64,000 bases of DNA, taken from assembly GCF_000153765.1 (NCBI RefSeq), contig NZ_DS022295.1, positions 93,828-157,827 on the forward strand, in the 5' to 3' direction. Within the stretch, counting starts at the first letter, position 1. Each line of letters opens with the position of its first letter. Of the stretch, positions 1 through 64,000 are shown in pieces. The stretch comes from Mariprofundus ferrooxydans PV-1 (lineage in GTDB: Bacteria; Pseudomonadota; Zetaproteobacteria; Mariprofundales; Mariprofundaceae). A program made the translations under genes and the position numbers. A model generated the notes under the pieces. That model did not search any database and was not told where the DNA came from. It was given only the letters and a program-made list of their open reading frames with translations.

Positions 1-1215
1 CGCGATATCGACCCGTTTTATGAGTTCTGTCCACGTTCTGGTGCTGGTTGCACAGGTTATACACTACACAGATGTACCGGTCAGGATTATAACCGTTGTC
101 CGCGTCAGGTTGCCCAGCGCGCCCTGAGCTATATCCGTTCGGCCGGTATTGCAGATACCGCATACTTTGGTCCTGAGCTGGAATTCTTCATTTTTGACGG
201 TGTAAGATTCAGTAACGAGATGGGCTCTTGTGGCTACCAGATCGAGTCCGAGGAAGCGGCCTGGAACTCGAACAAGAATTTTGCCGATTCTTCCGAAGGC
301 ATGATGCGCAATTCCGGCCACCGTCCGCGCGTCAAGGGTGGCTACTTCCCGGTTCCTCCGGTCGATTCACTGCATGAAATTCGCAGTGACATGATGCTGG
401 TTATGGCTGATCTGGGCGTCCACATGGAAGCTCACCATCATGAAGTTGCAACTGCCGGTCAGTGCGAGCTGGCGATGAAGTTTGCTGAGCTGATCCAGAA
501 GGCGGATGAGGTTCAGTGGTACAAGTATGTGATACACAATGTCGCTCACGCGCATGGTAAAACCGCAACGTTTATGCCTAAGCCTATCTACGGTGACAAC
601 GGTACCGCGATGCATGTACATCAGTCTCTGTGGCTCAATGGCAAGAATCTGTTTGCCGGCGACAAGTATGCGAACCTGTCTCAGGAAGCGCTCTACTATA
701 TTGGTGGTATCATCAAACATGCCAAGGCATTGAATGCGATGACCAATGCTTCTACCAACTCCTATAAGCGTCTGGTGCCGGGCTTTGAAGCTCCGGTAAT
801 GCTGGCCTACTCAAATCGTAACCGTTCCGCTTCCATCCGTATTCCGGTGGTTAACTCCGATCCGGCTCGCCGTATCGAAGTACGCTTCCCTGACTGCACT
901 GCTAACCCGTATCTGGCATTTACCGCCATGATGCTGGCCGGCCTGGATGGTATCGCCAACAAGATCGATCCGGGTGAAGCTGCAGACAAGAACCTGTACG
1001 ACCTGCCGCCGGAAGAGGGTAAGAAGATCCCGACTGTTTGTGGCTCTCTGGAAGAGGCTCTGAAAGCACTGGATGCAGATCGCGACTTCCTGAAAGTCGG
1101 CGGTGTCATGGATGACGACATGATTGATGCCTACATCGAGTTGAAGATGGAAGAACTCAACGAAGTACGTATGCGTCCGCACCCGAAGGAGTTCGAACTG
1201 TACTACTCCTGCTAA
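1..1215 (+). CDS. glnA: Glutamine synthetase type I, 5' truncated by window edge
   Basis: Makes glutamine from glutamate, ammonia and ATP as a cytoplasmic dodecamer, the entry point of ammonium assimilation. The window holds about 404 C-terminal residues of a family usually near 469. Visible are the [10 protein letters not shown] strand, the metal/ATP-site stretch around [11 protein letters not shown], and the C-terminal end PKEFELYYS. The [10 protein letters not shown] loop carries the Tyr (codon 997-999) that adenylyltransferase modifies, which fits the glnE gene immediately downstream. The frame is open from base 1, but residues 9-25 of the fragment do not look like GS. Reading +1 between about 29 and 75 gives a better family match (VLVLV..VIH), so two compensating indels, real or sequencing-derived, are likely there. 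A strong terminator follows the stop. Confidence 0.96.
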
Positions 1216-1237
1216 TTGTTGCAGAAGCTGTTATACA

Positions 1238-1266
1238 GAAAGGCCGCCCATTGGGCGGCCTTTTTT
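1238..1266 (+). terminator. Rho-independent terminator of glnA
   Basis: An 11-12 bp GC-rich stem (AAAGGCCGCCC / GGGCGGCCTTT, short AT loop) is followed directly by a run of T. It lies 23 nt after the glnA stop and separates glnA from glnE. Confidence 0.92.
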
Positions 1267-1335
1267 GTTGCCCGGAGTGGCGGAATCTGATCGTCACTGC
1301 TGTTCCACGTACGGGAGAACCGGTATAGTTTTCCA

Positions 1336-4068
1336 ATGACCGAGACAACAGACGAGATGCTTAAGTTTATACCGGCACAGCTGCATGCAGATGTGCAAAG
1401 AGTGCTGGAAATATCGCCGCTGTTCTCCACGCTGCTGCGCAACATGACAGGAGGTGAGTATCGCACGCTGTTTGTCGATTCGGAGCATGCCCTGTTGCCT
1501 GATGGCTCTCAGGCATGGATTCCCACCTGTGACAGCAGCGATCTGGTCACATGCATGCGTCATTTGCGTCGCTGTAAAGAGCGTGGCCATCGCCATCTGA
1601 TCTGGTGGGAGCTTGGTTTACACGGTGATATGGATATCTCCTGTCAGTCTATTGCTGATTTTGCCTCCGGACTGCTGGATGAAGCATTGCGTATGGCCTG
1701 CCGTCTGATTGCACCGCGTTACGGCACTTTGGAAGGCGGCAGCTTCTGCGTAATCGGCCTCGGAAAACTGGGCGGACGCGAGCTTAATCTGGGCTCGGAT
1801 GTCGATCCGCTGTTTGTATGGCAGGGCTCGGGCAGTAGTGCGGGAGGGCGTCAGTCCGTGCCGGCGGCGGAATATTATATGTACGTCTCGCGTATGCTGA
1901 TTCGGCTGATGAGCGAGCGCACGGCTGAGGGCATCGTCTGGCCGGTAGACATGCGCTTGCGCCCGGGGGGTGATAGCTCGGCGATTGCCCTGAATCTGGA
2001 TGCGACACTGAGTCATTATCTGGAGTACGGTCAGACATGGGAGCGCGCGATGCTGATCAAGGCGCGACCTGTAGCCGGGGACCTGACGTTGGGGCAGGTG
2101 TTCGTCGACGGCATTGCGCCGTTCATCTATCGCCGCTATCTGGATTATACCACGGTTTCGGCACTGGCCGAGATGAAGCGGCGTATTGATGCTCAGGCGG
2201 GCAGCGGCGGTATCATGCCCGGTTTTGATGTGAAACGCGGCAGGGGTGGTGTTCGCGAGATTGAATTTATCATTCAGTCTCTGCAGATGCTACATGGCGG
2301 CAGAAATGCCGATCTGAGGGTGCAGCCCAGCATGCAGGCCATCGGCCGATTACAGCAGGTCGGGGCGATAGGGGAGTCTGATGTTGCGGACTTAACATCC
2401 GCATACCGCTTTTGGCGGCGGATTGAACATGCGCTTCAGGCCCGCCGTGGCGAGCAGACGCACAAGCTGGGAGAGGATTATGCCGCTTATTTGGCTGAGG
2501 CTACCGGCATTGCGGATATTGAAGTGGCAATGATTCAGCATGCCGCCATTGTCGAGGATGCTTTTCAGCGCTTTGTTAAACCGCTCGGCGAGGCGGAAGA
2601 GATTGAGCATGGCTGGTTGTCGGGTCAGTACAAGGGGCTGGAGGCGCTTACAGAGACGGAGCGTGAGCGCATAGCTCTGGCTCTGACGTATGTGAATGAA
2701 TGCTTGTCGCGAGGTATGTTGCCCGAGCGCAGTCGGGGACAGACAGAGCGAATTCTGACACAGGCTATGCCGCGCTGGCTGGATGATGAAAATGGCGTGA
2801 CGGCTGTGGAGGCATTTGCCGAGCTTATTCACTCGATTTCAGGTCGGGCCACCTGGCTGGATCTGTTGGCAACACATCAGGGTGCGCTCGATTGGCTGAC
2901 CGGCGTACTTTCTGCCAGTCGCTATCTGGCAGATCATATTGTTAAAGACCCGTCGTGGCTGGAGTGGCCGTTGATGGTAGAGCACAGCGACGCGGATATT
3001 CGCGATCTCTGTACGCAACTGAATCAGCTCTCCGGTTTTGATGATGTAGAGCAGGTACTGGCCGATATCGGTCGAGGAGTGGATAGGGCGCGACTGCTTT
3101 CGGCACTGGCTGTGGATGCACACACGGCCGATGCGATGACGATCGGTGGGTGGCTGGCCGATATTGCCGATGCCGCAACGCAGGCCGTGCTGCGGCTCTG
3201 CCTGCATGAAATGGGCCTGCCGGCTGATTTCCCTTTTGTGGCGCTGGCCATGGGTAAACACGGCAGTCGGGAAATGGGAATGGTATCCGATCTCGATATG
3301 GTATTTGTGCTGGTGCATGACGACCCATCACAGATGCTGGGACGGCGCAGCGTTGGTGAACATGGTCAGCGTATAGGGCGTCGCATGATCCAGTACCTCA
3401 CCGGTAAACCACCCTTTGGCGCCGGTTTTGAATTTGATGCGCGGCTGCGACCCTCCGGCAGTTCCGGCGTTCTGGTAACCAGTATCACCGGCTTTCGTGC
3501 CTATCAATTTCATGATGCCCAGACATGGGAGCATCAGGCGTTGTGCCGCGCGCGCGCGGTGGCAGGACCGATTGCTGCGTGTGCTGCTGTTGAAGAGGTC
3601 GTTTCGTCTGTGCTGAGCCAGCCTCGTGATGCAGCCGATCTTGCTGCCGATGTGCTGCAAATGCGTGCGAAGATGCTGGAGCATCTGGCCAGCAAATCGG
3701 ATGCTGTTATTGACCTTAAACATGATGCCGGCGGCTTGGTGGATATAGAGTTTCTCGCCCAGTATGCGCGCCTGGCCTTTGGCGGCGGGGGCAGGAAAGT
3801 TGTAGATATATTGAATCACCTTCCGGATTCCGCACCGGATGCATGGCACAGAGAGGCATCTGCGCTGGCGGAGACCTATCTGGATTATCGTCAGATGGAG
3901 AATGCCCTGCGGGTCGAGTTATGGCGATCCATCGGTGAGCTACCGAGCGATGCGGGAGCTACCGAGTGGGAGAGTCTGCGCCGCCATGCCGGCATCTGCA
4001 CACCGGCCGCATTACGCTCGCGGATGCAGCAGGTTCAACGTATATTTCATGTGCTGCTCACACATTAG
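1336..4068 (+). CDS. glnE: Glutamine synthetase adenylyltransferase/deadenylase (bifunctional)
   Basis: Adds or removes AMP on the regulatory Tyr of glutamine synthetase in response to PII and glutamine. The 910 residues agree with the usual 940-950. Both nucleotidyltransferase domains are present: the first motif GLGKLGGRELN followed by GSDVD at about residues 141-157 (deadenylylation half), and a second AMGKHGSREMG followed by SDLD at about 638-654 (adenylylation half). Each retains the paired Asp of the metal site. The ATG at 1336 gives the family N-terminus, but only a weak ribosome site is seen. It sits behind the glnA terminator, so it probably has its own weak promoter. Its target glnA is directly upstream and a PII gene lies at 52.5 kb. 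Confidence 0.96.
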   Translation: MTETTDEMLKFIPAQLHADVQRVLEISPLFSTLLRNMTGGEYRTLFVDSEHALLPDGSQAWIPTCDSSDLVTCMRHLRRCKERGHRHLIWWELGLHGDMDISCQSIADFASGLLDEALRMACRLIAPRYGTLEGGSFCVIGLGKLGGRELNLGSDVDPLFVWQGSGSSAGGRQSVPAAEYYMYVSRMLIRLMSERTAEGIVWPVDMRLRPGGDSSAIALNLDATLSHYLEYGQTWERAMLIKARPVAGDLTLGQVFVDGIAPFIYRRYLDYTTVSALAEMKRRIDAQAGSGGIMPGFDVKRGRGGVREIEFIIQSLQMLHGGRNADLRVQPSMQAIGRLQQVGAIGESDVADLTSAYRFWRRIEHALQARRGEQTHKLGEDYAAYLAEATGIADIEVAMIQHAAIVEDAFQRFVKPLGEAEEIEHGWLSGQYKGLEALTETERERIALALTYVNECLSRGMLPERSRGQTERILTQAMPRWLDDENGVTAVEAFAELIHSISGRATWLDLLATHQGALDWLTGVLSASRYLADHIVKDPSWLEWPLMVEHSDADIRDLCTQLNQLSGFDDVEQVLADIGRGVDRARLLSALAVDAHTADAMTIGGWLADIADAATQAVLRLCLHEMGLPADFPFVALAMGKHGSREMGMVSDLDMVFVLVHDDPSQMLGRRSVGEHGQRIGRRMIQYLTGKPPFGAGFEFDARLRPSGSSGVLVTSITGFRAYQFHDAQTWEHQALCRARAVAGPIAACAAVEEVVSSVLSQPRDAADLAADVLQMRAKMLEHLASKSDAVIDLKHDAGGLVDIEFLAQYARLAFGGGGRKVVDILNHLPDSAPDAWHREASALAETYLDYRQMENALRVELWRSIGELPSDAGATEWESLRRHAGICTPAALRSRMQQVQRIFHVLLTH

Positions 4069-4173
4069 CCGGGATGGAAGCTGGTGATTTCCTTGGCAGG
4101 GGATACCGGACGGGAGTAGGTTGCCAGCTCATGGCTAAGGCTTGTTTATAATCTCCTGCGGTATGCCGCAATC

Positions 4174-6171
4174 ATGGATGTGAATGTAATGAACGACCAA
4201 AGCATGCAAGATGTTTCACCTGATTTTCTGTCGGCGCTGAACCTGCAGGAAGACGCGCCAGACCCGTGTATCATTGTGGTGTTCGGTGCCTCGGGCGATC
4301 TGACCAAGCGGCTGTTGATACCCTCCCTGTTCAACCTCTACTGCGATGGATTGTTGCCGGATTTTTTTGCCATTCTCGGCATGGCTATGGACGATTATAC
4401 TACAGAATCGTTCCGGGTCAGGATGAGCACCGATGTACAAAAGTATTCCCGCCAGGAGCAGTTTGATGAGACGGCCTGGGCGAATTTCTGTGACAGGATT
4501 CATTATCTGCAGGCCCGTTTTGATGATGCGGATGCATTTGTTCAGCTGAAGGCATTGTTACAGACGCTCGATACCCGCTACAGCACCGACAGTAACGTGC
4601 TGTTTTATATGGCCACGCCTCCTGCCGTATTCGGCATGATCTCTTCAGGGCTTGAGTCGATTGGCATGAATGCGGAAAATGAAGGCTGGCGTCGCATTAT
4701 TGTTGAAAAGCCGTTCGGCATGGATCTCTCCTCTGCGTTGTCGCTCAATGAAGAAATTCTGTCCTACTGGAAAGAGCAGCAGGTTTACCGGATTGACCAC
4801 TATCTGGGCAAGGAGACGGTACAGAATCTGCTCGCTTTTCGTTTTGCCAACGGCATGTTCGAGCCGTTGTGGAACCGTACCCATATCGATCATATTCAGA
4901 TCACGGCCACCGAACAGGTTGGCGTGGAGTGGCGTGGTGGATATTATGATAAATCGGGTGTGATGCGGGATATGATTCAAAATCATCTGTTTCAGATGAT
5001 GGCCTACTTGTGCATGGAACCGCCGACTACGTTTGATCCTGAAGCGATTCGCAATGAGAAATATAAACTGCTCAGTGCCGTGCGTATCCTGAAACCGGAA
5101 GAGGTTCGCTATCATGCAGTGCGTGGTCAGTATGATGAGGGAGTAAATCTCGATGGATCTCCGGCCAAGGCCTACCGGGATGAGCATCTGGTTGATCCCC
5201 ACTCCAATACGGAAACCTATGCGGCGCTGAAACTGCGCATCGACAACTGGCGCTGGCATGGTGTGCCTGTATTTTTGCGGTCGGGCAAGGGTTTGCGCAC
5301 CAAATCAACCGAGATTGTCGTGCAGTTTCGCCGCGCTCCCGAGTTCACCTTTCGCGGGACACCGGCCTCCAGTCAACTCGAAGCCAATCAGCTGATTTTC
5401 CGTATCCAGCCTAATGAAGGTATTGAGATCCGTTTTCTGGCCAAGCGACCGGGTCCGTCGATGCATATGCGCAAGGTCAATATGAACTTCGAATATGACG
5501 AGGCATTCTCCGCCCATCCTGGTACCGGTTACGAAACCATGTTGTACGACTGCATGCGTGGCGATGCATCGCTGTTTTCACGCTCTGATCTGGTCGAAAC
5601 TTCCTGGCGGATTGTTCAGCCTGTGCTGGATGTATGGGGCGAGGAGAGGGCGCGTGACTTCCCCAATTACCCGTTCGGCTCATGGGGGCCGAAGGCCGCC
5701 TTCAGTTTGCCTTCCCCCGATCACAGACGCTGGCTGGCGCGCACGCCTAAACAGGCGCTGGAGCGCGTACCGATGTTTGAGGGTAGTAGTAAGACCATGA
5801 TCAATGCCTTCGCGATGATGCTCAAACCGGTGGTCTTTAATGCAGGCGACGAGATCGCCCGATTGGGTACCGAAGGGCGGGAGTTGTATATTATCGAGAT
5901 GGGCAGCGTGGATGTTATTGACCCGGAAGGTAATGTCGTGACAACGCTTAGCGGCGGCCAGGTGTTCGGCGAATTGAGTTTGCTGGTAACCAAGGAGCGT
6001 CGGGCATCGGTGCGTGCGGTGACTTATTGCGCATTGTATATGATGGAGAAACGAGATTTTTGTAAAGTGCTGATGGACAGACCTCACTTTGCTCAGAAGC
6101 TCATGCAGGTGGCGCGTGAGCGCTATAACGTGATCGTTGATGCCCATGAATGGCTGGATTCAGAGGGCTAA
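4174..6171 (+). CDS. zwf: Glucose-6-phosphate dehydrogenase fused to a cyclic-nucleotide-binding domain
   Basis: Oxidises glucose-6-phosphate to 6-phosphogluconolactone with NAD(P)+, the first step of the oxidative pentose-phosphate pathway. Residues about 27-510 form a full G6PDH: dinucleotide-binding GASGDLTKR near 38-46, EKPFG, and the active-site RIDHYLGKE near 206-214. At 665 residues it is about 170 longer than the usual enzyme. The extra C-terminus (about 540-655) is a Crp/PKA-type cNMP-binding fold with the phosphate-binding cassette residues intact (FGELSLL followed by RRASVRA). No helix-turn-helix follows. This suggests allosteric control of the enzyme by a cyclic nucleotide or similar ligand (inference). 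gnd and pgl follow, so the three first pathway steps are clustered. No clear ribosome site is seen; ATG 4189 is an alternative start. Confidence 0.95.
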   Translation: MDVNVMNDQSMQDVSPDFLSALNLQEDAPDPCIIVVFGASGDLTKRLLIPSLFNLYCDGLLPDFFAILGMAMDDYTTESFRVRMSTDVQKYSRQEQFDETAWANFCDRIHYLQARFDDADAFVQLKALLQTLDTRYSTDSNVLFYMATPPAVFGMISSGLESIGMNAENEGWRRIIVEKPFGMDLSSALSLNEEILSYWKEQQVYRIDHYLGKETVQNLLAFRFANGMFEPLWNRTHIDHIQITATEQVGVEWRGGYYDKSGVMRDMIQNHLFQMMAYLCMEPPTTFDPEAIRNEKYKLLSAVRILKPEEVRYHAVRGQYDEGVNLDGSPAKAYRDEHLVDPHSNTETYAALKLRIDNWRWHGVPVFLRSGKGLRTKSTEIVVQFRRAPEFTFRGTPASSQLEANQLIFRIQPNEGIEIRFLAKRPGPSMHMRKVNMNFEYDEAFSAHPGTGYETMLYDCMRGDASLFSRSDLVETSWRIVQPVLDVWGEERARDFPNYPFGSWGPKAAFSLPSPDHRRWLARTPKQALERVPMFEGSSKTMINAFAMMLKPVVFNAGDEIARLGTEGRELYIIEMGSVDVIDPEGNVVTTLSGGQVFGELSLLVTKERRASVRAVTYCALYMMEKRDFCKVLMDRPHFAQKLMQVARERYNVIVDAHEWLDSEG

Positions 6172-6280
6172 ACGAGAAAACTGGTCACCACAAAGAGCGC
6201 AGGGCACAGAGGAAAAATAAAGGGTTTGAGCGAGTTAAGCTGAGGGCTTGTCGCATCACTGAAGTAGAGGAGAAACAATT

Positions 6281-7204
6281 ATGAAACTGGCAATGATTGG
6301 GTTGGGTCGCATGGGCGGCAATATGGTAAAGCGACTGGCTGGCGGCGGCCATGACGTGGTGGCCTATGATGTGGATGCGGCTCCGGGCGCTGCACTGGCA
6401 GCTGAATTTGATTCAGTCAGCGCAGCAAACGATCTGCAGGATATGATTGCGCAGTTGTCGGCTCCGCGCGTGGTCTGGGTGATGGTGCCGCACCAGTTTG
6501 TCGACAGCACGATTGCAGCCTTGCTGGATGCCGGTATGGAAGCGGGTGATTTGATTATCGATGGAGGCAACTCCAACTACAAGGATGGTCAGCGCCGCGG
6601 GTGCGAACTGGCTGAGCAGGGAATCCTGTTTGCCGACTGCGGCACCTCCGGCGGTGTGTGGGGGCTGAAGAACGGATACAGCCTGATGATTGGCGGCGCC
6701 GATGCAGCGATTGCTCTGATCGCGCCGGCGCTGACAACATTGGCCTCGAATGACGGCAAGGGGTGGGGACATGTTGGTCCGGTCGGTGCGGGTCACTTCG
6801 TCAAGATGGTTCATAACGGTATTGAGTACGGCATGATGCAGGCGTTTGCCGAAGGCTTCGAGCTGATGAAAGCCAAAGATGAATTCGATCTGGATATGCA
6901 TCAGATCTCCCGCGTCTGGCAGCATGGTTCCGTAGTCAGCTCATGGCTGCTGGATCTGACCGGAGATGCGCTGGAGCAGGATGGGGATCTCTCTTCCCTC
7001 TCCGACTGGATGGATGATTCAGGTGAAGGGCGCTGGACGGTCAATGAGTCGATCGATCTGGGTATCCCGACACCTGTGCTGACGCTGGCCCTGCAGATGC
7101 GTTTTCGCAGCCGTGAAAAAGATGCGTTTGCCGGCAAGATCGTCAATGCGATGCGTGCCGGTTTCGGCGGTCATCCCATCCGACCTGTGAGCCAGGATGA
7201 GTAG
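6281..7204 (+). CDS. gnd: 6-phosphogluconate dehydrogenase, decarboxylating, short type
   Basis: Converts 6-phosphogluconate to ribulose-5-phosphate and CO2. At 307 residues it belongs to the short family (about 300 residues, often NAD-preferring) rather than the 470-residue NADP enzyme. The Rossmann motif GLGRMGGN lies at residues 7-14, DGGNSNYKD near 92-100, and the catalytic-site stretch GHFVKMVHNGIEYG near 169-182. A good ribosome site (GAGGAG) precedes the ATG. The stop codon overlaps the first base of the pgl start by one nucleotide, so the two are co-translated. The 109 nt upstream contain a CACCACAAAGAGCGCAGGGC stretch of the kind seen as dispersed intergenic sequence. Confidence 0.95.
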   Translation: MKLAMIGLGRMGGNMVKRLAGGGHDVVAYDVDAAPGAALAAEFDSVSAANDLQDMIAQLSAPRVVWVMVPHQFVDSTIAALLDAGMEAGDLIIDGGNSNYKDGQRRGCELAEQGILFADCGTSGGVWGLKNGYSLMIGGADAAIALIAPALTTLASNDGKGWGHVGPVGAGHFVKMVHNGIEYGMMQAFAEGFELMKAKDEFDLDMHQISRVWQHGSVVSSWLLDLTGDALEQDGDLSSLSDWMDDSGEGRWTVNESIDLGIPTPVLTLALQMRFRSREKDAFAGKIVNAMRAGFGGHPIRPVSQDE

Positions 7205-7875
7205 TGTCTGAAAAACTATTCGATAACGCGGAAGCTTTGGCCGGATACGCTGCCACGCGGGTGGCTGAACTCTGTCGTGATGCAGTGTCGGAAAACGGTG
7301 TTTGCCATCTGGTACTGGCCGGCGGTTCGACACCGAAACGCTGTTATGAGTTGCTGCGTGAGATGAAGCTGCCGTGGGGCTCGCTGCATATCTGGTTCGG
7401 CGATGAGCGATGTCTGCCGATTGGCGATGCCGAGCGTAATGACACAATGGCCGATGTAGCACTGCTGGCCCATGTGCCGGTGCCGCCTGATCATATACAC
7501 CGTATGGCTGCAGAGCTCGGGCCGGAAGCCGCAGCTGCGCAGTATGCAGAGATGCTGGCTGCTGCGCCGGTGATGGATATTGTACTACTCGGTATGGGCG
7601 AAGACGGGCATACGGCCAGCCTGTTTCCGGATAATCCCGCCCTGCAGGATGAGCGGTTGGCAGTGCCGGTGTTTGATTCCCCCAAACCACCGCCTGAGCG
7701 TGTCAGTATGGGATATGGCGTACTCAACGGAGCAAGTCACCGTCTGATTCTGGTGGCAGGCACAGGCAAGGCCGATGCGCTGGCTCGCATACGGGCAGGG
7801 GAGACGCTGCCGATTGCCGTTATTGCCGAGGGCGAGTGGCTGATTGATCGCGATGCCATGATGAGTATGGTTTGA
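7204..7875 (+). CDS. pgl: 6-phosphogluconolactonase (DevB/Pgl type)
   Basis: Hydrolyses 6-phosphogluconolactone to 6-phosphogluconate, closing the zwf-pgl-gnd set. The 223 residues match the NagB/Pgl-like family: LAGGSTPKRCYELL near residues 36-49, WFGDERCLP near 60-68, and GMGEDGHTASLFP near 131-143, which holds the catalytic Asp/His. Translation starts at GTG 7204, overlapping the gnd TAG by one base, so it depends on coupling rather than on its own ribosome site. The gene ends before a convergent tRNA cluster. Confidence 0.94.
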   Translation: MSEKLFDNAEALAGYAATRVAELCRDAVSENGVCHLVLAGGSTPKRCYELLREMKLPWGSLHIWFGDERCLPIGDAERNDTMADVALLAHVPVPPDHIHRMAAELGPEAAAAQYAEMLAAAPVMDIVLLGMGEDGHTASLFPDNPALQDERLAVPVFDSPKPPPERVSMGYGVLNGASHRLILVAGTGKADALARIRAGETLPIAVIAEGEWLIDRDAMMSMV

Positions 7876-7894
7876 TATCAGTCAGATGAGCAAT

Positions 7895-7920
7895 AAAAAA
7901 GGGACCCGGAAGGGTCCCTA
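7895..7920 (-). terminator. Terminator downstream of tRNA-Gly
   Basis: A GGGACCC/GGGTCCC stem with short loop. Read on the minus strand it is followed by a T-rich tail (six T), so it fits the end of the minus-strand tRNA unit. On the plus strand the tail TATTATC is poor, though it may also help end pgl transcripts. Confidence 0.75.
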
Positions 7921-7925
7921 TTATC

Positions 7926-8001
7926 TGGAGCGGGTAACCGGGCTCGAACCGGTGACCTCGACCTTGGCAAGGTCGCGCTCTACCAACTGAGCTATACCCG
8001 C
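7926..8001 (-). tRNA. tRNA-Gly (anticodon GCC)
   Basis: The 76 nt fold as a cloverleaf: acceptor GCGGGTA/TACCCGC, D arm with AGCTCAGTTGGTAGAG, anticodon loop TTGCCAA (GCC), and T arm GGTTCGAACC. The 3' CCA is encoded. It is identical to the copy at 8204-8279. Confidence 0.97.
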
Positions 8002-8080
8002 AAATGGTTCAATAAGTCTTGCAGACTGCCATTTTTGTTCCTGCGTAGTTTCAGCGCCAGACTATATAATGAGAAATGGT

Positions 8081-8155
8081 TGGAGGCAGGGGCGAGAATC
8101 GAACTCGCGAATAAAGGATTTGCAGTCCTCCGCCGTACCACTGAGCCACCCTGCC
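8081..8155 (-). tRNA. tRNA-Cys (anticodon GCA)
   Basis: The 75 nt cloverleaf has acceptor GGCAGGG/CCCTGCC, anticodon loop with GCA, T arm GAGTTCGATTCTC, the U73 discriminator typical of Cys, and an encoded CCA end. It lies between two tRNA-Gly copies on the same strand. Confidence 0.97.
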
Positions 8156-8171
8156 ATGCACCATTTCAAGT

Positions 8172-8200
8172 TAAAAAAGGGGGCTCTTAAGCCCCCTTTT
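8172..8200 (-). terminator. Terminator between tRNA-Gly and tRNA-Cys
   Basis: An 11 bp stem (AAAAGGGGGCT / AGCCCCCTTTT). On the minus strand it is followed by T6. It suggests that the upstream tRNA-Gly copy (8204-8279) can end separately from tRNA-Cys. Confidence 0.85.
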
Positions 8201-8203
8201 GTC

Positions 8204-8279
8204 TGGAGCGGGTAACCGGGCTCGAACCGGTGACCTCGACCTTGGCAAGGTCGCGCTCTACCAACTGAGCTATACCCGC
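8204..8279 (-). tRNA. tRNA-Gly (anticodon GCC), second copy
   Basis: Base-for-base copy of the tRNA-Gly at 7926-8001, including the encoded CCA and a few flanking bases on the 3' side. Its own terminator follows at 8172-8200. Confidence 0.97.
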
Positions 8280-8412
8280 GGAACGGGGCGAATCATGCCA
8301 AGCGACAGGCCACTGTCAAGCTCTTTTGATCTGATGTTTTTGGGTATGCGAATGAAATAGATTCTGTCATACTACGTCTGAGATATACAAAACTGCCCAA
8401 GAGGGGATGCGC

Positions 8413-9777
8413 GTGAACGATACCGCCGAACGTAAGATATATATCCTTGATACCAATGTACTGATCCACGATCCCAATGCTTTGGTGCATTTCGATGAGC
8501 ACGATGTGGTTCTGCCCATTGTTGTGCTTGAAGAGATGGATCATGTAAAAAAAGGCATGGATGAGCTGGCTCGTAATGTGCGGGAAGCTTCCAGGCAGCT
8601 CGATGAGTTGAGCGCTTCATGTGAAGACATGGATAAGGGATGTCCACTGCCCGGCGGCGGGCGTCTGTTTTTTGAGTTGAACCATCGCTCGCTGGAGGTC
8701 TTGCCCGAGCCGCTGGCGACCGGTAGTGGTGACAACCGGATTATTGCCGTTGCAATGGCGCTTCAGCAGGAGCAGAAGAGCCGGCACGTCATTCTGGTCT
8801 CCAAGGATATCAACATGCGCATCAAGGCACGCGCATTGGGGCTGACGACGGAAGATTATCGCTCCGACCGGGTGGTCAGCGATCTCTCTGTGCTGCCCAG
8901 TGGCAAGTTGAGGCTGGAAGAGGCGACCTGGCAGGCGATGGGTGCCGAGATGCAGGTGCTCGATCATGATCACGGCAACCATTTTGTTGTGACATGGCCG
9001 GAGGAGATGGAGCTGCCCCTGATCAACTCATTTGTGGTTCTCCCCGGCGAACGTGAAATCGCCATGCGCTGTACAGCGCAGGATGAGGGGCGACGGGTGC
9101 ACTTGCAGGATGTCGTGTCGTATCGACAGGAGCGCAATGCTGTTTGGGGGATCCAGGCCAGAAATCTCGAGCAGAATATGGCCATGAACCTGCTGATGGA
9201 TGCGGAGCTGGATCTGGTGGCGATGGTGGGGCTGGCCGGCTCCGGTAAAACATTGATGGCGCTGGCTGCAGGGCTTCACCAGACACTCGATATGGGGCTG
9301 TATGAGAAGATACTGGTAACCCGTGCAACTGTGCCTATGGGACAGGATATCGGCTTTCTGCCGGGTACAGAACGTGAAAAACTGGAGCCCTGGATGGGGG
9401 CGATCACCGATAATCTGTCGATTTTGCTGGGTGATGAAGCGTCAAATATTGCTGATATACTGGGTCAGCACAGGATTGAGATTGCGGCTCTCTCCTTTGC
9501 CCGCGGTCGTACATTTACCAAGACATGGCTGATTGTCGATGAGGCGCAGAATATGACGCCACATCAGATGAAAACGATTGTGACGCGCATGGGCGAGGAT
9601 TCGAAAATTATTATTCTCGGCAACAATGCGCAGATCGACACGCCGTATCTGACGGCCTACACCAATGGCCTCTCTCGCGCCGTTTCGGCCTTTGCCGGTT
9701 GGGAGCATGCGGGCCATATCGCGCTGAAGGCCGGGGAGCGTTCACGTCTGGCAACCAAAGCAGTCGAGGTTCTCTAA
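8413..9777 (+). CDS. PhoH-like ATPase with N-terminal PIN domain (PhoH2)
   Basis: A predicted RNA-acting ATPase/ribonuclease of the PIN-PhoH family, cytoplasmic. An N-terminal PIN domain (about residues 9-140) begins with YILDTNVLIHDP and includes the acidic EEMD. The C-terminal PhoH ATPase has Walker A GLAGSGKT near 273-280 and Walker B LIVDEAQ near 373-379, followed by GNNAQID. Length (about 454) is normal for the fusion. The start is chosen by the ribosome site: GAGGGG at 8401-8406 abuts the ATG at 8407 with no spacer but stands 6 nt from the GTG at 8413; the difference is two codons. PIN-PhoH proteins elsewhere have sequence-specific RNase and helicase activity (known of the family). No small antitoxin gene is evident upstream, where the tRNAs lie. 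Confidence 0.93.
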   Translation: MNDTAERKIYILDTNVLIHDPNALVHFDEHDVVLPIVVLEEMDHVKKGMDELARNVREASRQLDELSASCEDMDKGCPLPGGGRLFFELNHRSLEVLPEPLATGSGDNRIIAVAMALQQEQKSRHVILVSKDINMRIKARALGLTTEDYRSDRVVSDLSVLPSGKLRLEEATWQAMGAEMQVLDHDHGNHFVVTWPEEMELPLINSFVVLPGEREIAMRCTAQDEGRRVHLQDVVSYRQERNAVWGIQARNLEQNMAMNLLMDAELDLVAMVGLAGSGKTLMALAAGLHQTLDMGLYEKILVTRATVPMGQDIGFLPGTEREKLEPWMGAITDNLSILLGDEASNIADILGQHRIEIAALSFARGRTFTKTWLIVDEAQNMTPHQMKTIVTRMGEDSKIIILGNNAQIDTPYLTAYTNGLSRAVSAFAGWEHAGHIALKAGERSRLATKAVEVL

Positions 9778-10025
9778 ACCTAAACCAGGCAGTTGAAGTC
9801 TGCACCGGATGTTCTGCTAATGGCGTCTGTGCCGTCTGTCTGATCAATCAAGCGAAACAGGCACCGATGCCCCACATGCTTTTCAGCAGGGGGCATCTGG
9901 TGTCCTGTTATCCGCGTATACAGTGCTCTGCGGGCTCATCTTTACGCAGGCGTATCCCATGCTAAGCTGTGAGCCTGTATGTATGCGAATGCAATGCTAT
10001 GTGCCGAAGGATGAGGGGAGCTGTC

Positions 10026-10658
10026 ATGAAAAAAATAGTGTTTTACATGAGTATGTTTTCCATATTCTTTTCTGCCACGGCTCTGCATGCCCAGGAAATA
10101 AAAGTCTATGCGGCATTAGAGGCGGGGACATATACGGTGAAATATGTTGAAAGCGGTATTTCGCGCGGATTCTCCACCGTGAAATCAGGCATTCCTGCCG
10201 GTATTTTGAGGGTGGGGCTGGATTACGGATATTTTGGTGGCGAATTGCGCTTTGGTCTGATGAAAACGAGCTCCAGTTCGTATTCGGCTGGCACATTAGG
10301 CCACGCCGCTCCATTCACGCTGGACTTTCGCAATGGGCCATTCTTTTCCTATCTGGGCAAGGTACAGTACCCGGTGACCCGGTCATTCAATGTGTATGCT
10401 CTGCTCGGAGGCACGTTGTCGAAATTTTCGATCAACCCGCTGGGTAATGGAACCCACCTTGATTACAATGCAGTCAAGACCGGGTTAAGCTATGGTTTTG
10501 GTGTGGAGTATAAACCTCGCCCGTTGTTTGCTGTCGGTCTTGAATGGATGCAGTACTGGACGAATGTGGAGACCTCGTTGTCCAACGGAAATCGCTCCAA
10601 TACTACATTTGGCGGTTTCGGACTCTCTTTTCGCAGATCATTTGATTTGGGTTTATAA
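10026..10658 (+). CDS. Outer-membrane beta-barrel protein, unassigned
   Basis: 210 residues with a clear Sec signal peptide (MKKIVFYMSMFSIFF..ALHAQ) and then alternating amphipathic strands rich in Gly and aromatics. It ends in a strand with a hydrophobic terminus (FGLSFRRSFDLGL), the pattern of small OmpW/OmpX-like barrels. Function is unknown. The ATG at 10026 is preceded by GAGGGGAG; longer upstream starts would place the signal peptide internally and were not used. It stands alone, convergent with the DNA glycosylase gene. Confidence 0.75.
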   Translation: MKKIVFYMSMFSIFFSATALHAQEIKVYAALEAGTYTVKYVESGISRGFSTVKSGIPAGILRVGLDYGYFGGELRFGLMKTSSSSYSAGTLGHAAPFTLDFRNGPFFSYLGKVQYPVTRSFNVYALLGGTLSKFSINPLGNGTHLDYNAVKTGLSYGFGVEYKPRPLFAVGLEWMQYWTNVETSLSNGNRSNTTFGGFGLSFRRSFDLGL

Positions 10659-10737
10659 GAAGCGGTAAGGATGACATATTTCAGCAGTAGAAGGGCATGA
10701 GATCCAGGAAAGTTTTCAGCCTTGTTATTAAGCTTTG

Positions 10738-11244
10738 TCAGAGGATATCGAGTATCGTCCGCCACTGAGCCAGTTTGCTATCGAATGAGATGGCGGCATG
10801 GGTCGGGCTTGTTGAAGGCAACGGGTAGAGAGGAAGCTGTGTCTGATTGAGAGCCAGCTCCGGTATTACGCGCCGTTGATACAGATCGGCTGCTTTCCGG
10901 CCATTGAAGCAGACGGCCCGGATTTGTGGGTGTGTATCAAAAAATGCTGTAAAGTCATTGGTTATCACCGATGGTAACCGGATCGCAGCATCCAGACTGC
11001 CGGGGCGAATACACTGGCGCGCCACATCCCATAGTGCGATGCCGTTGCTGCGTAACATCCCCAGTCGCTTCTCATAGTCAATATCAGCGCTGAACTCGAA
11101 TAAAGACGCCATGATTGGCCAGAAGGCATTGCGCGGGTGGGCATAATATTGTTGTTCATCGAGCGATTTTCGGCCGGGCATGGAACCCAGAATCAGCACT
11201 TTGGCATCCGGATTGGCGGAGCAGGGGAACCCTTCTTCAAGCAT
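10738..11244 (-). CDS. DNA-deoxyinosine (hypoxanthine) glycosylase, UDG superfamily
   Basis: Removes deaminated purine bases, the first step of base-excision repair. The family signature is plain: LILGSMPGRKSLDEQQYYAHPRNAFWPI near residues 17-44 written in parts (LILGSMPG, then QQYYAHPRNAFWPI), which is the pyrimidine/purine pocket loop of family-6 UDG-like enzymes. CFNGRKAADLY near the C-terminus matches the motif-2 region. The 168 residues agree with the family. ATG 11244 gives the usual short N-terminus; an in-frame TTG at 11271 is possible. No strong ribosome site is visible for either. Confidence 0.88.
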   Translation of the reverse strand: MLEEGFPCSANPDAKVLILGSMPGRKSLDEQQYYAHPRNAFWPIMASLFEFSADIDYEKRLGMLRSNGIALWDVARQCIRPGSLDAAIRLPSVITNDFTAFFDTHPQIRAVCFNGRKAADLYQRRVIPELALNQTQLPLYPLPSTSPTHAAISFDSKLAQWRTILDIL

Positions 11245-11327
11245 GTCCAAAGCGTTACAGTGATGATACAAAACAGCAACACTTCGCGCAGATGCGAGCC
11301 ACTGCGTGTGGCTAATGAACGGGTCAG

Positions 11328-11738
11328 TCAGGCCCTGGCGGCTATGCGAGGACGAGATTCGTGCGTGGTCAGAGTTGGTTGACGCAAATGGTATTTTGTA
11401 GTGAGCGCTTTGAATAATGCTGCATTCATGGGCATATTGTTCCTGTGAAAGTGCACACCCATTCTGAATCCACCGCCCACCTCCTGACTGTTTTCCGGCT
11501 CGCTCCAGAGCACAAAGCCTGAAACATTGATGTAGAATTTCTCAAGTCGGTACTGCAACGTCACCTTGCACCCGGCGTCGATCGATTCATCAATCGACAG
11601 GCCGGCACCAAAGGGAGAGATATCCACCAGCTTACATACCTCATATGTTTGCTCGCCCACTAGCAGCAGGAGCTCACCTTCAGCCTGTAGATCAAGATTC
11701 AGGTAATACCTGTCATCATTACGTCGATCCTTATGCAT
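11328..11738 (-). CDS. PilZ domain protein (c-di-GMP receptor)
   Basis: A 136-residue single-domain PilZ protein. The c-di-GMP-binding residues are recognisable: an N-terminal Arg-rich stretch (KDRRNDDRYY, residues 3-12) and DISPFGAGL (about 39-47, the DxSxxG motif). The C-terminal 25 residues are basic and look disordered. A consensus ribosome site (GGAGG) lies 7 nt before the ATG. It could link c-di-GMP to surface functions such as the pili encoded at 40-46 kb, but nothing in the sequence shows its partner. Confidence 0.87.
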   Translation of the reverse strand: MHKDRRNDDRYYLNLDLQAEGELLLLVGEQTYEVCKLVDISPFGAGLSIDESIDAGCKVTLQYRLEKFYINVSGFVLWSEPENSQEVGGGFRMGVHFHRNNMPMNAALFKALTTKYHLRQPTLTTHESRPRIAARA

Positions 11739-11992
11739 GGCCTAGCCTCCCTGCGCTGAGCGTGAGCTTCAACACTTTTACCGTTTCAGGCAGCAAACCG
11801 GAGATGATGCCTGTGACCTCCCAGTATGCCCGAGCATGCGGGCCAATAATGTGACGCAGGTCTCATATTTATGACGGCACATGTGGATTGGATGCCCGTA
11901 TCAGGTCGATCGGTCTCAATGGTTTCACTATCCAGTTGAAACAGGTAGTTACTGGCGGTGCTTCCGGCATAGTGGAAGAGACGGCGAAAGAC

Positions 11993-12006
11993 TATAATCA
12001 AAAACT
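11993..12006 (+). promoter_or_regulatory. TATAAT box immediately before the ATPase start
   Basis: A perfect TATAAT at 11993-11998 would place transcription start at about 12004-12006, at or just before the ATG at 12007. No Shine-Dalgarno and no good -35 are seen. If used, the message is leaderless or nearly so. Confidence 0.35.
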
Positions 12007-14712
12007 ATGATAGATAGTGATGTACATTCATCCGTTCTTGGAAGCAGCAGGCACACTCTGCTGCAGTCACTGGATGCGACTGAACAGGGGATAAGCAGTG
12101 CAGATGCCCGCATTCGCCAGCAGCGGTATGGTAAAAACACGATAGTTTTCCATCGCAGCCGTTCGCAGCTGTTGATGCTGCTCAAGGAGTTCACAGCACT
12201 GTTCCCGTTGTTGTTGCTGGGCGCAGCCATACTCTCATTCTTTGCCCACTACCTCAGTCCCGGGGAGGGCTATGAGCTGATTGGCGAGGCTCTGGTGTTT
12301 GTCGTTGTACTCAATGCGCAGGTCTCATTCTATCAGAACCGGAAAGTTGAGAAATTGATGGTCTCCTTCCTCGATTACATTCCCAAGAAGGTGGCACTGC
12401 TGCGTGATGGCGAGAAGACTATTCTGGATGCCGGCGAGGTAGTGCCGGGCGATATTCTATTTCTTCAGGAGGGAGACAAAATACCGGCTGACGGGGTGAT
12501 TCTGGAGATGAACCAGCTGCTGGTGGATGAGTCGATTCTGACCGGTGAGTCGGAACCGCTGATGAAGTCGGCTCTTGATATGGTTGTGGATGAAACCTCT
12601 CTGGCCAGCTCGGGGGCGACGGTCATCAAGGGTAATGCCCGGATGCTGGTGGTCAGAACCGGGCGTGCCACGAGCATCGGCAGTATCTCCAAACTCTCTC
12701 AGCAGATTGAGCACGACCTGACGCCGATGCAGCAGGAGGTGCAGGACTTTGTACGCAAGATCTCGTGGCTGGCACTGGGCATCGGTGGCTCATTTTTTCT
12801 GATCGGATTTTTTATCGGCAATCCGTTCTGGACCAATCTGGTCTTCGCCATCGGTATTATCGTGGCGAATGTGCCTGAAGGGTTGCTGCCTACCGTGACG
12901 CTGGCCCTGACCCAGTCATCACTGCGTATGGGGCAGCGCAACGCTGTGGTAAAAAATATTCTTTCTGTGGAAACGCTCGGTAGTACCACGGTGATCTGCA
13001 CGGACAAAACAGGCACGCTGACATGTAACCGGCTGCATGTGGAAACCATGTATCTCGATTTTTCCGAAGTTGATGCCGATGATCGTCAGGGCTTCAGCAA
13101 TAACCGCGCCTCCCGCACCTTTCTCGAGATTATGGCGCTCTGTAACGGTGTGATTTCAGTGGGCGGTGATGATCGCGGAGATGAGGCGGTTACATTCAAA
13201 GGGGACCCTACCGAAATAGCGATGGCCACGTTTGTCGATGATCAGGTCGGATTTGACGCATTGCGCAGTCACTTTGTTGAGAAGCACAATCTGCCATTTG
13301 ATCCTGATAACCAATACATGTCATCAACACACGCGACGGAAGGCGGCACCTTGTTCATGACCGTCAAGGGGGCCTCCGATGTGATTTTATCCCGTTGTTC
13401 CCAGGTGCACAGCGAGGGGCTGGTCAGGGGACTCTCTGAGGATGAGCGGACGCATTTGATCCGGCAGGCCAACGACTATGCAGCGCAGGGCTTACGGGTA
13501 CTGGCACTGGCTTACCGGGTGGTGGAGCAGGCGGATGATGCTGTGGAGGATATGGTGTTTATCGGTCTGGTGGCGATGGTGGATCCGCCGAGACGGGAGG
13601 TGCCGGCGGCGGTTGCCGCCTGCAAGAGCGCCGGTATTCGCATTATCGTGATCAGTGGTGATAAGGCTGAAACAGTCAGTTATATCGCCAGAAAACTCGG
13701 TATAACCAGAAACCCGCGCATTATTGAGGGCGAAGAGCTGGCAGATATGAGCGAGGAGATGCTGACGGCTGCCCTGAAGAACGAAGAGGTGCTGTTTGCC
13801 CGTATTAAGCCGGAGCAGAAGCTCAATATTGTCGATGCGCTGAAAGATATGGGCGAGGTCGTGGCAGTTACCGGTGACGGCGTCAATGATGCACCGGCGC
13901 TGAAGCGGGCCGATATCGGCATATCAATGGGCCTGCACGGCACCGATGTGGCCAAGGAAGCATCCGATATCATCCTGCTTGATGACAATTTTGCCACCAT
14001 CATCAGCGCCATCGAGGAGGGGCGGGCGGTGTATGACAATATCAAGAAATTCATCACCTATATCCTGACCAGCAATATTCCTGAGGTGCTCCCCTTTATT
14101 GCCTATGTGCTGCTGCCGATTCCGCTGCCGATAACGGTGATACAGATTCTGGCCATCGATCTGATCACCGACATGATACCGGCGATCGGGTTGGGTAATG
14201 AACCGGCCGAAGCCGATATCATGCAACGGCCTCCACGCCGTCGAAGCGATAGGCTGGTCAGTTTGCGCACGTTTGTACGCAGCTATGCCATTGTCGGACC
14301 GGCTGAGGCCGTACTGGCCTTTGGCGCATTTTTTATCGTGCTCTTTGCAGGTGGCTGGAGCTGGGGCAATCCTCTGGCAGGTAACGCTCCGCTCTATTTG
14401 CAGGCTTCCGGCGCATTCCTTGCAACCATTATTTTTTGCCAGATCGGCAATGTCATGGCCTGCCGTACCAATCGCCAAAGCGCTCTGCCCTATCTGGTGC
14501 GCCTCAATCGCTGGATTATGCTGGGCGTGGTCGTCGAGATCGGCTTTATTTTCCTGATCCTGTATCTGCCGGTGCTGAATGCTGTTTTCTCGGCATCACC
14601 GTTTTCGCTTGCCGCATGGGTTATTGTAGGGGGCAGTCCGCTGGTGATATTTTTTATTGAAGAGTGGAGAAAAAAGCTGGTGCGCAGTGGAGTGAACTGG
14701 CTGGCTGTCTGA
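12007..14712 (+). CDS. P-type cation ATPase of the P2C (Na+/K+-ATPase-like) kind
   Basis: A 901-residue P-type ATPase in the inner membrane. The phosphorylation motif ICTDKTGTLT holds Asp333; TGES near residue 180 is the actuator loop; TGDGVNDAPALK near 622-633 is the hinge. The M4 motif reads IVANVPEGLLPTVT, and the M5-M6 region reads SNIPEVLPF, then IDLITDMIPAIGL and then NEPAEADIMQRPPR. These are the patterns of animal Na+/K+- and H+/K+-ATPase alpha subunits rather than of SERCA-like P2A or Kdp pumps. Exported ion is unknown; Na+ or H+ against K+ is an inference from subfamily. No beta-subunit gene is nearby. No ribosome site is seen. Confidence 0.9.
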   Translation: MIDSDVHSSVLGSSRHTLLQSLDATEQGISSADARIRQQRYGKNTIVFHRSRSQLLMLLKEFTALFPLLLLGAAILSFFAHYLSPGEGYELIGEALVFVVVLNAQVSFYQNRKVEKLMVSFLDYIPKKVALLRDGEKTILDAGEVVPGDILFLQEGDKIPADGVILEMNQLLVDESILTGESEPLMKSALDMVVDETSLASSGATVIKGNARMLVVRTGRATSIGSISKLSQQIEHDLTPMQQEVQDFVRKISWLALGIGGSFFLIGFFIGNPFWTNLVFAIGIIVANVPEGLLPTVTLALTQSSLRMGQRNAVVKNILSVETLGSTTVICTDKTGTLTCNRLHVETMYLDFSEVDADDRQGFSNNRASRTFLEIMALCNGVISVGGDDRGDEAVTFKGDPTEIAMATFVDDQVGFDALRSHFVEKHNLPFDPDNQYMSSTHATEGGTLFMTVKGASDVILSRCSQVHSEGLVRGLSEDERTHLIRQANDYAAQGLRVLALAYRVVEQADDAVEDMVFIGLVAMVDPPRREVPAAVAACKSAGIRIIVISGDKAETVSYIARKLGITRNPRIIEGEELADMSEEMLTAALKNEEVLFARIKPEQKLNIVDALKDMGEVVAVTGDGVNDAPALKRADIGISMGLHGTDVAKEASDIILLDDNFATIISAIEEGRAVYDNIKKFITYILTSNIPEVLPFIAYVLLPIPLPITVIQILAIDLITDMIPAIGLGNEPAEADIMQRPPRRRSDRLVSLRTFVRSYAIVGPAEAVLAFGAFFIVLFAGGWSWGNPLAGNAPLYLQASGAFLATIIFCQIGNVMACRTNRQSALPYLVRLNRWIMLGVVVEIGFIFLILYLPVLNAVFSASPFSLAAWVIVGGSPLVIFFIEEWRKKLVRSGVNWLAV

Positions 14713-14738
14713 CAGCAGGAGATATAAGGTATCAAGCA

Positions 14739-14765
14739 AAAGCCCTCCGTGAGGAGGGCCTTGTT
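14739..14765. terminator. Bidirectional terminator-like hairpin
   Basis: GCCCTCC/GGAGGGC stem around GTGA. The minus-strand tail (TTTTGCTT) is better than the plus-strand tail (TTGTTG). It lies between the convergent ATPase gene and the small minus-strand gene and may serve both. Confidence 0.7.
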
Positions 14766-14784
14766 GCAGATTCAGCGTTGTAGA

Positions 14785-14967
14785 CTATGTCAGAGGATTT
14801 GCATCTGCGCTTTGAAGTGCTTCGAGCTTCATACTTCTCCGCAGGCGCTTGTTCATAGCTCTCTTCAGACGCCTCTTCTCTGCAGTGTGCCATGGATGCA
14901 ACTTTTTCCATTGTACGGAGATAAGCGTCGTTTCCTTGGGCGAAGTATGTTGATGTCTTCCCAGCAT
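14785..14967 (-). CDS. Small basic protein of unknown function (60 aa)
   Basis: An unrecognised 60-residue protein, strongly basic, with a dense Lys/Arg helix-like stretch near residues 31-47 (EKRRLKRAMNKRLRRS). Support for it being real is the consensus ribosome site AAGGAGA, 6 nt before ATG 14967, and a hairpin with T-rich tail just after the stop. The frame stays open upstream to 15198, so a longer protein is possible, but no comparable ribosome site exists there. Nucleic-acid binding is a guess from charge only. Confidence 0.55.
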   Translation of the reverse strand: MLGRHQHTSPKETTLISVQWKKLHPWHTAEKRRLKRAMNKRLRRSMKLEALQSADANPLT

Positions 14968-15127
14968 GGTTAGTCTCCTTTCTTCTGAAGAAAGCTCTCC
15001 TTCAGATGGGTTATTTATACCACAATTTAACGCCTGACACAATGCCCGCAGTTGAGCCGTGCGCTCGTTCTGATACCGTGCCGACATATAGCTTGCGAGC
15101 GGTTTTGCGTATAAAGAGAGATTCAAG

Positions 15128-16099
15128 GTGAACAACCAATTGAACGAGATTATGATGAGTGCAACCGGGGCTCTGGCAGCAGAGCGCGGTGAGGTCATTC
15201 AGTCGCTGTGGAGCGGTTATGGCGAGATTGTGCGCTATGGGTTGACGGGTGTGGAGATTGATAGTGCCGTACTCAAGCATGTGGTCTTTCCGTCGACCGT
15301 GCACCATCCGCGCGGCTGGCATAATGACCTGTCACACCGGCGCAAGGTGAAATCGTATGAGGTGGAGATGGCCTGGTATCACGATTGGGCCGGGCGTTGT
15401 GATGAGAGCTGCCGGGTGCCGCACTGTTATGCCTCGGAAACCGTTGGTGAAGAGCATCTGATTGTGCTGGAGGATCTGGATGGTGCAGGCTTCCCACGGC
15501 GCAGAAGCAAACTGGATCTGGAGGGTGTGCAGGCCTGTTTACAGTGGCTGGCCGGGTTTCATGCGAGCTTTATCGGGGAGCAGCCGACAGGGCTCTGGCA
15601 AACCGGTACCTATTGGCATCTGGCAACCAGGCCGGATGAGCTGGCTGCGATGGGGGATGATGCCATGCGTGATGCAGCGCCTGTTATCGACTCGATGTTA
15701 AGCACGGCCTGTTTCCAGACCATTGTTCACGGTGATGCCAAACTGGCCAACTTCTGTTTTTCGGCAGATGGGGGAAAGGTTGCTGCTGTCGACTTTCAGT
15801 ATGTCGGCGGTGGCTGCGGCATGAAGGATGTGGCCTATTTCCTCGGTTCATGCCTTAGTGATCAGGAGCAGGAGCAGCATGAGGCGCTTCTGTTGGAGTG
15901 CTATTTTAACTATCTGAGGGCCGCACTGGTGCGACATGCAAAGCCGGTGGATTTCGATGCGCTAAAGGCTGAGTGGCGGGGGCTGTTTCCCGTAGCACAG
16001 GCGGATTTTTACCGTTTTCTGATCGGCTGGATGCCCGGACACTGGAAAATCAACGATTACAATAAACGTGTTGCGCAGGCGGTTATCGCCGCACTGTGA
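15128..16099 (+). CDS. Aminoglycoside/choline/ecdysteroid-kinase-like phosphotransferase
   Basis: A 323-residue protein of the APH/choline-kinase fold, cytoplasmic. The catalytic loop [13 protein letters not shown] (about residues 198-210) has the catalytic Asp and the metal-binding Asn, and the DFG-equivalent reads [10 protein letters not shown] (about 219-228), as in the EcKinase-like branch. [12 protein letters not shown] (about 112-123) is the typical hinge. The substrate is unknown. Translation starts at GTG 15128 behind AGAGAG. rraA follows 12 nt downstream, so the two probably form one unit. Confidence 0.82.
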
Positions 16100-16111
16100 A
16101 GAAGGGGAGAT

Positions 16112-16591
16112 ATGTTTAAAACAACTGATTTGTATGATAAATACCTGGAAAGCCTGCAGGTGGCTGCCCCTGTTTTTCGTGACTTTGGCGGCCGTCAGCG
16201 TTTTTCCGGTCAGATCGTGACGCTCAAGGCCTTTGAAGATAACAGCTTCCTGAAAGCCGCCTTTGAGACAGACGGGCGTGGCAAGGTGTTGGTTGTGGAT
16301 AGCGGTGCTTCACTGCGCTGTGCGATGATGGGCGATGTGATGGCGGCTCTCGGTGCATCCAATGGTTGGGAAGGGGTGGTTATCAACGGCTGTATCCGTG
16401 ATTCGGCCGATGTGGCAAAGGTGAATCTCGGCGTGAAGGCGCTGGCCACGACTCCGCGCAAGACCATCAAGCGCAATCAGGGTGTGCGCGATATCCCGCT
16501 CTCCTTTGCCGGTGTGCAGTTTAACCCGGGCGACTACATGTATGCCGATGAAGACGGCATTGTGCTGTCAAAAACAAAGATTGTTGAATGA
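16112..16591 (+). CDS. rraA: RraA-like protein (RNase E inhibitor / HMG-oxaloacetate aldolase family)
   Basis: 159 residues, the length of RraA. The family signature is complete: MMGDVMAALGASNGWEG (about 71-87), then INGCIRDSADVAK (about 91-103), carrying the substrate/metal-binding Arg-Asp pair. In Enterobacteria RraA binds RNase E and slows mRNA decay; other members are class II aldolases, and the residues here allow either. A purine-rich GAAGGGGAG ribosome site precedes ATG 16112. It is 12 nt after the kinase-like gene. Confidence 0.9.
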   Translation: MFKTTDLYDKYLESLQVAAPVFRDFGGRQRFSGQIVTLKAFEDNSFLKAAFETDGRGKVLVVDSGASLRCAMMGDVMAALGASNGWEGVVINGCIRDSADVAKVNLGVKALATTPRKTIKRNQGVRDIPLSFAGVQFNPGDYMYADEDGIVLSKTKIVE

Positions 16592-16635
16592 TTTTTTCCG
16601 ATCAAAAACAGCTATCCAGATGCAGGTGAATTAAC

Positions 16636-16770
16636 ATGGAGTTTAATCCAACTTCAGAGGGGGAGATCACCATCCGTAATAACTGCACGATAAAAAAAAC
16701 GCAGCTGCGGGGTTTACCACTGCAGGTTGATCTGCCTGTTCATGCCACCCGGTCAGGTCTTCTTAATTAA
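16636..16770 (+). CDS. Possible 44-residue ORF
   Basis: An open frame of 44 codons beginning ATG GAG TTT AAT after a GCAGGTG ribosome-site-like stretch. It has mixed polar/hydrophobic content and no recognisable motif. Its last codons overlap the convergent YeaQ-family stop at 16753. It may be a remnant or chance. Confidence 0.2.
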   Translation: MEFNPTSEGEITIRNNCTIKKTQLRGLPLQVDLPVHATRSGLLN

Positions 16771-17004
16771 ACCAATTAAAAATAACAACATAACAGCGCC
16801 AATCGTGGCCATAATGATAGCACCTAATAACCCGCCAGTTGTTATGCCAAGCAAACCGAATACAAAGCCACCCAATACAGCACCAACAATGCCCACAATA
16901 ATATTGCCTATGACACCAAATCCGCTTCCCTTCATGATGTTGCCGGCCATCCAGCCGGCCAGTGCGCCAACTGCTAAAAATATAATCAAACTAATGATAT
17001 CCAT
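16753..17004 (-). CDS. GlsB/YeaQ/YmgE family stress-response membrane protein
   Basis: 83 residues, nearly all membrane-embedded. It has the Gly-rich family pattern: LIIFLAVGALAGWMAG, then NIIVGIVGAVLGGFVFGLLG, then a third hydrophobic segment. It is an inner-membrane protein associated with envelope/general stress in other bacteria; its molecular role is not established. ATG 17004 has a GGAGG ribosome site; the longer frame to 17052 lacks one. It is the last of a minus-strand group of four envelope genes (PA2779-, PA2778-, DUF3185-, YeaQ-like). Confidence 0.88.
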   Translation of the reverse strand: MDIISLIIFLAVGALAGWMAGNIMKGSGFGVIGNIIVGIVGAVLGGFVFGLLGITTGGLLGAIIMATIGAVMLLFLIGLIKKT

Positions 17005-17017
17005 GTTGCCTCCGGTG

Positions 17018-17233
17018 TTACTTTTTAGTGAACAGATAGAGACCAACAACAAAGCTGACCGCGCCGGCGATGTAAAAAGTCATGACCCTGTCCGTATCCG
17101 AGCCTGTAACAGCTTGTGTTAGTTGTGATCCGACAGAATCAGATAATTGATACCCCCATATTGCAAGGCCAATGCCTGTAACTGTCAGGGCAAGACCAAT
17201 CATTTTCGTTGTAGTTGCTGAACTCATTGCCAT
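17018..17233 (-). CDS. DUF3185 family small membrane protein
   Basis: 71 residues with two hydrophobic segments (about 11-28 and 50-67) separated by a polar loop SDSVGSQLTQAVTGSDTDR. This matches DUF3185 in size, in the GYQLSDS phrase and in the C-terminal VVGLYLF helix. Function is unknown. ATG 17233 is chosen for its AGGAG ribosome site. Neighbours on both sides are small or lipid-anchored envelope proteins. Confidence 0.8.
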   Translation of the reverse strand: MAMSSATTTKMIGLALTVTGIGLAIWGYQLSDSVGSQLTQAVTGSDTDRVMTFYIAGAVSFVVGLYLFTKK

Positions 17234-17278
17234 ATTGAACTCCTGTAGTTGAAATGTTTTTACTGTTATAGCTAACAA

Positions 17279-18268
17279 TTAATACTGCCTGTCTGTTTCT
17301 TTGCGGATCACAGCCTCTGTTTCCCGGTAAACCGGTGATTCCCCATCAAGGCGAATGGCTTGTTGAATCGCATTTTGTGCTTTATTTAATTGGTGTTGTT
17401 CCAGATAGACCTGTGCCAGGTTGTTGAATGCCACTGCCGCATGCGGGTGGTCAATTGTCGCTTGATAGAAGGCTTCTCCGGCTTTGTCGATCTGTTTCAG
17501 GGCGTAATAGCTGTTGCCGATACCCATCCGGGCGGCAAGGCTGTCAGGCCAGCGTTTCAGGGCTGCCTGATAAGTCACGATTGCGGCCTGCGGATGTTTT
17601 GCATTTTCAAGAATCGCTGCAGTTTTCATCAGGCGGGTTTCTTCAGCGGTTGCCGGCAGGTTGCCCGGAGGCAAAGCAAGCATGGCCCAGTAACCGGCAC
17701 GTGCCCAGGTGTGCTCGAATGTCGAAAGAGGGATGCGGTGTTCGGCCTCAAGCCCTGAATGGAGGGTGATGGCTCTGTTTTGCAGGTCATATGCGACCAC
17801 GACGGCATAATGCCATTGCGGATACCAGCTCAGGGCGAGATTCTGGAAAACCAGTACAGGATGCCCGGCACTTACTTCTTGCAGGAGATCGGCAAGCTGT
17901 GGGGCGAGCGGATAAGCCAGAATGCCGTACTGACGTGGCACAGCCATCATCTCAATTTGCAAACTCCCTTTTTTATCCGGAATGAAGAGCTTGGGCGATA
18001 ATTGTTCAGGGGTTACAGGGATCATGGCCCAGTTGAGCATCATGGCCAGAGCAGCCGGACCACACTGATATACGCTTTGAGCAAAGAATGGGACATGGGC
18101 CACTCTTGCGGTAGCGCTCAGGCTCTCAGGCTTGTGCTCCAGCAGAGATTGAGACTGTCTGGCAGCACAGCTGCTGAGGAGAAGTACCAGAAGGCAACTG
18201 CCCGCTATCAGGCGAGCAGTTGCGAGCGGCCTCAGGAATAGCTTTATTTTATCGAACCGGATGAACAA
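17279..18268 (-). CDS. PA2778-family lipoprotein: C39-like cysteine peptidase plus TPR repeats
   Basis: 329 residues. The N-terminal signal ends in a lipobox (LLLSSC, Cys about 34), so it is lipid-anchored. Residues about 55-200 form a C39-like papain-fold domain with Cys in VYQCGPAALAMML and His in HYAVVVAYD. Residues about 210-325 form three TPR-like repeats (SLAARMGIGNSYYAL, AVAFNNLAQVYLE). Such proteins are usually paired with a PA2779-family protein, as here, where the upstream gene overlaps it by 20 nt. The natural substrate is unknown; the pair may process that partner (inference). The only start near the signal peptide is TTG 18268, reached by coupling. Confidence 0.85.
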   Translation of the reverse strand: MFIRFDKIKLFLRPLATARLIAGSCLLVLLLSSCAARQSQSLLEHKPESLSATARVAHVPFFAQSVYQCGPAALAMMLNWAMIPVTPEQLSPKLFIPDKKGSLQIEMMAVPRQYGILAYPLAPQLADLLQEVSAGHPVLVFQNLALSWYPQWHYAVVVAYDLQNRAITLHSGLEAEHRIPLSTFEHTWARAGYWAMLALPPGNLPATAEETRLMKTAAILENAKHPQAAIVTYQAALKRWPDSLAARMGIGNSYYALKQIDKAGEAFYQATIDHPHAAVAFNNLAQVYLEQHQLNKAQNAIQQAIRLDGESPVYRETEAVIRKETDRQY

Positions 18269-18668
18269 ATGAGAAAACGTCAGTCACTCCTAAGACATCG
18301 GTAATCAGCAATACCAGAAAAATAAACACAGCCGCTCCGATTAGGGCACCAGCGGCGCTAGCGCCGGCGGGTAACTGGTCAATCTTACCGGATAGCATTT
18401 GTACCTCTGCATCACTCAGGTTTGCTACCCTGTCCTTTGCATCCTGCAGGGCTACGCCATGGCTCTGTAACTGCTGCTGGACTTCTGCTCTGTCCAGAAA
18501 GGCAATGATCTTTTCACGTTCCATGCTATGGGACTGTTGTTGAATGATCTGATCGGTACTTACTATCGCTGCCTGGGCTACAGGCATCTGAATATTCAGG
18601 CAAAACATGATCAGAATCATCATGGATATACAGACTTTGTTGAAAAACTTTTTCATGGTCACAAACAT
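18249..18668 (-). CDS. PA2779-family protein
   Basis: 139 residues: an N-terminal signal/anchor (about 13-33, ending AQAA), a charged helical middle containing EREKIIAFLDRAEVQQQLQ and LSDAEVQMLSGKIDQLPAG, and a C-terminal transmembrane helix (about 103-125). This is the pattern of the PA2779 family (DUF6627). A strong AGGAG ribosome site lies 8 nt before ATG 18668. It overlaps the PA2778-like peptidase gene by 20 nt. Confidence 0.82.
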   Translation of the reverse strand: MFVTMKKFFNKVCISMMILIMFCLNIQMPVAQAAIVSTDQIIQQQSHSMEREKIIAFLDRAEVQQQLQSHGVALQDAKDRVANLSDAEVQMLSGKIDQLPAGASAAGALIGAAVFIFLVLLITDVLGVTDVFSFVHPVR

Positions 18669-19039
18669 AGTGGTACTCCTTTATTAGTGTGCGTTGTAAC
18701 AGCACTCCGTGTTCTGTTCGGTAGCTATTGGTTTATAATTTATCGCTTTAACTTCAATTTCCCGGCTCTTTTATTATCGGCACCGATATCTGTTATCTCC
18801 CTCATGCTTGTACTTGCCAATGCTTCATCAGGTATGGAATAGAGCGGCAGTAATGCAGTTGGCTTTCTCACTGATGAGTCAAGGATAGGGTGGGAAATAA
18901 ATGCCGTCTGTGCGGTTGCGAACGTAAGGGAAGATCATCCATTGCCGGATGCGCAGTTCACGGCTACATTAGTCTATATAAGACATGCTGGATGCTGCTG
19001 ACTATGGTCAGCTTTGTATTTTAATATTTAGGGGCTCAG
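18669..19039. other. Intergenic region, divergent promoters expected
   Basis: 371 nt between the divergent PA2779-like and Crp-like genes. I see no gene, RNA or clear repeat. A TATATAAG stretch near 18975 could be a -10 box for the Crp-like gene, but no matching -35 is evident. Confidence 0.4.
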
Positions 19040-19759
19040 ATGACTAACCACCATTCTCCGCTTGAAAATCATCTGCTCGACGCGCTGCCTACGGACGTAT
19101 ACAAGCGCATGCTGCCCAATCTTGAGCCTGTTGAGATGCCGCTTGGCAAGGTACTTTATGAGTCCGGTGAGGCCTTGCGTTATGTCTATTTCCCTACCGA
19201 TTGCATCGTGTCGCTGCTCTATGTCATGGAGAATGGCTCGCAGGCCGAGATTGCCGTGATCGGTAACGAGGGTATTGTAGGTCTTGCCCTGTTCATGGGC
19301 GGAGAAACCACGCCGAATCGGGCGGTTGTGCAGAGTGCAGGACACGCCTATTGCTTGAGCTCAGCCCGGGTAAAGCAGGAATTTGCCCTGAACGGGCCGC
19401 TGCTGCGCCTTCTGCTGCGTTATACGCAGGCGCTGATCACCCAGATGTCGCAAACGGCGGTGTGCAACAGGCATCATTCGCTGGATCAGCAACTTTGCCG
19501 CTGGCTGCTGCTGAGTCTGGACCGGCTCGCCAGCAATAACCTGGTCATGACCCAGGAGCTGATCGCCAACATGCTGGGCGTGCGCCGCGAAGGCGTCACC
19601 GTGGCCGCAGGAAATTTACAGGATGCCGGACTGATTGATTACTATCGCGGCCACATCACGGTGCTGGACCGGCCCGGGCTGGAGAAGCGGGTGTGCGAGT
19701 GCTATCAGGTCGTCAAACATGAGTTCGATCGGCTGCTCCCATATCCCCCTTTGAAGTAA
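19040..19759 (+). CDS. Crp/Fnr-family transcriptional regulator
   Basis: 239 residues: an N-terminal cupin-like sensor domain (about 25-145) and a C-terminal winged helix with recognition region ELIANMLGVRREGVTVAAGNL (about 172-192, in parts). It lacks the FNR Cys cluster and the CRP cAMP-contact pattern, so its ligand is unknown. It belongs to the group of short Crp-like regulators that begin with LxxLPxxxxxR. ATG 19040 follows a weak GGGG-type ribosome site. It is divergent from the PA2779-like operon but need not control it. Confidence 0.88.
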   Translation: MTNHHSPLENHLLDALPTDVYKRMLPNLEPVEMPLGKVLYESGEALRYVYFPTDCIVSLLYVMENGSQAEIAVIGNEGIVGLALFMGGETTPNRAVVQSAGHAYCLSSARVKQEFALNGPLLRLLLRYTQALITQMSQTAVCNRHHSLDQQLCRWLLLSLDRLASNNLVMTQELIANMLGVRREGVTVAAGNLQDAGLIDYYRGHITVLDRPGLEKRVCECYQVVKHEFDRLLPYPPLK

Positions 19760-19952
19760 AATCAGGAAAGCCAATCATAAGATATGGGATAAAAGCGCCG
19801 GGTTTGCAACCTGAGTTTGAGGGGCGTTGCCAGTGTGGCGGATATTTCTATTGGAAGGGTGTCTCAGCGTCAGGCATTCATGGCATTGGCAGCAGGGTTG
19901 AAAAACTACAAGGTATAGGACTGACCCGGGACTGCAAACATCGAGATTAATG

Positions 19953-19976
19953 TGGGTGAAGTTAGGTGTTATGTAC
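19953..19976 (+). other. attC-like 3' half site
   Basis: The sequence GAAGTTAGGTGTTATGTACAT contains GTTAGGT (exact GTTRRRY core) and GTTATGT, which is the reverse complement of the ACATAAC found after the next gene. It could mark the left edge of an integron-type cassette. Confidence 0.3.
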
Positions 19977-19993
19977 ATAGGAAAAACTAGGTG

Positions 19994-20683
19994 ATGAAAA
20001 AGATATGCATTGTTGGAGCTTCCGGAAAGCTCGGAAGGTATATGGTGCAACATGCACTAGATCGTGGCTACGAGATAGTCGGTGTTTGCAGGGAACAAAG
20101 CGTACCTAAGCTCGCCGACTTCGAAGGCCGGATCACAATTATTCCAGGGGCAACGAATGACCGTGAAGTGATAAAGCGCGCTGTTTCGGGATGCGATGGT
20201 GTGCTTACTGTGTTAGCTCCTTGGGGTGTCCAGCAATATTCGTCGGGAACAGCTCAGGCAGTGATGGATTTTGCTGAACCAGGCGCACGCCTAATTTTTT
20301 CCTGTGGTTGGCATATAAGCCGTGATGGTAAGGACGTTTACTCTTGGAAATTGAAAGCTTTAGTTAAGATTTTTGGCGGAATCGCCAGACTATTTCGTTT
20401 TGTTGAGTTAAATGATCAGGTAGAAGCATGCAGGAGAATATTTAAAAGTGGTACAAAGTGGACAGTGGTTCGCGGGAGTGACCTGGAAGAGGGTGAAAGC
20501 CAGGGGTTACCTGTTTGGAGTAGACACGTTGGCGACACTATCCTTGAGAGTAACCTGACTCGACGCGTTGATTTTGCTCTCTTCATGGTTGAGGCGCTTG
20601 AGAATGATGAACTTATTCATGAGGCTCCTGCGATTGTGGGGTGTCAGACTCCATCCGCTCTTGCTCACAATGCAAAGATATAG
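19994..20683 (+). CDS. NAD(P)-dependent oxidoreductase, atypical SDR (NmrA/NAD-binding type)
   Basis: 229 residues with an N-terminal Rossmann motif IVGASGKLGRYM (about 5-16). The protein resembles NAD(P)H-binding atypical SDRs that lack the YxxxK catalytic pair. The substrate is unknown. ATG 19994 is preferred (GTG 19991 abuts it). Codon use and base composition are visibly more AT-rich than the flanking genes. It stands alone between attC-like half sites, the arrangement of a mobile gene cassette, so recent acquisition is likely (inference). Confidence 0.8.
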   Translation: MKKICIVGASGKLGRYMVQHALDRGYEIVGVCREQSVPKLADFEGRITIIPGATNDREVIKRAVSGCDGVLTVLAPWGVQQYSSGTAQAVMDFAEPGARLIFSCGWHISRDGKDVYSWKLKALVKIFGGIARLFRFVELNDQVEACRRIFKSGTKWTVVRGSDLEEGESQGLPVWSRHVGDTILESNLTRRVDFALFMVEALENDELIHEAPAIVGCQTPSALAHNAKI

Positions 20684-20725
20684 AACCCCAGCAACAAGGT
20701 TGGCCACACGTGCAAAGGAGTGCAA

Positions 20726-20802
20726 AATGCACATAACAAGGCGTTCGTTCGGACACAAACTACGCTGCGTTTCTATTTGTGCGTACAGCTTGGATGTTGT
20801 AT
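20726..20802 (+). other. Degenerate attC-like recombination site
   Basis: Begins with ACATAACAAGGCGTTCG, matching the R''/L'' half of many attC sites. A self-complementary middle follows (CACAAA / TTTGTG around CTACGCTGCG), ending near GTTGTAT, an imperfect partner of ACATAAC (5 of 7 positions). Together with 19953-19976 it brackets one promoterless gene. No integrase gene is in the window. Confidence 0.35.
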
Positions 20803-20902
20803 CTATAAATATACTTTATGTAAATTCAAACTTTTTACTCTGTACAAACATAATAGAATAAGCTGCTGCAGCCGCCTTGCAAACCATAAAGGGGAGTAAA
20901 TA

Positions 20903-21118
20903 ATGAAATTAAAATATCTATTACTCTCTATCTTGCTTTTATCATCCTTAGCCGGATGCGAAAAAGACAGCGTTTATAGAGGTTTCTATGAAGGTATGAA
21001 GGATAGGGAAAGAATAGTTCATCCATCAAGTGGGCCAATGCATCAAGAGCAACCAAGTTACGATGAATATAAAAGAGAGAGGGAGAAATCTTTAAAAAAG
21101 GATGGTGATGAAAGGTAG
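20903..21118 (+). CDS. Small lipoprotein, unknown function
   Basis: 71 residues. A signal peptide with lipobox (LLSSLAGC, Cys about 19) is followed by a short, highly charged mature part ending in KREREKSLKKDGDER. A clear ribosome site AAGGGGAG precedes ATG 20903. It is AT-rich compared with its surroundings and lies in the same islet as the cassette-like gene and the transposase remnant. No family is recognised. Confidence 0.6.
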   Translation: MKLKYLLLSILLLSSLAGCEKDSVYRGFYEGMKDRERIVHPSSGPMHQEQPSYDEYKREREKSLKKDGDER

Positions 21119-21235
21119 TAGTAACTGCTCATGAGTTGGAACCTCGGGTCGGACCACGCTAACCCACTGCAAAACTAAGCAATACTGTCAAATAAAGAGC
21201 GCATTCAGGCAGCTCATTTTAATAGCATAACGGGC

Positions 21236-21610
21236 CTGGCCAGAGCCAGTCGTTATCACATTCCGCTCCGGAATGGGCACATCACCCATCACCACGGCGA
21301 GTTTCTGCTCAAATTCAGCAGAGATCGGGAGCGCTGAATTCACTGGCTGTTTGAAGCGAAGAAACTATATGGCCTGTGTATCCTCAACTACATCGTTACC
21401 TCAAATCATATTCATCTGCTAGCTGGTCGTTGGCAGCTCGGACTTTGCAGAGCGAGATTAAAAGCTCGCTTGCCGGCAGGCTGGTAGTCGGCGAATCATG
21501 AGTGTTGACGACAAAGTATGAACCTCCGGGAGCCGGAAGTTTCTCACAATGCCAGTTTAGGCGGTGAAATGAGCCTCCTAAGCCCTGTGAAACAGGCTGT
21601 ATCTGACTAA
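21236..21610 (+). pseudogene. Remnant of a REP-associated tyrosine transposase (RAYT/Y1 type)
   Basis: Reading from 21236 gives ARASRYHIPL, HITHH, EFLLKFSRDRER, a stop, then HWLFEAKKLYGLCILNYIVTSNHIHLL in the same frame. This is the N-terminal half of the Y1 transposase family, including the HIH metal-binding motif. From 21524 another frame gives LREPEVSHNASLGGEMSLLS, the characteristic C-terminal end of the same family, up to TAA 21610. The first codon is CTG where ATG is expected. The middle with the catalytic Tyr is deleted and at least one stop and frame change are present. The element is dead. Confidence 0.8.
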
Positions 21611-21712
21611 ATATGTTGAGTTATATTGATTTTGTTAGGTCGCTCATTATTTTGATACTCACTATTTTTTGTCACGAGAGGTCAATCGGGGGGAGAAGGT
21701 GGAGTCGCTGAT

Positions 21713-22432
21713 TCAGGAGCCTGCCAGTAACTTCTCGGCGCGGGCGAGATCGGCAGGGGTATCAACGCCGATGCAGTGGAAATCGCCGACGGTAACGGCG
21801 ATATCATAGCCGTGATGCAGTACGCGCAGTTGCTCCAACTGCTCGGTCTGCTCGGCCTCACACGGTGAGAGCGTGGGGTAGATCAGCAGAAACTCCCTGC
21901 GGTAGGCATAGAGCCCGACATGCTGCATGGCGTTGGGCGACCCCGAGCGGGGAAAGGGGATGGCTGCGCGGCTGAAATACATGGCGCGCCCCTTGGCATT
22001 GGTGATCAGCTTGACGACATTGGCATCAAACAGATCATCCGGATTGCGCAGAGGGTGCGCCAGCGTTGCCATCGGCAGGTAAGGGTCTGCTGTAAACGGC
22101 TCAACCACAGCGCGGATCGCAGCCGGATCAATTAACGGTTCATCGCCCTGTACATTGATGACCACATCACAGTCTATCTCCCGCACGGCTTCGGCCAGCC
22201 GGTCGCTGCCGCTGGCATGATCGGGTGAGGTCATGCAAACCATGGCGCCTGTTGCTCTGGCAGCATCGGCAATACGTCGATCGTCGGTCGCAACAAATAC
22301 AGGCCCGAGATCGGCCGCCTGCGCTTTTTCGATCACGTGTTCAATCATCGGTCTGCCGGCTAACTGCGCCAGCGGTTTACCGGGAAAACGGGTGGAACCC
22401 ATACGGGCGGGAATGCCGATAGCGATTTTCAT
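21713..22432 (-). CDS. kdsB: 3-deoxy-manno-octulosonate cytidylyltransferase
   Basis: Activates Kdo as CMP-Kdo for LPS inner-core assembly, cytoplasmic. The 239 residues match the family. The nucleotidyltransferase signature IPARMGSTRFPGKPL lies at about 8-22, the VATDDRRI strand near 48, and the metal-binding DVVINVQGDEPLI at about 89-101. It is the last gene of the minus-strand operon, 7 nt after rfaE1. No convincing terminator follows before the transposase remnant. Confidence 0.97.
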   Translation of the reverse strand: MKIAIGIPARMGSTRFPGKPLAQLAGRPMIEHVIEKAQAADLGPVFVATDDRRIADAARATGAMVCMTSPDHASGSDRLAEAVREIDCDVVINVQGDEPLIDPAAIRAVVEPFTADPYLPMATLAHPLRNPDDLFDANVVKLITNAKGRAMYFSRAAIPFPRSGSPNAMQHVGLYAYRREFLLIYPTLSPCEAEQTEQLEQLRVLHHGYDIAVTVGDFHCIGVDTPADLARAEKLLAGS

Positions 22433-22439
22433 GGTTTAG

Positions 22440-23357
22440 TTAGTGAGCCTCGATCTCGGACCAGCTGGCTGTAGCCGTACCCAGTTTGCCGACAACGACG
22501 CCGGCAGCGTGATTGGCCAGTTTTGCAGCAGTAAGTGCATCGTCACCGCGGGCGAGGCAGGCGGTGAATACGGCGATGACGGTATCACCTGCGCCGGTCA
22601 CATCGAAGACATCGCGAGCGGCGGTAGGAATATGGTGATGGTACTGCCCGTCGAACAGCGTCATGCCTTTTTCCGAGCGGGTGATCAGTACATATTGCAG
22701 TGCAAGTTGTTCATGCAGCGCTCTGGCAATGGCTTCGACGTGCGCATCCTCATTGCATGCCCGCATACCGACCATGGCGGCAGCCTCCATCAGGTTGGGC
22801 GTGATCAGCGTTGCGCCGCAATAGGCATCGGTGTGCTCCGGCTTCGGATCGATGGCGATGATGGTGCCTTTGAGACGCTCAATCAGCAGGCGAATAAAGT
22901 CCGGTGTCAGCACGCCCTTGCCATAATCAGAGAGGATGACGGCATCGGCATCCGCCTGAATCTCATCCAGACGGGTCAGCAGGCGTTGATGTGTGTCGGC
23001 CCGGGCAGGGGAGGTCCATTCGCGGTCATAGCGTACCACCTGCTGATGACGTGCGATGATGCGTGTTTTGATAGCGGTCGGGCGATCATTGGTTTTGGTA
23101 ACGACACCGCGGTCATCCGAATCCATTTCAGCCAGCTGTTGATGCACCCATCTGCCCGGTTCATCGTTGCCGACCAGACCGAACATGGCCGACGGGAGAT
23201 CCAGCGCATGCAGGTTGCGCACTACATTGGCCGAGCCGCCCAGACGGCGATCAATGCGTTCAACCGAGACCACAGGCACCGGCGCTTCGGGAGAGATGCG
23301 TGATACATCTCCCCAGATAAACTCATCTACAATAATGTCGCCAATGACCAGTATCAA
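22440..23357 (-). CDS. rfaE1: D-glycero-beta-D-manno-heptose-7-phosphate kinase (monofunctional)
   Basis: Phosphorylates heptose-7-phosphate at C1 during ADP-heptose synthesis. This is a PfkB/ribokinase-fold protein of 305 residues: substrate-side motif RRLGGSANVVRNL near 36-48 and the anion-hole/catalytic DVTGAGDTVIAVF near 255-267. The adenylyltransferase domain of bifunctional HldE is absent, so a separate rfaE2 should exist elsewhere. It is encoded between wecE and kdsB and feeds the heptosyltransferases waaC and waaF at 35-37 kb. Confidence 0.95.
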   Translation of the reverse strand: MILVIGDIIVDEFIWGDVSRISPEAPVPVVSVERIDRRLGGSANVVRNLHALDLPSAMFGLVGNDEPGRWVHQQLAEMDSDDRGVVTKTNDRPTAIKTRIIARHQQVVRYDREWTSPARADTHQRLLTRLDEIQADADAVILSDYGKGVLTPDFIRLLIERLKGTIIAIDPKPEHTDAYCGATLITPNLMEAAAMVGMRACNEDAHVEAIARALHEQLALQYVLITRSEKGMTLFDGQYHHHIPTAARDVFDVTGAGDTVIAVFTACLARGDDALTAAKLANHAAGVVVGKLGTATASWSEIEAH

Positions 23358-23483
23358 AGTGGGCTCCCGTTTTTCTGCACCGGCAACATAAACGACCGAT
23401 ACAGAAAGAAAAAATAACTATTCACTACAAGCTTTGCAACTTCAGGTGAAGATGGTGGTGCTTTATACGGTCAGACAGGGTGC

Positions 23484-24611
23484 TTACGCATTGGCAAACG
23501 CCAATGCCGTATCAATCACGCGCGGCAGCTCTGTTTCCAGGCCGGGCCACAGCGGCAGTCGTACCAGCCTCTCCGAGAGTTGCTCGGTGATCGGCAGCGG
23601 GCCGTGCGTGCGGCAGTATTTCAGTCCGGCAGGTGCCAGATGAAGCGGTACATAATGGAAAACGGTCATAATATCGGCGGCCTTCATATGAGCGATAAAT
23701 GCCGAGCGCTCTGCCAGTGAATCATAGATCAGGTAATACATATGAGCGTTATGCCGACACCCCTCGGGGATGACCGGACGCCTGAGCTGGTGGTTTGTTT
23801 CAGGATCTGCAAAGGCAGTATGGTAGTTGTTCCAGATATGCAGGCGGCGGGCGGTGATGCCATCGGCATGCTCCAGTTGCGCCCACAGAAATGCGGCAAT
23901 CAACTCGCCGGGCAGAAAGGATGATCCGATATCCACCCATGTATATTTATCGACTTCGCCGCGAAAGAAGCTGCTACGGTTGGTGCCTTTCTCCCACAGT
24001 ATTTCAGCACGCTCGGCAAAGCGTTCATCATTGATCAGCAGGGCGCCGCCCTCGCCGGAGATGACATTTTTGGTCTCATGAAAGCTGAATGCGGCCAGGT
24101 GGCCGATGCTGCCCAGCGCTCTGCCGTGATAATCCGACATAATACCCTGTGCCGCATCTTCAATGACATAGAGACCGTGTCGCTCAGCGATAGCCATGAT
24201 GCTATCCATCTCGCAACCCACACCGGCATAGTGGACGACGCAGATGGCGCGGGTTTTCGCGGTGATGGCCGCTTCGATCAGACTCTCATCGATATTCAGT
24301 GTGTCTGCACGGATATCGACAAATACGGGAACTGCGCCGCGCAGCACAAAGGCATTGGCCGTGGAGACAAAGGTATAGGAGGGCATGATCACTTCATCGC
24401 CTGGCTTTATGTCGATCAGCAACGCCGCCATCTCCAGTGCCGATGTGCAGGAGTGGGTCAGCAGCGCTTTTTTGCAGCCTGTTTTATCGACTAACCACTG
24501 CTGGCACGCTCGCGTGAACGGGCCATTGCCGGCTAACTGACCATTGGCATGTGCTTCGAGGATATGCACGGTCTCTTCGCCCGTCATGAAGGGTCTGTTA
24601 AACGGAATCAC
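23484..24611 (-). CDS. wecE: dTDP-4-amino-4,6-dideoxygalactose transaminase (WecE/RffA type)
   Basis: A PLP-dependent aminotransferase that makes the 4-amino sugar dTDP-Fuc4N from dTDP-4-keto-6-deoxyglucose. The 375 residues match WecE/DegT: IPFNRPFMTGEE at the start, EDAAQGIMSDYHGRALGS (about 178-195), and the PLP Lys in AAFSFHETKNVISGEGG (about 201-217). The open frame extends further upstream, but GTG 24611 gives the family N-terminus, has GGAG 7 nt upstream, and overlaps the previous stop in GTGA. Its neighbours are a WecD-like acetyltransferase and two lipid-linked sugar transferases, which points to a 4-acylamido-sugar decoration of LPS. Confidence 0.93.
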   Translation of the reverse strand: MIPFNRPFMTGEETVHILEAHANGQLAGNGPFTRACQQWLVDKTGCKKALLTHSCTSALEMAALLIDIKPGDEVIMPSYTFVSTANAFVLRGAVPVFVDIRADTLNIDESLIEAAITAKTRAICVVHYAGVGCEMDSIMAIAERHGLYVIEDAAQGIMSDYHGRALGSIGHLAAFSFHETKNVISGEGGALLINDERFAERAEILWEKGTNRSSFFRGEVDKYTWVDIGSSFLPGELIAAFLWAQLEHADGITARRLHIWNNYHTAFADPETNHQLRRPVIPEGCRHNAHMYYLIYDSLAERSAFIAHMKAADIMTVFHYVPLHLAPAGLKYCRTHGPLPITEQLSERLVRLPLWPGLETELPRVIDTALAFANA

Positions 24612-26026
24612 TGCGCAGCTCCAGTTACAGATTGTTTGCCTGTATGGCGATAGAGGTAGACATGATCGCCGCGCAGCGGCCACATTTTGACCAACCGGCC
24701 GAGCGACGGTGTTTCCACTTCCGCTATGATATAGGCATTGGGATTGTTGCCGGTATACCAGGTGATTGGCGGGCGATCCTGTCGCCATACATCGATATAG
24801 GCGGCAATGGCGAGGCCTGTAGCGACGTCATTCTGGCTGTAGAGTGGCGCATCATCAGTCAGGTGCATGATCTCTTCAGCGACCACCTTGACGTCACGCT
24901 CCGGCATCCAGTCCTTGATATAGGGCAGAATGCCGAGGCTGTAGGGGACTTTTATAACGACAATCAGTGCCATCAACATCACTGCCTGACGCAGATGCTG
25001 CCGGTTGAGCTGCAGTAATAATCCGGTCAGCAGCAGGGCGACCAGACCGTAGAGCGGTACCAGATAACGGGGGGTTGCGCCTGCCGATATCCAAAAGGGC
25101 AGAAAGCAGATCAGCAACAGCAGTGACAGTGTGGTGATTGTATCATTTGCTAGGAACTGTTGCTTGCGACGCAGCCATAACCAGGCCAGAAACAGGGAAA
25201 CGGGCAGGGCGCGGAACAGAAATACCAGCGGGAAACTTAGCCAGTGGCCGATAAAGGCCATTACCCCGTAACCGGCGTAGTTGCGCAGCACATCGTTGAT
25301 CGTCGTGGTGGCGGTGCTCTCGCCGGCCGGCACAATGAAATGCTGCCACAATACAGGTACGCTCAGTGCGAGCAGGCCGGTGATCAGAAATACCGGTTTT
25401 TTCAGCAGGTGCCAGCGCTGCAGACGCCATATCAGGACAAGGCCGGCAGCGCCAAACAGGGCGTAGGCGGTAATATTCTTGGCCATAAAGGCCAGCGAAA
25501 TCAGCAGCAGGGAAGCGATAAACCAGCCTGCATGTTCATCGGCAAAAGCGCGCCAGAGTGTGGCAATGGCAGTAAAGATAAACATGCCGAAGGTGGCATC
25601 GATATAGCCCAGCCAGCCGTACCAGAAAGCCACTTCGCCCAGTGTCAGATAGACCAGAGCAGATAGCCAGCCGGCATAAGCATGCGAGCGACTGAATAAC
25701 CAGCGGCCCATCAGACCGGCACAGAGGGCGCTGAGCCATGTTGCCATCACCGAGACCAGACGTACGGCAATATCGACATGTTCCCAACCGATGATCTTGC
25801 TGATGGTGATGACCGGCCAGTGCCATAGCGGCGAATGCGGCCAGACCATGCCCAGAATAGACGGATGCAACCAGTCATGGCGTACAAACATCTCATACGA
25901 CTTCATGGCCATCAGGCCCTCTTCACCGACGTACTGCATTACCGGCAGAGGCAACAGCATAAAGGCAGCCGCCAGCAGTGTCAGTGTCTGATAGAGGCGA
26001 AGGGAGGGGGAAAAGTTAACAGGCAT
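24608..26026 (-). CDS. ArnT/PMT-type membrane glycosyltransferase (GT39/GT83-like)
   Basis: 472 residues with about ten hydrophobic segments. The first periplasmic loop carries the acidic catalytic region (YVGEEGLMAMKSYEMF about 32-47), followed by PHSPLWHWPV, as in ArnT-like enzymes. This family moves a sugar from an undecaprenyl-phosphate carrier to lipid A or core on the periplasmic side. The acceptor is unknown here. It is placed between wecE (4-nt overlap) and the WecD-like gene, so the donor sugar is probably a 4-amino or 4-acylamino dideoxyhexose. Confidence 0.85.
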   Translation of the reverse strand: MPVNFSPSLRLYQTLTLLAAAFMLLPLPVMQYVGEEGLMAMKSYEMFVRHDWLHPSILGMVWPHSPLWHWPVITISKIIGWEHVDIAVRLVSVMATWLSALCAGLMGRWLFSRSHAYAGWLSALVYLTLGEVAFWYGWLGYIDATFGMFIFTAIATLWRAFADEHAGWFIASLLLISLAFMAKNITAYALFGAAGLVLIWRLQRWHLLKKPVFLITGLLALSVPVLWQHFIVPAGESTATTTINDVLRNYAGYGVMAFIGHWLSFPLVFLFRALPVSLFLAWLWLRRKQQFLANDTITTLSLLLLICFLPFWISAGATPRYLVPLYGLVALLLTGLLLQLNRQHLRQAVMLMALIVVIKVPYSLGILPYIKDWMPERDVKVVAEEIMHLTDDAPLYSQNDVATGLAIAAYIDVWRQDRPPITWYTGNNPNAYIIAEVETPSLGRLVKMWPLRGDHVYLYRHTGKQSVTGAAQ

Positions 26027-26034
26027 TGCGGCAA

Positions 26035-26700
26035 TCAGCGGGTTAGTTTGTGATAAATGTCGACGGGATGTTCAAAACGGAAGCCAAGCGACACATACAG
26101 GTTGAGAACCGGCATATTAGCCGCCGAGATGGAGCTGCGTACGGTGGTTACACCGGCGTGAAAAAGATCGGAGATGACTGCCGTCCATAGTCCTTTGGCC
26201 AGTCCGCGACCGCGGTGAGACGGTGCGATCGTATGCAGCAGCAGGTTACCGTTATCGGCGGCAATAAAGCCGGCCAACTCTCCGCTATGGCGCAGAGCGA
26301 ATACGTTACCAGCCTGATGCAGTTGTCCTAGCCACTGTTTGTAACGGGCATCTGCAAGCATCGGCGCAAGGTTGAAGTCCCGGTGAAAGCGGCCGTGCAG
26401 AAAGCTGTGATCACACATCGGCAGCAGCTCCTCAAGTGTGATATCGCGATCCGCGCTGGCTGACGGATCCGGTTGGGGCAACCAGTTCTCCCGGGTACAG
26501 ACCGGTTCAATCAGGGTGTCGGTATAATAAAAGCCGTATTCATGCAGCAGCTGCTTGTCAGCCAGTGGATCGATCTTCACCGTGTAATGGCCGGTTTTTT
26601 CGGATGCCTTGCAAAGCGTTGCAGCATCCGGACGGGTGATTTCAAAACAGTCGGTTCCGAAGACCGCCGAGTCCCAGGGCGTAGGTTGAATGTTATTCAT
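26035..26700 (-). CDS. GNAT acetyltransferase, WecD-like
   Basis: 221 residues with a C-terminal GNAT fold: acetyl-CoA-binding IAPSHRGRGLAKGLW near 155-169, then NMPVLNLYVSLGF near 190-202. The N-terminal half, with WDSAVFGTDCF near 9-19 and HGRFHRDFN near 97-105, resembles TDP-fucosamine acetyltransferase WecD. It probably acylates the amino sugar made by WecE (inference from context). ATG 26700 is chosen because it begins the conserved WDS region and overlaps the upstream GT2 stop by 8 nt. Confidence 0.85.
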   Translation of the reverse strand: MNNIQPTPWDSAVFGTDCFEITRPDAATLCKASEKTGHYTVKIDPLADKQLLHEYGFYYTDTLIEPVCTRENWLPQPDPSASADRDITLEELLPMCDHSFLHGRFHRDFNLAPMLADARYKQWLGQLHQAGNVFALRHSGELAGFIAADNGNLLLHTIAPSHRGRGLAKGLWTAVISDLFHAGVTTVRSSISAANMPVLNLYVSLGFRFEHPVDIYHKLTR

Positions 26701-27622
26701 TGGCAAAGGTTGTATGATTAATGATATACAATGGACGCCTTTTTGTTTCATCAAAGGTTTTGCCCAGATAGATGCCGATAATGCCTAGATTCCCGATAAT
26801 GATGCCGCCGAGAAAATAGAGTGAAATGATCAGGCTGCTCCAGCCCATGATCGGAATATTAAAAAAAGCGGCATAGATCAGCAGGCCGATACCGACCAGC
26901 AGCGACGTGATGGCAATGCCGAAGCCGAAGTGGATGGACATGCGCAGGGGCTTGTCGGAATAAGCGATAATCGTGTCTGTACCGAGCTTGAGTAACTCTC
27001 TGAATGTATAGCTCGATTCGCCGGCAAAACGGCTGGCATGCTCGACTTCAATCTTGGCTGCAGGAAAGCCCATCCAGTTGACGATACCGGGTAGGAAACG
27101 CAGGCACTCACGCATCTGGCAACAGTTGTTCACGACCTTGGCCGACATGATACGGAAATTGCCGACGCTGGGGTCATAATCCATTTCGGTCAGATAGTTG
27201 AACAGGTAATAGAACAGACGTGAAGAGAGCTGCTTGTTCATGCCATCCTTGCGATTGGTGCGCTGGGCCAGTACCACATCATACCCCTCCTGCGCCTTGG
27301 CATAGAGGCGGGGTATCTCTTCCGGCTGATCCTGCAGGTCGCAGTCCATGACAACGATCCATTCACCCTTGCAGTGATCCAGACCGGCGGTTATGCCGTA
27401 GTGCTGTCCGAAATTGCGGCTGAACTGGATACCTCTGATGCGCGGATCCTGAGCGGCCAGTTGTCCGATAATCTCCCATGAGCCGTCCCCGCCACAGTCC
27501 TCTACCAGAATACACTCGAAATCCGGCGTGATGGTTTCCAGCGCAGCTGTAAGCCGCCTGTACAATTCATGCAGGCACTCTTCAGCCTTGTAGACGGGGA
27601 TAACGATGGACAAATGCGTCAT
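26693..27622 (-). CDS. Glycosyltransferase family 2, ArnC/GtrB/DPM1-like
   Basis: 309 residues. The N-terminal GT-A domain starts LSIVIPVYKAEECL and has the metal-binding DCDLQDQPEEIP near 113-124. Two C-terminal membrane helices (about 230-255 and 265-290) lead into GIIGIYLGKTFDETKRRPLY. Proteins of this shape load a nucleotide sugar onto undecaprenyl phosphate at the cytoplasmic face. With the ArnT-like protein in the same operon it forms a complete load-and-transfer pair. It overlaps the acetyltransferase gene by 8 nt. Confidence 0.92.
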   Translation of the reverse strand: MTHLSIVIPVYKAEECLHELYRRLTAALETITPDFECILVEDCGGDGSWEIIGQLAAQDPRIRGIQFSRNFGQHYGITAGLDHCKGEWIVVMDCDLQDQPEEIPRLYAKAQEGYDVVLAQRTNRKDGMNKQLSSRLFYYLFNYLTEMDYDPSVGNFRIMSAKVVNNCCQMRECLRFLPGIVNWMGFPAAKIEVEHASRFAGESSYTFRELLKLGTDTIIAYSDKPLRMSIHFGFGIAITSLLVGIGLLIYAAFFNIPIMGWSSLIISLYFLGGIIIGNLGIIGIYLGKTFDETKRRPLYIINHTTFANE

Positions 27623-27677
27623 GCGCAGAGCCTACCAGATGATATGGTATTGACGAGTTCAACCATGGTCGGGTGCT

Positions 27678-28298
27678 TTACGGCGTGCACAGCAGAATCA
27701 TATGGGAGTAGGGTATGTTGAGCAGATCGCTGCGTACCTGTGCATCAATATTGGTGAACAGGCCAGCAGCCAGAGCGCTGTATGCCTCGGGCGTACGTAC
27801 CCTTTCTCCGCGATCCTTGCTGATAATCCAGCGCGCCAACGCACTCTGGCCCGGAGCATAAACCGGATCAATGGTGATCAGTCTGCCGCCCGGTTTCAGC
27901 GCCTGCGCCGCCAGTGTGAAAAGCGTGCGCGCCTCGGCATCATCCAGATGGTGGAGCAGGCCGAAAGCCATGACGATATCAAATGGTTCAAGCTCCTGCA
28001 GCGAGGCTTGCCTGACCAACTCCGCCTTGAATGTGCCGCGCTTACCGAATGTGCGCTTTGCCTGTTTGATATAGGCGTCGGAGGCATCAAAGCCGTAGTA
28101 TGAGATACCTTCGGGCAGGTGACGCAGGATTTCCGCCGTACCGCAGCCGATATCCAGCATGCGGTAATCTGCGTATTGCGGAAAATAATCGCGCACCAGC
28201 AAGCGTCGCGCCTTTTCGGCACCTACCATACGTTGGGCCAGATTATAGACCGGTGCACTGGAGAATATGGCCCGAAAGCCTGTCAGGTTCTGTGCCAT
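27678..28298 (-). CDS. Class I SAM-dependent methyltransferase
   Basis: 206 residues. SAM-binding motif I is MLDIGCGTAEIL (about 46-57), followed by motif II YYGFDASD (about 66-73) and FDIVMAFGLLHHLDD (about 104-118). The substrate is unknown; position among sugar and LPS genes suggests a saccharide or lipid-linked intermediate. The ATG shares one base with the upstream methyltransferase stop (TGATG). Confidence 0.9.
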   Translation of the reverse strand: MAQNLTGFRAIFSSAPVYNLAQRMVGAEKARRLLVRDYFPQYADYRMLDIGCGTAEILRHLPEGISYYGFDASDAYIKQAKRTFGKRGTFKAELVRQASLQELEPFDIVMAFGLLHHLDDAEARTLFTLAAQALKPGGRLITIDPVYAPGQSALARWIISKDRGERVRTPEAYSALAAGLFTNIDAQVRSDLLNIPYSHMILLCTP

Positions 28299-29062
28299 CA
28301 GTGCGGCTTCCTTTTGTTGATTTCGACAACCATCGGTGTTGCCAGGCAGGGCGGAATATGCCGGATCAACCGCCCCAAACCTGAGCGCATGATCAGGCGG
28401 GCAATAGAGGCCACCGCACCCTTGTGGCGCTCTTCAAACAGCGGGTCGTCATCAATGCGCTTGAGGGCCTTGTAGAGCAGCGCTTTTTCAAAATGGCAGT
28501 TGAGGTCGTGGTTGTTGCAGTGCGCGCTCAGTGCCCTGCAGGTGATAAAGTTCAGTGAGTTCCATATGCCCTGATCATGTGTTTTGCGCAGAAACAGGAG
28601 CCTGCTCAGAGTGACGAAGTGCCTGAACACGGGGACGCCGTAGTGCGGTTCGTACGGGACCGTATAATTCGGGCAGGCATGCAGCATCACGCCATCCTCT
28701 GCCAGCACCGTCGCCATGGCATCCAGAGCCGCCGGCCAGTCCGGAATATGTTCCATGACATTGTTGCTGAAAATCAGGTCAAAGCAGCCGTCTTCGGTCG
28801 GATTCAACTGCTGTGACGGTTTTTCCATGACCTGTAGATCAATGCCCGGATAGTGCTCCAGCATGGCCTGCTTGATGCGTGCGAACAGATCGAATCCGCC
28901 AATAGCGGGCTCCAGCGCCGTGATATGATAACCCTGTTGCCTGAGAAACAGGCTGGTCAGGCAGAGGCCGGCACCGACTTCGAGTATGCGCATATCAGGT
29001 TGCAGATGACCTGCGATGAGCTCAATGGTGACCCTCGATTCGTTGGCATAGGTCTCCAGCAT
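28298..29062 (-). CDS. Class I SAM-dependent methyltransferase, start uncertain
   Basis: 254 residues from the first canonical start. Motif I is ILEVGAGLCLTSLFL (about 25-39); DLIFSNNVMEHIPDW (about 95-109) is the motif-IV region. The C-terminal extension (about 140-250) is unlike the neighbouring methyltransferase. The same frame continues convincingly upstream of ATG 29062 for 43 codons (LRELNQFLADIPFDVLAG and more) with no ATG, GTG or TTG before an in-frame stop. GAGG followed 8 nt later by ATC 29191 is the only start-like signal. Either the gene begins at a non-standard codon or a base is missing. It heads the minus-strand operon that ends in kdsB. Confidence 0.85.
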   Translation of the reverse strand: MLETYANESRVTIELIAGHLQPDMRILEVGAGLCLTSLFLRQQGYHITALEPAIGGFDLFARIKQAMLEHYPGIDLQVMEKPSQQLNPTEDGCFDLIFSNNVMEHIPDWPAALDAMATVLAEDGVMLHACPNYTVPYEPHYGVPVFRHFVTLSRLLFLRKTHDQGIWNSLNFITCRALSAHCNNHDLNCHFEKALLYKALKRIDDDPLFEERHKGAVASIARLIMRSGLGRLIRHIPPCLATPMVVEINKRKPH

Positions 29063-29290
29063 ACTGCGAACAGTTGCTGCATTGAGTTGACTCTCCCCGA
29101 CCAGTCTCCCGGCAAGAACGTCAAAAGGTATATCAGCCAGAAATTGGTTGAGTTCCCTGAGTAGTGCGGCATTCTCTTCGCGTGTCGTGATCGGTCACAC
29201 CTCTGTCGGATCGAAGGCACGAATGCCTCTTATCAAAGAATGGCAGGATGCTAGCATGGCTGATGTGACGATTCCAAAGGAAGAGATGCG

Positions 29291-30451
29291 ATGACGCTTG
29301 ATCGATATATGCTGCGCTTGTGGCTGGGACCATTTTTCGGGGGGCTGGTGTTTGTGCTCGCCGTGATGCTGCTTGCACGTGCGTTGAAACTGTTAGGGAC
29401 GGTATCTGACACTGCAGAGGCATGGTCGCTGATTGTCGATTTGCTGGCTCTGACAATGCCGTTCTTTTTGCTGCAAATTGTGCCCATGGCTTTTTTCCTC
29501 TCCCTGCAGAATACGATTACCGGCTTGCAGCAGAGCAGCGAGATGGATGTCTTGCGCGGTTCGGGGCTCTCTTACGGTCGCATGTTCCGGGTGTTCTTTA
29601 TTGTTGTACCGTTGCTCTGGCTGGGGCTGACCTATATTGCTATGGTGCAGTTGCCGCAGGGGCAACTCGGGTTCAATAATATACTCGCTAAAATCTATGC
29701 CATGAAGGGTGCAATCAGCTTTGCTCCGCAACGCTTTACGCGGGGGCTGGACGGCATCACGGTTTATGTGGATGGCGAAGATAGTGAAGGCACATACCAC
29801 GGTCTGATCCTTGAGGATCACCGTGGTGGTGTATCGGTGATTTATACCGCCAAGTCAGCCCGTTTCGATATGGGCGGTGAATACCTGTTGCTAAAACTGA
29901 AGGATGGCGTGCGGCTCGAGGGTGAGGGGGCTGATCAGCGGATGCTAGCCTTCGATCGCTATCAGGTCTCTATTGCCTTGCCGGCAGGTAACAGGAAAAT
30001 TCTACATTCGAATGACCATGTGACGATGATGACGGTGCCGGAGCTCTGGCATGCGATGCACAACTCACAGAGTGGAGCTGCGGTTGCCGAATGGAATCGC
30101 AGACTGTTGATGCCTACGACGACGCTGGTGCTGCTCTTCTTTGCCCTGCCGCTGTCATTGACGCAGAAGCGCTCCGGCAAGGCGGGCTCCATGATCGGTG
30201 GTATTGCATTGCTGGTCATGGTGTACAACCTGCAGCTATTGCTCTATCAGCAGGTTAATCAGGGCGGTTTTCCGGGCTGGAGTATGTGGATGGGACAGGC
30301 TCTATTGCTGTTTACAGGTATGTTTTTGTCTAAAAGGGCCGAGGCTGACCGTTTGCCGAAGCTGTTCTCCTATATCGGTGAGTGGATCTATCTGCTGCAT
30401 CAGGCGGTGATCAATCGCCTGAGTCGGCGCTGGAATGCAGATCAGGCTTGA
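29291..30451 (+). CDS. lptF: LPS export permease, LptF/LptG family
   Basis: 386 residues of the YjgP/YjgQ family, an inner-membrane subunit of the Lpt machine that extracts LPS and passes it to the periplasmic bridge. Three membrane helices at the N-terminus begin TLDRYMLRLWLGPF. A periplasmic beta-jellyroll (about 130-250) and three C-terminal helices (from about 270) follow. SEMDVLRGSGLSYGRM (about 77-92) is the coupling helix that contacts the ATPase. I assign LptF rather than LptG by its beginning; this is not certain. GGAAGAG precedes ATG 29291. It runs convergently into the GT4 gene with a 10-nt overlap, and no lptG is adjacent. Confidence 0.85.
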   Translation: MTLDRYMLRLWLGPFFGGLVFVLAVMLLARALKLLGTVSDTAEAWSLIVDLLALTMPFFLLQIVPMAFFLSLQNTITGLQQSSEMDVLRGSGLSYGRMFRVFFIVVPLLWLGLTYIAMVQLPQGQLGFNNILAKIYAMKGAISFAPQRFTRGLDGITVYVDGEDSEGTYHGLILEDHRGGVSVIYTAKSARFDMGGEYLLLKLKDGVRLEGEGADQRMLAFDRYQVSIALPAGNRKILHSNDHVTMMTVPELWHAMHNSQSGAAVAEWNRRLLMPTTTLVLLFFALPLSLTQKRSGKAGSMIGGIALLVMVYNLQLLLYQQVNQGGFPGWSMWMGQALLLFTGMFLSKRAEADRLPKLFSYIGEWIYLLHQAVINRLSRRWNADQA

Positions 30452-31518
30452 GGTGGCAGAGCCTCGGGTTTGATTTGCCGGTAAATGTAAACCTGTTCTT
30501 CGGCGACAGTGTGCCAGCTGCGAATCTCCGGCTTTCTGTTGTTGCCGAGCAGGTTCAGACAAGCGGATACCCAGACATCGTCTTCTGCAGAAAGCGGCAA
30601 TACCGACGCCTCATCCAGTTCATCGGCAATGCCACAGTTATCCGATACCAGCACCGGCACGCCGGCCGCACGCGCTTCGGCAATGACCATGCCATAGGGC
30701 TCCTGACGGGCCGGATGCAATAACAGATCGAATCCGGCATATAGCGGCGTGCTGTCCGTTTCGCCGAGCAGGCGATAGCCGCCATGCCAGTCCGCAAACA
30801 GATGTTCAATAGTGGGGGTATCGGGGCCGGCCACGATAAACTCGACATCGGGGCGAACCTTGCGCACGGCCTTGACGATGGCAGCAGCCCTCTCCAGTCC
30901 TTTGCGTTGCCACTCTTTGCCGATAAAGCCGATGATGCCTCCCTGCTCGGGCAGGGGGCGCGCGGGTCTTATGGGGATATTGCCTACACCGGGGGCGACC
31001 GCTCTGCTCAGGCGTGAGCCGATACAGGGGTAATAGTGTTTGAGCGCAGTACCGATCATGGGTGAGTTAGGAATAACAACTTGCACCTGTTTGGCACACA
31101 CTTCACGGTGTTCCAGCCACAGGTTGGCATAGATGCGCGGAGAGCAGCGTTTCCACAGCGGTTTGTCGCGGACAGAGGCAAAGGGCGGGCCGTGGAAGGT
31201 GGTGACATGATGCACGGCTGTGCGCTCGTGGCTATGGATGATGTGCGCTGCATCCGGGTGCGCGCTAAGCCACCGGCTGACCCTGTGTGAGAAGCGCAAA
31301 TGAGCCAGCCAGCGCGGTTTTTTTCGAACTTCGCCCAGTTCGATACATACTACACCGGCCGGAGGTGCATCGGCATGTATGGACTCACACAGGACAAGTA
31401 CCCTGTGTCCCATATCGGCTATCTCGCGGGTCAACTCCCAGACATAACGTTCCATGCCGCCGACAGGTCCATAGCGGCGTACAATATAGAGCAGGTTCAG
31501 TGACTGGTCGTTATTCAC
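30442..31518 (-). CDS. Glycosyltransferase family 4, LPS core type
   Basis: 358 residues. The GT-B fold has the N-terminal RRYGPVGGMERYVWEL (about 11-26), the Gly-rich IGFIGKEWQRKGLERA (about 198-213) and the nucleotide-sugar motif ARQEPYGMVIAEARAAGVPVL (about 272-292, in parts), the EX7E-type signature. It probably adds a hexose to the LPS core. GTG 31518 is used because it gives the family N-terminus and overlaps the WaaE-like stop by 8 nt; longer in-frame starts have no support. It is the last gene of the waa operon. Confidence 0.88.
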   Translation of the reverse strand: MNNDQSLNLLYIVRRYGPVGGMERYVWELTREIADMGHRVLVLCESIHADAPPAGVVCIELGEVRKKPRWLAHLRFSHRVSRWLSAHPDAAHIIHSHERTAVHHVTTFHGPPFASVRDKPLWKRCSPRIYANLWLEHREVCAKQVQVVIPNSPMIGTALKHYYPCIGSRLSRAVAPGVGNIPIRPARPLPEQGGIIGFIGKEWQRKGLERAAAIVKAVRKVRPDVEFIVAGPDTPTIEHLFADWHGGYRLLGETDSTPLYAGFDLLLHPARQEPYGMVIAEARAAGVPVLVSDNCGIADELDEASVLPLSAEDDVWVSACLNLLGNNRKPEIRSWHTVAEEQVYIYRQIKPEALPPQA

Positions 31519-32287
31519 GGTCTGGCGGTAGATCCCAGCGTTGCTGGCGCTCGCGCAGTTTGGCATAGCGGTAGAACACGCCTTCCAGATTGCTGAAGGC
31601 GATAACAAAGCCTGCCCAACCATCGAGGAAACCCCGCTTCAGAATATAGATGCGAAAAAATGACCAGAGACCGCGCAGCAGGGCCTTGCCCATGCCTGCG
31701 CGCACGCCTTTGTTTTCCAAACGATCCACTCCCAGTGTGGAGTAGCGATTGGCCTTGTGCAGAACCTGCTCCAGATTTTTGAAGGGGAACTGCCAGATGG
31801 GCGTTTGCATATGACCGGTACTGCCATGAATATGATAGCGCTCATGCACCTGATCTGCCTGCTCGAAACTCAGTGCTCCTCTGCGGAACAGCTGCGGCTG
31901 GCGGTAGTCAGGGTACCAGCCGCAGTGTTTGATCCAGCGGCCCATAAACCAGTTTTTGCGAGGGACATACCAGGCATCGGCACTGGCCGGATCGGCGATA
32001 ATATTACGGATCTCCTCTGCCGCCTCGGACGTGCAGCGCTCATCGGCATCAAGACTGAAAATCCACTCATGTTTGCAGGCGGCGATAGCATCATTACGCA
32101 GCTTGCCGAACCCCTCGAAATCCAGTTGCACCACGCGTGCGCCGAGTGCTGCAGCTATTTCAGCGGTGTTGTCGCTGCTGTGCGAGTCGACGACAATGAC
32201 TTCATCGGCCCAGAGAGCACTTTTGACCGCATCGGCAATCTTGTCTGCCTCATTATAGGCGATGATATAGACTGATAGTTCAGTCAT
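31511..32287 (-). CDS. Glycosyltransferase family 2, WaaE/KdtX-like
   Basis: 258 residues. The GT-A domain starts LSVYIIAYNEADKI, with WADEVIVVDSHSSDNT (about 26-41) and the metal-binding SLDADERC (about 77-84). The C-terminal half with GRWIKHCGWYPDYRQPQLFRR (about 113-133, in parts) is characteristic of the inner-core beta-1,4-glucosyltransferase WaaE group. It acts at the cytoplasmic side on core-lipid A. It overlaps both neighbours by 8 nt. Confidence 0.9.
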   Translation of the reverse strand: MTELSVYIIAYNEADKIADAVKSALWADEVIVVDSHSSDNTAEIAAALGARVVQLDFEGFGKLRNDAIAACKHEWIFSLDADERCTSEAAEEIRNIIADPASADAWYVPRKNWFMGRWIKHCGWYPDYRQPQLFRRGALSFEQADQVHERYHIHGSTGHMQTPIWQFPFKNLEQVLHKANRYSTLGVDRLENKGVRAGMGKALLRGLWSFFRIYILKRGFLDGWAGFVIAFSNLEGVFYRYAKLRERQQRWDLPPDRE

Positions 32288-33125
32288 CGGCGATCTCCCT
32301 CCGGTTATCGGTCAGCGCGGACTCCTGCAGTTGTTTGAGTCCGCATAGGGCTTCGATGCGCCGCTCCCTCAGGCACGCCTGCAGTGCGGCATCATTATCG
32401 TCCAGACGATGACGGGAAAACTCCCTGTGCCACAGATGCAGCACGGGCGTACCTCGCAGATTGCAGCGGCGCAGGCCTGCATGCAACAGGCGTGCAGCCA
32501 GATCGGAGTCTTCGCGCCCCCAGCCTTCAAACGATTCATCAAAGCCGTTGATGCGCAACAGGGCCGCGGTCGGGCAGGAGAGGTGGCAGCCGCGGATGCC
32601 ATCGAGTTGATCTCCGGGGGATGACAGGGAGGACTGCAGCAGCAGTGGTAGCAGTCGATTGATGTTACCGCACAGGCGCTGCTGCAGCCACGAGAGGGGA
32701 GAGCGGGAGGTGTTGAAACGTGGTTTGCTACACAGCGTTGCGGTGTAGGCCTCCGACAACAGTATGCGGCTGCCGCTGATGAAACAGTCATCGCGGGCAT
32801 GACTGCGGTGGGCGGCGATCAGGCCGGGCAGGGGTATGCAGTCGCCATCGGTCAGCAGCGTATAGGGCTCATTGATGCGCTGTATGACCCTGTTGTGAAT
32901 GCGGGCCTTGCGGAATCCGTCATCCTCCTGCCACAGATGATAAAGCGGTACGGGAAAGTCAGCCTGCATCTGCCTGATCATGTCACCGGTTTCACCGGAT
33001 GAGCCATCATCAGCGATATAGATGCTGAAATGCCGGTCGTTTTGTTGACGGTATCCTTCCAGCGTCAGGCGCAGAAAATCGGGAGCATTATAGGTTGAAA
33101 TAACAACAGCAATGCTGGCCGGCAT
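32280..33125 (-). CDS. Glycosyltransferase family 2 with C-terminal galactosyltransferase-type region
   Basis: 281 residues. The N-terminal GT2 motif is VVISTYNAPDFLRLTLEGY (about 7-25), then ADDGSSGETGDM and LTDGDCIPLPG (the DxD-like metal site, about 91-101). The C-terminal GFDESFEGWGREDSDLAARL (about 200-219) is the Glyco_transf_7C motif seen in LPS core transferases. Its acceptor is unknown. ATG 33125 is chosen as the family start; the frame upstream lacks a ribosome site. Confidence 0.88.
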   Translation of the reverse strand: MPASIAVVISTYNAPDFLRLTLEGYRQQNDRHFSIYIADDGSSGETGDMIRQMQADFPVPLYHLWQEDDGFRKARIHNRVIQRINEPYTLLTDGDCIPLPGLIAAHRSHARDDCFISGSRILLSEAYTATLCSKPRFNTSRSPLSWLQQRLCGNINRLLPLLLQSSLSSPGDQLDGIRGCHLSCPTAALLRINGFDESFEGWGREDSDLAARLLHAGLRRCNLRGTPVLHLWHREFSRHRLDDNDAALQACLRERRIEALCGLKQLQESALTDNRREIADD

Positions 33126-33135
33126 GTTCAAGGGC

Positions 33136-33840
33136 TTAACGCTCCTTGAACAGGCCATTATCCGGCAGGGCATAAATCAGGGTAAAACCGACCCAGTTAT
33201 ATAGCCGGTAGCCGGCCGCTTCGAGGTAGAGATGCATGGGCTGAGCCAGAATGGCATGGATATCCTTCAGGTGACTTTCGGTCAGCAGGATTTTCGGTTT
33301 GTAACGGTTCATGTCCAGAGAGCGGATGACGGCAAAGTCATGCCCCTCGGCATCGATAGTGAGCAGATCAACTGCTTCACCGGCAAAGGGGGAGGCATCG
33401 ATAATCTCCGTTAATGTGCGGGTCTCAAGTTCCTGCCGGCTATAGACCGGCATCTCCGTATTGGCGGCGACCTCGGGGTCGATCGTGGAGCCCAGTCCGT
33501 AGCGGCTGTAGTTGTAGACAGTGACGGTCTCTTTTTTATCCGAGACAGGTGCATGCACATTGCAGTCTCCCGGCCGGGCCAAGTCGAAACATTTGACCTT
33601 GATGGCATCCATATCGATATTGATACCGTGCCAGCCGCGTTTGTGCAGGAAACAGGTGTTGGAAAACTTGCTCGGGTGATAACAACCGACATCAACATAG
33701 AAGCCCTGTTTTACATGCTTGTCGAGCCAGTCATTGAGTACGACATCCTCGCCGAACTGAGAGTGATGACGTTGTGTGTGGCGGGTCAGGAACGTCTTTC
33801 TCAGGATATAGGCTTTTTCAAATAACGCAGACAGGCTCAT
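33136..33840 (-). CDS. FkbM-family methyltransferase
   Basis: 234 residues. The FkbM-type start FGEDVVLNDWL (about 29-39) is followed by FYVDVGCYHPSKFSNTCFL (SAM motif I, about 47-65), INIDMDAIKV (motif II) and LLTIDAEGHDFAVI (about 159-172), which is the family signature. Members O-methylate sugars or small molecules. Position in the waa operon suggests methylation of a core or surface sugar (inference). The start overlaps the DUF3108 stop in ATGA. Confidence 0.9.
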   Translation of the reverse strand: MSLSALFEKAYILRKTFLTRHTQRHHSQFGEDVVLNDWLDKHVKQGFYVDVGCYHPSKFSNTCFLHKRGWHGINIDMDAIKVKCFDLARPGDCNVHAPVSDKKETVTVYNYSRYGLGSTIDPEVAANTEMPVYSRQELETRTLTEIIDASPFAGEAVDLLTIDAEGHDFAVIRSLDMNRYKPKILLTESHLKDIHAILAQPMHLYLEAAGYRLYNWVGFTLIYALPDNGLFKER

Positions 33841-34652
33841 AGTTGTTTTCCATTGTTACCGGCTGTGATCGGTGGGGTAGTGCTGGCGACAACCGGCGTG
33901 TCACTCGAATAGGCAGTCAGATGAACAAAGATACGGCCGAACTTGATTTTAGCCATCATCTTGATCGGAATATGGCGCGCATCATCACTCATCCAGATTG
34001 TCATCTCACCTCTGTTAGTGAAAATGCCGGCTGTTTTTAATTTTGGCGTAACAATCAGGCAGTTGACCTTTTCACCCCAGGGCGCGGTTAATGTTTCCCA
34101 TCTTTTCTGAACGTTGACCTCGATTTCGTAGCGCTCGCGCGAATCAAATATCGGAATTCTGTATGTTTCGCCCGCTTTTAAATCCAGCTTTCGTACGGCC
34201 AGGAATGCATCAATCACGCTGAGGTGGCCTGCCGGCACATCAAAAAACTCGCTGATCTGGTGCTGCGTATAGGAAACCCTGTTCTGCTGCCAGAGAAACT
34301 CCGTTCTTTTTTGTGCCGTGTATTTGCGTTCATGCAGGTTGGCGTCAAACACCGTGCTCTGCATATGACCGTTGACACAGATGCCTTCGGCGGTGATGTG
34401 GTCGCGCACTTTTTTGAACAGGTCGAGCATTTCATTGGTGCGGGCGAATGTTTTGGCCTGCCAGCCATGTTCGGTCGCGGCAATGTCCATGGTGGCGGAG
34501 CCGGCATTGATGAATTCCCAGCCGACATTAAAACTCATATGTTCGCCGGTATATGGCATGCAGGCGGGCTTGTTGTCGGCCATGGCCGTGGCCGGAAGCG
34601 ACAGCAGGAGTAGCGTAGCCAGAACAATCCGGCGAGCCGGTCGTTTTACCAT
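33837..34652 (-). CDS. DUF3108 domain exported protein
   Basis: 271 residues. A Sec signal peptide (IVLATLLLLSLPATAMA, cleavage near residue 25) precedes a periplasmic DUF3108 domain that is mostly beta strand, with YTGEHMSFNVGWEFINAGSA near the start. Its function is not established; DUF3108 proteins often occur with LPS or envelope genes. ATG 34652 is selected because it places a basic n-region before the signal helix and overlaps the upstream methyltransferase by 7 nt. The C-terminal 20 residues (SSDTPVVASTTPP) look disordered. Confidence 0.85.
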   Translation of the reverse strand: MVKRPARRIVLATLLLLSLPATAMADNKPACMPYTGEHMSFNVGWEFINAGSATMDIAATEHGWQAKTFARTNEMLDLFKKVRDHITAEGICVNGHMQSTVFDANLHERKYTAQKRTEFLWQQNRVSYTQHQISEFFDVPAGHLSVIDAFLAVRKLDLKAGETYRIPIFDSRERYEIEVNVQKRWETLTAPWGEKVNCLIVTPKLKTAGIFTNRGEMTIWMSDDARHIPIKMMAKIKFGRIFVHLTAYSSDTPVVASTTPPITAGNNGKQL

Positions 34653-35215
34653 GTGCCGTGCAACAGCCCTAGCACAATCATGCCGGCGGCACCCGCAGCA
34701 AGTCCCAGCACATGATTCCACTCGCGATGTTTTTTTACCATATCCCAGCTGAATTCACCGCTGAATATGTCACTGCTCCAGCGCGGCAGAATGGCGCAGC
34801 GGCTGGTCATGAATTCACGATAGGTTTCGCCGAACAGGTTGATCAGGTTTTTCTCCTCATTTTTCCATGTGGGTACATAGATGATGAAAAAAGAGATACC
34901 GACAATAATGAATGCCAGCAGGCTGTCGGCGGCAATGCAGAAGCCGGTGGCGATGATGAAGTGTCCCAGATAGAGCGGGTGGCGGCACATCGCATAGGGG
35001 CCGGTGCTGGTGACTTCCGCTGATTTATGAATATAGCCGGAAGCCCAGATGCGCAGGGCTTCGCCCAGCGTGATGACGGCCAGGCCAAGTGCCCAGCTGT
35101 GCATGGTGGGATGGGCGAGCAGCAGAATGGCTGCTCCCATCAGGATGCTGGCCGGAATACGGGCGCGCAGTAATGCCTTGTGCAGGCGCTGGGCGGATGT
35201 CAGTTCAGATTTCAT
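34646..35215 (-). CDS. Isoprenylcysteine/phospholipid methyltransferase-like membrane protein
   Basis: 189 residues with four to five hydrophobic segments and the family signature GPYAMCRHPLYLGHFIIATG (about 71-90), whose Arg-His-Pro and later EEKNLINLFGETYREF (about 118-133) bind SAM in ICMT/PEMT-type enzymes. It probably methylates a lipid or membrane-bound substrate; the target is unknown. It overlaps waaC by 11 nt and DUF3108 by 7 nt, so it is firmly inside the LPS operon. Confidence 0.87.
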   Translation of the reverse strand: MKSELTSAQRLHKALLRARIPASILMGAAILLLAHPTMHSWALGLAVITLGEALRIWASGYIHKSAEVTSTGPYAMCRHPLYLGHFIIATGFCIAADSLLAFIIVGISFFIIYVPTWKNEEKNLINLFGETYREFMTSRCAILPRWSSDIFSGEFSWDMVKKHREWNHVLGLAAGAAGMIVLGLLHGTW

Positions 35216-36212
35216 GTAATACCTTTACAATGGCATCGGATTGAATGCGATCCATGCAGATGAAATGATTGCATGTGCGTTGAAAACATGGGCCGCATTC
35301 CGGATTGGATTCGATATGCCAGTGTTTGTCTCCTATGGGCGCTGAGCGCCAAGATGCGGATGGCCCCCAGAATGTGATTGTGGGCGTATCCAGTGCGGCA
35401 GCCAGATGCAGCAGGCCGGTATCCGCGCCGACAACAGCTCGTGCGCCGGTGAGTAATGTGCACAATGCTGACATATTCAGGCGTGCGGGCAAGGCGAAGC
35501 CACTGCATGCGGTTGCAAGTGCTTGCGCCTGCTCGCGTTCTGCATCATTTCCCCAGCTGAAAACAGCTGTTGGAGCCTGCTTCGGCAAATTCCCGGCAAT
35601 AGCCAGCCAGGTCTCAGCCGGCAGCTGTTTGGTGGCCCATCCGCCGGCGCTATGCAGTACAACATACTCCTTTTGTATCAGGCCCAGCTCACTGAGCAGG
35701 GTGGCATGGGGGTAGCAGCGCGTAGTGCCCGGTTTGATATGCGGTTGTTTATAGGAGAGTGGCTCTGCGCCGTTGTTACCGCAGGCTGCTGCTGCAACAT
35801 GCCGGTATTGTTGAACCACATGTTTCTCCTGCGCATGAAATGGCACAGGGCGAGTGAACAGGGCGCTGAGCTTCTCTCTGAGCTGGCGTCGGTCGATGCC
35901 GTAGACCGGCGAGCCACAGGCGCGGGCCAGCACAGACGATTTGATCAACCCCTGCAGATCAATGACAACATCAAAAGCGAGAGCCCGTAGTCGGGAGATC
36001 GCCTGCCATGCCGAGCGCACCGGCTGATCACCCTTGAGCGCAACCCGGTGAATATGCACCTGTGCAGGAAAGATCTCGCTGACAAAGGCATAGCGTTCAT
36101 CAACCAGCCAGTGTACTTCGCTTACATCCGGATGCGTCAGCAAATCATCGAGCGCCGGCAGACAATGGATAATGTCGCCAAATGCGGAGAGTCGAACGAC
36201 AAGTACCTTCAT
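35205..36212 (-). CDS. waaC: LPS heptosyltransferase I (GT9)
   Basis: Transfers the first L,D-heptose from ADP-heptose to Kdo2-lipid A. The 335 residues have the GT-B/GT9 layout: LVVRLSAFGDIIHCLPAL at the start, DVVIDLQGLIKSS near 88-100 (typical of WaaC rather than WaaF), and GADTGLLHLAAAL near 256-268. ECGPCFQRTCNH resembles the Cys-containing end of this group. ATG 36212 overlaps the waaF stop in ATGA; the longer open frame lacks support. Separate WaaC and WaaF proteins are encoded side by side. Confidence 0.93.
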   Translation of the reverse strand: MKVLVVRLSAFGDIIHCLPALDDLLTHPDVSEVHWLVDERYAFVSEIFPAQVHIHRVALKGDQPVRSAWQAISRLRALAFDVVIDLQGLIKSSVLARACGSPVYGIDRRQLREKLSALFTRPVPFHAQEKHVVQQYRHVAAAACGNNGAEPLSYKQPHIKPGTTRCYPHATLLSELGLIQKEYVVLHSAGGWATKQLPAETWLAIAGNLPKQAPTAVFSWGNDAEREQAQALATACSGFALPARLNMSALCTLLTGARAVVGADTGLLHLAAALDTPTITFWGPSASWRSAPIGDKHWHIESNPECGPCFQRTCNHFICMDRIQSDAIVKVLHEI

Positions 36213-37189
36213 GGCGCAAGCAGGGAGAAGCAGGCGTCGCTGAGCATTTTCGGCGTGATATTGTTCATGCAGGGATGGCCCGGGACATGACACTCCCGCT
36301 TCAGACAGGGGCTGCAATCAGCCGGCTGGTAGAGGATGCGAACCCGCTCCCCGCTGGGGGATGTGCGTGCGGGATCGGTGGCGCCGAATGGCGCGATTGT
36401 GGCGATGCCCAGGCCTGCGGCCACATGCATCAGCCCTGAGTCGTTGCACAGCATCAGGCGAGAGGCGGCAATCAGTTGCAAAGCCTGTCCGAGTGTGGTT
36501 TCTCCGGCGGCATTCCAGTGCGGCACGTTTAGACCTGAAAGTATGCGACTCCCTGTTTCTTTGTCCTCCGGCATGCCGAGGATCAGCGGTTGCCAGCCAG
36601 CTTCTGCCAGCGTACGGCAGACTGTGGCAAAGCCTGTTTCAGGGTAACATTTGGCCGCACCGAACTGAGCACCTGGAGCAAGAGTTACGACCCGTGCCGG
36701 ATCCAGACCATGTGCCAGCATCGCCTGTTGTCCGCTCTCTATAGCCCCGTCCGGGGCTTGCAGACGGACGTCTCGTTGCTCAATTGGGATACCCGTCTGT
36801 CCCGGGATATCGAGATAAAAGTCCCGATGGTGCTGATACCTGAGACTAAGCTTGTGTGGCAGTGCTGTATCGAGCAGCAGGCGCCGCCACTGGCCGCGAT
36901 AGCCGGTAATGTGACTGTTGCCTGCCAGGCGGCACTGCCAGGCGGAGCGGAAGGAGTTAGGGAAGAGGAAGGCACTATCAGCCTTGACCACAGTCGCTGA
37001 ATAGATGGCTGCCGGCAAATTCAGCCAGGGCAACAGGTCTTTCAGCCATCCGCGACCGTATACCGAAATGCGCAAATCAGGGTGCTGGATACGATAGTGT
37101 TCGCTGATAGCCCGCATGGCCGGTTGTGCCATCACTGCATCACCAATCCAGTTGGGCGGCATCAGCAGTAGATGATGTGTATCCGTCAT
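36209..37189 (-). CDS. waaF: LPS heptosyltransferase II (GT9)
   Basis: Adds the second heptose of the inner core. The 326 residues include the diagnostic PPNWIGDAVMAQPAMRAI (about 11-28), VTLAPGAQFGAAKCYP (about 168-183) and LCNDSGLMHVAAGLGI (about 250-265). The C-terminus carries a Cys-rich patch (CSPCLKRECHVPGHPC, about 291-306) like other WaaF proteins. It overlaps waaC and the upstream methyltransferase by 4 nt each, implying tight co-translation. Confidence 0.95.
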   Translation of the reverse strand: MTDTHHLLLMPPNWIGDAVMAQPAMRAISEHYRIQHPDLRISVYGRGWLKDLLPWLNLPAAIYSATVVKADSAFLFPNSFRSAWQCRLAGNSHITGYRGQWRRLLLDTALPHKLSLRYQHHRDFYLDIPGQTGIPIEQRDVRLQAPDGAIESGQQAMLAHGLDPARVVTLAPGAQFGAAKCYPETGFATVCRTLAEAGWQPLILGMPEDKETGSRILSGLNVPHWNAAGETTLGQALQLIAASRLMLCNDSGLMHVAAGLGIATIAPFGATDPARTSPSGERVRILYQPADCSPCLKRECHVPGHPCMNNITPKMLSDACFSLLAP

Positions 37190-37887
37190 GGGGCGGCGCC
37201 GTTTTCCTCTGTCTGCTTCGGGCGGAGTGTGCAGACAAAAATGCGTTCAACCCGCCTGAACAGAGGAAACCAGGCAAACGAAGTGCCGCGGGTCATCTCC
37301 TGCACAATGGTAAAGTGACGGGAGAGCGTGCGGCGGATGCCTGTCAGTGAGTAATAGTAGGGCCGGGTTTTATGGCAAAGCGCCGGAGCACAACATTCAG
37401 CATAATAGTGCAGGCGTGCCTCCAGCGCGCTATGGGTGGTCATGGAGAGTAACAGGCGCCCGTTCGGTTTGAGCAGGCGCTCAATCTCATGCATGATTAA
37501 CTCCGGATTCATCGAACAGGAGATCGCATGTGTGCAGATGATCAGGTCATAGCTGGCAGATGGCTGGTCAATACTCTCGGCGCCGCTGGCCAGGTAGGTG
37601 CCTTCGGGCAGCTTACCTGGAAACATGCGTCTGAAATCGTCAAGGAGCGGATCCAGATAGGTTTTGTTTTTTTGTGGCAGATACTGGCTGATACAGATCG
37701 GACCGGACCCGATTTCCAGTATTGAAGCAGTTTTCGGATATTCCCTGGCATAGCGTTGTAGCAGAGGTAGCAGATCGCGCTCCATACTCTCCCGAGCTTC
37801 CTGCAGGTTTTTTTCCTTCCACTTTTCCAGCGTCTGCTTTTGTGCTGCTTGCCAGCGGAAGCGCGATACGGCTCTGTGTCGGCTCAT
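37186..37887 (-). CDS. Class I SAM-dependent methyltransferase in the LPS operon
   Basis: 233 residues. Motif I is SILEIGSGPICIS (about 54-66) and DLIICTHAISCSMNP (about 113-127) is the motif-IV area, with LLKPNGRLLLSM following. It has a basic N-terminal helix rich in Arg and Lys. The substrate is unknown. It is the third methyltransferase in this envelope region besides FkbM and the ICMT-like protein. It overlaps both waaF and lpxL-like genes by 4 nt. Confidence 0.88.
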   Translation of the reverse strand: MSRHRAVSRFRWQAAQKQTLEKWKEKNLQEARESMERDLLPLLQRYAREYPKTASILEIGSGPICISQYLPQKNKTYLDPLLDDFRRMFPGKLPEGTYLASGAESIDQPSASYDLIICTHAISCSMNPELIMHEIERLLKPNGRLLLSMTTHSALEARLHYYAECCAPALCHKTRPYYYSLTGIRRTLSRHFTIVQEMTRGTSFAWFPLFRRVERIFVCTLRPKQTEENGAAP

Positions 37888-38750
37888 GCGCTATCAGCCT
37901 CCAGTTCATCCAGATATAACCAGCGTCTGTGAATCCATAGCCATAACTCAGGCCTGGCATGGATGACAGGTGCGAAACTGTCGGCGATGACTTGCATGGT
38001 TTGAACAGGATCCATCATGCTTTCATCAATCGGGATGGGCCAGAAGACAAGGCGGAAGTTAAAACCTTTTCCGATGCGATCAATTCTCACGCCCACAACA
38101 GGGGTATGATATTTGTTGGCGAAAGTGGCAGGCAGGGTGGTTGTGCGTCCTTCATGTCCGAGGAAGGGTACCGGAGTGCCATTGGAAAGGTGCTGGTCAA
38201 TCATGATTGAAATGCAATCATTATTTTTCAGTGCCCTGGGTATCCAGCGCAGACCTATGTCACGGGCCTTCATCATGGCGCCGAAACGCTCGCGTGCCTG
38301 CAGTACAAATCTATCCACTTCTGGCTGACGCACGGTCCTGTAGATGATGTGTTCCTTATGTCCTAACATCGAGATGGCGAGGGCGCCCATTTCCCAGTTA
38401 CTGTGATGGCAGGCTGCCAGAATGACGCCTTTACCGAGTTGTTCAGCCTGCAATATCGCATCGTGATTTTCCACTTCAACGCGGGAAAGCAGGAATGCTT
38501 TGGAACGCAGATATACATGAGGCAATTCAAATGCCGTTCTGCCCAGTTCTGCGAAAGATTCCCGGCTTATTTTTCGTTTCCATGCATCACTTTTGTCCGG
38601 GTAAACGCGTGATAGGTTGCGCATTGCAATGTTGCGATGACGCGTATCAAGCAGATAGAGCAGGCGACCCAGTCCGGCACCGATTGCACCGGCCAGCCTG
38701 ACGGGTATCAGGCGCACCAGATAGAACAGTAGTTTGACGATGATTGCCAT
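37884..38750 (-). CDS. lpxL: Lipid A / lysophospholipid acyltransferase, LpxL-HtrB family
   Basis: Transfers a secondary fatty acyl chain from acyl-ACP to Kdo2-lipid A at the inner membrane. The 288 residues have an N-terminal membrane anchor (about 5-28), the catalytic HHSNWE (HX4D/E motif, about 115-120) and the substrate motif MIDQHLSNGTPVPFLG (about 185-200). The gene context among waa genes supports LpxL. Which chain or position it acylates cannot be told. The Trm112-like gene precedes it by 15 nt. Confidence 0.9.
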   Translation of the reverse strand: MAIIVKLLFYLVRLIPVRLAGAIGAGLGRLLYLLDTRHRNIAMRNLSRVYPDKSDAWKRKISRESFAELGRTAFELPHVYLRSKAFLLSRVEVENHDAILQAEQLGKGVILAACHHSNWEMGALAISMLGHKEHIIYRTVRQPEVDRFVLQARERFGAMMKARDIGLRWIPRALKNNDCISIMIDQHLSNGTPVPFLGHEGRTTTLPATFANKYHTPVVGVRIDRIGKGFNFRLVFWPIPIDESMMDPVQTMQVIADSFAPVIHARPELWLWIHRRWLYLDELEADSA

Positions 38751-38765
38751 TACCGATGCACCAGC

Positions 38766-38936
38766 TTACGCGGTCAGTTTGCTGGCCTCATCAATCAGCA
38801 TAACCGGAATCTCATCGCGAATGGGGTACTGAAGTTGGCAGGCATCACATATCAGCCCGTTTTTTTCTTCATTATAATGCACCTCGCCCTTGCATTTCGG
38901 GCAGGCAAGAATCTCCATCAAAGCTTGATCCAGCAT
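38766..38936 (-). CDS. Trm112/YcaR-family zinc-ribbon-like protein
   Basis: 56 residues with two CxxC pairs (CPKCKG near 12-17, CDACQ near 30-34) followed by YPIRDEIPVML. This is the Trm112 fold that serves as a methyltransferase activator in eukaryotes and archaea and is commonly encoded beside lipid A genes in bacteria. ATG 38936 has a GGAGTGATT ribosome site; an in-frame ATG at 38996 has none. It is the likely first gene of the waa operon. Confidence 0.9.
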   Translation of the reverse strand: MLDQALMEILACPKCKGEVHYNEEKNGLICDACQLQYPIRDEIPVMLIDEASKLTA

Positions 38937-39006
38937 AATCACTCCATATGTGCGATGCCCGTCTGGAAACCAGGGGCGTACTGTTAAGCGCCCCATGATA
39001 ACGCAA

Positions 39007-39030
39007 ATGCGGCCTGAGAACAGGCCGCAT
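39007..39030 (-). terminator. Hairpin after Bax-inhibitor-1 gene
   Basis: A 10 bp ATGCGGCCTG/CAGGCCGCAT stem with a four-base loop lies 27 nt past the BI-1 stop on the minus strand. The following T stretch is short (ATTTGCG), so termination strength is uncertain. Confidence 0.6.
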
Positions 39031-39056
39031 CAGCACAAGGGGGTGCGGCCTCAGGT

Positions 39057-39716
39057 TTATTCGTCGCCCAGAATACCGAACAGGGACAAGATATGCTGGA
39101 AGAGCAGGAATACATCCAGATAGAGGGTGAGGGCTGCAGCAATATATTCATTATTCGGATAATCACGCAGGATACTGGATGTATCATAGAGAATGAATGC
39201 GGAGAACAGCAGGACGCCGACGCCGGAAAGGGTGAGCTGTAACATCGGTGATGCAAAGAAGAAGTAGTTGGACAGGCCAAGCACGATCATGGCAATCAGT
39301 CCGGTCCAGACAAAGCCCTTGAGGAATGAGAAATCGCGTCTGGAGATGAAGGTGTAAGCGGTTAGCGATACAAAGGCTACGGCTGTTGTCATGAATGCCT
39401 GAGTAACCAGCATCGGGGATTTTGCAGCAACCATGCTAACCAGCGGTGCAATGGCCATGCCGGTGATGCCACCGAAGGCAATCAGGGCTGCAAAATTAAT
39501 GCCGGGCATATGACGCACAGCCTGTACTGCGAAGATACCGCCCATCATGATGAATAGCATCATGAACGGGTGCTCATACGGGAAAGCCATACCCATGGAG
39601 AGCCAGGCTCCGATGCTGCCTGCTGCGATGCACAGGGCCAGCATGCCATAGGTTTTTCCCAGAAAGCTGATGCGGGCATCGGCCAGTTGGGTTGATTGTA
39701 GGGCTGTTGTGTTCAT
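39057..39716 (-). CDS. Bax inhibitor-1/YccA family membrane protein
   Basis: 219 residues with seven hydrophobic segments. The family features are visible: FLGKTYGMLALCIAAGSIGAW near the N-terminus and LYLDVFLLFQHILSLFGILG at the C-terminus. Bacterial relatives include pH-sensitive Ca2+ leak channels (BsYetJ) and the FtsH modulator YccA; which applies here cannot be told. It is monocistronic, with spacers on both sides. Confidence 0.93.
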   Translation of the reverse strand: MNTTALQSTQLADARISFLGKTYGMLALCIAAGSIGAWLSMGMAFPYEHPFMMLFIMMGGIFAVQAVRHMPGINFAALIAFGGITGMAIAPLVSMVAAKSPMLVTQAFMTTAVAFVSLTAYTFISRRDFSFLKGFVWTGLIAMIVLGLSNYFFFASPMLQLTLSGVGVLLFSAFILYDTSSILRDYPNNEYIAAALTLYLDVFLLFQHILSLFGILGDE

Positions 39717-39788
39717 GAAAGCTCCTTGAAAGCGTTTTTTTCAGTATATGTGGACATGCAAGAGTGCCTGCCTGACCTTAAGTGAGGA

Positions 39789-40208
39789 TTAACGAATATG
39801 GTGCTCATTCCGGATGATTTCCACATCGATGATATCCGATTGCGGCTGGCCGCCGACCTGTCGGATTGGCATCACTCGGTTGATGATGAGCTGACGTATT
39901 GGCGGGATCAGCAACAGAAAACCGATGGTGTCGGTAATGAAGCCGGGGAGAAACAACATCAGGCCGGCCAAAGCCAGCAGCAGGCCGTGAAACCCGTGGT
40001 CGGCAGGTATTTCACCGCGTGCCATGCTCTTTTGTGCATCAAGCAGTGTATTTACTCCCTGCCAGCGAATCAATAAGCCACCGAGTGCGGCGGTAAACAG
40101 GCACAGGGCAATTGTTGATAAACCGCCGATGCCGTTGCCGACTTCAATCAGTACATACAACTCCAGCAGTGGGACAGTGATAAATAGTAAAAAGAAAATT
40201 TTCAACAT
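39789..40208 (-). CDS. fxsA: FxsA family membrane protein
   Basis: 139 residues. Four hydrophobic segments, the start LLFITVPLLELYVLIEVG, and the family phrase LLLALAGLMLFLPGFITDTIGFLLLIPPIR (about 74-103, in parts) match FxsA. In E. coli it affects F-plasmid phage exclusion; its normal role is unknown. The C-terminal tail (IIDVEIIRNEHH) is cytoplasmic and charged, as usual. It is a single gene. Confidence 0.9.
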   Translation of the reverse strand: MLKIFFLLFITVPLLELYVLIEVGNGIGGLSTIALCLFTAALGGLLIRWQGVNTLLDAQKSMARGEIPADHGFHGLLLALAGLMLFLPGFITDTIGFLLLIPPIRQLIINRVMPIRQVGGQPQSDIIDVEIIRNEHHIR

Positions 40209-40309
40209 GACCCATGTATAGGGGGTTAGTCCCGAGAGTTCAAGTGTCGGTGGGATATGTGGTGATATGAGCGCAGGGCTGAGATGCCAGTTCCCTCGAT
40301 TCAGGGCGA

Positions 40310-40816
40310 CTATTGTTGGTAGGTCGGGTAGGCACTTAAATCATTGCCTGATGTGGCAGCAGGCAGGCTGGCTTCGGAGAATGTGCCGGAGAGAGGGATG
40401 GCGTGATAGCCGTTTGCCGCATCAGGATCCAAGGCAATAATATCGTTACTGCCGGCGGCCACGCCGCCCATGACAAGAGTTTGATTGTTGGTATCGGTGG
40501 TGACAGCAACCTGTACATCTGGTGTCAGGGTTCTGATTTCGAACAGCACAGTACTACCGTCGGAGAGGGTAACATTTTTGCTGATCAGGCCGTCAGCCTG
40601 TTTATCCCCGACAGCAATGGGAACATATTCACGGTGTTCATCGTAAAACTGGTTTTCGAACAGGTAGAGGTGATATACATCTGATATCGCCTGGACATTT
40701 CTGGCACGAATCTGATAGCCGCGAAACATCGGAATGGCGATCGCGGCCAGAATGCTGATAATGGCCAGTACCGTCATAAGCTCGATCATTGAGAAGCCTT
40801 GCTGCCTGCGGACCAT
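40310..40816 (-). CDS. Type IV pilin-like protein (second intact pilin)
   Basis: 168 residues. A short basic leader and the prepilin peptidase site are followed by the N-terminal helix (QQG | [22 protein letters not shown]), so this is a class IVa prepilin or major-pseudopilin-type subunit of the inner membrane and pilus. The C-terminus SEASLPAATSGNDLS is shared with the truncated paralogue at 42701-43021. ATG 40816 is preferred over 40831 because AGGAAAG stands 6 nt before it. A consensus sigma54 promoter lies at 40874-40889. The upstream neighbour is a PglL-like transferase that could glycosylate it. Confidence 0.88.
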   Translation of the reverse strand: MVRRQQGFSMIELMTVLAIISILAAIAIPMFRGYQIRARNVQAISDVYHLYLFENQFYDEHREYVPIAVGDKQADGLISKNVTLSDGSTVLFEIRTLTPDVQVAVTTDTNNQTLVMGGVAAGSNDIIALDPDAANGYHAIPLSGTFSEASLPAATSGNDLSAYPTYQQ

Positions 40817-40873
40817 AGTCGCTTTCCTCATTTGCCGGGTATTGTCCGGATTATCATAGTCATAGCCTTCAAT

Positions 40874-40889
40874 AGCAATGTGGATGCCA
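40874..40889 (-). promoter_or_regulatory. Sigma54 (-24/-12) promoter of the second pilin gene
   Basis: The minus strand reads TGGCATCCACATTGCT: the -24 element TGGCAT and -12 element TTGCT with exact GG-to-GC spacing. Predicted start of transcription is near 40863, leaving a leader of about 47 nt before ATG 40816. Confidence 0.8.
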
Positions 40890-40930
40890 TTACTGGCGAA
40901 TCTGCCTCAAAAGACCCATCGGATATATAA

Positions 40931-42694
40931 CTAATTTGTGCCGAAATGATATTGCTCGAACGGTTTTCCGTCACATATATCCTGATAAATCTGATTGTTT
41001 CTTTCGTTGACGAAATGCTGAGCTTTGATCAATTGTCCAACCCGACAGGCCTCCTGCAGTGCGTCGGTGCTGCCCAGTGTATAAAAAAGGACCTGATAAC
41101 CGGCCACCATGGGAATGTCATGGACGGCATTTCTTAATGGCGGGGTCAGCCACTTCAATAAACCGGTATGACTGTTTGTGGTTGCGACCTTGTAACCCAG
41201 CCAAATTGAGGGAATGGCGCCGATGCGGGGAATGGTAGCGAAGCCGGCCAGTGTTTTCGCACTCGCTTGGTCATCAAGATCAAAGGCATAAAGCGCTCTT
41301 TCAGCCTGAAACCACTGAATCACAGTGGGTGTTGCCCAGAATATGAACGCTGCTGTAGCTGCGGCTGTGGCGCTTATCATTGGGGCAGAAACCGGAAGCT
41401 TCCAACTTTTGCGCCGCAAAGTCGGAGCCATGGCGATGCCTATAAAAAAAACTGTTAATAAAAGGGGCAATGGTTTCGTGAAAGTGATATTGACCTGTGA
41501 TTGGATAATGAATGAAATGGCGGCAAGGGAAAATGTGATACGAATATTATGCGGTCGGGCTAAAAGGCGGCAGCTTGTTTTAATCAAATGCCAGAGCCCC
41601 CAGCATAATGGCAAAAGGACAAGTATTCCGCCTTCCGCCATCAGATGAAGGATGAGATTATGTCCACTGGCGTAGTTGCTGACAAGGTGATGTGACAGGC
41701 CGAATCGGGCCATAAGGTCGCTGGCAGCCGGAGCTGCAAGCCATGACTGGGGTGCATATTGCCCCCAGCCGCTGCCGACAAGCGGTGTGTGCAGAAAGAT
41801 GGAGAGAGCCGTTGCCCAGATAGTCAGGCGTGCTTCCATCGTGGCGCCGGCACTGTTGACCAGGCCGGAAATGCCATCGGAGCCGATCAGTGAGGGTTGG
41901 CTGAAATGGGCGAGAATGAACCCTGCAGAGAGGCCGCATAACCAGGGGATGATGAAGCAGCGCATTGCCTCACGAGCGTTTGGTTTGAGCGCGAAAAGCA
42001 GGCATGCAGCAATAAACAGATATGCCAGCCATTCACCTCTGGACAGCGTATCAAACAGCATGGCGGTAAAGAAGGCTACAGCAATGGCGTAGCGTATTTT
42101 TTGCTCTTTCCAGGCCAGCCAATGGGAGAAAATAAGCGCAAAGCCAACCAGTCCGGCAAAGATATTGCCCTGATTGAAAGGGCCTGCCAATTTGATGGCC
42201 GGTGCCAGTACGGAAGTGATGGGACCGAACTCCAGAGCCTTACCGTTTGTGCCTCCCAGCCAGACGAATAGTCCGACTGATGACCAGAGACAGGCCACCA
42301 GCAGGTAGAGGTGAATCCATCTTCGTAAGCTGGAAGTCGGCACGGATGCTCCGAGAACAAATAGCAGTGCTGCAGAAGCGTATAGTACCGTTTGCAAAGC
42401 CCAGGAACTGGTGGATAATAGTTGGCCGCTGGCATAAAGCCAGAGCTGTATGCAAAACAAGGTAAGCACCACGGCCAAAAAACGTTTTGGCAGTATGATG
42501 ATGTGTTTCTTCTCTATCAGGGTAGTCAGGATAAACAAAAAACCGGCCGCACAAGCAGTCAGTATATTGACATCCGATGGGAAGTAGCCGGGATATACAA
42601 ACGGGGTTAGTAGTAGCAGCAGAAATGCTGCGGATGAGAGGTAGACTTTCCGGGCCGAGTTAGAGTCGTTGTTTAGTCTTAAATCCTGTCTCAT
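40931..42694 (-). CDS. PglL/O-antigen-ligase-like membrane protein (putative pilin O-glycosyltransferase)
   Basis: 587 residues with about 11-12 membrane segments and a large periplasmic loop. AGPFNQGNIFAGLVGFAL (about 169-186) corresponds to the PglL/Wzy_C N-terminal motif, and NYASGHNLILHLMAEGG (about 347-363), with its essential His, to the ligase loop. C-terminal residues about 450-587 form a soluble domain as in PglL. This family moves lipid-linked glycans onto pilin or LPS. Its place between two pilin genes argues for pilin as acceptor (inference). Confidence 0.83.
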   Translation of the reverse strand: MRQDLRLNNDSNSARKVYLSSAAFLLLLLTPFVYPGYFPSDVNILTACAAGFLFILTTLIEKKHIIILPKRFLAVVLTLFCIQLWLYASGQLLSTSSWALQTVLYASAALLFVLGASVPTSSLRRWIHLYLLVACLWSSVGLFVWLGGTNGKALEFGPITSVLAPAIKLAGPFNQGNIFAGLVGFALIFSHWLAWKEQKIRYAIAVAFFTAMLFDTLSRGEWLAYLFIAACLLFALKPNAREAMRCFIIPWLCGLSAGFILAHFSQPSLIGSDGISGLVNSAGATMEARLTIWATALSIFLHTPLVGSGWGQYAPQSWLAAPAASDLMARFGLSHHLVSNYASGHNLILHLMAEGGILVLLPLCWGLWHLIKTSCRLLARPHNIRITFSLAAISFIIQSQVNITFTKPLPLLLTVFFIGIAMAPTLRRKSWKLPVSAPMISATAAATAAFIFWATPTVIQWFQAERALYAFDLDDQASAKTLAGFATIPRIGAIPSIWLGYKVATTNSHTGLLKWLTPPLRNAVHDIPMVAGYQVLFYTLGSTDALQEACRVGQLIKAQHFVNERNNQIYQDICDGKPFEQYHFGTN

Positions 42695-42700
42695 GGGTAG

Positions 42701-43021
42701 CTAGACCCAGGTGGTCAGGTCATCCGCACTGGTGGCAGCCGGCAGGCTGGCCTCGCTGAAAACGCTGGCAAGAATACTTTTACGGTAACCGCTGGATGAA
42801 GTATTATAATCTTTGGCAAGCATGGTAGTAGTGGCAGGATGATTGGCCCCAACAGTCACTGTTTGCCCGTTAGCATCAACTACGGCAGCGATAGCAATAT
42901 CAGGAGAGAGCCCCTTGATAGAGAAATTGACGCTAACACCAGCAATGGCTGCACGTACTCTCATATTCGCATGCATAATCATCACCTCGATCAGCGTAAA
43001 GCGATGCTTCTCATGTCTCAT
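42701..43021 (-). pseudogene. Truncated pilin paralogue
   Basis: An open frame of 106 codons. It starts with a prepilin-like cleavage region (HRFTLIEVM), but the hydrophobic alpha1 helix and the middle of the pilin are missing. The second half aligns with the pilin at 40310-40816: VNFSIKGLSPDIAI/VLFEIRTLTPDVQV, DANGQTVTVG/DTNNQTLVMG and FSEASLPAATS identical in both. The frame is intact and the ATG overlaps the upstream TPR-like gene in ATGA, so it may still be translated. It could be decay by internal deletion, or a silent donor cassette for pilin variation. Confidence 0.7.
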
Positions 43022-43704
43022 GGGTGAGCCTTCTTTACTTTAGCCTGTTCCATATGTGTGATGCGGGCATCAATAACAGCGCGATACTCGGCGGGCATGG
43101 ATGCTCTCAGATAGCGTAGGAAACGGATGCTCGCTTCAGGCCCTTCAGAGGCATTGAAAAATTGTGAGGCAAGGCCGATAGCAAGTGGAGGGGCGTTGGG
43201 TCTTTTGACAGCCTCGGACATCAGTACGGCGGCACGTTTATCATCATGCAGAAATTCATGGGCAAGGTAGCCTGCCATAAACGGCATTTCCCAATCCCAT
43301 GTGCGGGCTGCTGCACCCTTGCTCAATAAATCTACGGCAGCGGATGTGCCCTGTTTACGAAACGCCATCAGCCCGACCGCCAGCCGGTAGACATCCCAAA
43401 ACCAGGGATCCAGTTCCTGCGCGGCAAGCAGGCGTGCGTGCAGTTTGTGCCATAGCGCATTGTTGTCTGCCGGTTGCCTGCGTATGCCTTCATAGATCGA
43501 AAACACGCCGAGCAGGTTGAGGTCAGCCGCAGCGCCGGCAAAGGGACCTGCCAGGGCTTTCTGTGCAGACGGAGGCAACCCGCCGGTAAAAAAATCAGAT
43601 TGTTGGAGTGATTCTCTCTGATGGTGAAACAGTGCCATGCCGTAAAGGCACAACCCGATAGCCATGCATATCCAGGCGACTGGATGAGTCTTGTCGTCCG
43701 TCAC
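43018..43704 (-). CDS. Membrane-anchored TPR-like protein, PilG-like by context
   Basis: 228 residues. One N-terminal membrane helix (about 9-24) is followed by a helical domain rich in Ala and aromatic residues (LNLLGVFSIYEGIRRQ, DPWFWDVYRLAVGLMAF, WEMPFMAGYLAHEFL), suggesting degenerate TPR helices outside the cytoplasm. No family was recognised by sequence. The order pilin, ATPase, permease, this protein resembles the Myxococcus pilA-pilH-pilI-pilG neighbourhood, where the three accessory proteins are needed for pili. It overlaps the permease gene by 4 nt. Confidence 0.7.
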   Translation of the reverse strand: MTDDKTHPVAWICMAIGLCLYGMALFHHQRESLQQSDFFTGGLPPSAQKALAGPFAGAAADLNLLGVFSIYEGIRRQPADNNALWHKLHARLLAAQELDPWFWDVYRLAVGLMAFRKQGTSAAVDLLSKGAAARTWDWEMPFMAGYLAHEFLHDDKRAAVLMSEAVKRPNAPPLAIGLASQFFNASEGPEASIRFLRYLRASMPAEYRAVIDARITHMEQAKVKKAHP

Positions 43705-44507
43705 AGATCACGCCGGGCAAAGATCAGGAAGCCGGCAGCTGTCAGTATCATGATATACCCGGCTTGGGAGACCACAAACCAGGCCAGTTCGGTAGATGGC
43801 ACAGGCAGGCCATGGACGACTGCCAGCGCCATTTGAGCGCCGGTCATATCGGGGAATAAGTAGTCAACGGCATGAATCAGCATGGCAGTCCATCCCGGTA
43901 CCTGAGTCATTACTTCGGCAGAGGTCATGGCCTGAATCACTGAAGGGAGCAGATAGGCCAGGCCTGTGAATACAGTGGAAAAGAGTATCATTTCAACAAG
44001 ACCTGATGCCCATGAGCAGGTGAAGATAACAATCGAAAGCACTGTAAGTGATTGGAGCAGTGCCATGCCGGTCAGCATGACCGGAGACCACCAGACGATA
44101 CCGTGTGTCTGGGCTGTCGGGGTGTGATGTAGTCCCCATGTCACTATTGCGGTTGCAACTGCAGCCATCAGTGCGAGCAACAGCAGCAGGCCTGCGACGA
44201 TGCCGGAGACTCTTGCCAGCAGGTAGATCTGGCGCGACATATGAGGCAGAAACAGATAGGCGATACCCTGAGTGAAATCCTGAGCGAGCAGGCCGGTTGC
44301 AACGACCAGCATATAGACCGTAGCCAGTAGTGATATGCCCAGCCAGAGAAAGTCGAGCTCTACCTTGATGGTTTCCAACAGAAACAGATTCGATATGGCC
44401 ATCGCGCCGATTCCGATCACGATAGTAGAGCTCATCAGCACCCGGTAGGCCGGCGCTGCCAAAATCTCGCGCAGGGAAAATGCGGCTAGCGTGAGCAGCT
44501 TATTCAT
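43701..44507 (-). CDS. ABC transporter permease, PilI-like by context
   Basis: 268 residues, six membrane segments, an ABC-2/NosY-like permease. It starts with FSLREILAAPAYRVLMSS, a short cytoplasmic helix before the first membrane span, and ends FARRDL. It is encoded with its ATPase (8 nt overlap) directly downstream of pilA, the arrangement of pilH/pilI in Myxococcus. The transported substrate is unknown. Confidence 0.85.
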   Translation of the reverse strand: MNKLLTLAAFSLREILAAPAYRVLMSSTIVIGIGAMAISNLFLLETIKVELDFLWLGISLLATVYMLVVATGLLAQDFTQGIAYLFLPHMSRQIYLLARVSGIVAGLLLLLALMAAVATAIVTWGLHHTPTAQTHGIVWWSPVMLTGMALLQSLTVLSIVIFTCSWASGLVEMILFSTVFTGLAYLLPSVIQAMTSAEVMTQVPGWTAMLIHAVDYLFPDMTGAQMALAVVHGLPVPSTELAWFVVSQAGYIMILTAAGFLIFARRDL

Positions 44508-45192
44508 AGCTCTGGTTGGCCGTCTGCATCAGTCTGGACTCCAGCGCTTCTGCTTCATCCATGCTGTGCAGAATGATATCAACCTTATCAATAATTCTGC
44601 CATGATTGATGAGTAAAATCCGGTCGCACAGTCGGACCAGGTCGGGTACGATATGACTGCATACCAGTATACCGGTCCCCTGTCGGTTCAGGTCAAGCAG
44701 GATATCCAGGAACTGTTTACGACCCATGGCATCGAGTCCGGACATAGGTTCATCGAGAATCAGCCACTGAGGTTTGCCGGCAATGGCATAGGCAAGGGCG
44801 ACGCGTTGTCGCATTCCTTTGGAGCAGTGGCGTAACGGTTTGTGCCAGTGTTTTGCATCCAGACAGACAAGATCAAGCAGTACAGAGGGTGTATAGTCAG
44901 CGTGGTTATTACACAGTTTCAGGGCTACTTGCGTGGTTTGCCACGCGGTGGCGGATGCAGGAAGATTGGCCAGTTCAGGTAGGTAGCCCACGCTGGCTCC
45001 GTCTGTGCCTTCGATGCTTCCGGAGTCCGGTTGTATCAGGCCGAGAATACATTTGATTAGTGTGCTTTTGCCGGCGCCATTGGCCCCCAGCAGGCCGGTG
45101 ACTGAGCCGGGTGTCAATGTCAGTGAGGCGTTTTGCAGGGAAGTGGCGCCTCTGTAGCTCTTGCTGAGATCGTGGCAGTGGATGGAAGGCAT
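44500..45192 (-). CDS. ABC transporter ATP-binding protein, PilH-like by context
   Basis: 230 residues with all nucleotide-binding motifs: Walker A GANGAGKST (about 34-42), signature CSKGMRQRVALA (about 132-143, an SKGM variant of LSGGQ typical of CcmA/NatA-like exporters), Walker B LILDEP (about 152-157) and the switch His in SHIVPD. Cytoplasmic; it powers the adjacent permease. It begins 68 nt after the pilA stop, across a hairpin terminator. Confidence 0.92.
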   Translation of the reverse strand: MPSIHCHDLSKSYRGATSLQNASLTLTPGSVTGLLGANGAGKSTLIKCILGLIQPDSGSIEGTDGASVGYLPELANLPASATAWQTTQVALKLCNNHADYTPSVLLDLVCLDAKHWHKPLRHCSKGMRQRVALAYAIAGKPQWLILDEPMSGLDAMGRKQFLDILLDLNRQGTGILVCSHIVPDLVRLCDRILLINHGRIIDKVDIILHSMDEAEALESRLMQTANQSYE

Positions 45193-45210
45193 ATATGCTC
45201 AGGTATCATG

Positions 45211-45240
45211 GAAAAGGGGCAGCCATTCAGGCTGCCCCTA
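45211..45240 (-). terminator. Terminator/attenuator after pilA
   Basis: GGGGCAGCC/GGCTGCCCC, a 9 bp stem with a 5-nt loop, followed on the minus strand by TTTTCC. It lies between pilA and the ABC transporter, so it probably makes pilA mRNA more abundant than the downstream genes. Confidence 0.82.
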
Positions 45241-45260
45241 TCTCATACTTTAGCCCTGAA

Positions 45261-45710
45261 TCAGGGGCAGGTGCCGACAGTTGCAAGCACGCTGCCTTTG
45301 GTGCCGCCTGTTGTTGTGGCAATGCTTGGTGCTGTATCTGTTGCAGAGTAGCAGTTGTCACCGGCAACATGCTTGGTCATGAGCATGTAGTTTTGTCCAG
45401 CGGTGCCTCCATTGGTGCTGGAACCGGCGGTAACGCCGCTGGAAAGGGTCCAGGTGACAAGGCTGGCACCAGCGCCGAAAGCGAGACTGCCTGTAGCGGG
45501 CGTTGTGGCCCCCGGATACTGGTTGTTATCAGTATAGAAAGCCTCAAATATAGTTACGCCTGTGTTGGCATCAGCAGCAGCAGCAGCATTGAATGCCTTG
45601 GTGCGGTAGTTCGAGAACTGCGGGATCGCAATCGCGGCCAGAATGCCGATGATGGCAACCACGATCATCAACTCGATCAGGGTAAAGCCCTTTTCATTGT
45701 TCAATTTCAT
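45261..45710 (-). CDS. pilA: Type IV pilin, major subunit
   Basis: 149 residues. Textbook class IVa prepilin start: leader MKLNNEKG cut before [22 protein letters not shown], with the mature Phe1 and Glu5. The globular part is small and rich in Gly, Ala, Ser and Thr; two Cys (CYSATD, about 118, and TCP at the end) would form the C-terminal disulfide loop. The Thr/Ser-rich regions are plausible O-glycosylation sites for the PglL-like protein. A strong ribosome site (GGAG) and a consensus sigma54 promoter at 45766-45780 precede it; a terminator follows. Confidence 0.94.
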
Positions 45711-45765
45711 AAAGTAACTCCTTGTATTTTAGCCATGTGTGGCAGGTTATAACACATTAGCATAC

Positions 45766-45780
45766 GCAATCCCTGTGCCA
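45766..45780 (-). promoter_or_regulatory. Sigma54 (-24/-12) promoter of pilA
   Basis: The minus strand reads TGGCACAGGGATTGC, matching the sigma54 consensus at the -24 (TGGCAC) and -12 (TTGC) elements with exact spacing. The predicted transcript start near 45754 gives a 44-nt leader. This implies control by an enhancer protein such as PilR (known for pilA in other bacteria). Confidence 0.88.
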
Positions 45781-45817
45781 TACCAATGTGTGCTCAGGGT
45801 GGCTTCTACGCAGCATT

Positions 45818-45834
45818 ATGACGTTTGGCGTCAT
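45818..45834. promoter_or_regulatory. Inverted repeat upstream of the pilA promoter
   Basis: ATGACG-TTTGG-CGTCAT, a perfect 6 bp inverted repeat about 40 bp upstream of the sigma54 -24 element, in the space shared with the divergent DUF6164 gene. It is a candidate operator or enhancer-protein site. Confidence 0.35.
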
Positions 45835-45932
45835 GCTTAGGTGACAATAATGGTCACATACGATGTTTTAATGCCGCTTTCAGGCGGCGCTGAGAATGCA
45901 TAGCCTTTGCGCTCTTTGATGTGGAGGTGAAG

Positions 45933-46295
45933 ATGGCTGTTCTGCTGTTCAGGCTCAGGGGTGTACCGGATGACGAAGCTGACGATGTCAGGGCGCTGCT
46001 GACTCAGCATGCCATAGACTTTTATGAGACGACATCCGGAAGCTGGGGCGTCTCCATGCCTGCTATCTGGCTGCATGATGACAGTAGTATTGATCAGGCG
46101 AAGGAGCTGCTCGCTGTTTATCAGGAACAGCGAGCCAGAGCTGCCCGTGATGCTTATGTTGCACTGAAGCAGAGGGGTGAGCACAAACGGCTATGGCAGG
46201 GGATCGCCGCTCACCCGTTTCGATTTCTGCTGATGCTGGCGCTGATTGCTTTCATGCTTTACGTCAGCCTCAGTCCCTTTATTCATTTTGGTTAG
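45933..46295 (+). CDS. DUF6164 family protein
   Basis: 120 residues. An N-terminal soluble domain starts MAVLLFRLRGVPDDEADDVRALL, with DFYETTSGSWGVSMPAIWL (about 29-47) typical of DUF6164, then a helical charged linker, then one C-terminal membrane helix (about 98-115). Function is unknown. ATG 45933 has GGAGG 5 nt upstream, so it is chosen over the GTG at 45921. It is divergent from pilA. Confidence 0.87.
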   Translation: MAVLLFRLRGVPDDEADDVRALLTQHAIDFYETTSGSWGVSMPAIWLHDDSSIDQAKELLAVYQEQRARAARDAYVALKQRGEHKRLWQGIAAHPFRFLLMLALIAFMLYVSLSPFIHFG

Positions 46296-46470
46296 GAAGC
46301 CTTTAACGGGCCAGACACGCGCAGCGAGCAGTAGCAGGTAATGCGAAAATACTTTGCTCTTTTCTCAGCCTCCTCACCAGGTCAGCGGTGTCTGCCTTGT
46401 CTATATGGTATGGGACTTGCAATACAGATACGTGACGTGAGGATAAAGCGACTATGACCTGGGGGGACGT

Positions 46471-47685
46471 GTGAAGGAGAGGCAGGACTTCGATATCGTG
46501 ATTGTCGGCGGCGGCGCAATAGGTGCAACGCTGGCGCTGGAGCTGGATCGTCTGGATTATCGCGTCGCAGTGATTGAAGTGCGCACGCCGTCATTTGCTT
46601 CTGCAAATCCCGAAAGGGTTATTGCACTGAACTACGGTTCCCGCTGTCACCTGGACAGGCTGGGGTTGTGGCCGCATGTCGCTGCGGCTGATACAGGGCA
46701 GATCAGGCATATTGTCGTATCAGAAGCAGGCAATCGGGGACGCGCGGACCTGGATGTGACCGAGGCTCCACAGCTCACTGAGTTCGGCTATGTGATTGAA
46801 ATGGGAGCGTTGCTGGCGCCGATCTACAAGGCCATGGAGGCGTCATCGATCTGTATGTTTTCTCCGGCCACGGTTCTGGGCGTGAAGAATGAAATGGATG
46901 CCGTGAACATCCGACTGCGCCTGAGTGATTACGAACAACAGATTCGTGCCAACCTGCTGGTGGGGGCAGACGGCACCAACAGTCAGATTAGGCGCATGGC
47001 CGGTATTGATACGTATGGTTGGGACTATAACCGCTTCGGTATTGTGGCATCGGTAGCGTGTGCCCGTGAACACGGAGAGACTGCTTATGAATGTTTTCGT
47101 AATGCGGGGCCTCTGGCATTTCTGCCGCTGGCAGACGGTCGCTTTTCGATTGTATGGGCGGTGACGCCAGCTGAAGCGACGCAACTGCTGGAGATGGATG
47201 ACGAGCGTTTTATTGCATCTCTGCGCCGGGCGGCGGGGCCTGACGTCATCGGCCTGACGGGTGACATTACAGCGGTTTCAGCGCGTGCGGTATTTCCGCT
47301 GGAGCTGACCGTCGCAAAATCCTATGCGTGCGGGCGTATCGCTCTGGCAGGAAATGCCGCGCATACCGTGCATCCGGTGGCAGGGCAGGGTATGAATGTG
47401 GGGCTGCGTGATGTTGATGCGCTGGTGACGATGCTGAACAGTGACCTGGGCAGACGGGATCCGGGACAGGGTATTATCCTGCAGGGGTATGCTGAAAAGC
47501 GGCGTGCCGATGTGCTGGCGGTGGCCGGTTTTACCGAATCGATGGTGCATATTTTCGGCAGCAGCGTGCCGGGGATGAAGTGGTTGCGAGGGCGCGGGCT
47601 GGATGCGCTGGCATCAATGCCGCGACTCAAAGAGCTTCTGCTCAGCCAGGCATCGGGTCTGGGGCAGATGGGAGATAAGGCATGA
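46471..47685 (+). CDS. UbiH/UbiF/VisC-family FAD-dependent hydroxylase (first of two)
   Basis: 404 residues. The FAD-binding Rossmann motif VIVGGGAIGATLALEL (about 11-26), the flavin motif LLVGADGTNSQIRRMAGI (about 162-179, in parts) and GRIALAGNAAHTVHPVAGQGMNVGLRD (about 288-314, in parts) define the ubiquinone-hydroxylase group. It hydroxylates a ring position during ubiquinone synthesis. Which position cannot be assigned from motifs. Translation starts at GTG 46471; the gene overlaps the next hydroxylase in ATGA. Confidence 0.9.
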   Translation: MKERQDFDIVIVGGGAIGATLALELDRLDYRVAVIEVRTPSFASANPERVIALNYGSRCHLDRLGLWPHVAAADTGQIRHIVVSEAGNRGRADLDVTEAPQLTEFGYVIEMGALLAPIYKAMEASSICMFSPATVLGVKNEMDAVNIRLRLSDYEQQIRANLLVGADGTNSQIRRMAGIDTYGWDYNRFGIVASVACAREHGETAYECFRNAGPLAFLPLADGRFSIVWAVTPAEATQLLEMDDERFIASLRRAAGPDVIGLTGDITAVSARAVFPLELTVAKSYACGRIALAGNAAHTVHPVAGQGMNVGLRDVDALVTMLNSDLGRRDPGQGIILQGYAEKRRADVLAVAGFTESMVHIFGSSVPGMKWLRGRGLDALASMPRLKELLLSQASGLGQMGDKA

Positions 47686-48902
47686 GTCAGGTGTACAGGC
47701 AAGGCGGTATGGATGCTGATGTGATCATTGTTGGCGGCGGTATGGTCGGACTGGCGCTGGCCTGCGCGTTGAAGGGTTCCGGCCTGCACATTGTGGTTAT
47801 TGAACGGGCTGAGGCGCAGGTCTGCTACTCTCTGGGGCGGGATTGTCGTGTGTCAGCCATTGTCCGGGGTAATCAGCAGATTCTTGCCGGCATCGGGGTC
47901 TGGCGCTATCTGGAGGCGGATGCCGAACCGATTCGTGCCATGCGCGTATGGGACAATCAGGAACCCGGCGGTATTCGCTTTGATGCGGCCGAAATTGATG
48001 AAGCGGCAATGGGTTATCTGATTGAGAACTCCTGCACCCAGGCGGCGATGCACAGGGCAATGCTTGAGAGCGATGATATTGAATATCTTTGCCCGGCTGA
48101 GATTGCTGCTCTTGAATGGTTTGATGAAAGGGTGCAGGTATCTTTAAGCGACGGGCGTGTGCTAAATACGCCGCTGCTGGTAGGGGCTGATGGCGGTCGT
48201 TCATGGGTGCGTGAACAGGCCGGGATCGCCTGTTGTGAGCGCGATTACGGCCAGCACGGAATTGTTGCTACAGTGCGCCCTGAACGCGGTCATGGCGGTG
48301 CCGCATATCAGCGTTTTTTGCCGACCGGCCCGCTGGCTGTGTTGCCGATGACAGAGGGTTTGTGCTCTATCGTCTGGAGTGCTGAAAATGATGAGGCCGG
48401 GCGTCTGATGGCCATGAGCGATGGCGAGTTTCTCGCTGCCATGAATGCCACGTTTGGCCCTGTACTTGGGCGGGTGGCTGAAGCGGGTGAGCGTGCAGCA
48501 TTTCCGCTGGTCGGGCGACTGGCGCATCATGTTGTGCGCGAGCGGGTGGCGCTGGTTGGCGATGCGGCTCACTGTATCCACCCGCTGGCAGGGTTGGGTG
48601 TGAATCTGGGGCTGCGCGATGCGATGGTGCTGGCACAGGAGATATGCGATGCCAGACGCTTTGATGAGGATTGGGGCGAGCTGGCTGTGCTCAACCGTTA
48701 TATGAAACAGCGCATGCCCGATGTGCTCAGCGTGATGGCTTCGATGGAGGGTTTTCACCAACTGTTCACGCGTGACCTGCCCGGCCTGAAGGGGCTGCGC
48801 GGACTCGGTATGCGTCTGGTTGGCAACAGTGGTTCGATCAAAAAACTACTGATGCGTAACTCTACCGGTCTGAGTCTGCCTGTACCCAAGCAGATTTCAT
48901 GA
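47682..48902 (+). CDS. UbiH/UbiF-family FAD-dependent hydroxylase (second of two)
   Basis: 406 residues, paralogous to the preceding gene: VIIVGGGMVGLALACALKG (about 14-32), LLVGADGGRSWVREQAGI (about 166-183) and VALVGDAAHCIHPLAGLGVNLGLRDAM (about 289-315, in parts). The C-terminal KKLLMRNSTGLS is the typical tail of UbiH-like enzymes. The two adjacent hydroxylases probably act on different ring carbons of the quinone precursor. ATG 47682 overlaps the previous stop; ATG 47709 is an alternative. Confidence 0.9.
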   Translation: MSQVYRQGGMDADVIIVGGGMVGLALACALKGSGLHIVVIERAEAQVCYSLGRDCRVSAIVRGNQQILAGIGVWRYLEADAEPIRAMRVWDNQEPGGIRFDAAEIDEAAMGYLIENSCTQAAMHRAMLESDDIEYLCPAEIAALEWFDERVQVSLSDGRVLNTPLLVGADGGRSWVREQAGIACCERDYGQHGIVATVRPERGHGGAAYQRFLPTGPLAVLPMTEGLCSIVWSAENDEAGRLMAMSDGEFLAAMNATFGPVLGRVAEAGERAAFPLVGRLAHHVVRERVALVGDAAHCIHPLAGLGVNLGLRDAMVLAQEICDARRFDEDWGELAVLNRYMKQRMPDVLSVMASMEGFHQLFTRDLPGLKGLRGLGMRLVGNSGSIKKLLMRNSTGLSLPVPKQIS

Positions 48903-48975
48903 GGTCCTGCCTGTCTGGTTGTTTGGATTGTTATACATAAAGATGTTTATGTCCCCTCGGGGCGATGGAGGGGTG

Positions 48976-49722
48976 ATGCGTTATAAAAGTAAAACTGTTT
49001 TTTGTGTCTGCCTGCTGGCTATGGTTATCTTGGCCGGGTGTTCAACACGCTCGATTTCCAACTCCGGTTACGAGGAGCGAAGTATCTTCGGCTTGAAACA
49101 TGCTCCTGATAACCCGTTCTACAAGGGCGAGCTGAGTGAGTTTGATCTCATTGGCATTGATCCGACAGCTGAGATTAGCGAAAGTGACATTCAACAGGCT
49201 ATGGTCAATGCGAATCCGCCCCTGACGTTGAAGAAGGGAGAAGCCGTTATGTTGATTCAGTCCGGTGCGATGATCCCTGACAGTGGCATGGTGGATTCAA
49301 TGAACAGGTATTTTACGGTATCTGTTTTTTCCGGTGTCCCGCAGCGGAAAATTGAAGGGAAGTCCAGTTACTCCAGGTTGTTGAGGCTGGCTGCCGCCAG
49401 AGGCGGGTATGGTAAAATTATCTGTTACTGGGGGCTATTGGAGACGGCGCAGAAGGATTTGTCGAGCAAGACTGTCTCCTGGGTGCCTTTCCTGGGCAGT
49501 GTGATTCCGGATGAAGATCAGCAGATGCGTATCCGTCTGAAGGTAGCTGTTGTTGATGTAAAAACAGGCAGGTGGGAGATGTTTTCTCCCAAATCTTTTG
49601 AGGGTGAGGAAAGAAGCAGCAGGAACTCTCGCGGAGCATCAGACCAGCAGCAGGTTCAAGCTCTAAAAGAAAAGTCATACGCTGCAGCAGTGGAAGCATT
49701 GGTGAGCCGCTACGCCAGATGA
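48976..49722 (+). CDS. Putative lipoprotein, unknown function
   Basis: 248 residues. A signal peptide with lipobox (VILAGC, Cys about 22) is followed by a mature region of mixed alpha/beta character (GEAVMLIQSGAMIPD, IRLKVAVVDVKTGRWEMFSP) ending in a helical, charged tail. No family is recognised with confidence. ATG 48976 is preferred because GGAGGGG precedes it and it gives a proper n-region. It stands after ubiquinone genes without overlap and before a strong hairpin. Confidence 0.7.
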   Translation: MRYKSKTVFCVCLLAMVILAGCSTRSISNSGYEERSIFGLKHAPDNPFYKGELSEFDLIGIDPTAEISESDIQQAMVNANPPLTLKKGEAVMLIQSGAMIPDSGMVDSMNRYFTVSVFSGVPQRKIEGKSSYSRLLRLAAARGGYGKIICYWGLLETAQKDLSSKTVSWVPFLGSVIPDEDQQMRIRLKVAVVDVKTGRWEMFSPKSFEGEERSSRNSRGASDQQQVQALKEKSYAAAVEALVSRYAR

Positions 49723-49792
49723 CGACAAATGGTTTGGTTTTCAGCCGGGGTGTGGGTGGTTTCTAATCCCTGTGCGGGGAGGAGAGTAATTG

Positions 49793-49824
49793 AATTGCCC
49801 GAAGCCGTGAGGCTTCGGGCAATT
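49793..49824. terminator. Bidirectional terminator-like hairpin
   Basis: A perfect 14 bp stem AATTGCCCGAAGCC/GGCTTCGGGCAATT with a GTGA loop. It sits between the lipoprotein gene and the convergent argB. T-tracts are short on both strands. Confidence 0.7.
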
Positions 49825-49891
49825 CGGGTTGTATCATCGCGTGCGTTTTTTGTACTGATTGCGCTGGTCGTAAGTAGGTGCCGGGTTGTAT

Positions 49892-50779
49892 CTAGTTGTC
49901 GGAGAAGACCGTGCCTACGCCTGCATCGGTGAGTATCTCCAGCAGCAGTGCGTGAGGCACGCGGCCATCGATAATGTGCGCCTGTGAGACGCCAGCAGCT
50001 ACTGCATCCAGACAACACTGAACCTTGGGAATCATGCCTCCGGCAATGGTGCCGTCGGTAATCATATCGGTTGTTTGTGACGGGGTCAGCGATGAGCAGA
50101 GCTGTTTATCCTGATCCAGAACGCCGGATACATCGGTGAGCAGGATCAGTTTTGCAGCGCCCAGCTTCTTGGCAATGGCGCCGGCTACCAGATCAGCATT
50201 GATATTATAACTCTGTCCATCAGCCTTGTGATAACCTACCGGTGCAATCACTGGAATAAAGCGATCCCGATCCAGCAGCGTGAGGATGTCGGTGTGTACG
50301 GAGTGGACATATCCGACATGCCCCAGATCGATAATTTCCGGCACATCCAGTTCCGGTGCATTGCGTTCGATTTTCAGTTTGCGCGCACAGATCAGGCCGC
50401 CATCCTTGCCGGAGAGGCCGACAGCTTTACCGCCTGCCCTGTTGATGTTGGCAACGATCTCCTTGTTGACCAGGCCGGCCAGAACCATTTCAACGATGTC
50501 CATGGTTTCGCTGTCGGTCACTCGCATGCCGTCTATGAATTCGGCCTGTTTTCCTATCTTCTTGAGTAACTGGCCAATTTGCGGACCGCCGCCATGGATG
50601 ATGACAGGGTTAATTCCGACCTGTTTCAACAAGGTAATGTCGGTGGCGAAGCTGGCTTTTAGATCCTCTTCTACCATAGCGTGCCCGCCATATTTGATGA
50701 CAATGGTCTGATCGGAGAATCGTTGCAGGTAGGGTAGTGCCTCGACCAGTGTGGCGGCTACAGCGCCCGGGTTTTTCAT
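49892..50779 (-). CDS. argB: Acetylglutamate kinase
   Basis: Phosphorylates N-acetylglutamate in arginine synthesis. The 295 residues are typical of the amino-acid kinase fold: [12 protein letters not shown] (about 26-37), [16 protein letters not shown] (about 59-74), ICARKLKIE and [31 protein letters not shown] (about 188-218, in parts). The N-terminal helix ([15 protein letters not shown]) is the one that makes hexameric, arginine-inhibited enzymes; in such organisms PII can bind ArgB, and a PII gene lies 2 kb away. It overlaps the membrane-protein gene in ATGA. Confidence 0.96.
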
Positions 50780-51291
50780 TTGGCCATCTCATCCACGGGC
50801 ACGGTTTTTCTGTGATGTTCCGGATCGTGGTCGAGCATAATTGACCACACCCACATCAATCCGCAGATCGCCAGTGTCATGCCGATACTGATGCCGAGAC
50901 GTGCGTCATTCGGATCATGTAACTGGGCACCCAGCGGAATAAATACAATCAGAGCGGTAGCAAGCAGACCCAGTCGTGTCCATGACAGGGTCTGGCGAAA
51001 CAGTACAGCAGCTGCGCCGGGAATAGACATCAAGGCATACAGGGTAAGGATGATCCAGTAGTTCTCCTTGTTCATCGATCCAAGGATTGTCGACACATCA
51101 GCTTTGTTGCCGAGATGGTGACTTACCACTGCTCCCAGAATAATGATTGCTGCGGCCGAAACGGACCACATCAACCAGCCCAGCCACGCATTACGTCTGG
51201 CCAGGTGATTAGTCCATGTGCCGTTACCGAGTACATACATCAGTCCGGCAAAAGCCATGCCCCAGGGGGCGAGTGTGAAATCTATATGCAT
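50776..51291 (-). CDS. Six-helix membrane protein of unknown function
   Basis: 171 residues with five to six hydrophobic segments (for example [63 protein letters not shown]). His residues in VVSHHLG could bind metal or heme, but there is no family match I recognise. ATG 51291 ([11 protein letters not shown]) is chosen; the frame is open further up without a ribosome site. It is co-translated with argB, an unexplained pairing. Confidence 0.65.
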
Positions 51292-51416
51292 GTGTACAAT
51301 CCTTGTTGTGCCGTAGTCGGCCAAAGCCTAACGGGGATATGGTTTGAAATCACGCAATGCAATCTTATCCCCGCGCATCTTCTGAAACACCTCGTTGCTC
51401 AAGCTATGATACTCGA

Positions 51417-51454
51417 TGCTTAAACAATAGCAGTTGCTGCTTATATTTTAAGCA
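51417..51454. promoter_or_regulatory. Inverted repeat, candidate enhancer-protein site
   Basis: TGCTTAAA and TTTAAGCA arms separated by 22 nt, centred about 120 bp before the predicted sigma54 transcription start, the usual distance for NtrC-type activators. It does not match the enteric NtrC consensus. Confidence 0.35.
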
Positions 51455-51527
51455 TTTAGTGCGTGGCTGATTCAGGGTTAATTTCATAAGTACTTGATAT
51501 ATAATGTGTTTATTAAAGTTGGCACGT

Positions 51528-51543
51528 TGGCATGTGCGCTGCT
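51528..51543 (+). promoter_or_regulatory. Sigma54 (-24/-12) promoter of porin-glnK-amtB operon
   Basis: TGGCATGTGCGCTGCT: TGGCAT at -24 and CTGCT at -12 with exact GG-to-GC spacing. Predicted start near 51554 gives a 40-nt leader. This fits NtrC-type nitrogen control of glnK-amtB known in many Proteobacteria. Confidence 0.85.
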
Positions 51544-51593
51544 TATACAATGGCAAGACGTTCGCTGTCTAAACTATTACAAGGATGTGAATT

Positions 51594-52379
51594 ATGAAAT
51601 TAAAGAGATATTATATTACTATGATGATGGCAGGTATGATGGGAATGACCGCTACCGCTGCTCAGGCAGAGGAGTCTTCCGGCCCTAGTTTCTCGGGAGA
51701 TATCGGCGTCATGAGCCAGTATGTATTCCGTGGCGTGACACAGACGACGGGCAAACCGGCGGTGCAGGGTGACCTTAACCTCGGTTATGGCGGTTTTACC
51801 GTATCGACCTGGTTCTCGAACGCCTATCCGTCGCCTGCTCCGCAGTTTGCTGGTCGCGATACGGTAGAATTTGACTTCGGGCTGGATTATTCGGGTTCCG
51901 TCGGTGGTGTTGGTTACTCACTGGGTGCGGTGCAGTACACCTACCTGTATGACTCGGCCTCGAACTATGCCGAAGGCTATGCATCACTCTCCTATGACGC
52001 GATCGTTTCTCCGTCGGCAAAGGTTTACTACACAATCGGTCAGTCCCAGAACAAGGCTTTCCTGTCGGGTGATACCTGGGTGGATCTTGGCCTGTCGACA
52101 TCCTATGCCGGCCTGGACTTCTCCGGCTCGGTTTCCTACGCACGCTGGAAAAAAGATTCGATCAACCGTCCATTGGCCGGAACCGTGAACATGTACAAGG
52201 ATGGCTTTAATCTGGTCACGCTTGGCATGAGCAAGGATGTCACAGTCGGCGACGCAACCCTGACCGCCTCACTGACCGGTACGATGCCGGTTGGCAAGAA
52301 GCAGACGGACGGCGAGCGCTACATCTATGGCGTGGCGGTCAAGCCTGAAGTCGTAGCCGGCCTGAGCCTTAGCTACTGA
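51594..52379 (+). CDS. TorF-family (Gcw_chp) putative outer-membrane porin
   Basis: 261 residues. A Sec signal (about 1-25, ending TAAQA) is followed by a beta-barrel with GDIGVMSQYVFRGVTQT (about 35-51), the signature of the TIGR02001/TorF family, and a hydrophobic C-terminal strand. It probably lets small nitrogen compounds through the outer membrane. This inference rests on its being first in the operon with PII and an ammonium channel, as in several Betaproteobacteria. AAGGATG is the ribosome site. Confidence 0.88.
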   Translation: MKLKRYYITMMMAGMMGMTATAAQAEESSGPSFSGDIGVMSQYVFRGVTQTTGKPAVQGDLNLGYGGFTVSTWFSNAYPSPAPQFAGRDTVEFDFGLDYSGSVGGVGYSLGAVQYTYLYDSASNYAEGYASLSYDAIVSPSAKVYYTIGQSQNKAFLSGDTWVDLGLSTSYAGLDFSGSVSYARWKKDSINRPLAGTVNMYKDGFNLVTLGMSKDVTVGDATLTASLTGTMPVGKKQTDGERYIYGVAVKPEVVAGLSLSY

Positions 52380-52406
52380 TATTATGCTGCAGCTCCCCGG
52401 CTGAAA

Positions 52407-52439
52407 GTGAGGGGTGGGGGAGGGATATTCGCCCCTCAC
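52407..52439 (+). terminator. Hairpin between porin and glnK
   Basis: GTGAGGGG/CCCCTCAC, 8 bp with a 17-nt loop and no T-run. It may act as a processing or mRNA-stability element that sets porin above glnK expression rather than as a full terminator. Confidence 0.45.
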
Positions 52440-52466
52440 TATTAACCTGGATGAATTAAAACTTGA

Positions 52467-52823
<357 letters not shown>

Positions 52824-52840
52824 GTAAAAGGGAGATCCGA

Positions 52841-54127
52841 ATGAAACATATAATTTCAAAAATCGGTTTGATGCTTCCGGTTGCGTTGCTTGCACCGGGT
52901 ATGGCTATGGCCGAAGACACGTTGAACTCAGGTGACACAGCCTGGATGCTGACATCCACGGTGCTGGTGCTACTGATGACACTGCCGGGTCTGGCGCTGT
53001 TTTACGGCGGTATGGTGCGCAAGAAGAATGTACTGTCGGTGGCAATGCAGTCTCTTTCGATCGCAGCGTTGATGAGCATACTTTGGGTAGTTTGCGGTTA
53101 TTCGCTGGCCTTTGGCGAGGGCAATAATTTTATCGGCGATTTATCCAAGGCCTTTTTCTCAGGTATCGGTGTGGATACCCTTTCAGGGACCATTCCTGAA
53201 ACAGTGTTCGCTACGTTCCAGATGACTTTTGCCATTATTACACCGGTACTGATTATTGGTGCTTTTGCCGAGAGAATGAAGTTTTCAGCAGTGCTGCTGT
53301 TCACCGGTGCCTGGGTGCTGGCCGTATATGCTCCGATTACCCACTGGGTATGGGGCGGCGGCTTCCTGAGCGATGCCGGAGCACTGGACTTTGCGGGTGG
53401 TACCGTGGTACATATTAATGCTGGTGTTGCAGGGCTTGTCTGTGCGCTGGTGCTGGGCAAACGTATCGGATATCCGAAAGAGCCGATGCTGCCACATAAC
53501 CTGACCTATACCCTGATTGGTACTTCGATGCTGTGGGTTGGTTGGTTCGGTTTCAATGCCGGTTCCGAGCTGGCTGCTGATGGTGCTGCGGGCATGGCTA
53601 TGCTGGTCACGCAGGTAGCAACAGCGATGGCTGTGCTGGCATGGACCTTTGCCGAGTGGGTGGTGTTCAAGAAGCCAAGTCTGCTGGGCGCATGTTCCGG
53701 TGCTGTAGCTGGCCTGGTTGCCATTACACCTGCTTCCGGTTTTGTTGGCCCTATGGGTGCTCTGGCTATCGGTCTGGCTGCAGGTCTGATCTGCTTCTGG
53801 GCTGTTGCTTCGCTGAAACGCAAGCTGGGCTATGATGACTCTCTGGACGCCTTTGGCGTGCATGGTATTGGCGGTATTGTCGGTGCATTGCTGACCGGCG
53901 TCTTCGTCTCTTCCAGCTTTGGCGGTGCAGGTCTTGCCGAGGGTATGACGATCGGTTCACAGGTGATCGTTCAGCTTGAAGCCATTGGTGCGACTATCGC
54001 TTACTGTGCTGTAGTAACATTTGTGATCCTGAAGATTATTGATGTCATCATCGGTCTGCGTGTTGAGCATGATGAAGAGCGCGAAGGCCTCGATATCACC
54101 CAGCACGGAGAGCAGGTTTACGAGTAA
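52841..54127 (+). CDS. amtB: Ammonium transporter with cleavable signal peptide
   Basis: 428 residues. A signal peptide (to AMA, about residue 24) is followed by 11 membrane helices as in E. coli AmtB. The pore features are visible: LALFYGGMVRKKNVL (about 51-65), GGTVVHINAGVAGL (first pore His, about 193-206) and DAFGVHGIGGIVGALLTG (second pore His, about 344-361). The C-terminal cytoplasmic tail (EEREGLDITQHGEQVYE) is the GlnK-docking element. GGGAGA precedes ATG 52841. Confidence 0.96.
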   Translation: MKHIISKIGLMLPVALLAPGMAMAEDTLNSGDTAWMLTSTVLVLLMTLPGLALFYGGMVRKKNVLSVAMQSLSIAALMSILWVVCGYSLAFGEGNNFIGDLSKAFFSGIGVDTLSGTIPETVFATFQMTFAIITPVLIIGAFAERMKFSAVLLFTGAWVLAVYAPITHWVWGGGFLSDAGALDFAGGTVVHINAGVAGLVCALVLGKRIGYPKEPMLPHNLTYTLIGTSMLWVGWFGFNAGSELAADGAAGMAMLVTQVATAMAVLAWTFAEWVVFKKPSLLGACSGAVAGLVAITPASGFVGPMGALAIGLAAGLICFWAVASLKRKLGYDDSLDAFGVHGIGGIVGALLTGVFVSSSFGGAGLAEGMTIGSQVIVQLEAIGATIAYCAVVTFVILKIIDVIIGLRVEHDEEREGLDITQHGEQVYE

Positions 54128-54434
54128 GCGTTTGAAGGAGGGGTATCTCTCCGGTATCACTATTGTAACAGGACATGGAAAATACATTCCATCCGGCAGA
54201 TCGAAAGCCATGTCCTATTACAGCGGAAGCGGAGCGGGAGTTATTCCCGCTCCGTTTTTTATGATGGGTGCACCAACATTCATATGGCTCATCCGGTGCA
54301 GGTCATTATATTTTATGACAGCGTTGGCTGGAAAGGTCATTGTCCGGTGTAAGGCGTGATCTCTTTGAGGTAATATTGGCAAGGGCAATTCTGGCTGTGT
54401 AGTGCCCCGGGAGCCACGAAGAATGGAGGCGAAA
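54128..54434 (+). other. Intergenic region after amtB
   Basis: About 300 nt holding the amtB terminator (54230-54260). I see no gene in the rest. A TTGGCAAGGGCAATT stretch near 54376 looks like half a sigma54 promoter but lacks the -12 GC. Confidence 0.5.
54230..54260 (+). terminator. Rho-independent terminator of amtB operon
   Basis: CGGAGCGGGA/TCCCGCTCCG, 10 bp stem with GTTAT loop followed by T6. Confidence 0.95.
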
Positions 54435-55514
54435 ATGAGTCAGTCAGTTTTATTACATGCGCTATCACTTAACGACAGAATACTCGAGCCTAATAAACTG
54501 CCGCTGTGCGGACATGTGTGGGCATTTGATAAAGCGTTGATGGGTAAGGAGATGTTTGTCGGTAACTGTATCAGTGTTCTGTCACTGCTGGGTAGCCAGG
54601 ATGCAACGATTAACTGGCAAAATGACCTGATGGTTTTCGACACGCACCTGAATGATCAGACGGCCACAGTACTGATCTCACTACAGGATGATTCGCTTGC
54701 ATCAGATTATTACTATTTTTTCGGTGTCTGGATGGCGCCTGATGATGCATTGAAAGGGGAGGCCGATGACTGGCTGGCTGAGCCCATTGATTGGGAGCAG
54801 GAGGACCTGTTTGCACCGGCCATTGCATTTAACGTCACTGTTGCTGACGAGCCGTTGCAGCTGCCGCAAGTCAGAAAGATGGTCGGCAGGGAGGTGTTTG
54901 CCGAAGGTGTTTGCCACTCTACGTTCAAGCTGTATGGCTCTATCGATGTGCACCCCTGTTTAAGCGGGCGTTTTGTCATGTGTCCGAGTGTACACGCAGG
55001 CAATCATGGGCGTTTTGAAATTCGCCACTCTCTCTATTCGCTCAGGAATTTAATGGCATTGGCCGGGCGGGTGATGAAGACCTATGATCAGATACAAAAT
55101 AGTAGTGCTTTGGAGGGACTATCCCTTGATATGGAGCAGTTGATCCGTATGCTGAATAATGATGCTGTGGAAAGGACAGGCTGGGATAGCATGGCTCGGG
55201 AGTGCGGCAGGCTGGCCCTGCTGACAACGACCGAGGAGATGGACTATCAGAAAAAGTATGTCGATGTGTGCAATCTGCTGAAGCTGTTTGAGGCTATTGA
55301 GGCGGAGCTGGATGTGTCAGAGATCAGTGGTATCCCATCGCTTGCGGCAAGGATGAAGATGCCCTTTGATTACGCAAGCAGGCTGATTGATGAGAAGTTG
55401 GCGGTGATGGGAGGGCTGGAAAAGCAGGGGGGGATTCTTCAGGCCCAGATTAATAACCGGATACTGGCATCGCAGCAGAGCATGCTGGAGCAGTTGCTCA
55501 ATAGTAGGTCGTAG
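54435..55514 (+). CDS. Protein of unknown function between two ammonium transporter genes
   Basis: 359 residues, soluble, acidic. The first ~190 residues look beta-rich (CGHVWAFDKALMGKEMFVGN, FRVMC-type strands such as SGRFVMCPSVHAGNHGRFEIRH); residues about 195-355 are helical with coiled-coil character (SLYSLRNLMALAGRVMKTYDQIQ, ILQAQINNRILASQQSMLEQLL). The helical end is reminiscent of DUF3422 proteins, but I cannot claim membership. No signal peptide or membrane helix. TGGAGG stands 7 nt before ATG 54435. Position between amtB and amt2 suggests a role in ammonium sensing or transport control, which is inference only. Confidence 0.7.
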   Translation: MSQSVLLHALSLNDRILEPNKLPLCGHVWAFDKALMGKEMFVGNCISVLSLLGSQDATINWQNDLMVFDTHLNDQTATVLISLQDDSLASDYYYFFGVWMAPDDALKGEADDWLAEPIDWEQEDLFAPAIAFNVTVADEPLQLPQVRKMVGREVFAEGVCHSTFKLYGSIDVHPCLSGRFVMCPSVHAGNHGRFEIRHSLYSLRNLMALAGRVMKTYDQIQNSSALEGLSLDMEQLIRMLNNDAVERTGWDSMARECGRLALLTTTEEMDYQKKYVDVCNLLKLFEAIEAELDVSEISGIPSLAARMKMPFDYASRLIDEKLAVMGGLEKQGGILQAQINNRILASQQSMLEQLLNSRS

Positions 55515-55734
55515 CGTTACTGCTTTGAGTCCTGCTGCTTCGGGCATGAGTGAAATCTCTCTGTATTCGTAAGTGGATAGCCGCTAGTGTCGCGGCCACT
55601 GTTCATAGTGTTGGTGACCTGTAAAAGAGTGCCATCATCCGACTTTGACGGGCGTTGCAACGATGTGTTGATAGTCTGTCGGTTACCGGAGAAACCGTCG
55701 AGGTGAACAGGAATCAGGGGAGGGGGATGCCACA

Positions 55735-56946
55735 ATGAATACAGCGGGACTGGATGTTTTTTTTCTCACCATGGGAGCGGCCATGGTGCTGGCAATGCAT
55801 GCAGGTTTTGCCTTTCTGGAGGCGGGAACAGTACGCAAAAAGAATCAGGTAAATGCTCTGGTCAGGGTTATTACTGATTTTGGTTTTTCCACGATTGCTT
55901 ATTTCTTTGTCGGTTTTTCCGTGGCCTATGGTATTAATTTTTTCGTGCCGGTTTCCGAATTGAATATTCTTGGCGGAAAAACCAACGGTTACGAAATGGT
56001 TCACTTCTTCTTTCTGCTGACGTTTGCAGCAGCTATCCCCGCGATTATTTCCGGCGGCATCACCGAGAGGGTTCGTTTTTGGCCCAATGCTCTGGCGACG
56101 TTGATCATTGTTTCTCTCATTTACCCATTTTATGAGGGGCTGATCTGGGGTGGAAACATGGGTTATCAGGGGTGGCTGGAAGCAACATTCGGCGCTCCTT
56201 TCCATGATTTCGCCGGTTCGGTTGTCGTGCACAGTATGGGCGGATTTCTGGCTGTTGGTGCCGTTGTTCTGCTGGGGGCTCGCAAGGGGCGTTATACGAA
56301 AGACGGACGTGTGGTGGCAATTCTGCCGTCGAATATTCCCTTTCTGGCACTCGGTTCATGGATTCTCTGTGTCGGCTGGTTCGGATTCAATGTGATGAGT
56401 GCAGGTAATGTCGAGGGGGCATCGGGTCTGGTGGCGATAAATTCACTGCTGGCTATGGTCGGCGGCTTGTTGGCGGCGCTGGTTGCAGGCAAAAATGATC
56501 CGGGTTTTGTGCATAATGGTGCGCTGGCCGGTCTGGTCGCTATCTGTGCAGGCTCTGATATTGTGCATCCTGTCAGTGCGCTGGTGATCGGTCTGGTGGC
56601 CGGTGCATGCTTTGTTTACGGTTTTCAATTTGTTCAAACCCGGCTGAAAATAGATGACGTGCTGGGCGTGATTCCGTTGCACGGAGGTGCGGGGCTGTGG
56701 GGCGGTATCGCTGCCGGCATCTTCGGCCAGAGTTCGCTCGGCGGGGCTGGCGGCGTCACCTTTATGGCTCAATTGGTCGGCACGCTGACCGGCGTGAGTA
56801 TTGCCCTGGTGGCCGGTTTTGTTATTTATGGTCTTGTCAGGGCCATGCTGGGTATTCGTCTCTCCGAGGAAGATGAATATCATGGTGCGGATCTGTCTGT
56901 GCATAATATCAGCGCCAATCCGGAGCAGGATATGGCCAGCCACTAA
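55735..56946 (+). CDS. amt: Second ammonium transporter (Amt family)
   Basis: 403 residues, 11 membrane helices, without the cleavable signal of the first copy. FAFLEAGTVRKKNQVNAL (about 24-41) matches the Amt start, GSVVVHSMGGFLAVG (about 162-176) holds the first pore His, and VIPLHGGAGLWGGIAAGIF (about 317-335) the second. It differs clearly from amtB, so it is an old paralogue rather than a recent duplicate. GGGGAGGGGG precedes ATG 55735. No PII gene is adjacent and no sigma54 promoter is seen. A strong terminator follows. Confidence 0.94.
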   Translation: MNTAGLDVFFLTMGAAMVLAMHAGFAFLEAGTVRKKNQVNALVRVITDFGFSTIAYFFVGFSVAYGINFFVPVSELNILGGKTNGYEMVHFFFLLTFAAAIPAIISGGITERVRFWPNALATLIIVSLIYPFYEGLIWGGNMGYQGWLEATFGAPFHDFAGSVVVHSMGGFLAVGAVVLLGARKGRYTKDGRVVAILPSNIPFLALGSWILCVGWFGFNVMSAGNVEGASGLVAINSLLAMVGGLLAALVAGKNDPGFVHNGALAGLVAICAGSDIVHPVSALVIGLVAGACFVYGFQFVQTRLKIDDVLGVIPLHGGAGLWGGIAAGIFGQSSLGGAGGVTFMAQLVGTLTGVSIALVAGFVIYGLVRAMLGIRLSEEDEYHGADLSVHNISANPEQDMASH

Positions 56947-56953
56947 GTTTTTT

Positions 56954-56993
56954 ACAAGCCCGGCAATGATTTAGTCGTTGCTGGGCTTGTTTT
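56954..56993 (+). terminator. Rho-independent terminator of second amt
   Basis: ACAAGCCCGGCAA/TTGCTGGGCTTGT stem (one mismatch) with an 11-nt loop, followed by TTTT. Confidence 0.88.
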
Positions 56994-57021
56994 GCTCTTC
57001 AGGGGGCGGTAGAAAGCTGCC

Positions 57022-58287
57022 ATGCGTGTTTTTGCTTTTCTCCTACTGTTTCTGGCTACTGCCAGCCATGTTTCGGCTGCCGATTTTGATATCTACCAAT
57101 CTGATTACCGACCGCTTCAGGTGGCGTTGCTGGTTGAAGGTGAAGCAGATGCTCCCGGTGACAGAACGATGGTGCGTCAGGTCGTCAGTCATGATCTGGC
57201 GTCCAGCCAGTCTTTCAAGCCGATTGACCCGATGGCCTTTCTGGTCAGTCCGGATAGCGCTCCAGCCAGTGTGGATTACGGTGACTGGCGGCTTATAGGC
57301 GCGGATATTCTGGCTATCTGCAAGCTTCGTACGGTAAATGGTGTGTTGCAGGCGGATGTACATGTATATGATCCATTCCGCGGCAAACAATTGCTTTCTC
57401 TGGTGCTGGAGGGGAGCAAGCCTGGCTTGCGCGTATTGGCGCACCGGGTGGCGGACCAGATTTACCAGGCGGCTTTGGGGATTCCGGGTTACTTCACCTC
57501 ACATGTGCTCTATGTGACCAAGCATGGGGATCTCTCCGATCTGGTCTATATGGATCAGGATGGAGCGAACAGGCAGGTGGTGGGAAAAAACTTTACCCTG
57601 TTGCTTTCGCCTGACTGGTCACCCGATGGCAATGAGGTTGCACTCAATACCTATGTCGGTAATCACCCCCGGCTGGAGTTTTTTAATTTACGCACGGGTA
57701 GTCGCAAGGCTTTTGGTGAATTTAAAGGTCTGAACAGCACGCCGGAATTCTCTCCTGACGGTCGATATGTTGCGGCGACACTGTCCGACAAGAATGATAT
57801 CAATATCCATATATATGATGTAAAAAAAGGCACATGGCGTGCGTTTACCCACGGCCATGCGATTGATACCACGCCGACCTGGTCGCCGGATGGCAAATGG
57901 ATTGCGTTTGTCAGTAACCGGTCCGGAAAGCCGCAGATCTATCGTAAGCCATTAAGTGGAGGCCGCGCCCAGCTTGTCAGTACGAGCGGAACATATAATA
58001 CGTCACCGGCATGGTCTCCGACAGGTGACAGAATTGCCATGATTTCACTGAAAAACTGGTCGTTTGCCGTGGCAACAGTGAAGCCGGACGGTACGGATAT
58101 CCGTTACCTTGCGACGGGGAAACGGGTTGAGTCTCCCAGCTGGTCAAGTAATGGGCAGATGCTGCTCTATTCAGCAGAGGAGCATGGTATCCGGCGCCTG
58201 TATCGGGTGCCATCCTGGGGTGGTACTCCCGAGGCTGTGACGTCGCCAGCCATTGATGCATCTGACCCGGCCTGGTCACGTCACTAA
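57022..58287 (+). CDS. tolB: Tol-Pal system translocation protein TolB
   Basis: 421 residues. Signal peptide to SAA (about 20), an N-terminal TolB domain (DYRPLQVALLVEGEAD, DWRLIGADILAICKL) and a six-bladed C-terminal propeller with repeated D-W-SPDG / F-SPDGRYVA phrases (LSPDWSPDGNEVALNTY, TPEFSPDGRYVAATL, TPTWSPDGKWIAFVSN). Periplasmic; it binds Pal and links to TolQRA to keep the outer membrane tethered during division. tolQRA are not in the window. pal and cpoB follow. Confidence 0.95.
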   Translation: MRVFAFLLLFLATASHVSAADFDIYQSDYRPLQVALLVEGEADAPGDRTMVRQVVSHDLASSQSFKPIDPMAFLVSPDSAPASVDYGDWRLIGADILAICKLRTVNGVLQADVHVYDPFRGKQLLSLVLEGSKPGLRVLAHRVADQIYQAALGIPGYFTSHVLYVTKHGDLSDLVYMDQDGANRQVVGKNFTLLLSPDWSPDGNEVALNTYVGNHPRLEFFNLRTGSRKAFGEFKGLNSTPEFSPDGRYVAATLSDKNDINIHIYDVKKGTWRAFTHGHAIDTTPTWSPDGKWIAFVSNRSGKPQIYRKPLSGGRAQLVSTSGTYNTSPAWSPTGDRIAMISLKNWSFAVATVKPDGTDIRYLATGKRVESPSWSSNGQMLLYSAEEHGIRRLYRVPSWGGTPEAVTSPAIDASDPAWSRH

Positions 58288-58408
58288 AAATACAGAGGGT
58301 GCCGTCATCGGGGTTGGTCAGTATGACAGTTGCAGGATAGAGCGAAACAGTTGACTGGTTATGCGGTTCTGTCACTATACGCTTACCAGACTCACTTAGA
58401 GGGAGAAT

Positions 58409-58912
58409 ATGAATATGGACTCAACGCGTTCGACGAAACAGATTTTTATGGTGGCCCTGGCAGCGGCAGCTCTGCTGTTTGCTGGTTGCTCCAAAAAAAT
58501 GGAAGTGGCACCTGAAGCCAAGCCTGCTCCGCAGGCACAGGTTGTGCAGCCGGTGGTGACTACTACTACCAGTGTGACCAAGCCTTCTACCAATGCTGTT
58601 TATTTTGCGTTTGACAGCTCAGCACTGGATGCTTCAGCCCGGGCAACACTGGATGGCTATGCAGCATGGCTTAATGCCAACAATAGCGAGAACATCACTA
58701 TTGAAGGCAACTGTGATGAGCGTGGCAGCCGCGAATATAATCTGGCGCTGGGTCAGCGTCGTGCCGATAGCGTGCGTGATTACCTGACTGCCAACGGCAT
58801 TGCTGCCGGTCGTATCGATACCGTTTCATTCGGTGAAGAGCGCCCTGTATGCAAGGGTACCGGCGAAGCTTGCTGGGCCCAGAATCGTCGCGGCGACATT
58901 GTTAGCCGCTGA
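58409..58912 (+). CDS. pal: Peptidoglycan-associated lipoprotein Pal
   Basis: 167 residues. Lipobox LLFAGC (Cys about 25), a Pro/Ala-rich linker, then an OmpA-like domain with NAVYFAFDSSALD (about 62-74) and the peptidoglycan-binding NITIEGNCDERGSREYNLALGQRRADSV (about 95-122, in parts), including the Asp and Arg that hold diaminopimelate. It is an outer-membrane lipoprotein of the Tol-Pal complex. ATG 58409 or 58415 may be used; GAGGGAG fits either. Confidence 0.95.
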   Translation: MNMDSTRSTKQIFMVALAAAALLFAGCSKKMEVAPEAKPAPQAQVVQPVVTTTTSVTKPSTNAVYFAFDSSALDASARATLDGYAAWLNANNSENITIEGNCDERGSREYNLALGQRRADSVRDYLTANGIAAGRIDTVSFGEERPVCKGTGEACWAQNRRGDIVSR

Positions 58913-58928
58913 TTTTTCAGCAGTACAG

Positions 58929-59786
58929 ATGATCAGACGGCTGCAGGCATTGCCTGCGGCCGTCTTTCTATTGTGCCTGTTTTTTCTGACTGCCTGTGCC
59001 ACTGATAACAAAAAGGCAAGTTGGGATCAGGATAAACCGACGTTCACCCAATCCATTCACGATATACAGTCAGAACAGCAGCGTTTGGCTGATTTTAACC
59101 GCTTACAGGCTGCAGAGGTTGCCTCACTGACAACCAGAATGGATGCACTTGAAGCATTGAATCAGGAGTATCAGTTACAGCAGGCGCAGATTCAGGCTCT
59201 TTCTGCCCAGATTGAGGGTCTTCAGCGCAAGCAAGCGAGGAAACCCCGGTCATCATCTGCACATACACCATCACCTGCACACACACGTGTCACTACAGTA
59301 AAAAAACATCCTGCCCAACCGGTAGCAGCAGCACCCGTGGATGTCGCCCCTCCCCCCCAGCCGGTAGTAGATACGGCTGCTCAGGCTGATGCCGAAAAGA
59401 ATGCTTATACCGCAGCCTATCTGGCCCTGAAGAGCGGGCGTTACGATGAAGCGGCGAACGGCTTCAATAAGCAGTTGGATTTGTATCCGAAGGGTGAATA
59501 CTCTGATCAGGCATGGTACTGGCTCGGTGAAACCCGCCTGGCTCAAAATGATGGCGCCAAGGCCCTTAATGCATTTAAATATGTGGTTGATCACTATCCG
59601 AGCAGCGTCAAGCATGCGGCGGCGCTGTTTAAAATGGCGCAGATATCCGTAGATAACAAGCAACCGGCGCGAGCAATTGAATATTACAAGCGACTGATCC
59701 AGGAACATGCTGATTCAGATATGGCTGAGCAGGCACGGGCCGCCCTTAATGCTCTGGAACATCCGGCTACGGAGAGCGGACAATAA
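58929..59786 (+). CDS. cpoB: Cell-division coordinator CpoB (YbgF)
   Basis: 285 residues. The signal region ends in a lipobox-like LFFLTAC (about 14-20). A coiled-coil segment (about 38-95) is followed by a low-complexity Pro/Ala/Thr linker and a C-terminal TPR domain starting AYTAAYLALKSGRYDEAANGF (about 158-178, in parts). YbgF_trimer plus TPR is the normal architecture, and CpoB links Tol with peptidoglycan synthesis. ATG 58929 is used; the frame upstream overlaps pal. If the lipobox works, this is a lipoprotein unlike soluble E. coli CpoB. Confidence 0.92.
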   Translation: MIRRLQALPAAVFLLCLFFLTACATDNKKASWDQDKPTFTQSIHDIQSEQQRLADFNRLQAAEVASLTTRMDALEALNQEYQLQQAQIQALSAQIEGLQRKQARKPRSSSAHTPSPAHTRVTTVKKHPAQPVAAAPVDVAPPPQPVVDTAAQADAEKNAYTAAYLALKSGRYDEAANGFNKQLDLYPKGEYSDQAWYWLGETRLAQNDGAKALNAFKYVVDHYPSSVKHAAALFKMAQISVDNKQPARAIEYYKRLIQEHADSDMAEQARAALNALEHPATESGQ

Positions 59787-60454
59787 CCATCAACAAGTCG
59801 GGGCATCGCCTTCGCATTCACGAGATTTATGACAGCATCCAGGGTGAAAGTACATTGGCCGGCATGGCCTGTACATTTATTCGTTTGGCCGGCTGTCCGT
59901 TGCGTTGTACCTACTGCGATACGCCGCAGGCGATTCCGTTCGACAGCGGTGAGTGGATGCAGATTGACGATATCGTAACGGATGTACAAAAACGTAATCG
60001 CCCGCTGGTGCTTGTAACCGGCGGTGAGCCACTGGCTCAGCGACATTGCTCCGAGCTGCTGAGTGAGTTGTTAGCGCTGGGATGCGAGGTGCAGTTGGAA
60101 ACATCAGGTGCTTACCCGCTGGCAAGTCTGCCGGTCGGGGTGCGCAGGATTGTTGATCTGAAAACACCCGGTAGCGGTGAGGCCGAGCGAAATCGACTGG
60201 ATAACCTCTCCTGCTTGTGTGCCGGTGATGAGATAAAAATGGTGCTGACCAGCCGTGCCGACTACCAATGGGCCGCTGCAATGATTGAGCAGCACCGATT
60301 GGGGCAGGGCGATGTGCCTGTCCTGCTTTCCGCCGCCTGGGGGTCTCTGAAGGCTGAAGAGTTGTGTCAGTGGATGCTTGATGACCGGTTGCCTGCTCGT
60401 TTACAATTGCAGTTGCATAAAGTGATTTGGGGTGCGGAGGCGACAGGCGTATGA
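59783..60454 (+). CDS. queE: 7-carboxy-7-deazaguanine synthase, apparent AUA start
   Basis: A radical SAM enzyme of queuosine synthesis. The cluster motif CPLRCTYC (CX3CX2C) follows IHEIYDSIQGESTLAGMACTFIRLAG (in parts), the standard QueE beginning; VTGGEPLAQ binds SAM. The first ATG/GTG/TTG (TTG 59855) lies inside the conserved QGEST motif. Upstream to the previous in-frame stop (59747-59749) no canonical start exists. GGAGAG at 59771-59776 stands 6 nt before ATA 59783, which overlaps the cpoB stop as ATAA, where an ATGA would be expected. I infer an AUA start. About 223 residues result, normal for QueE. It overlaps queC in ATGA. Confidence 0.88.
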   Translation: MTINKSGHRLRIHEIYDSIQGESTLAGMACTFIRLAGCPLRCTYCDTPQAIPFDSGEWMQIDDIVTDVQKRNRPLVLVTGGEPLAQRHCSELLSELLALGCEVQLETSGAYPLASLPVGVRRIVDLKTPGSGEAERNRLDNLSCLCAGDEIKMVLTSRADYQWAAAMIEQHRLGQGDVPVLLSAAWGSLKAEELCQWMLDDRLPARLQLQLHKVIWGAEATGV

Positions 60455-61143
60455 GTACAGGTGTTACGCATGCTGTTGTACTGCTCTCCGGCGGTCTGGA
60501 CTCAAGCACGGCGCTGGCATGGGCGGTCAGGAAGATGGGTTGGCAATGTCATACGGTCGCTTTTGATTATGGCCAGCGTCACCGGATTGAACTGGATGCA
60601 TCGGCTGCCATAGCGCATTCGTTCGGTGTGACGGATCACCGTGTTATCAGTGTGGATCTGCGTGCGATAGGTCACTCCGCACTCACCTCCGCCACGCCGG
60701 TACCCAAGGATGAAGCTGGTCATGCAGGCATTCCATCGACCTATGTGCCGGCCCGTAATCTGATCTTCCTCTCTCTGGCAGCCGGTCTTGCCGAAGCGGT
60801 TTGTGCTACGCGACTGGTTATTGGTGCCAATGTTGTCGATTATTCCGGTTATCCGGATTGCCGGCAGGAGTTCCTTGATGCTTTCGTACGTACAGCGCTG
60901 CTGGGTACGAAAGCGGGTAGTGAAGGGGGGGATCTGCAGATCGCTGCGCCGTTGATTCAACTGGGCAAAGCGGAAATTATCGAGCTGGGGCTGGATCTGG
61001 GGCTGGATTATGGATTGACCCGCTCCTGCTATGACCCCTTGCCGGGCGGCTCCCCGTGTGGCCACTGTGACTCCTGCTATTACCGACGTCAGGGCTTTGA
61101 ACAACTGGGCAGGCAAGACCCGCTTGCTTACCCCGACAACTAG
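60451..61143 (+). CDS. queC: 7-cyano-7-deazaguanine synthase
   Basis: Converts 7-carboxy-7-deazaguanine to preQ0 with ATP and ammonia. The 230 residues show the PP-loop VLLSGGLDSSTALAWA (about 10-25), FDYGQRHRIEL (about 39-49), YVPARNLIFLSLAAGLAE (about 99-116) and the zinc-binding C-terminal CYDPLPGGSPCGHCDSC (four Cys, about 193-209). ATG 60451 overlaps the queE stop in ATGA. Pairing with queE and proximity to tol-pal is common in Gram-negatives. Confidence 0.95.
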   Translation: MSTGVTHAVVLLSGGLDSSTALAWAVRKMGWQCHTVAFDYGQRHRIELDASAAIAHSFGVTDHRVISVDLRAIGHSALTSATPVPKDEAGHAGIPSTYVPARNLIFLSLAAGLAEAVCATRLVIGANVVDYSGYPDCRQEFLDAFVRTALLGTKAGSEGGDLQIAAPLIQLGKAEIIELGLDLGLDYGLTRSCYDPLPGGSPCGHCDSCYYRRQGFEQLGRQDPLAYPDN

Positions 61144-61167
61144 TGTACCTCTACATCAGGTTTCTCC

Positions 61168-61530
61168 ATGGATGATATCTTGCGCGCTCAAATCGAGAAT
61201 CTGGGCATCGGACAGATCAAACATCATATCTTTCTTTGCTGCGACCAGAGCAAGCCAAAGTGCTGCAGCCATGAGGCCGGCACGGAGGCATGGGAGTTCC
61301 TCAAGTTCCGTCTGGATGATCTGGGGCTGACGAAGCAGGGGGTTTATCGTAGCAAGGTGAACTGTCTGCGTATCTGTTATAAGGGGCCGATTGCGGTCGT
61401 GTATCCACAAGGCGTGTGGTACCACTCCTGTTCGCCTGAGGTGCTGGAGCGCATTATCCAGCAGCATCTGATTGGCGGTGACGTGGTAAGAGAATACCTG
61501 ATCAGTGACACTGTTATAAGCGAATCCTGA
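61168..61530 (+). CDS. Thioredoxin-like [2Fe-2S] ferredoxin
   Basis: 120 residues. Cys pattern [12 protein letters not shown] (about 22-33) and [11 protein letters not shown] (about 64-74) is that of the Shethna-type/thioredoxin-like [2Fe-2S] ferredoxin domain, with [16 protein letters not shown] near 82-97. Soluble electron carrier; its partner is unknown. It lies 24 nt after queC, so it may be in the same transcript, but no functional link is evident. Confidence 0.87.
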
Positions 61531-61623
61531 ATACCTCATGTTTTGCCACAGGGCGCAGCTTTCCCCTGTGCAGTTGCTTGCCGCTTCCGCTATCATGTCG
61601 AAAACTATTCACGGGAGATTGAA

Positions 61624-62808
61624 ATGGTATTGAAAGGTAAAATGGTGATCGGCCAATCCGGTGGTCCTACTTCTGTTATCAATCAGTCGCTGGTAGGCGC
61701 AATTATTGAAGCGCGTCAGCACGGTGAAATTACCGGTATCCTCGGCGCACATCACGGTATCGCCGGTATTATGAACGAGGACTTCATTGATCTGACGACC
61801 CAGAGTGATGAAGAGCTGGAGCGTGTGGCCAATACGCCGGCAGCAGGACTTGGGTCGGTACGCCTGAAGCCGGGCAAGGCAGAGTGCGAGCGCGTATTTG
61901 AAGTGTTCAAAAAACACGATGTGCGATTCTTCTTTTATATCGGCGGCAATGATTCGGCTGAAACGGCTCATATCATTGCTGAAATGGCCAGAGAAGCGAA
62001 CTACGACTTCTGTACCGTGCATATTCCCAAGACCATCGATAATGACCTGAGAGTAACCGACCACTGCCCCGGCTTTGCTTCGGCAGCCCGTTTTGTGGCG
62101 CTGGCCTTTATAGGTGACGATCGTGATAACGCCGCATTGTCGGGCATCAAGATCAATGTTGTCATGGGCCGCGATGCCGGTTTTCTGACAGCGGCTTCCG
62201 CACTGGCCAGGCAGGCAGAAGGCGATGGTCCGCATCTGATTTATGTGCCGGAGCGGGCATTTGATGTGGCCCGATTCCAGTCTGATGTGAAGGCGGTCGT
62301 GGCTAAATACGGCCGTTGTGTGGTGGCGGTATCTGAAGGTATTACCGATGCAGACGGGCACCCGGTGATGACCAGTGGTGAGCGTGACAGCCACGGTAAT
62401 CTGCAGCTTTCCGGAACCGGCGCGCTGGGTGACTTCCTCTCTACCAAGGTTAAGGAGGCTTATGCCGGTGAAAGCGTGCGCGTACGTGCCGATACCTTCG
62501 GTTATCTGCAGCGCAGTTTTCCGACTGTCGTATCCGAAGTGGATGCCAGCGAGGCACGCATGGTCGGCGCATTCGGCGTCAGTCAGGCTGTGGCTACTGG
62601 TGAACCGGGCTCCGTGGCTATTCGCCGCCTCTCCAGTGTTCCGTATAAGAGTGAATGTTTTATGACGCCGCTCTCAACGGTGGCCCGTGAAGCGACTTCT
62701 TTGAAGGATGAGTACATCAATGCCGAGAGTAATGATGTGACCGAGGCATGGCTTGATTACGTCAGGCCTCTGGTTGGCGATCTGCCGAAGATTGGTCGCC
62801 TCTTCTAA
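61624..62808 (+). CDS. pfp: 6-phosphofructokinase, probably pyrophosphate-dependent
   Basis: 394 residues. IGQSGGPTSVINQSL at the start, FYIGGNDSAETAHII (about 100-114) and IPKTIDNDLRVTDHCPGF (about 134-151, in parts). The GGND and PKTIDND combination is that of PPi-using or mixed-substrate enzymes; ATP-PFK has GGDGS and PGTIDND. It can work both ways between fructose-6-phosphate and fructose-1,6-bisphosphate. This suits an autotroph that mainly runs gluconeogenesis (inference). ATG 61624 has GGGAG upstream; the frame extends to 61543 without support. Confidence 0.92.
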   Translation: MVLKGKMVIGQSGGPTSVINQSLVGAIIEARQHGEITGILGAHHGIAGIMNEDFIDLTTQSDEELERVANTPAAGLGSVRLKPGKAECERVFEVFKKHDVRFFFYIGGNDSAETAHIIAEMAREANYDFCTVHIPKTIDNDLRVTDHCPGFASAARFVALAFIGDDRDNAALSGIKINVVMGRDAGFLTAASALARQAEGDGPHLIYVPERAFDVARFQSDVKAVVAKYGRCVVAVSEGITDADGHPVMTSGERDSHGNLQLSGTGALGDFLSTKVKEAYAGESVRVRADTFGYLQRSFPTVVSEVDASEARMVGAFGVSQAVATGEPGSVAIRRLSSVPYKSECFMTPLSTVAREATSLKDEYINAESNDVTEAWLDYVRPLVGDLPKIGRLF

Positions 62809-62832
62809 AGCTTAAGGTTCTACCTGCAAACC

Positions 62833-62867
62833 AAAAGAGCTGCCAGAAGGCAGCTCTTTTTTTGTTT
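62833..62867 (+). terminator. Rho-independent terminator of pfp
   Basis: AAAAGAGCTGCC/GGCAGCTCTTTT, 12 bp stem with AGAA loop and a long T tract. Confidence 0.96.
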
Positions 62868-62946
62868 TTTTAAACCCTGCGGGTTGATTTGGAACGTTGA
62901 ATATGTACCTTCCAGCTTCTTTCGAAACAGGTGATGGAGTATAGTG

Positions 62947-64000
62947 ATGAGCATTGAAGACCGGATTGCAGGATTCAGAACACGGCTGGAAGATTATAAC
63001 AGCCGACTGGACTCGATGCGGAGGTCACTTTGACGTTGATGCCAGAGAAGAAGAGCTGCGCGAGTTAAACGCCCGTATTGAAGATCCCACATTGTGGGAC
63101 AGGCCGGAAGAGGCCCAGAAACTGATGCAGGAAAAAACCCGCATAGAGCGGACCTTGCAAACCTTTCATAATTCGACTGAGGCGCTGGATGATGCGCTGA
63201 CACTGTTTGAGATGGGTGCGGAAGAGAGCGATCCCGATACCCAGATGGAAGCGGTAGAGACGCTCGATAGTGTGCAGGCTGAACTCGAGGCGCTGGAGCT
63301 GGCCCGTATGCTGGGTGGAGAAACAGATGCCGAGTCGGCATTTCTTGATATTAATGCCGGTTCCGGCGGTACCGAAGCGCAGGACTGGGCTGAGATGCTG
63401 CTGCGCATGTATCTACGCTGGGCTGAGCGTAAAGGCTTCAAAACCGAGTTGATGGAGTGTACGGCTGGCGAAGAGGCCGGCATCAAGTCCGCCACCGTAT
63501 CGATCAAGGGTGAGTATGCCTATGGCTTCCTGAAAGCCGAAGTCGGGGTTCACAGGCTGGTGCGCAAGTCGCCCTATGATTCAGGTAATCGCCGTCACAC
63601 CTCATTTGCTTCGGTATTTGCTTATCCGGATATTGAGAAAGATATTGAAATCGATATCGATCCGAGTGACGTACGTACCGATACCTATCGCGCCTCCGGC
63701 GCTGGTGGTCAGCACATCAATAAAACCGATTCGGCCGTTCGTTTGACGCATGTTCCGACCAATATTGTCGTGCAGTGTCAGAATGACCGCTCACAGCATA
63801 AAAACAGGGCTGCGGCCTGGAGCATGCTCAAGGCGCGTCTGTATGAGCATGAACTGAACCTGCGCAATGCCGAGAAACAGGAAATAGAAGATGGCAAGAC
63901 CGATATCGGCTGGGGCCATCAGATTCGCTCCTATGTGCTGGATCAGTCGCGCATCAAGGATCTCAGAACAGGTATGGAAACAGGCAATACGCAGGCCTTT
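62947..64000 (+). CDS. prfB: Peptide chain release factor 2, 3' end beyond window, programmed +1 frameshift
   Basis: Releases proteins at UGA and UAA. The first 28 codons from ATG 62947 end at an in-frame TGA (63031-63033) in the classic CTT TGA C site; shifting +1 continues with GAC GTT GAT GCC (from 63032) to the window end. The body matches RF2: acidic N-terminal helices, LDINAGSGGTEAQDWAEML, the peptidyl-transferase-site GAGGQHINKTDSAVRLTH, and DIGWGHQIRSYVLDQSRIKDLRTG. The codon-recognition tripeptide, normally SPF, reads SPY here (KSPYDSGNRRHTSF, codons near 63569-63577). Confidence 0.96.
63019..63034 (+). other. RF2 autoregulatory frameshift site
   Basis: CGG AGG TCA CTT TGA C: a Shine-Dalgarno-like GGAGG just upstream of the slippery CTT and a UGA followed by C. 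The internal SD starts about 2 nt nearer the usual E. coli arrangement of AGGGGG TAT CTT TGA C. Confidence 0.95.

Follow-up and report, generated by a model that had tools for sequence, protein, structure and literature searches.

We analyzed a window of 64,000 nucleotides from the Mariprofundus ferrooxydans PV-1 genome (contig NZ_DS022295.1), in which pal, cpoB, queE and queC follow each other in this order in one operon. Table 1 lists the features around the junction between cpoB and queE, which reads directly as CTACGGAGAGCGGACAATAACCATC. Here, AUH denotes AUA, AUC or AUU, and SD the Shine-Dalgarno sequence. On its 5' side, the queE frame runs back to a TAA at 59747-59749, and it ends with TGA at 60452-60454; between the upstream stop and the codon for E14, it contains no ATG, GTG or TTG. 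The motif GGAGAG, with a spacing of 6 to ATA, forms a duplex of -6.6 kcal/mol with the anti-SD CACCUCCU. The four bases at 59783-59786 (ATAA) are shared by the cpoB stop and the queE start, an overlap of -4 nt.

Table 1. Features at the cpoB-queE-queC junctions (positions count from the first base of the window)
Feature	Position	Strand	Remarks
cpoB (ybgF)	58929..59786	+	Upstream gene, ending in CAA TAA; TIGR02795, E value of 3.7e-25
Shine-Dalgarno GGAGAG	59771..59776	+	Within the end of cpoB, 6 bases 5' of ATA
queE start ATA	59783..59785	+	Well supported; canonical start absent; AUH kept in 40/69 zetaproteobacterial loci
cpoB stop TAA	59784..59786	+	ATAA common to the stop and the queE start; likewise ATAA/ATAG in most AUH loci
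queE, 7-carboxy-7-deazaguanine synthase	59783..60454	+	223 codons plus stop, counted from ATA; TIGR04349, Radical_SAM PF04055
TTG, earliest canonical start in the queE frame	59855..59857	+	Rejected; would remove invariant E14-S23
queC	60451..61143	+	Starts at ATG, which overlaps the stop of queE as ATGA; serves as internal control

The product of queE is an enzyme of tRNA modification. The protein read from AUA matched the QueE model TIGR04349 with an E value of 1.5e-78 and 263 bits (under the model's cut-off of 300 bits), with profile positions 1-207 (207 of 210) aligned to residues 10-219. Its match to PF04055 exceeded the cut-off, and the radical SAM motif CxxxCxxC (C38xxxC42xxC45) was invariant in the alignment. 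CpoB scored 88.8 bits against TIGR02795, for which the cut-off is 90.1. Similarity to known QueE proteins starts at residues 9-10 of the AUA-started protein, and E14, Y16, Q20, G21 and E22 were invariant among 17 aligned relatives. All five residues are encoded 5' of TTG 59855, which bears out the original prediction that conserved QueE sequence extends upstream of the first canonical start. When aligned with Escherichia coli QueE, Q20 and E22 fall on its residues Q13 and E15, which are described as substrate-binding (PMC11142719). Use of this TTG, named at the outset as a finding that would speak against AUA, was rejected because the conserved stretch E14-S23 would be lost, and most relatives have no such codon; the AUA start was not refuted on this count.

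We regard it as improbable that queE starts at one of two other noncanonical codons, ATC 59789 or ATT 59816, the latter just 5' of the conserved HEIY. The first lies at codon -11 from E14, where relatives carry AUH, but its spacing to the SD is 11, versus 6 for ATA, and the ATA region of the window aligns with CGG-RCA-ATA of the nearest relatives (L003 and L004), with two extra codons following. At the position of ATT 59816 there is an ATG in L006, L009 and L010, but both this ATT and those ATG codons have an absent or poor SD, and E. coli QueE begins upstream of the corresponding point. A start at AUA 59783 is well supported by these comparisons, as originally proposed (after GGAGAG with a spacing of 6, and overlapping the cpoB stop as ATAA), given the lack of a canonical alternative and the retention of AUH and SD in relatives.

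A search for QueE covered 78 zetaproteobacterial genomes, and the junction was read at each retrievable locus, so that 69 loci were classified. A locus was assigned to the AUH class when the SD of an AUH codon was -3.9 kcal/mol or stronger and all canonical codons fell short of -3. There were 40 AUH loci, 28 canonical ones and 1 undecided. Within the AUH class, the AUN codon with the best SD was ATA at 33 loci, ATC at 6, ATT at 1 and ATG at none. Nearly all Mariprofundus genomes carry GGAGA and then ATAA, while the Ghiorsea-type genomes have GAGGTGA or TGGAGN followed by ATAA or ATAG; GGAG or GAGGTG occupies the matching place in relatives. Several other genera also have ATAA or ATAG, or else ATC or ATT equally far from the SD, down to about 55% QueE identity. 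The AUH codon lies 9 to 13 codons before E14 at most loci. At some of them (e.g., L007, L008, L012, L030, L049, L053 and L056), a stop in the queE frame is found directly or a few codons 5', with no canonical start after it. A canonical codon is in frame but lacks an SD in the AUH-class loci L006, L009, L010, L017, L036, L044 and L048, among which L044, with an ATG without SD at codon -7, is a doubtful member of the class. At two loci where queE lies outside the main genera (L063 and L071), a clear start of any kind is absent. At another (L064), ATC follows GGAGGC, with no canonical start upstream and with the cpoB stop 3' of ATC.

These relatives also bear on the origin of ATAA. The original prediction had derived it from an ATGA junction, altered in this strain by the replacement of one G with A, and had suggested looking for ATGA in related genomes. 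One base does separate the two motifs, but ATAA is present in the independently sequenced M. erugo P3 and M. micogutta ET2, in strains EBB-1 and KV and in many metagenome-assembled genomes (MAGs), and no AUH-class locus has ATG at this place. A strain-specific mutation does not agree with ATAA/ATAG or ATC/ATT being common to relatives as far as ca. 55% QueE identity, and both a sequencing error and a recent mutation, whose probability we consider negligible, were rejected on the same grounds. Being common to about 40 genomes, the noncanonical start looks like an old, kept feature rather than a recent mutation, whether or not a distant ancestor of the AUH lineages carried ATGA.

In a tree of the QueE sequences from residue E14 on, the AUH or canonical label required 7 changes, versus 22.4 for shuffled labels; since the tree was unrooted, gains and losses of AUH are indistinguishable in this count. 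Lineages with canonical starts mostly use another start position, where the SD is weak or absent, which may reflect a trade-off between the strength of the start and that of the SD. Several genera have canonical queE starts, moved to or retained, and AUH is therefore dispensable for the gene. Two Mariprofundus loci (L005 and L016) moved to canonical starts, TTG with AGGA and ATG with a weak SD, respectively, and the cpoB stop is located further upstream in both.

The presence of an SD anywhere in the region is uninformative by itself, as 110 of 207 control cpoB stretches have one, and a spacing-aware test was therefore used. At 37 zetaproteobacterial loci, the window included, no canonical start was found at codons -20 to -3 before E14. 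Of these 37, 36 had an AUH codon preceded, at a spacing of 4 to 9, by an SD of -5 kcal/mol or stronger, versus a background of 43 among the 788 AUH triplets in cpoB of the same loci (binomial P of 4e-40, a nominal value that is inflated because the loci are related and their independence is overstated). The controls that follow matter more. In the AUH genomes, genes lacking a canonical start before their conserved part numbered 0 of 39 for queC, 0 of 26 for pal and 0 of 40 for cpoB; a lineage-wide relaxation of initiation was rejected, as these three genes keep canonical starts. Outside the Zetaproteobacteria, queE had a canonical start in all 20 sampled proteobacteria. We also compared 30 open reading frames (ORFs) of the window, among them antisense frames, with the syntenic regions of four relatives. 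Those flagged were queE, a single pilin-like ORF for which an ATG start is plausible, and frames lying antisense to real genes.

The anticodon is the ordinary CAU in both initiator tRNA genes, and a UAU tRNA was not found among 43 tRNA genes. A special initiator tRNA for AUA was discarded as an explanation, and AUA must accordingly be read with a mismatch at the third base. The RNA structure of the junction was no more stable than that of shuffled sequences (z of +1.03).

The AUA codon overlaps the cpoB stop, as ATAA or ATAG, in most AUH loci, the exceptions being L015, L017 to L019, L022, L030, L044 and L054. In L015, L018 and L019 (AUC) and in L017 (AUU), cpoB ends in a TGA located two codons 5' of the start; in L022 (AUC), the stop and the start share one base; in L054 (AUA), cpoB terminates upstream at a TGA; and in L030 (AUA), it does so further downstream at a TAG. 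At all of these loci except L044, AUH stands near the usual distance from the SD, and the third base is A, C or T and never G. This pattern is suggestive of an avoidance of G where the overlap has been lost, though short of proof because the independent lineages are few. The ATA of queE is not entirely a shadow of the cpoB stop. Since most AUA codons also form part of that stop, cpoB may nevertheless account for part of their conservation.

This leads to a competing view, to which we give an appreciable chance, although one well below even: AUA is the start, but its weakness is not selected. The cpoB gene would simply keep its TAA, and AUG would be unneeded because ribosomes that have just terminated re-start on AUA well enough. 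The overlap in most AUH loci fits this view, as does the general finding that 4-nt overlaps favor termination-reinitiation (PMC10666635). Against it, AUC, AUU or AUA remains without the overlap at the loci detailed above (L015, L017, L018, L019, L022, L054 and L030). Moreover, ATGA would satisfy both overlapping genes, and the junction that follows in the operon, between queE and queC, has it in 24 of 39 readable AUH-class loci, the window included. In L020, L021 and L031, the latter junction contains ATAA or ATAG, which were rejected as starts, as queC has ATG or GTG there.

The offset between the cpoB stop and the queE frame was constant in 38 of 40 AUH loci, versus 7 of 28 canonical ones. 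That queE lies in the -1 frame relative to cpoB in those 38 loci is also what would be expected if queE had no start of its own and a -1 slip at the end of cpoB produced a CpoB-QueE fusion. We consider this most unlikely. CpoB is a periplasmic protein, whereas QueE is a cytosolic enzyme; a -1 slip on GACAATAA would leave CAA in the P site unable to pair again; and the spacing of the SD suits initiation. In L012, L030 and L056, besides, an in-frame stop lies 1 to 2 codons 5' of AUA; ribosomes might slip at the stop itself, but a slippery site is absent.

Taken across genomes, the position of the start, its conservation, the missing alternatives, the SD, the gene specificity and the ordinary initiator tRNA point to a shared mode of initiation. 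We think it likely that queE of Mariprofundus, Ghiorsea and related iron-oxidizing Zetaproteobacteria has a conserved weak AUH start, placed by the SD, that keeps the dose of QueE low and is probably coupled to cpoB and sensitive to IF3. The SD in the last cpoB codons would hold a 30S subunit or a post-termination ribosome over AUAA, where fMet-tRNA(CAU) would pair with the first two bases of AUH. The mismatch of the CAU anticodon at the third base should make initiation weak, with the strong SD compensating in part, and IF3 would disfavor the mismatched complexes, leaving QueE synthesis at a fraction of what AUG would give. From these features we infer low efficiency, coupling and IF3 sensitivity, as well as selection for a low dose. 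This dose would probably depend on the translation of cpoB and be held down by IF3, in the way known from infC. E. coli makes queuosine-modified tRNA without induced QueE (PMC11142719), in keeping with a small requirement for the enzyme. A division block by excess QueE was set aside as the cause of the weak start, since in E. coli this effect depends on a region reported from enterobacteria and distant relatives are unifunctional (PMC11142719). It is conceivable, but rather doubtful, that AUH places queE under IF3 sensing, with shifts in initiation fidelity or free IF3 shifting QueE and the queuosine in four tRNAs. If true, tRNA modification would be linked with the condition of the initiation apparatus in much of the class.

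To our knowledge, bacterial starts that are conserved but differ from AUG, GUG and UUG have seldom been documented. One such case is infC, which encodes IF3, starts with AUU, AUC or AUA and is subject to autoregulation by IF3. Among the infC loci read here (L154 to L159, L152 and L153), six Mariprofundus genomes have AUU as the start, after AAGGGG or AAGGAG, with AAGGGGGCTCGT-ATT or AAGGAGTCTTGT-ATT as the sequence; the two Ghiorsea-type genomes apparently have AUC. As in queE of the same genomes, the conserved AUH start of infC follows a strong SD and is read with a third-base mismatch. Unlike infC, queE encodes a biosynthetic enzyme and not a translation factor, so that a direct feedback loop is absent, and in most cases its start merges with the stop of the preceding gene.

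In Staphylococcus aureus, initiation at AUA or AUU after a strong SD reaches about 10% of the AUG level, with ccpN attaining as much as 30% in rich medium (PMC13009471). The genes ccpN (AUA), cvfC1 (AUU) and citZ (AUA) resemble queE in their AUH start and strong SD, and for ccpN and cvfC1 the start is likewise conserved among relatives; however, they are other genes of another phylum, demonstrated by ribosome profiling and reporters, whereas queE was approached by comparison only (PMC13009471). The Streptomyces sigR start, GTC, is repressed by IF3 (PMC5472188). Similar to queE, a noncanonical start and a strong ribosome binding site have been kept through the genus (32 of 34 GTC and 2 GTT), and the start was misannotated in genomes; in contrast to queE, the codon is GUC instead of AUH, the gene is regulatory and the start has been proven experimentally (PMC5472188). 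The ATGA overlaps of operons have the same 4-base union of stop and start and the matching frame relation, but at queE the third start base is A, which gives an AUA start and a TAA or TAG stop (PMC10666635). Our search of the open-access literature found nothing on queE, Zetaproteobacteria or an AUAA stop-start overlap in connection with AUH starts. Conserved AUH starts with a strong SD (infC, ccpN and cvfC1), together with the GTC of sigR, were already known, and what is new is this initiation principle in another gene and lineage, where the start and the preceding stop are usually fused.

The queE case extends AUH starts to an ordinary biosynthetic enzyme in much of a class, usually AUAA-fused to the upstream stop. 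It suggests that the annotated queE is too short or has a wrong start in AUH genomes. Furthermore, the natural series of AUA, AUC, AUU, TTG and ATG at this gene, with the SD changing to match, offers a test of dose selection on weak starts.

Two minor observations were made elsewhere. Two MAG records (L141 and L150) are titled Klebsiella pneumoniae, but their QueE is of the zetaproteobacterial/myxococcal type (47 to 50% identity), and the titles look wrong. Within the window, the ORFs at 52820-54127 and 55735-56946 resemble paralogous ammonium transporters and have an ORF of 370 amino acids between them.
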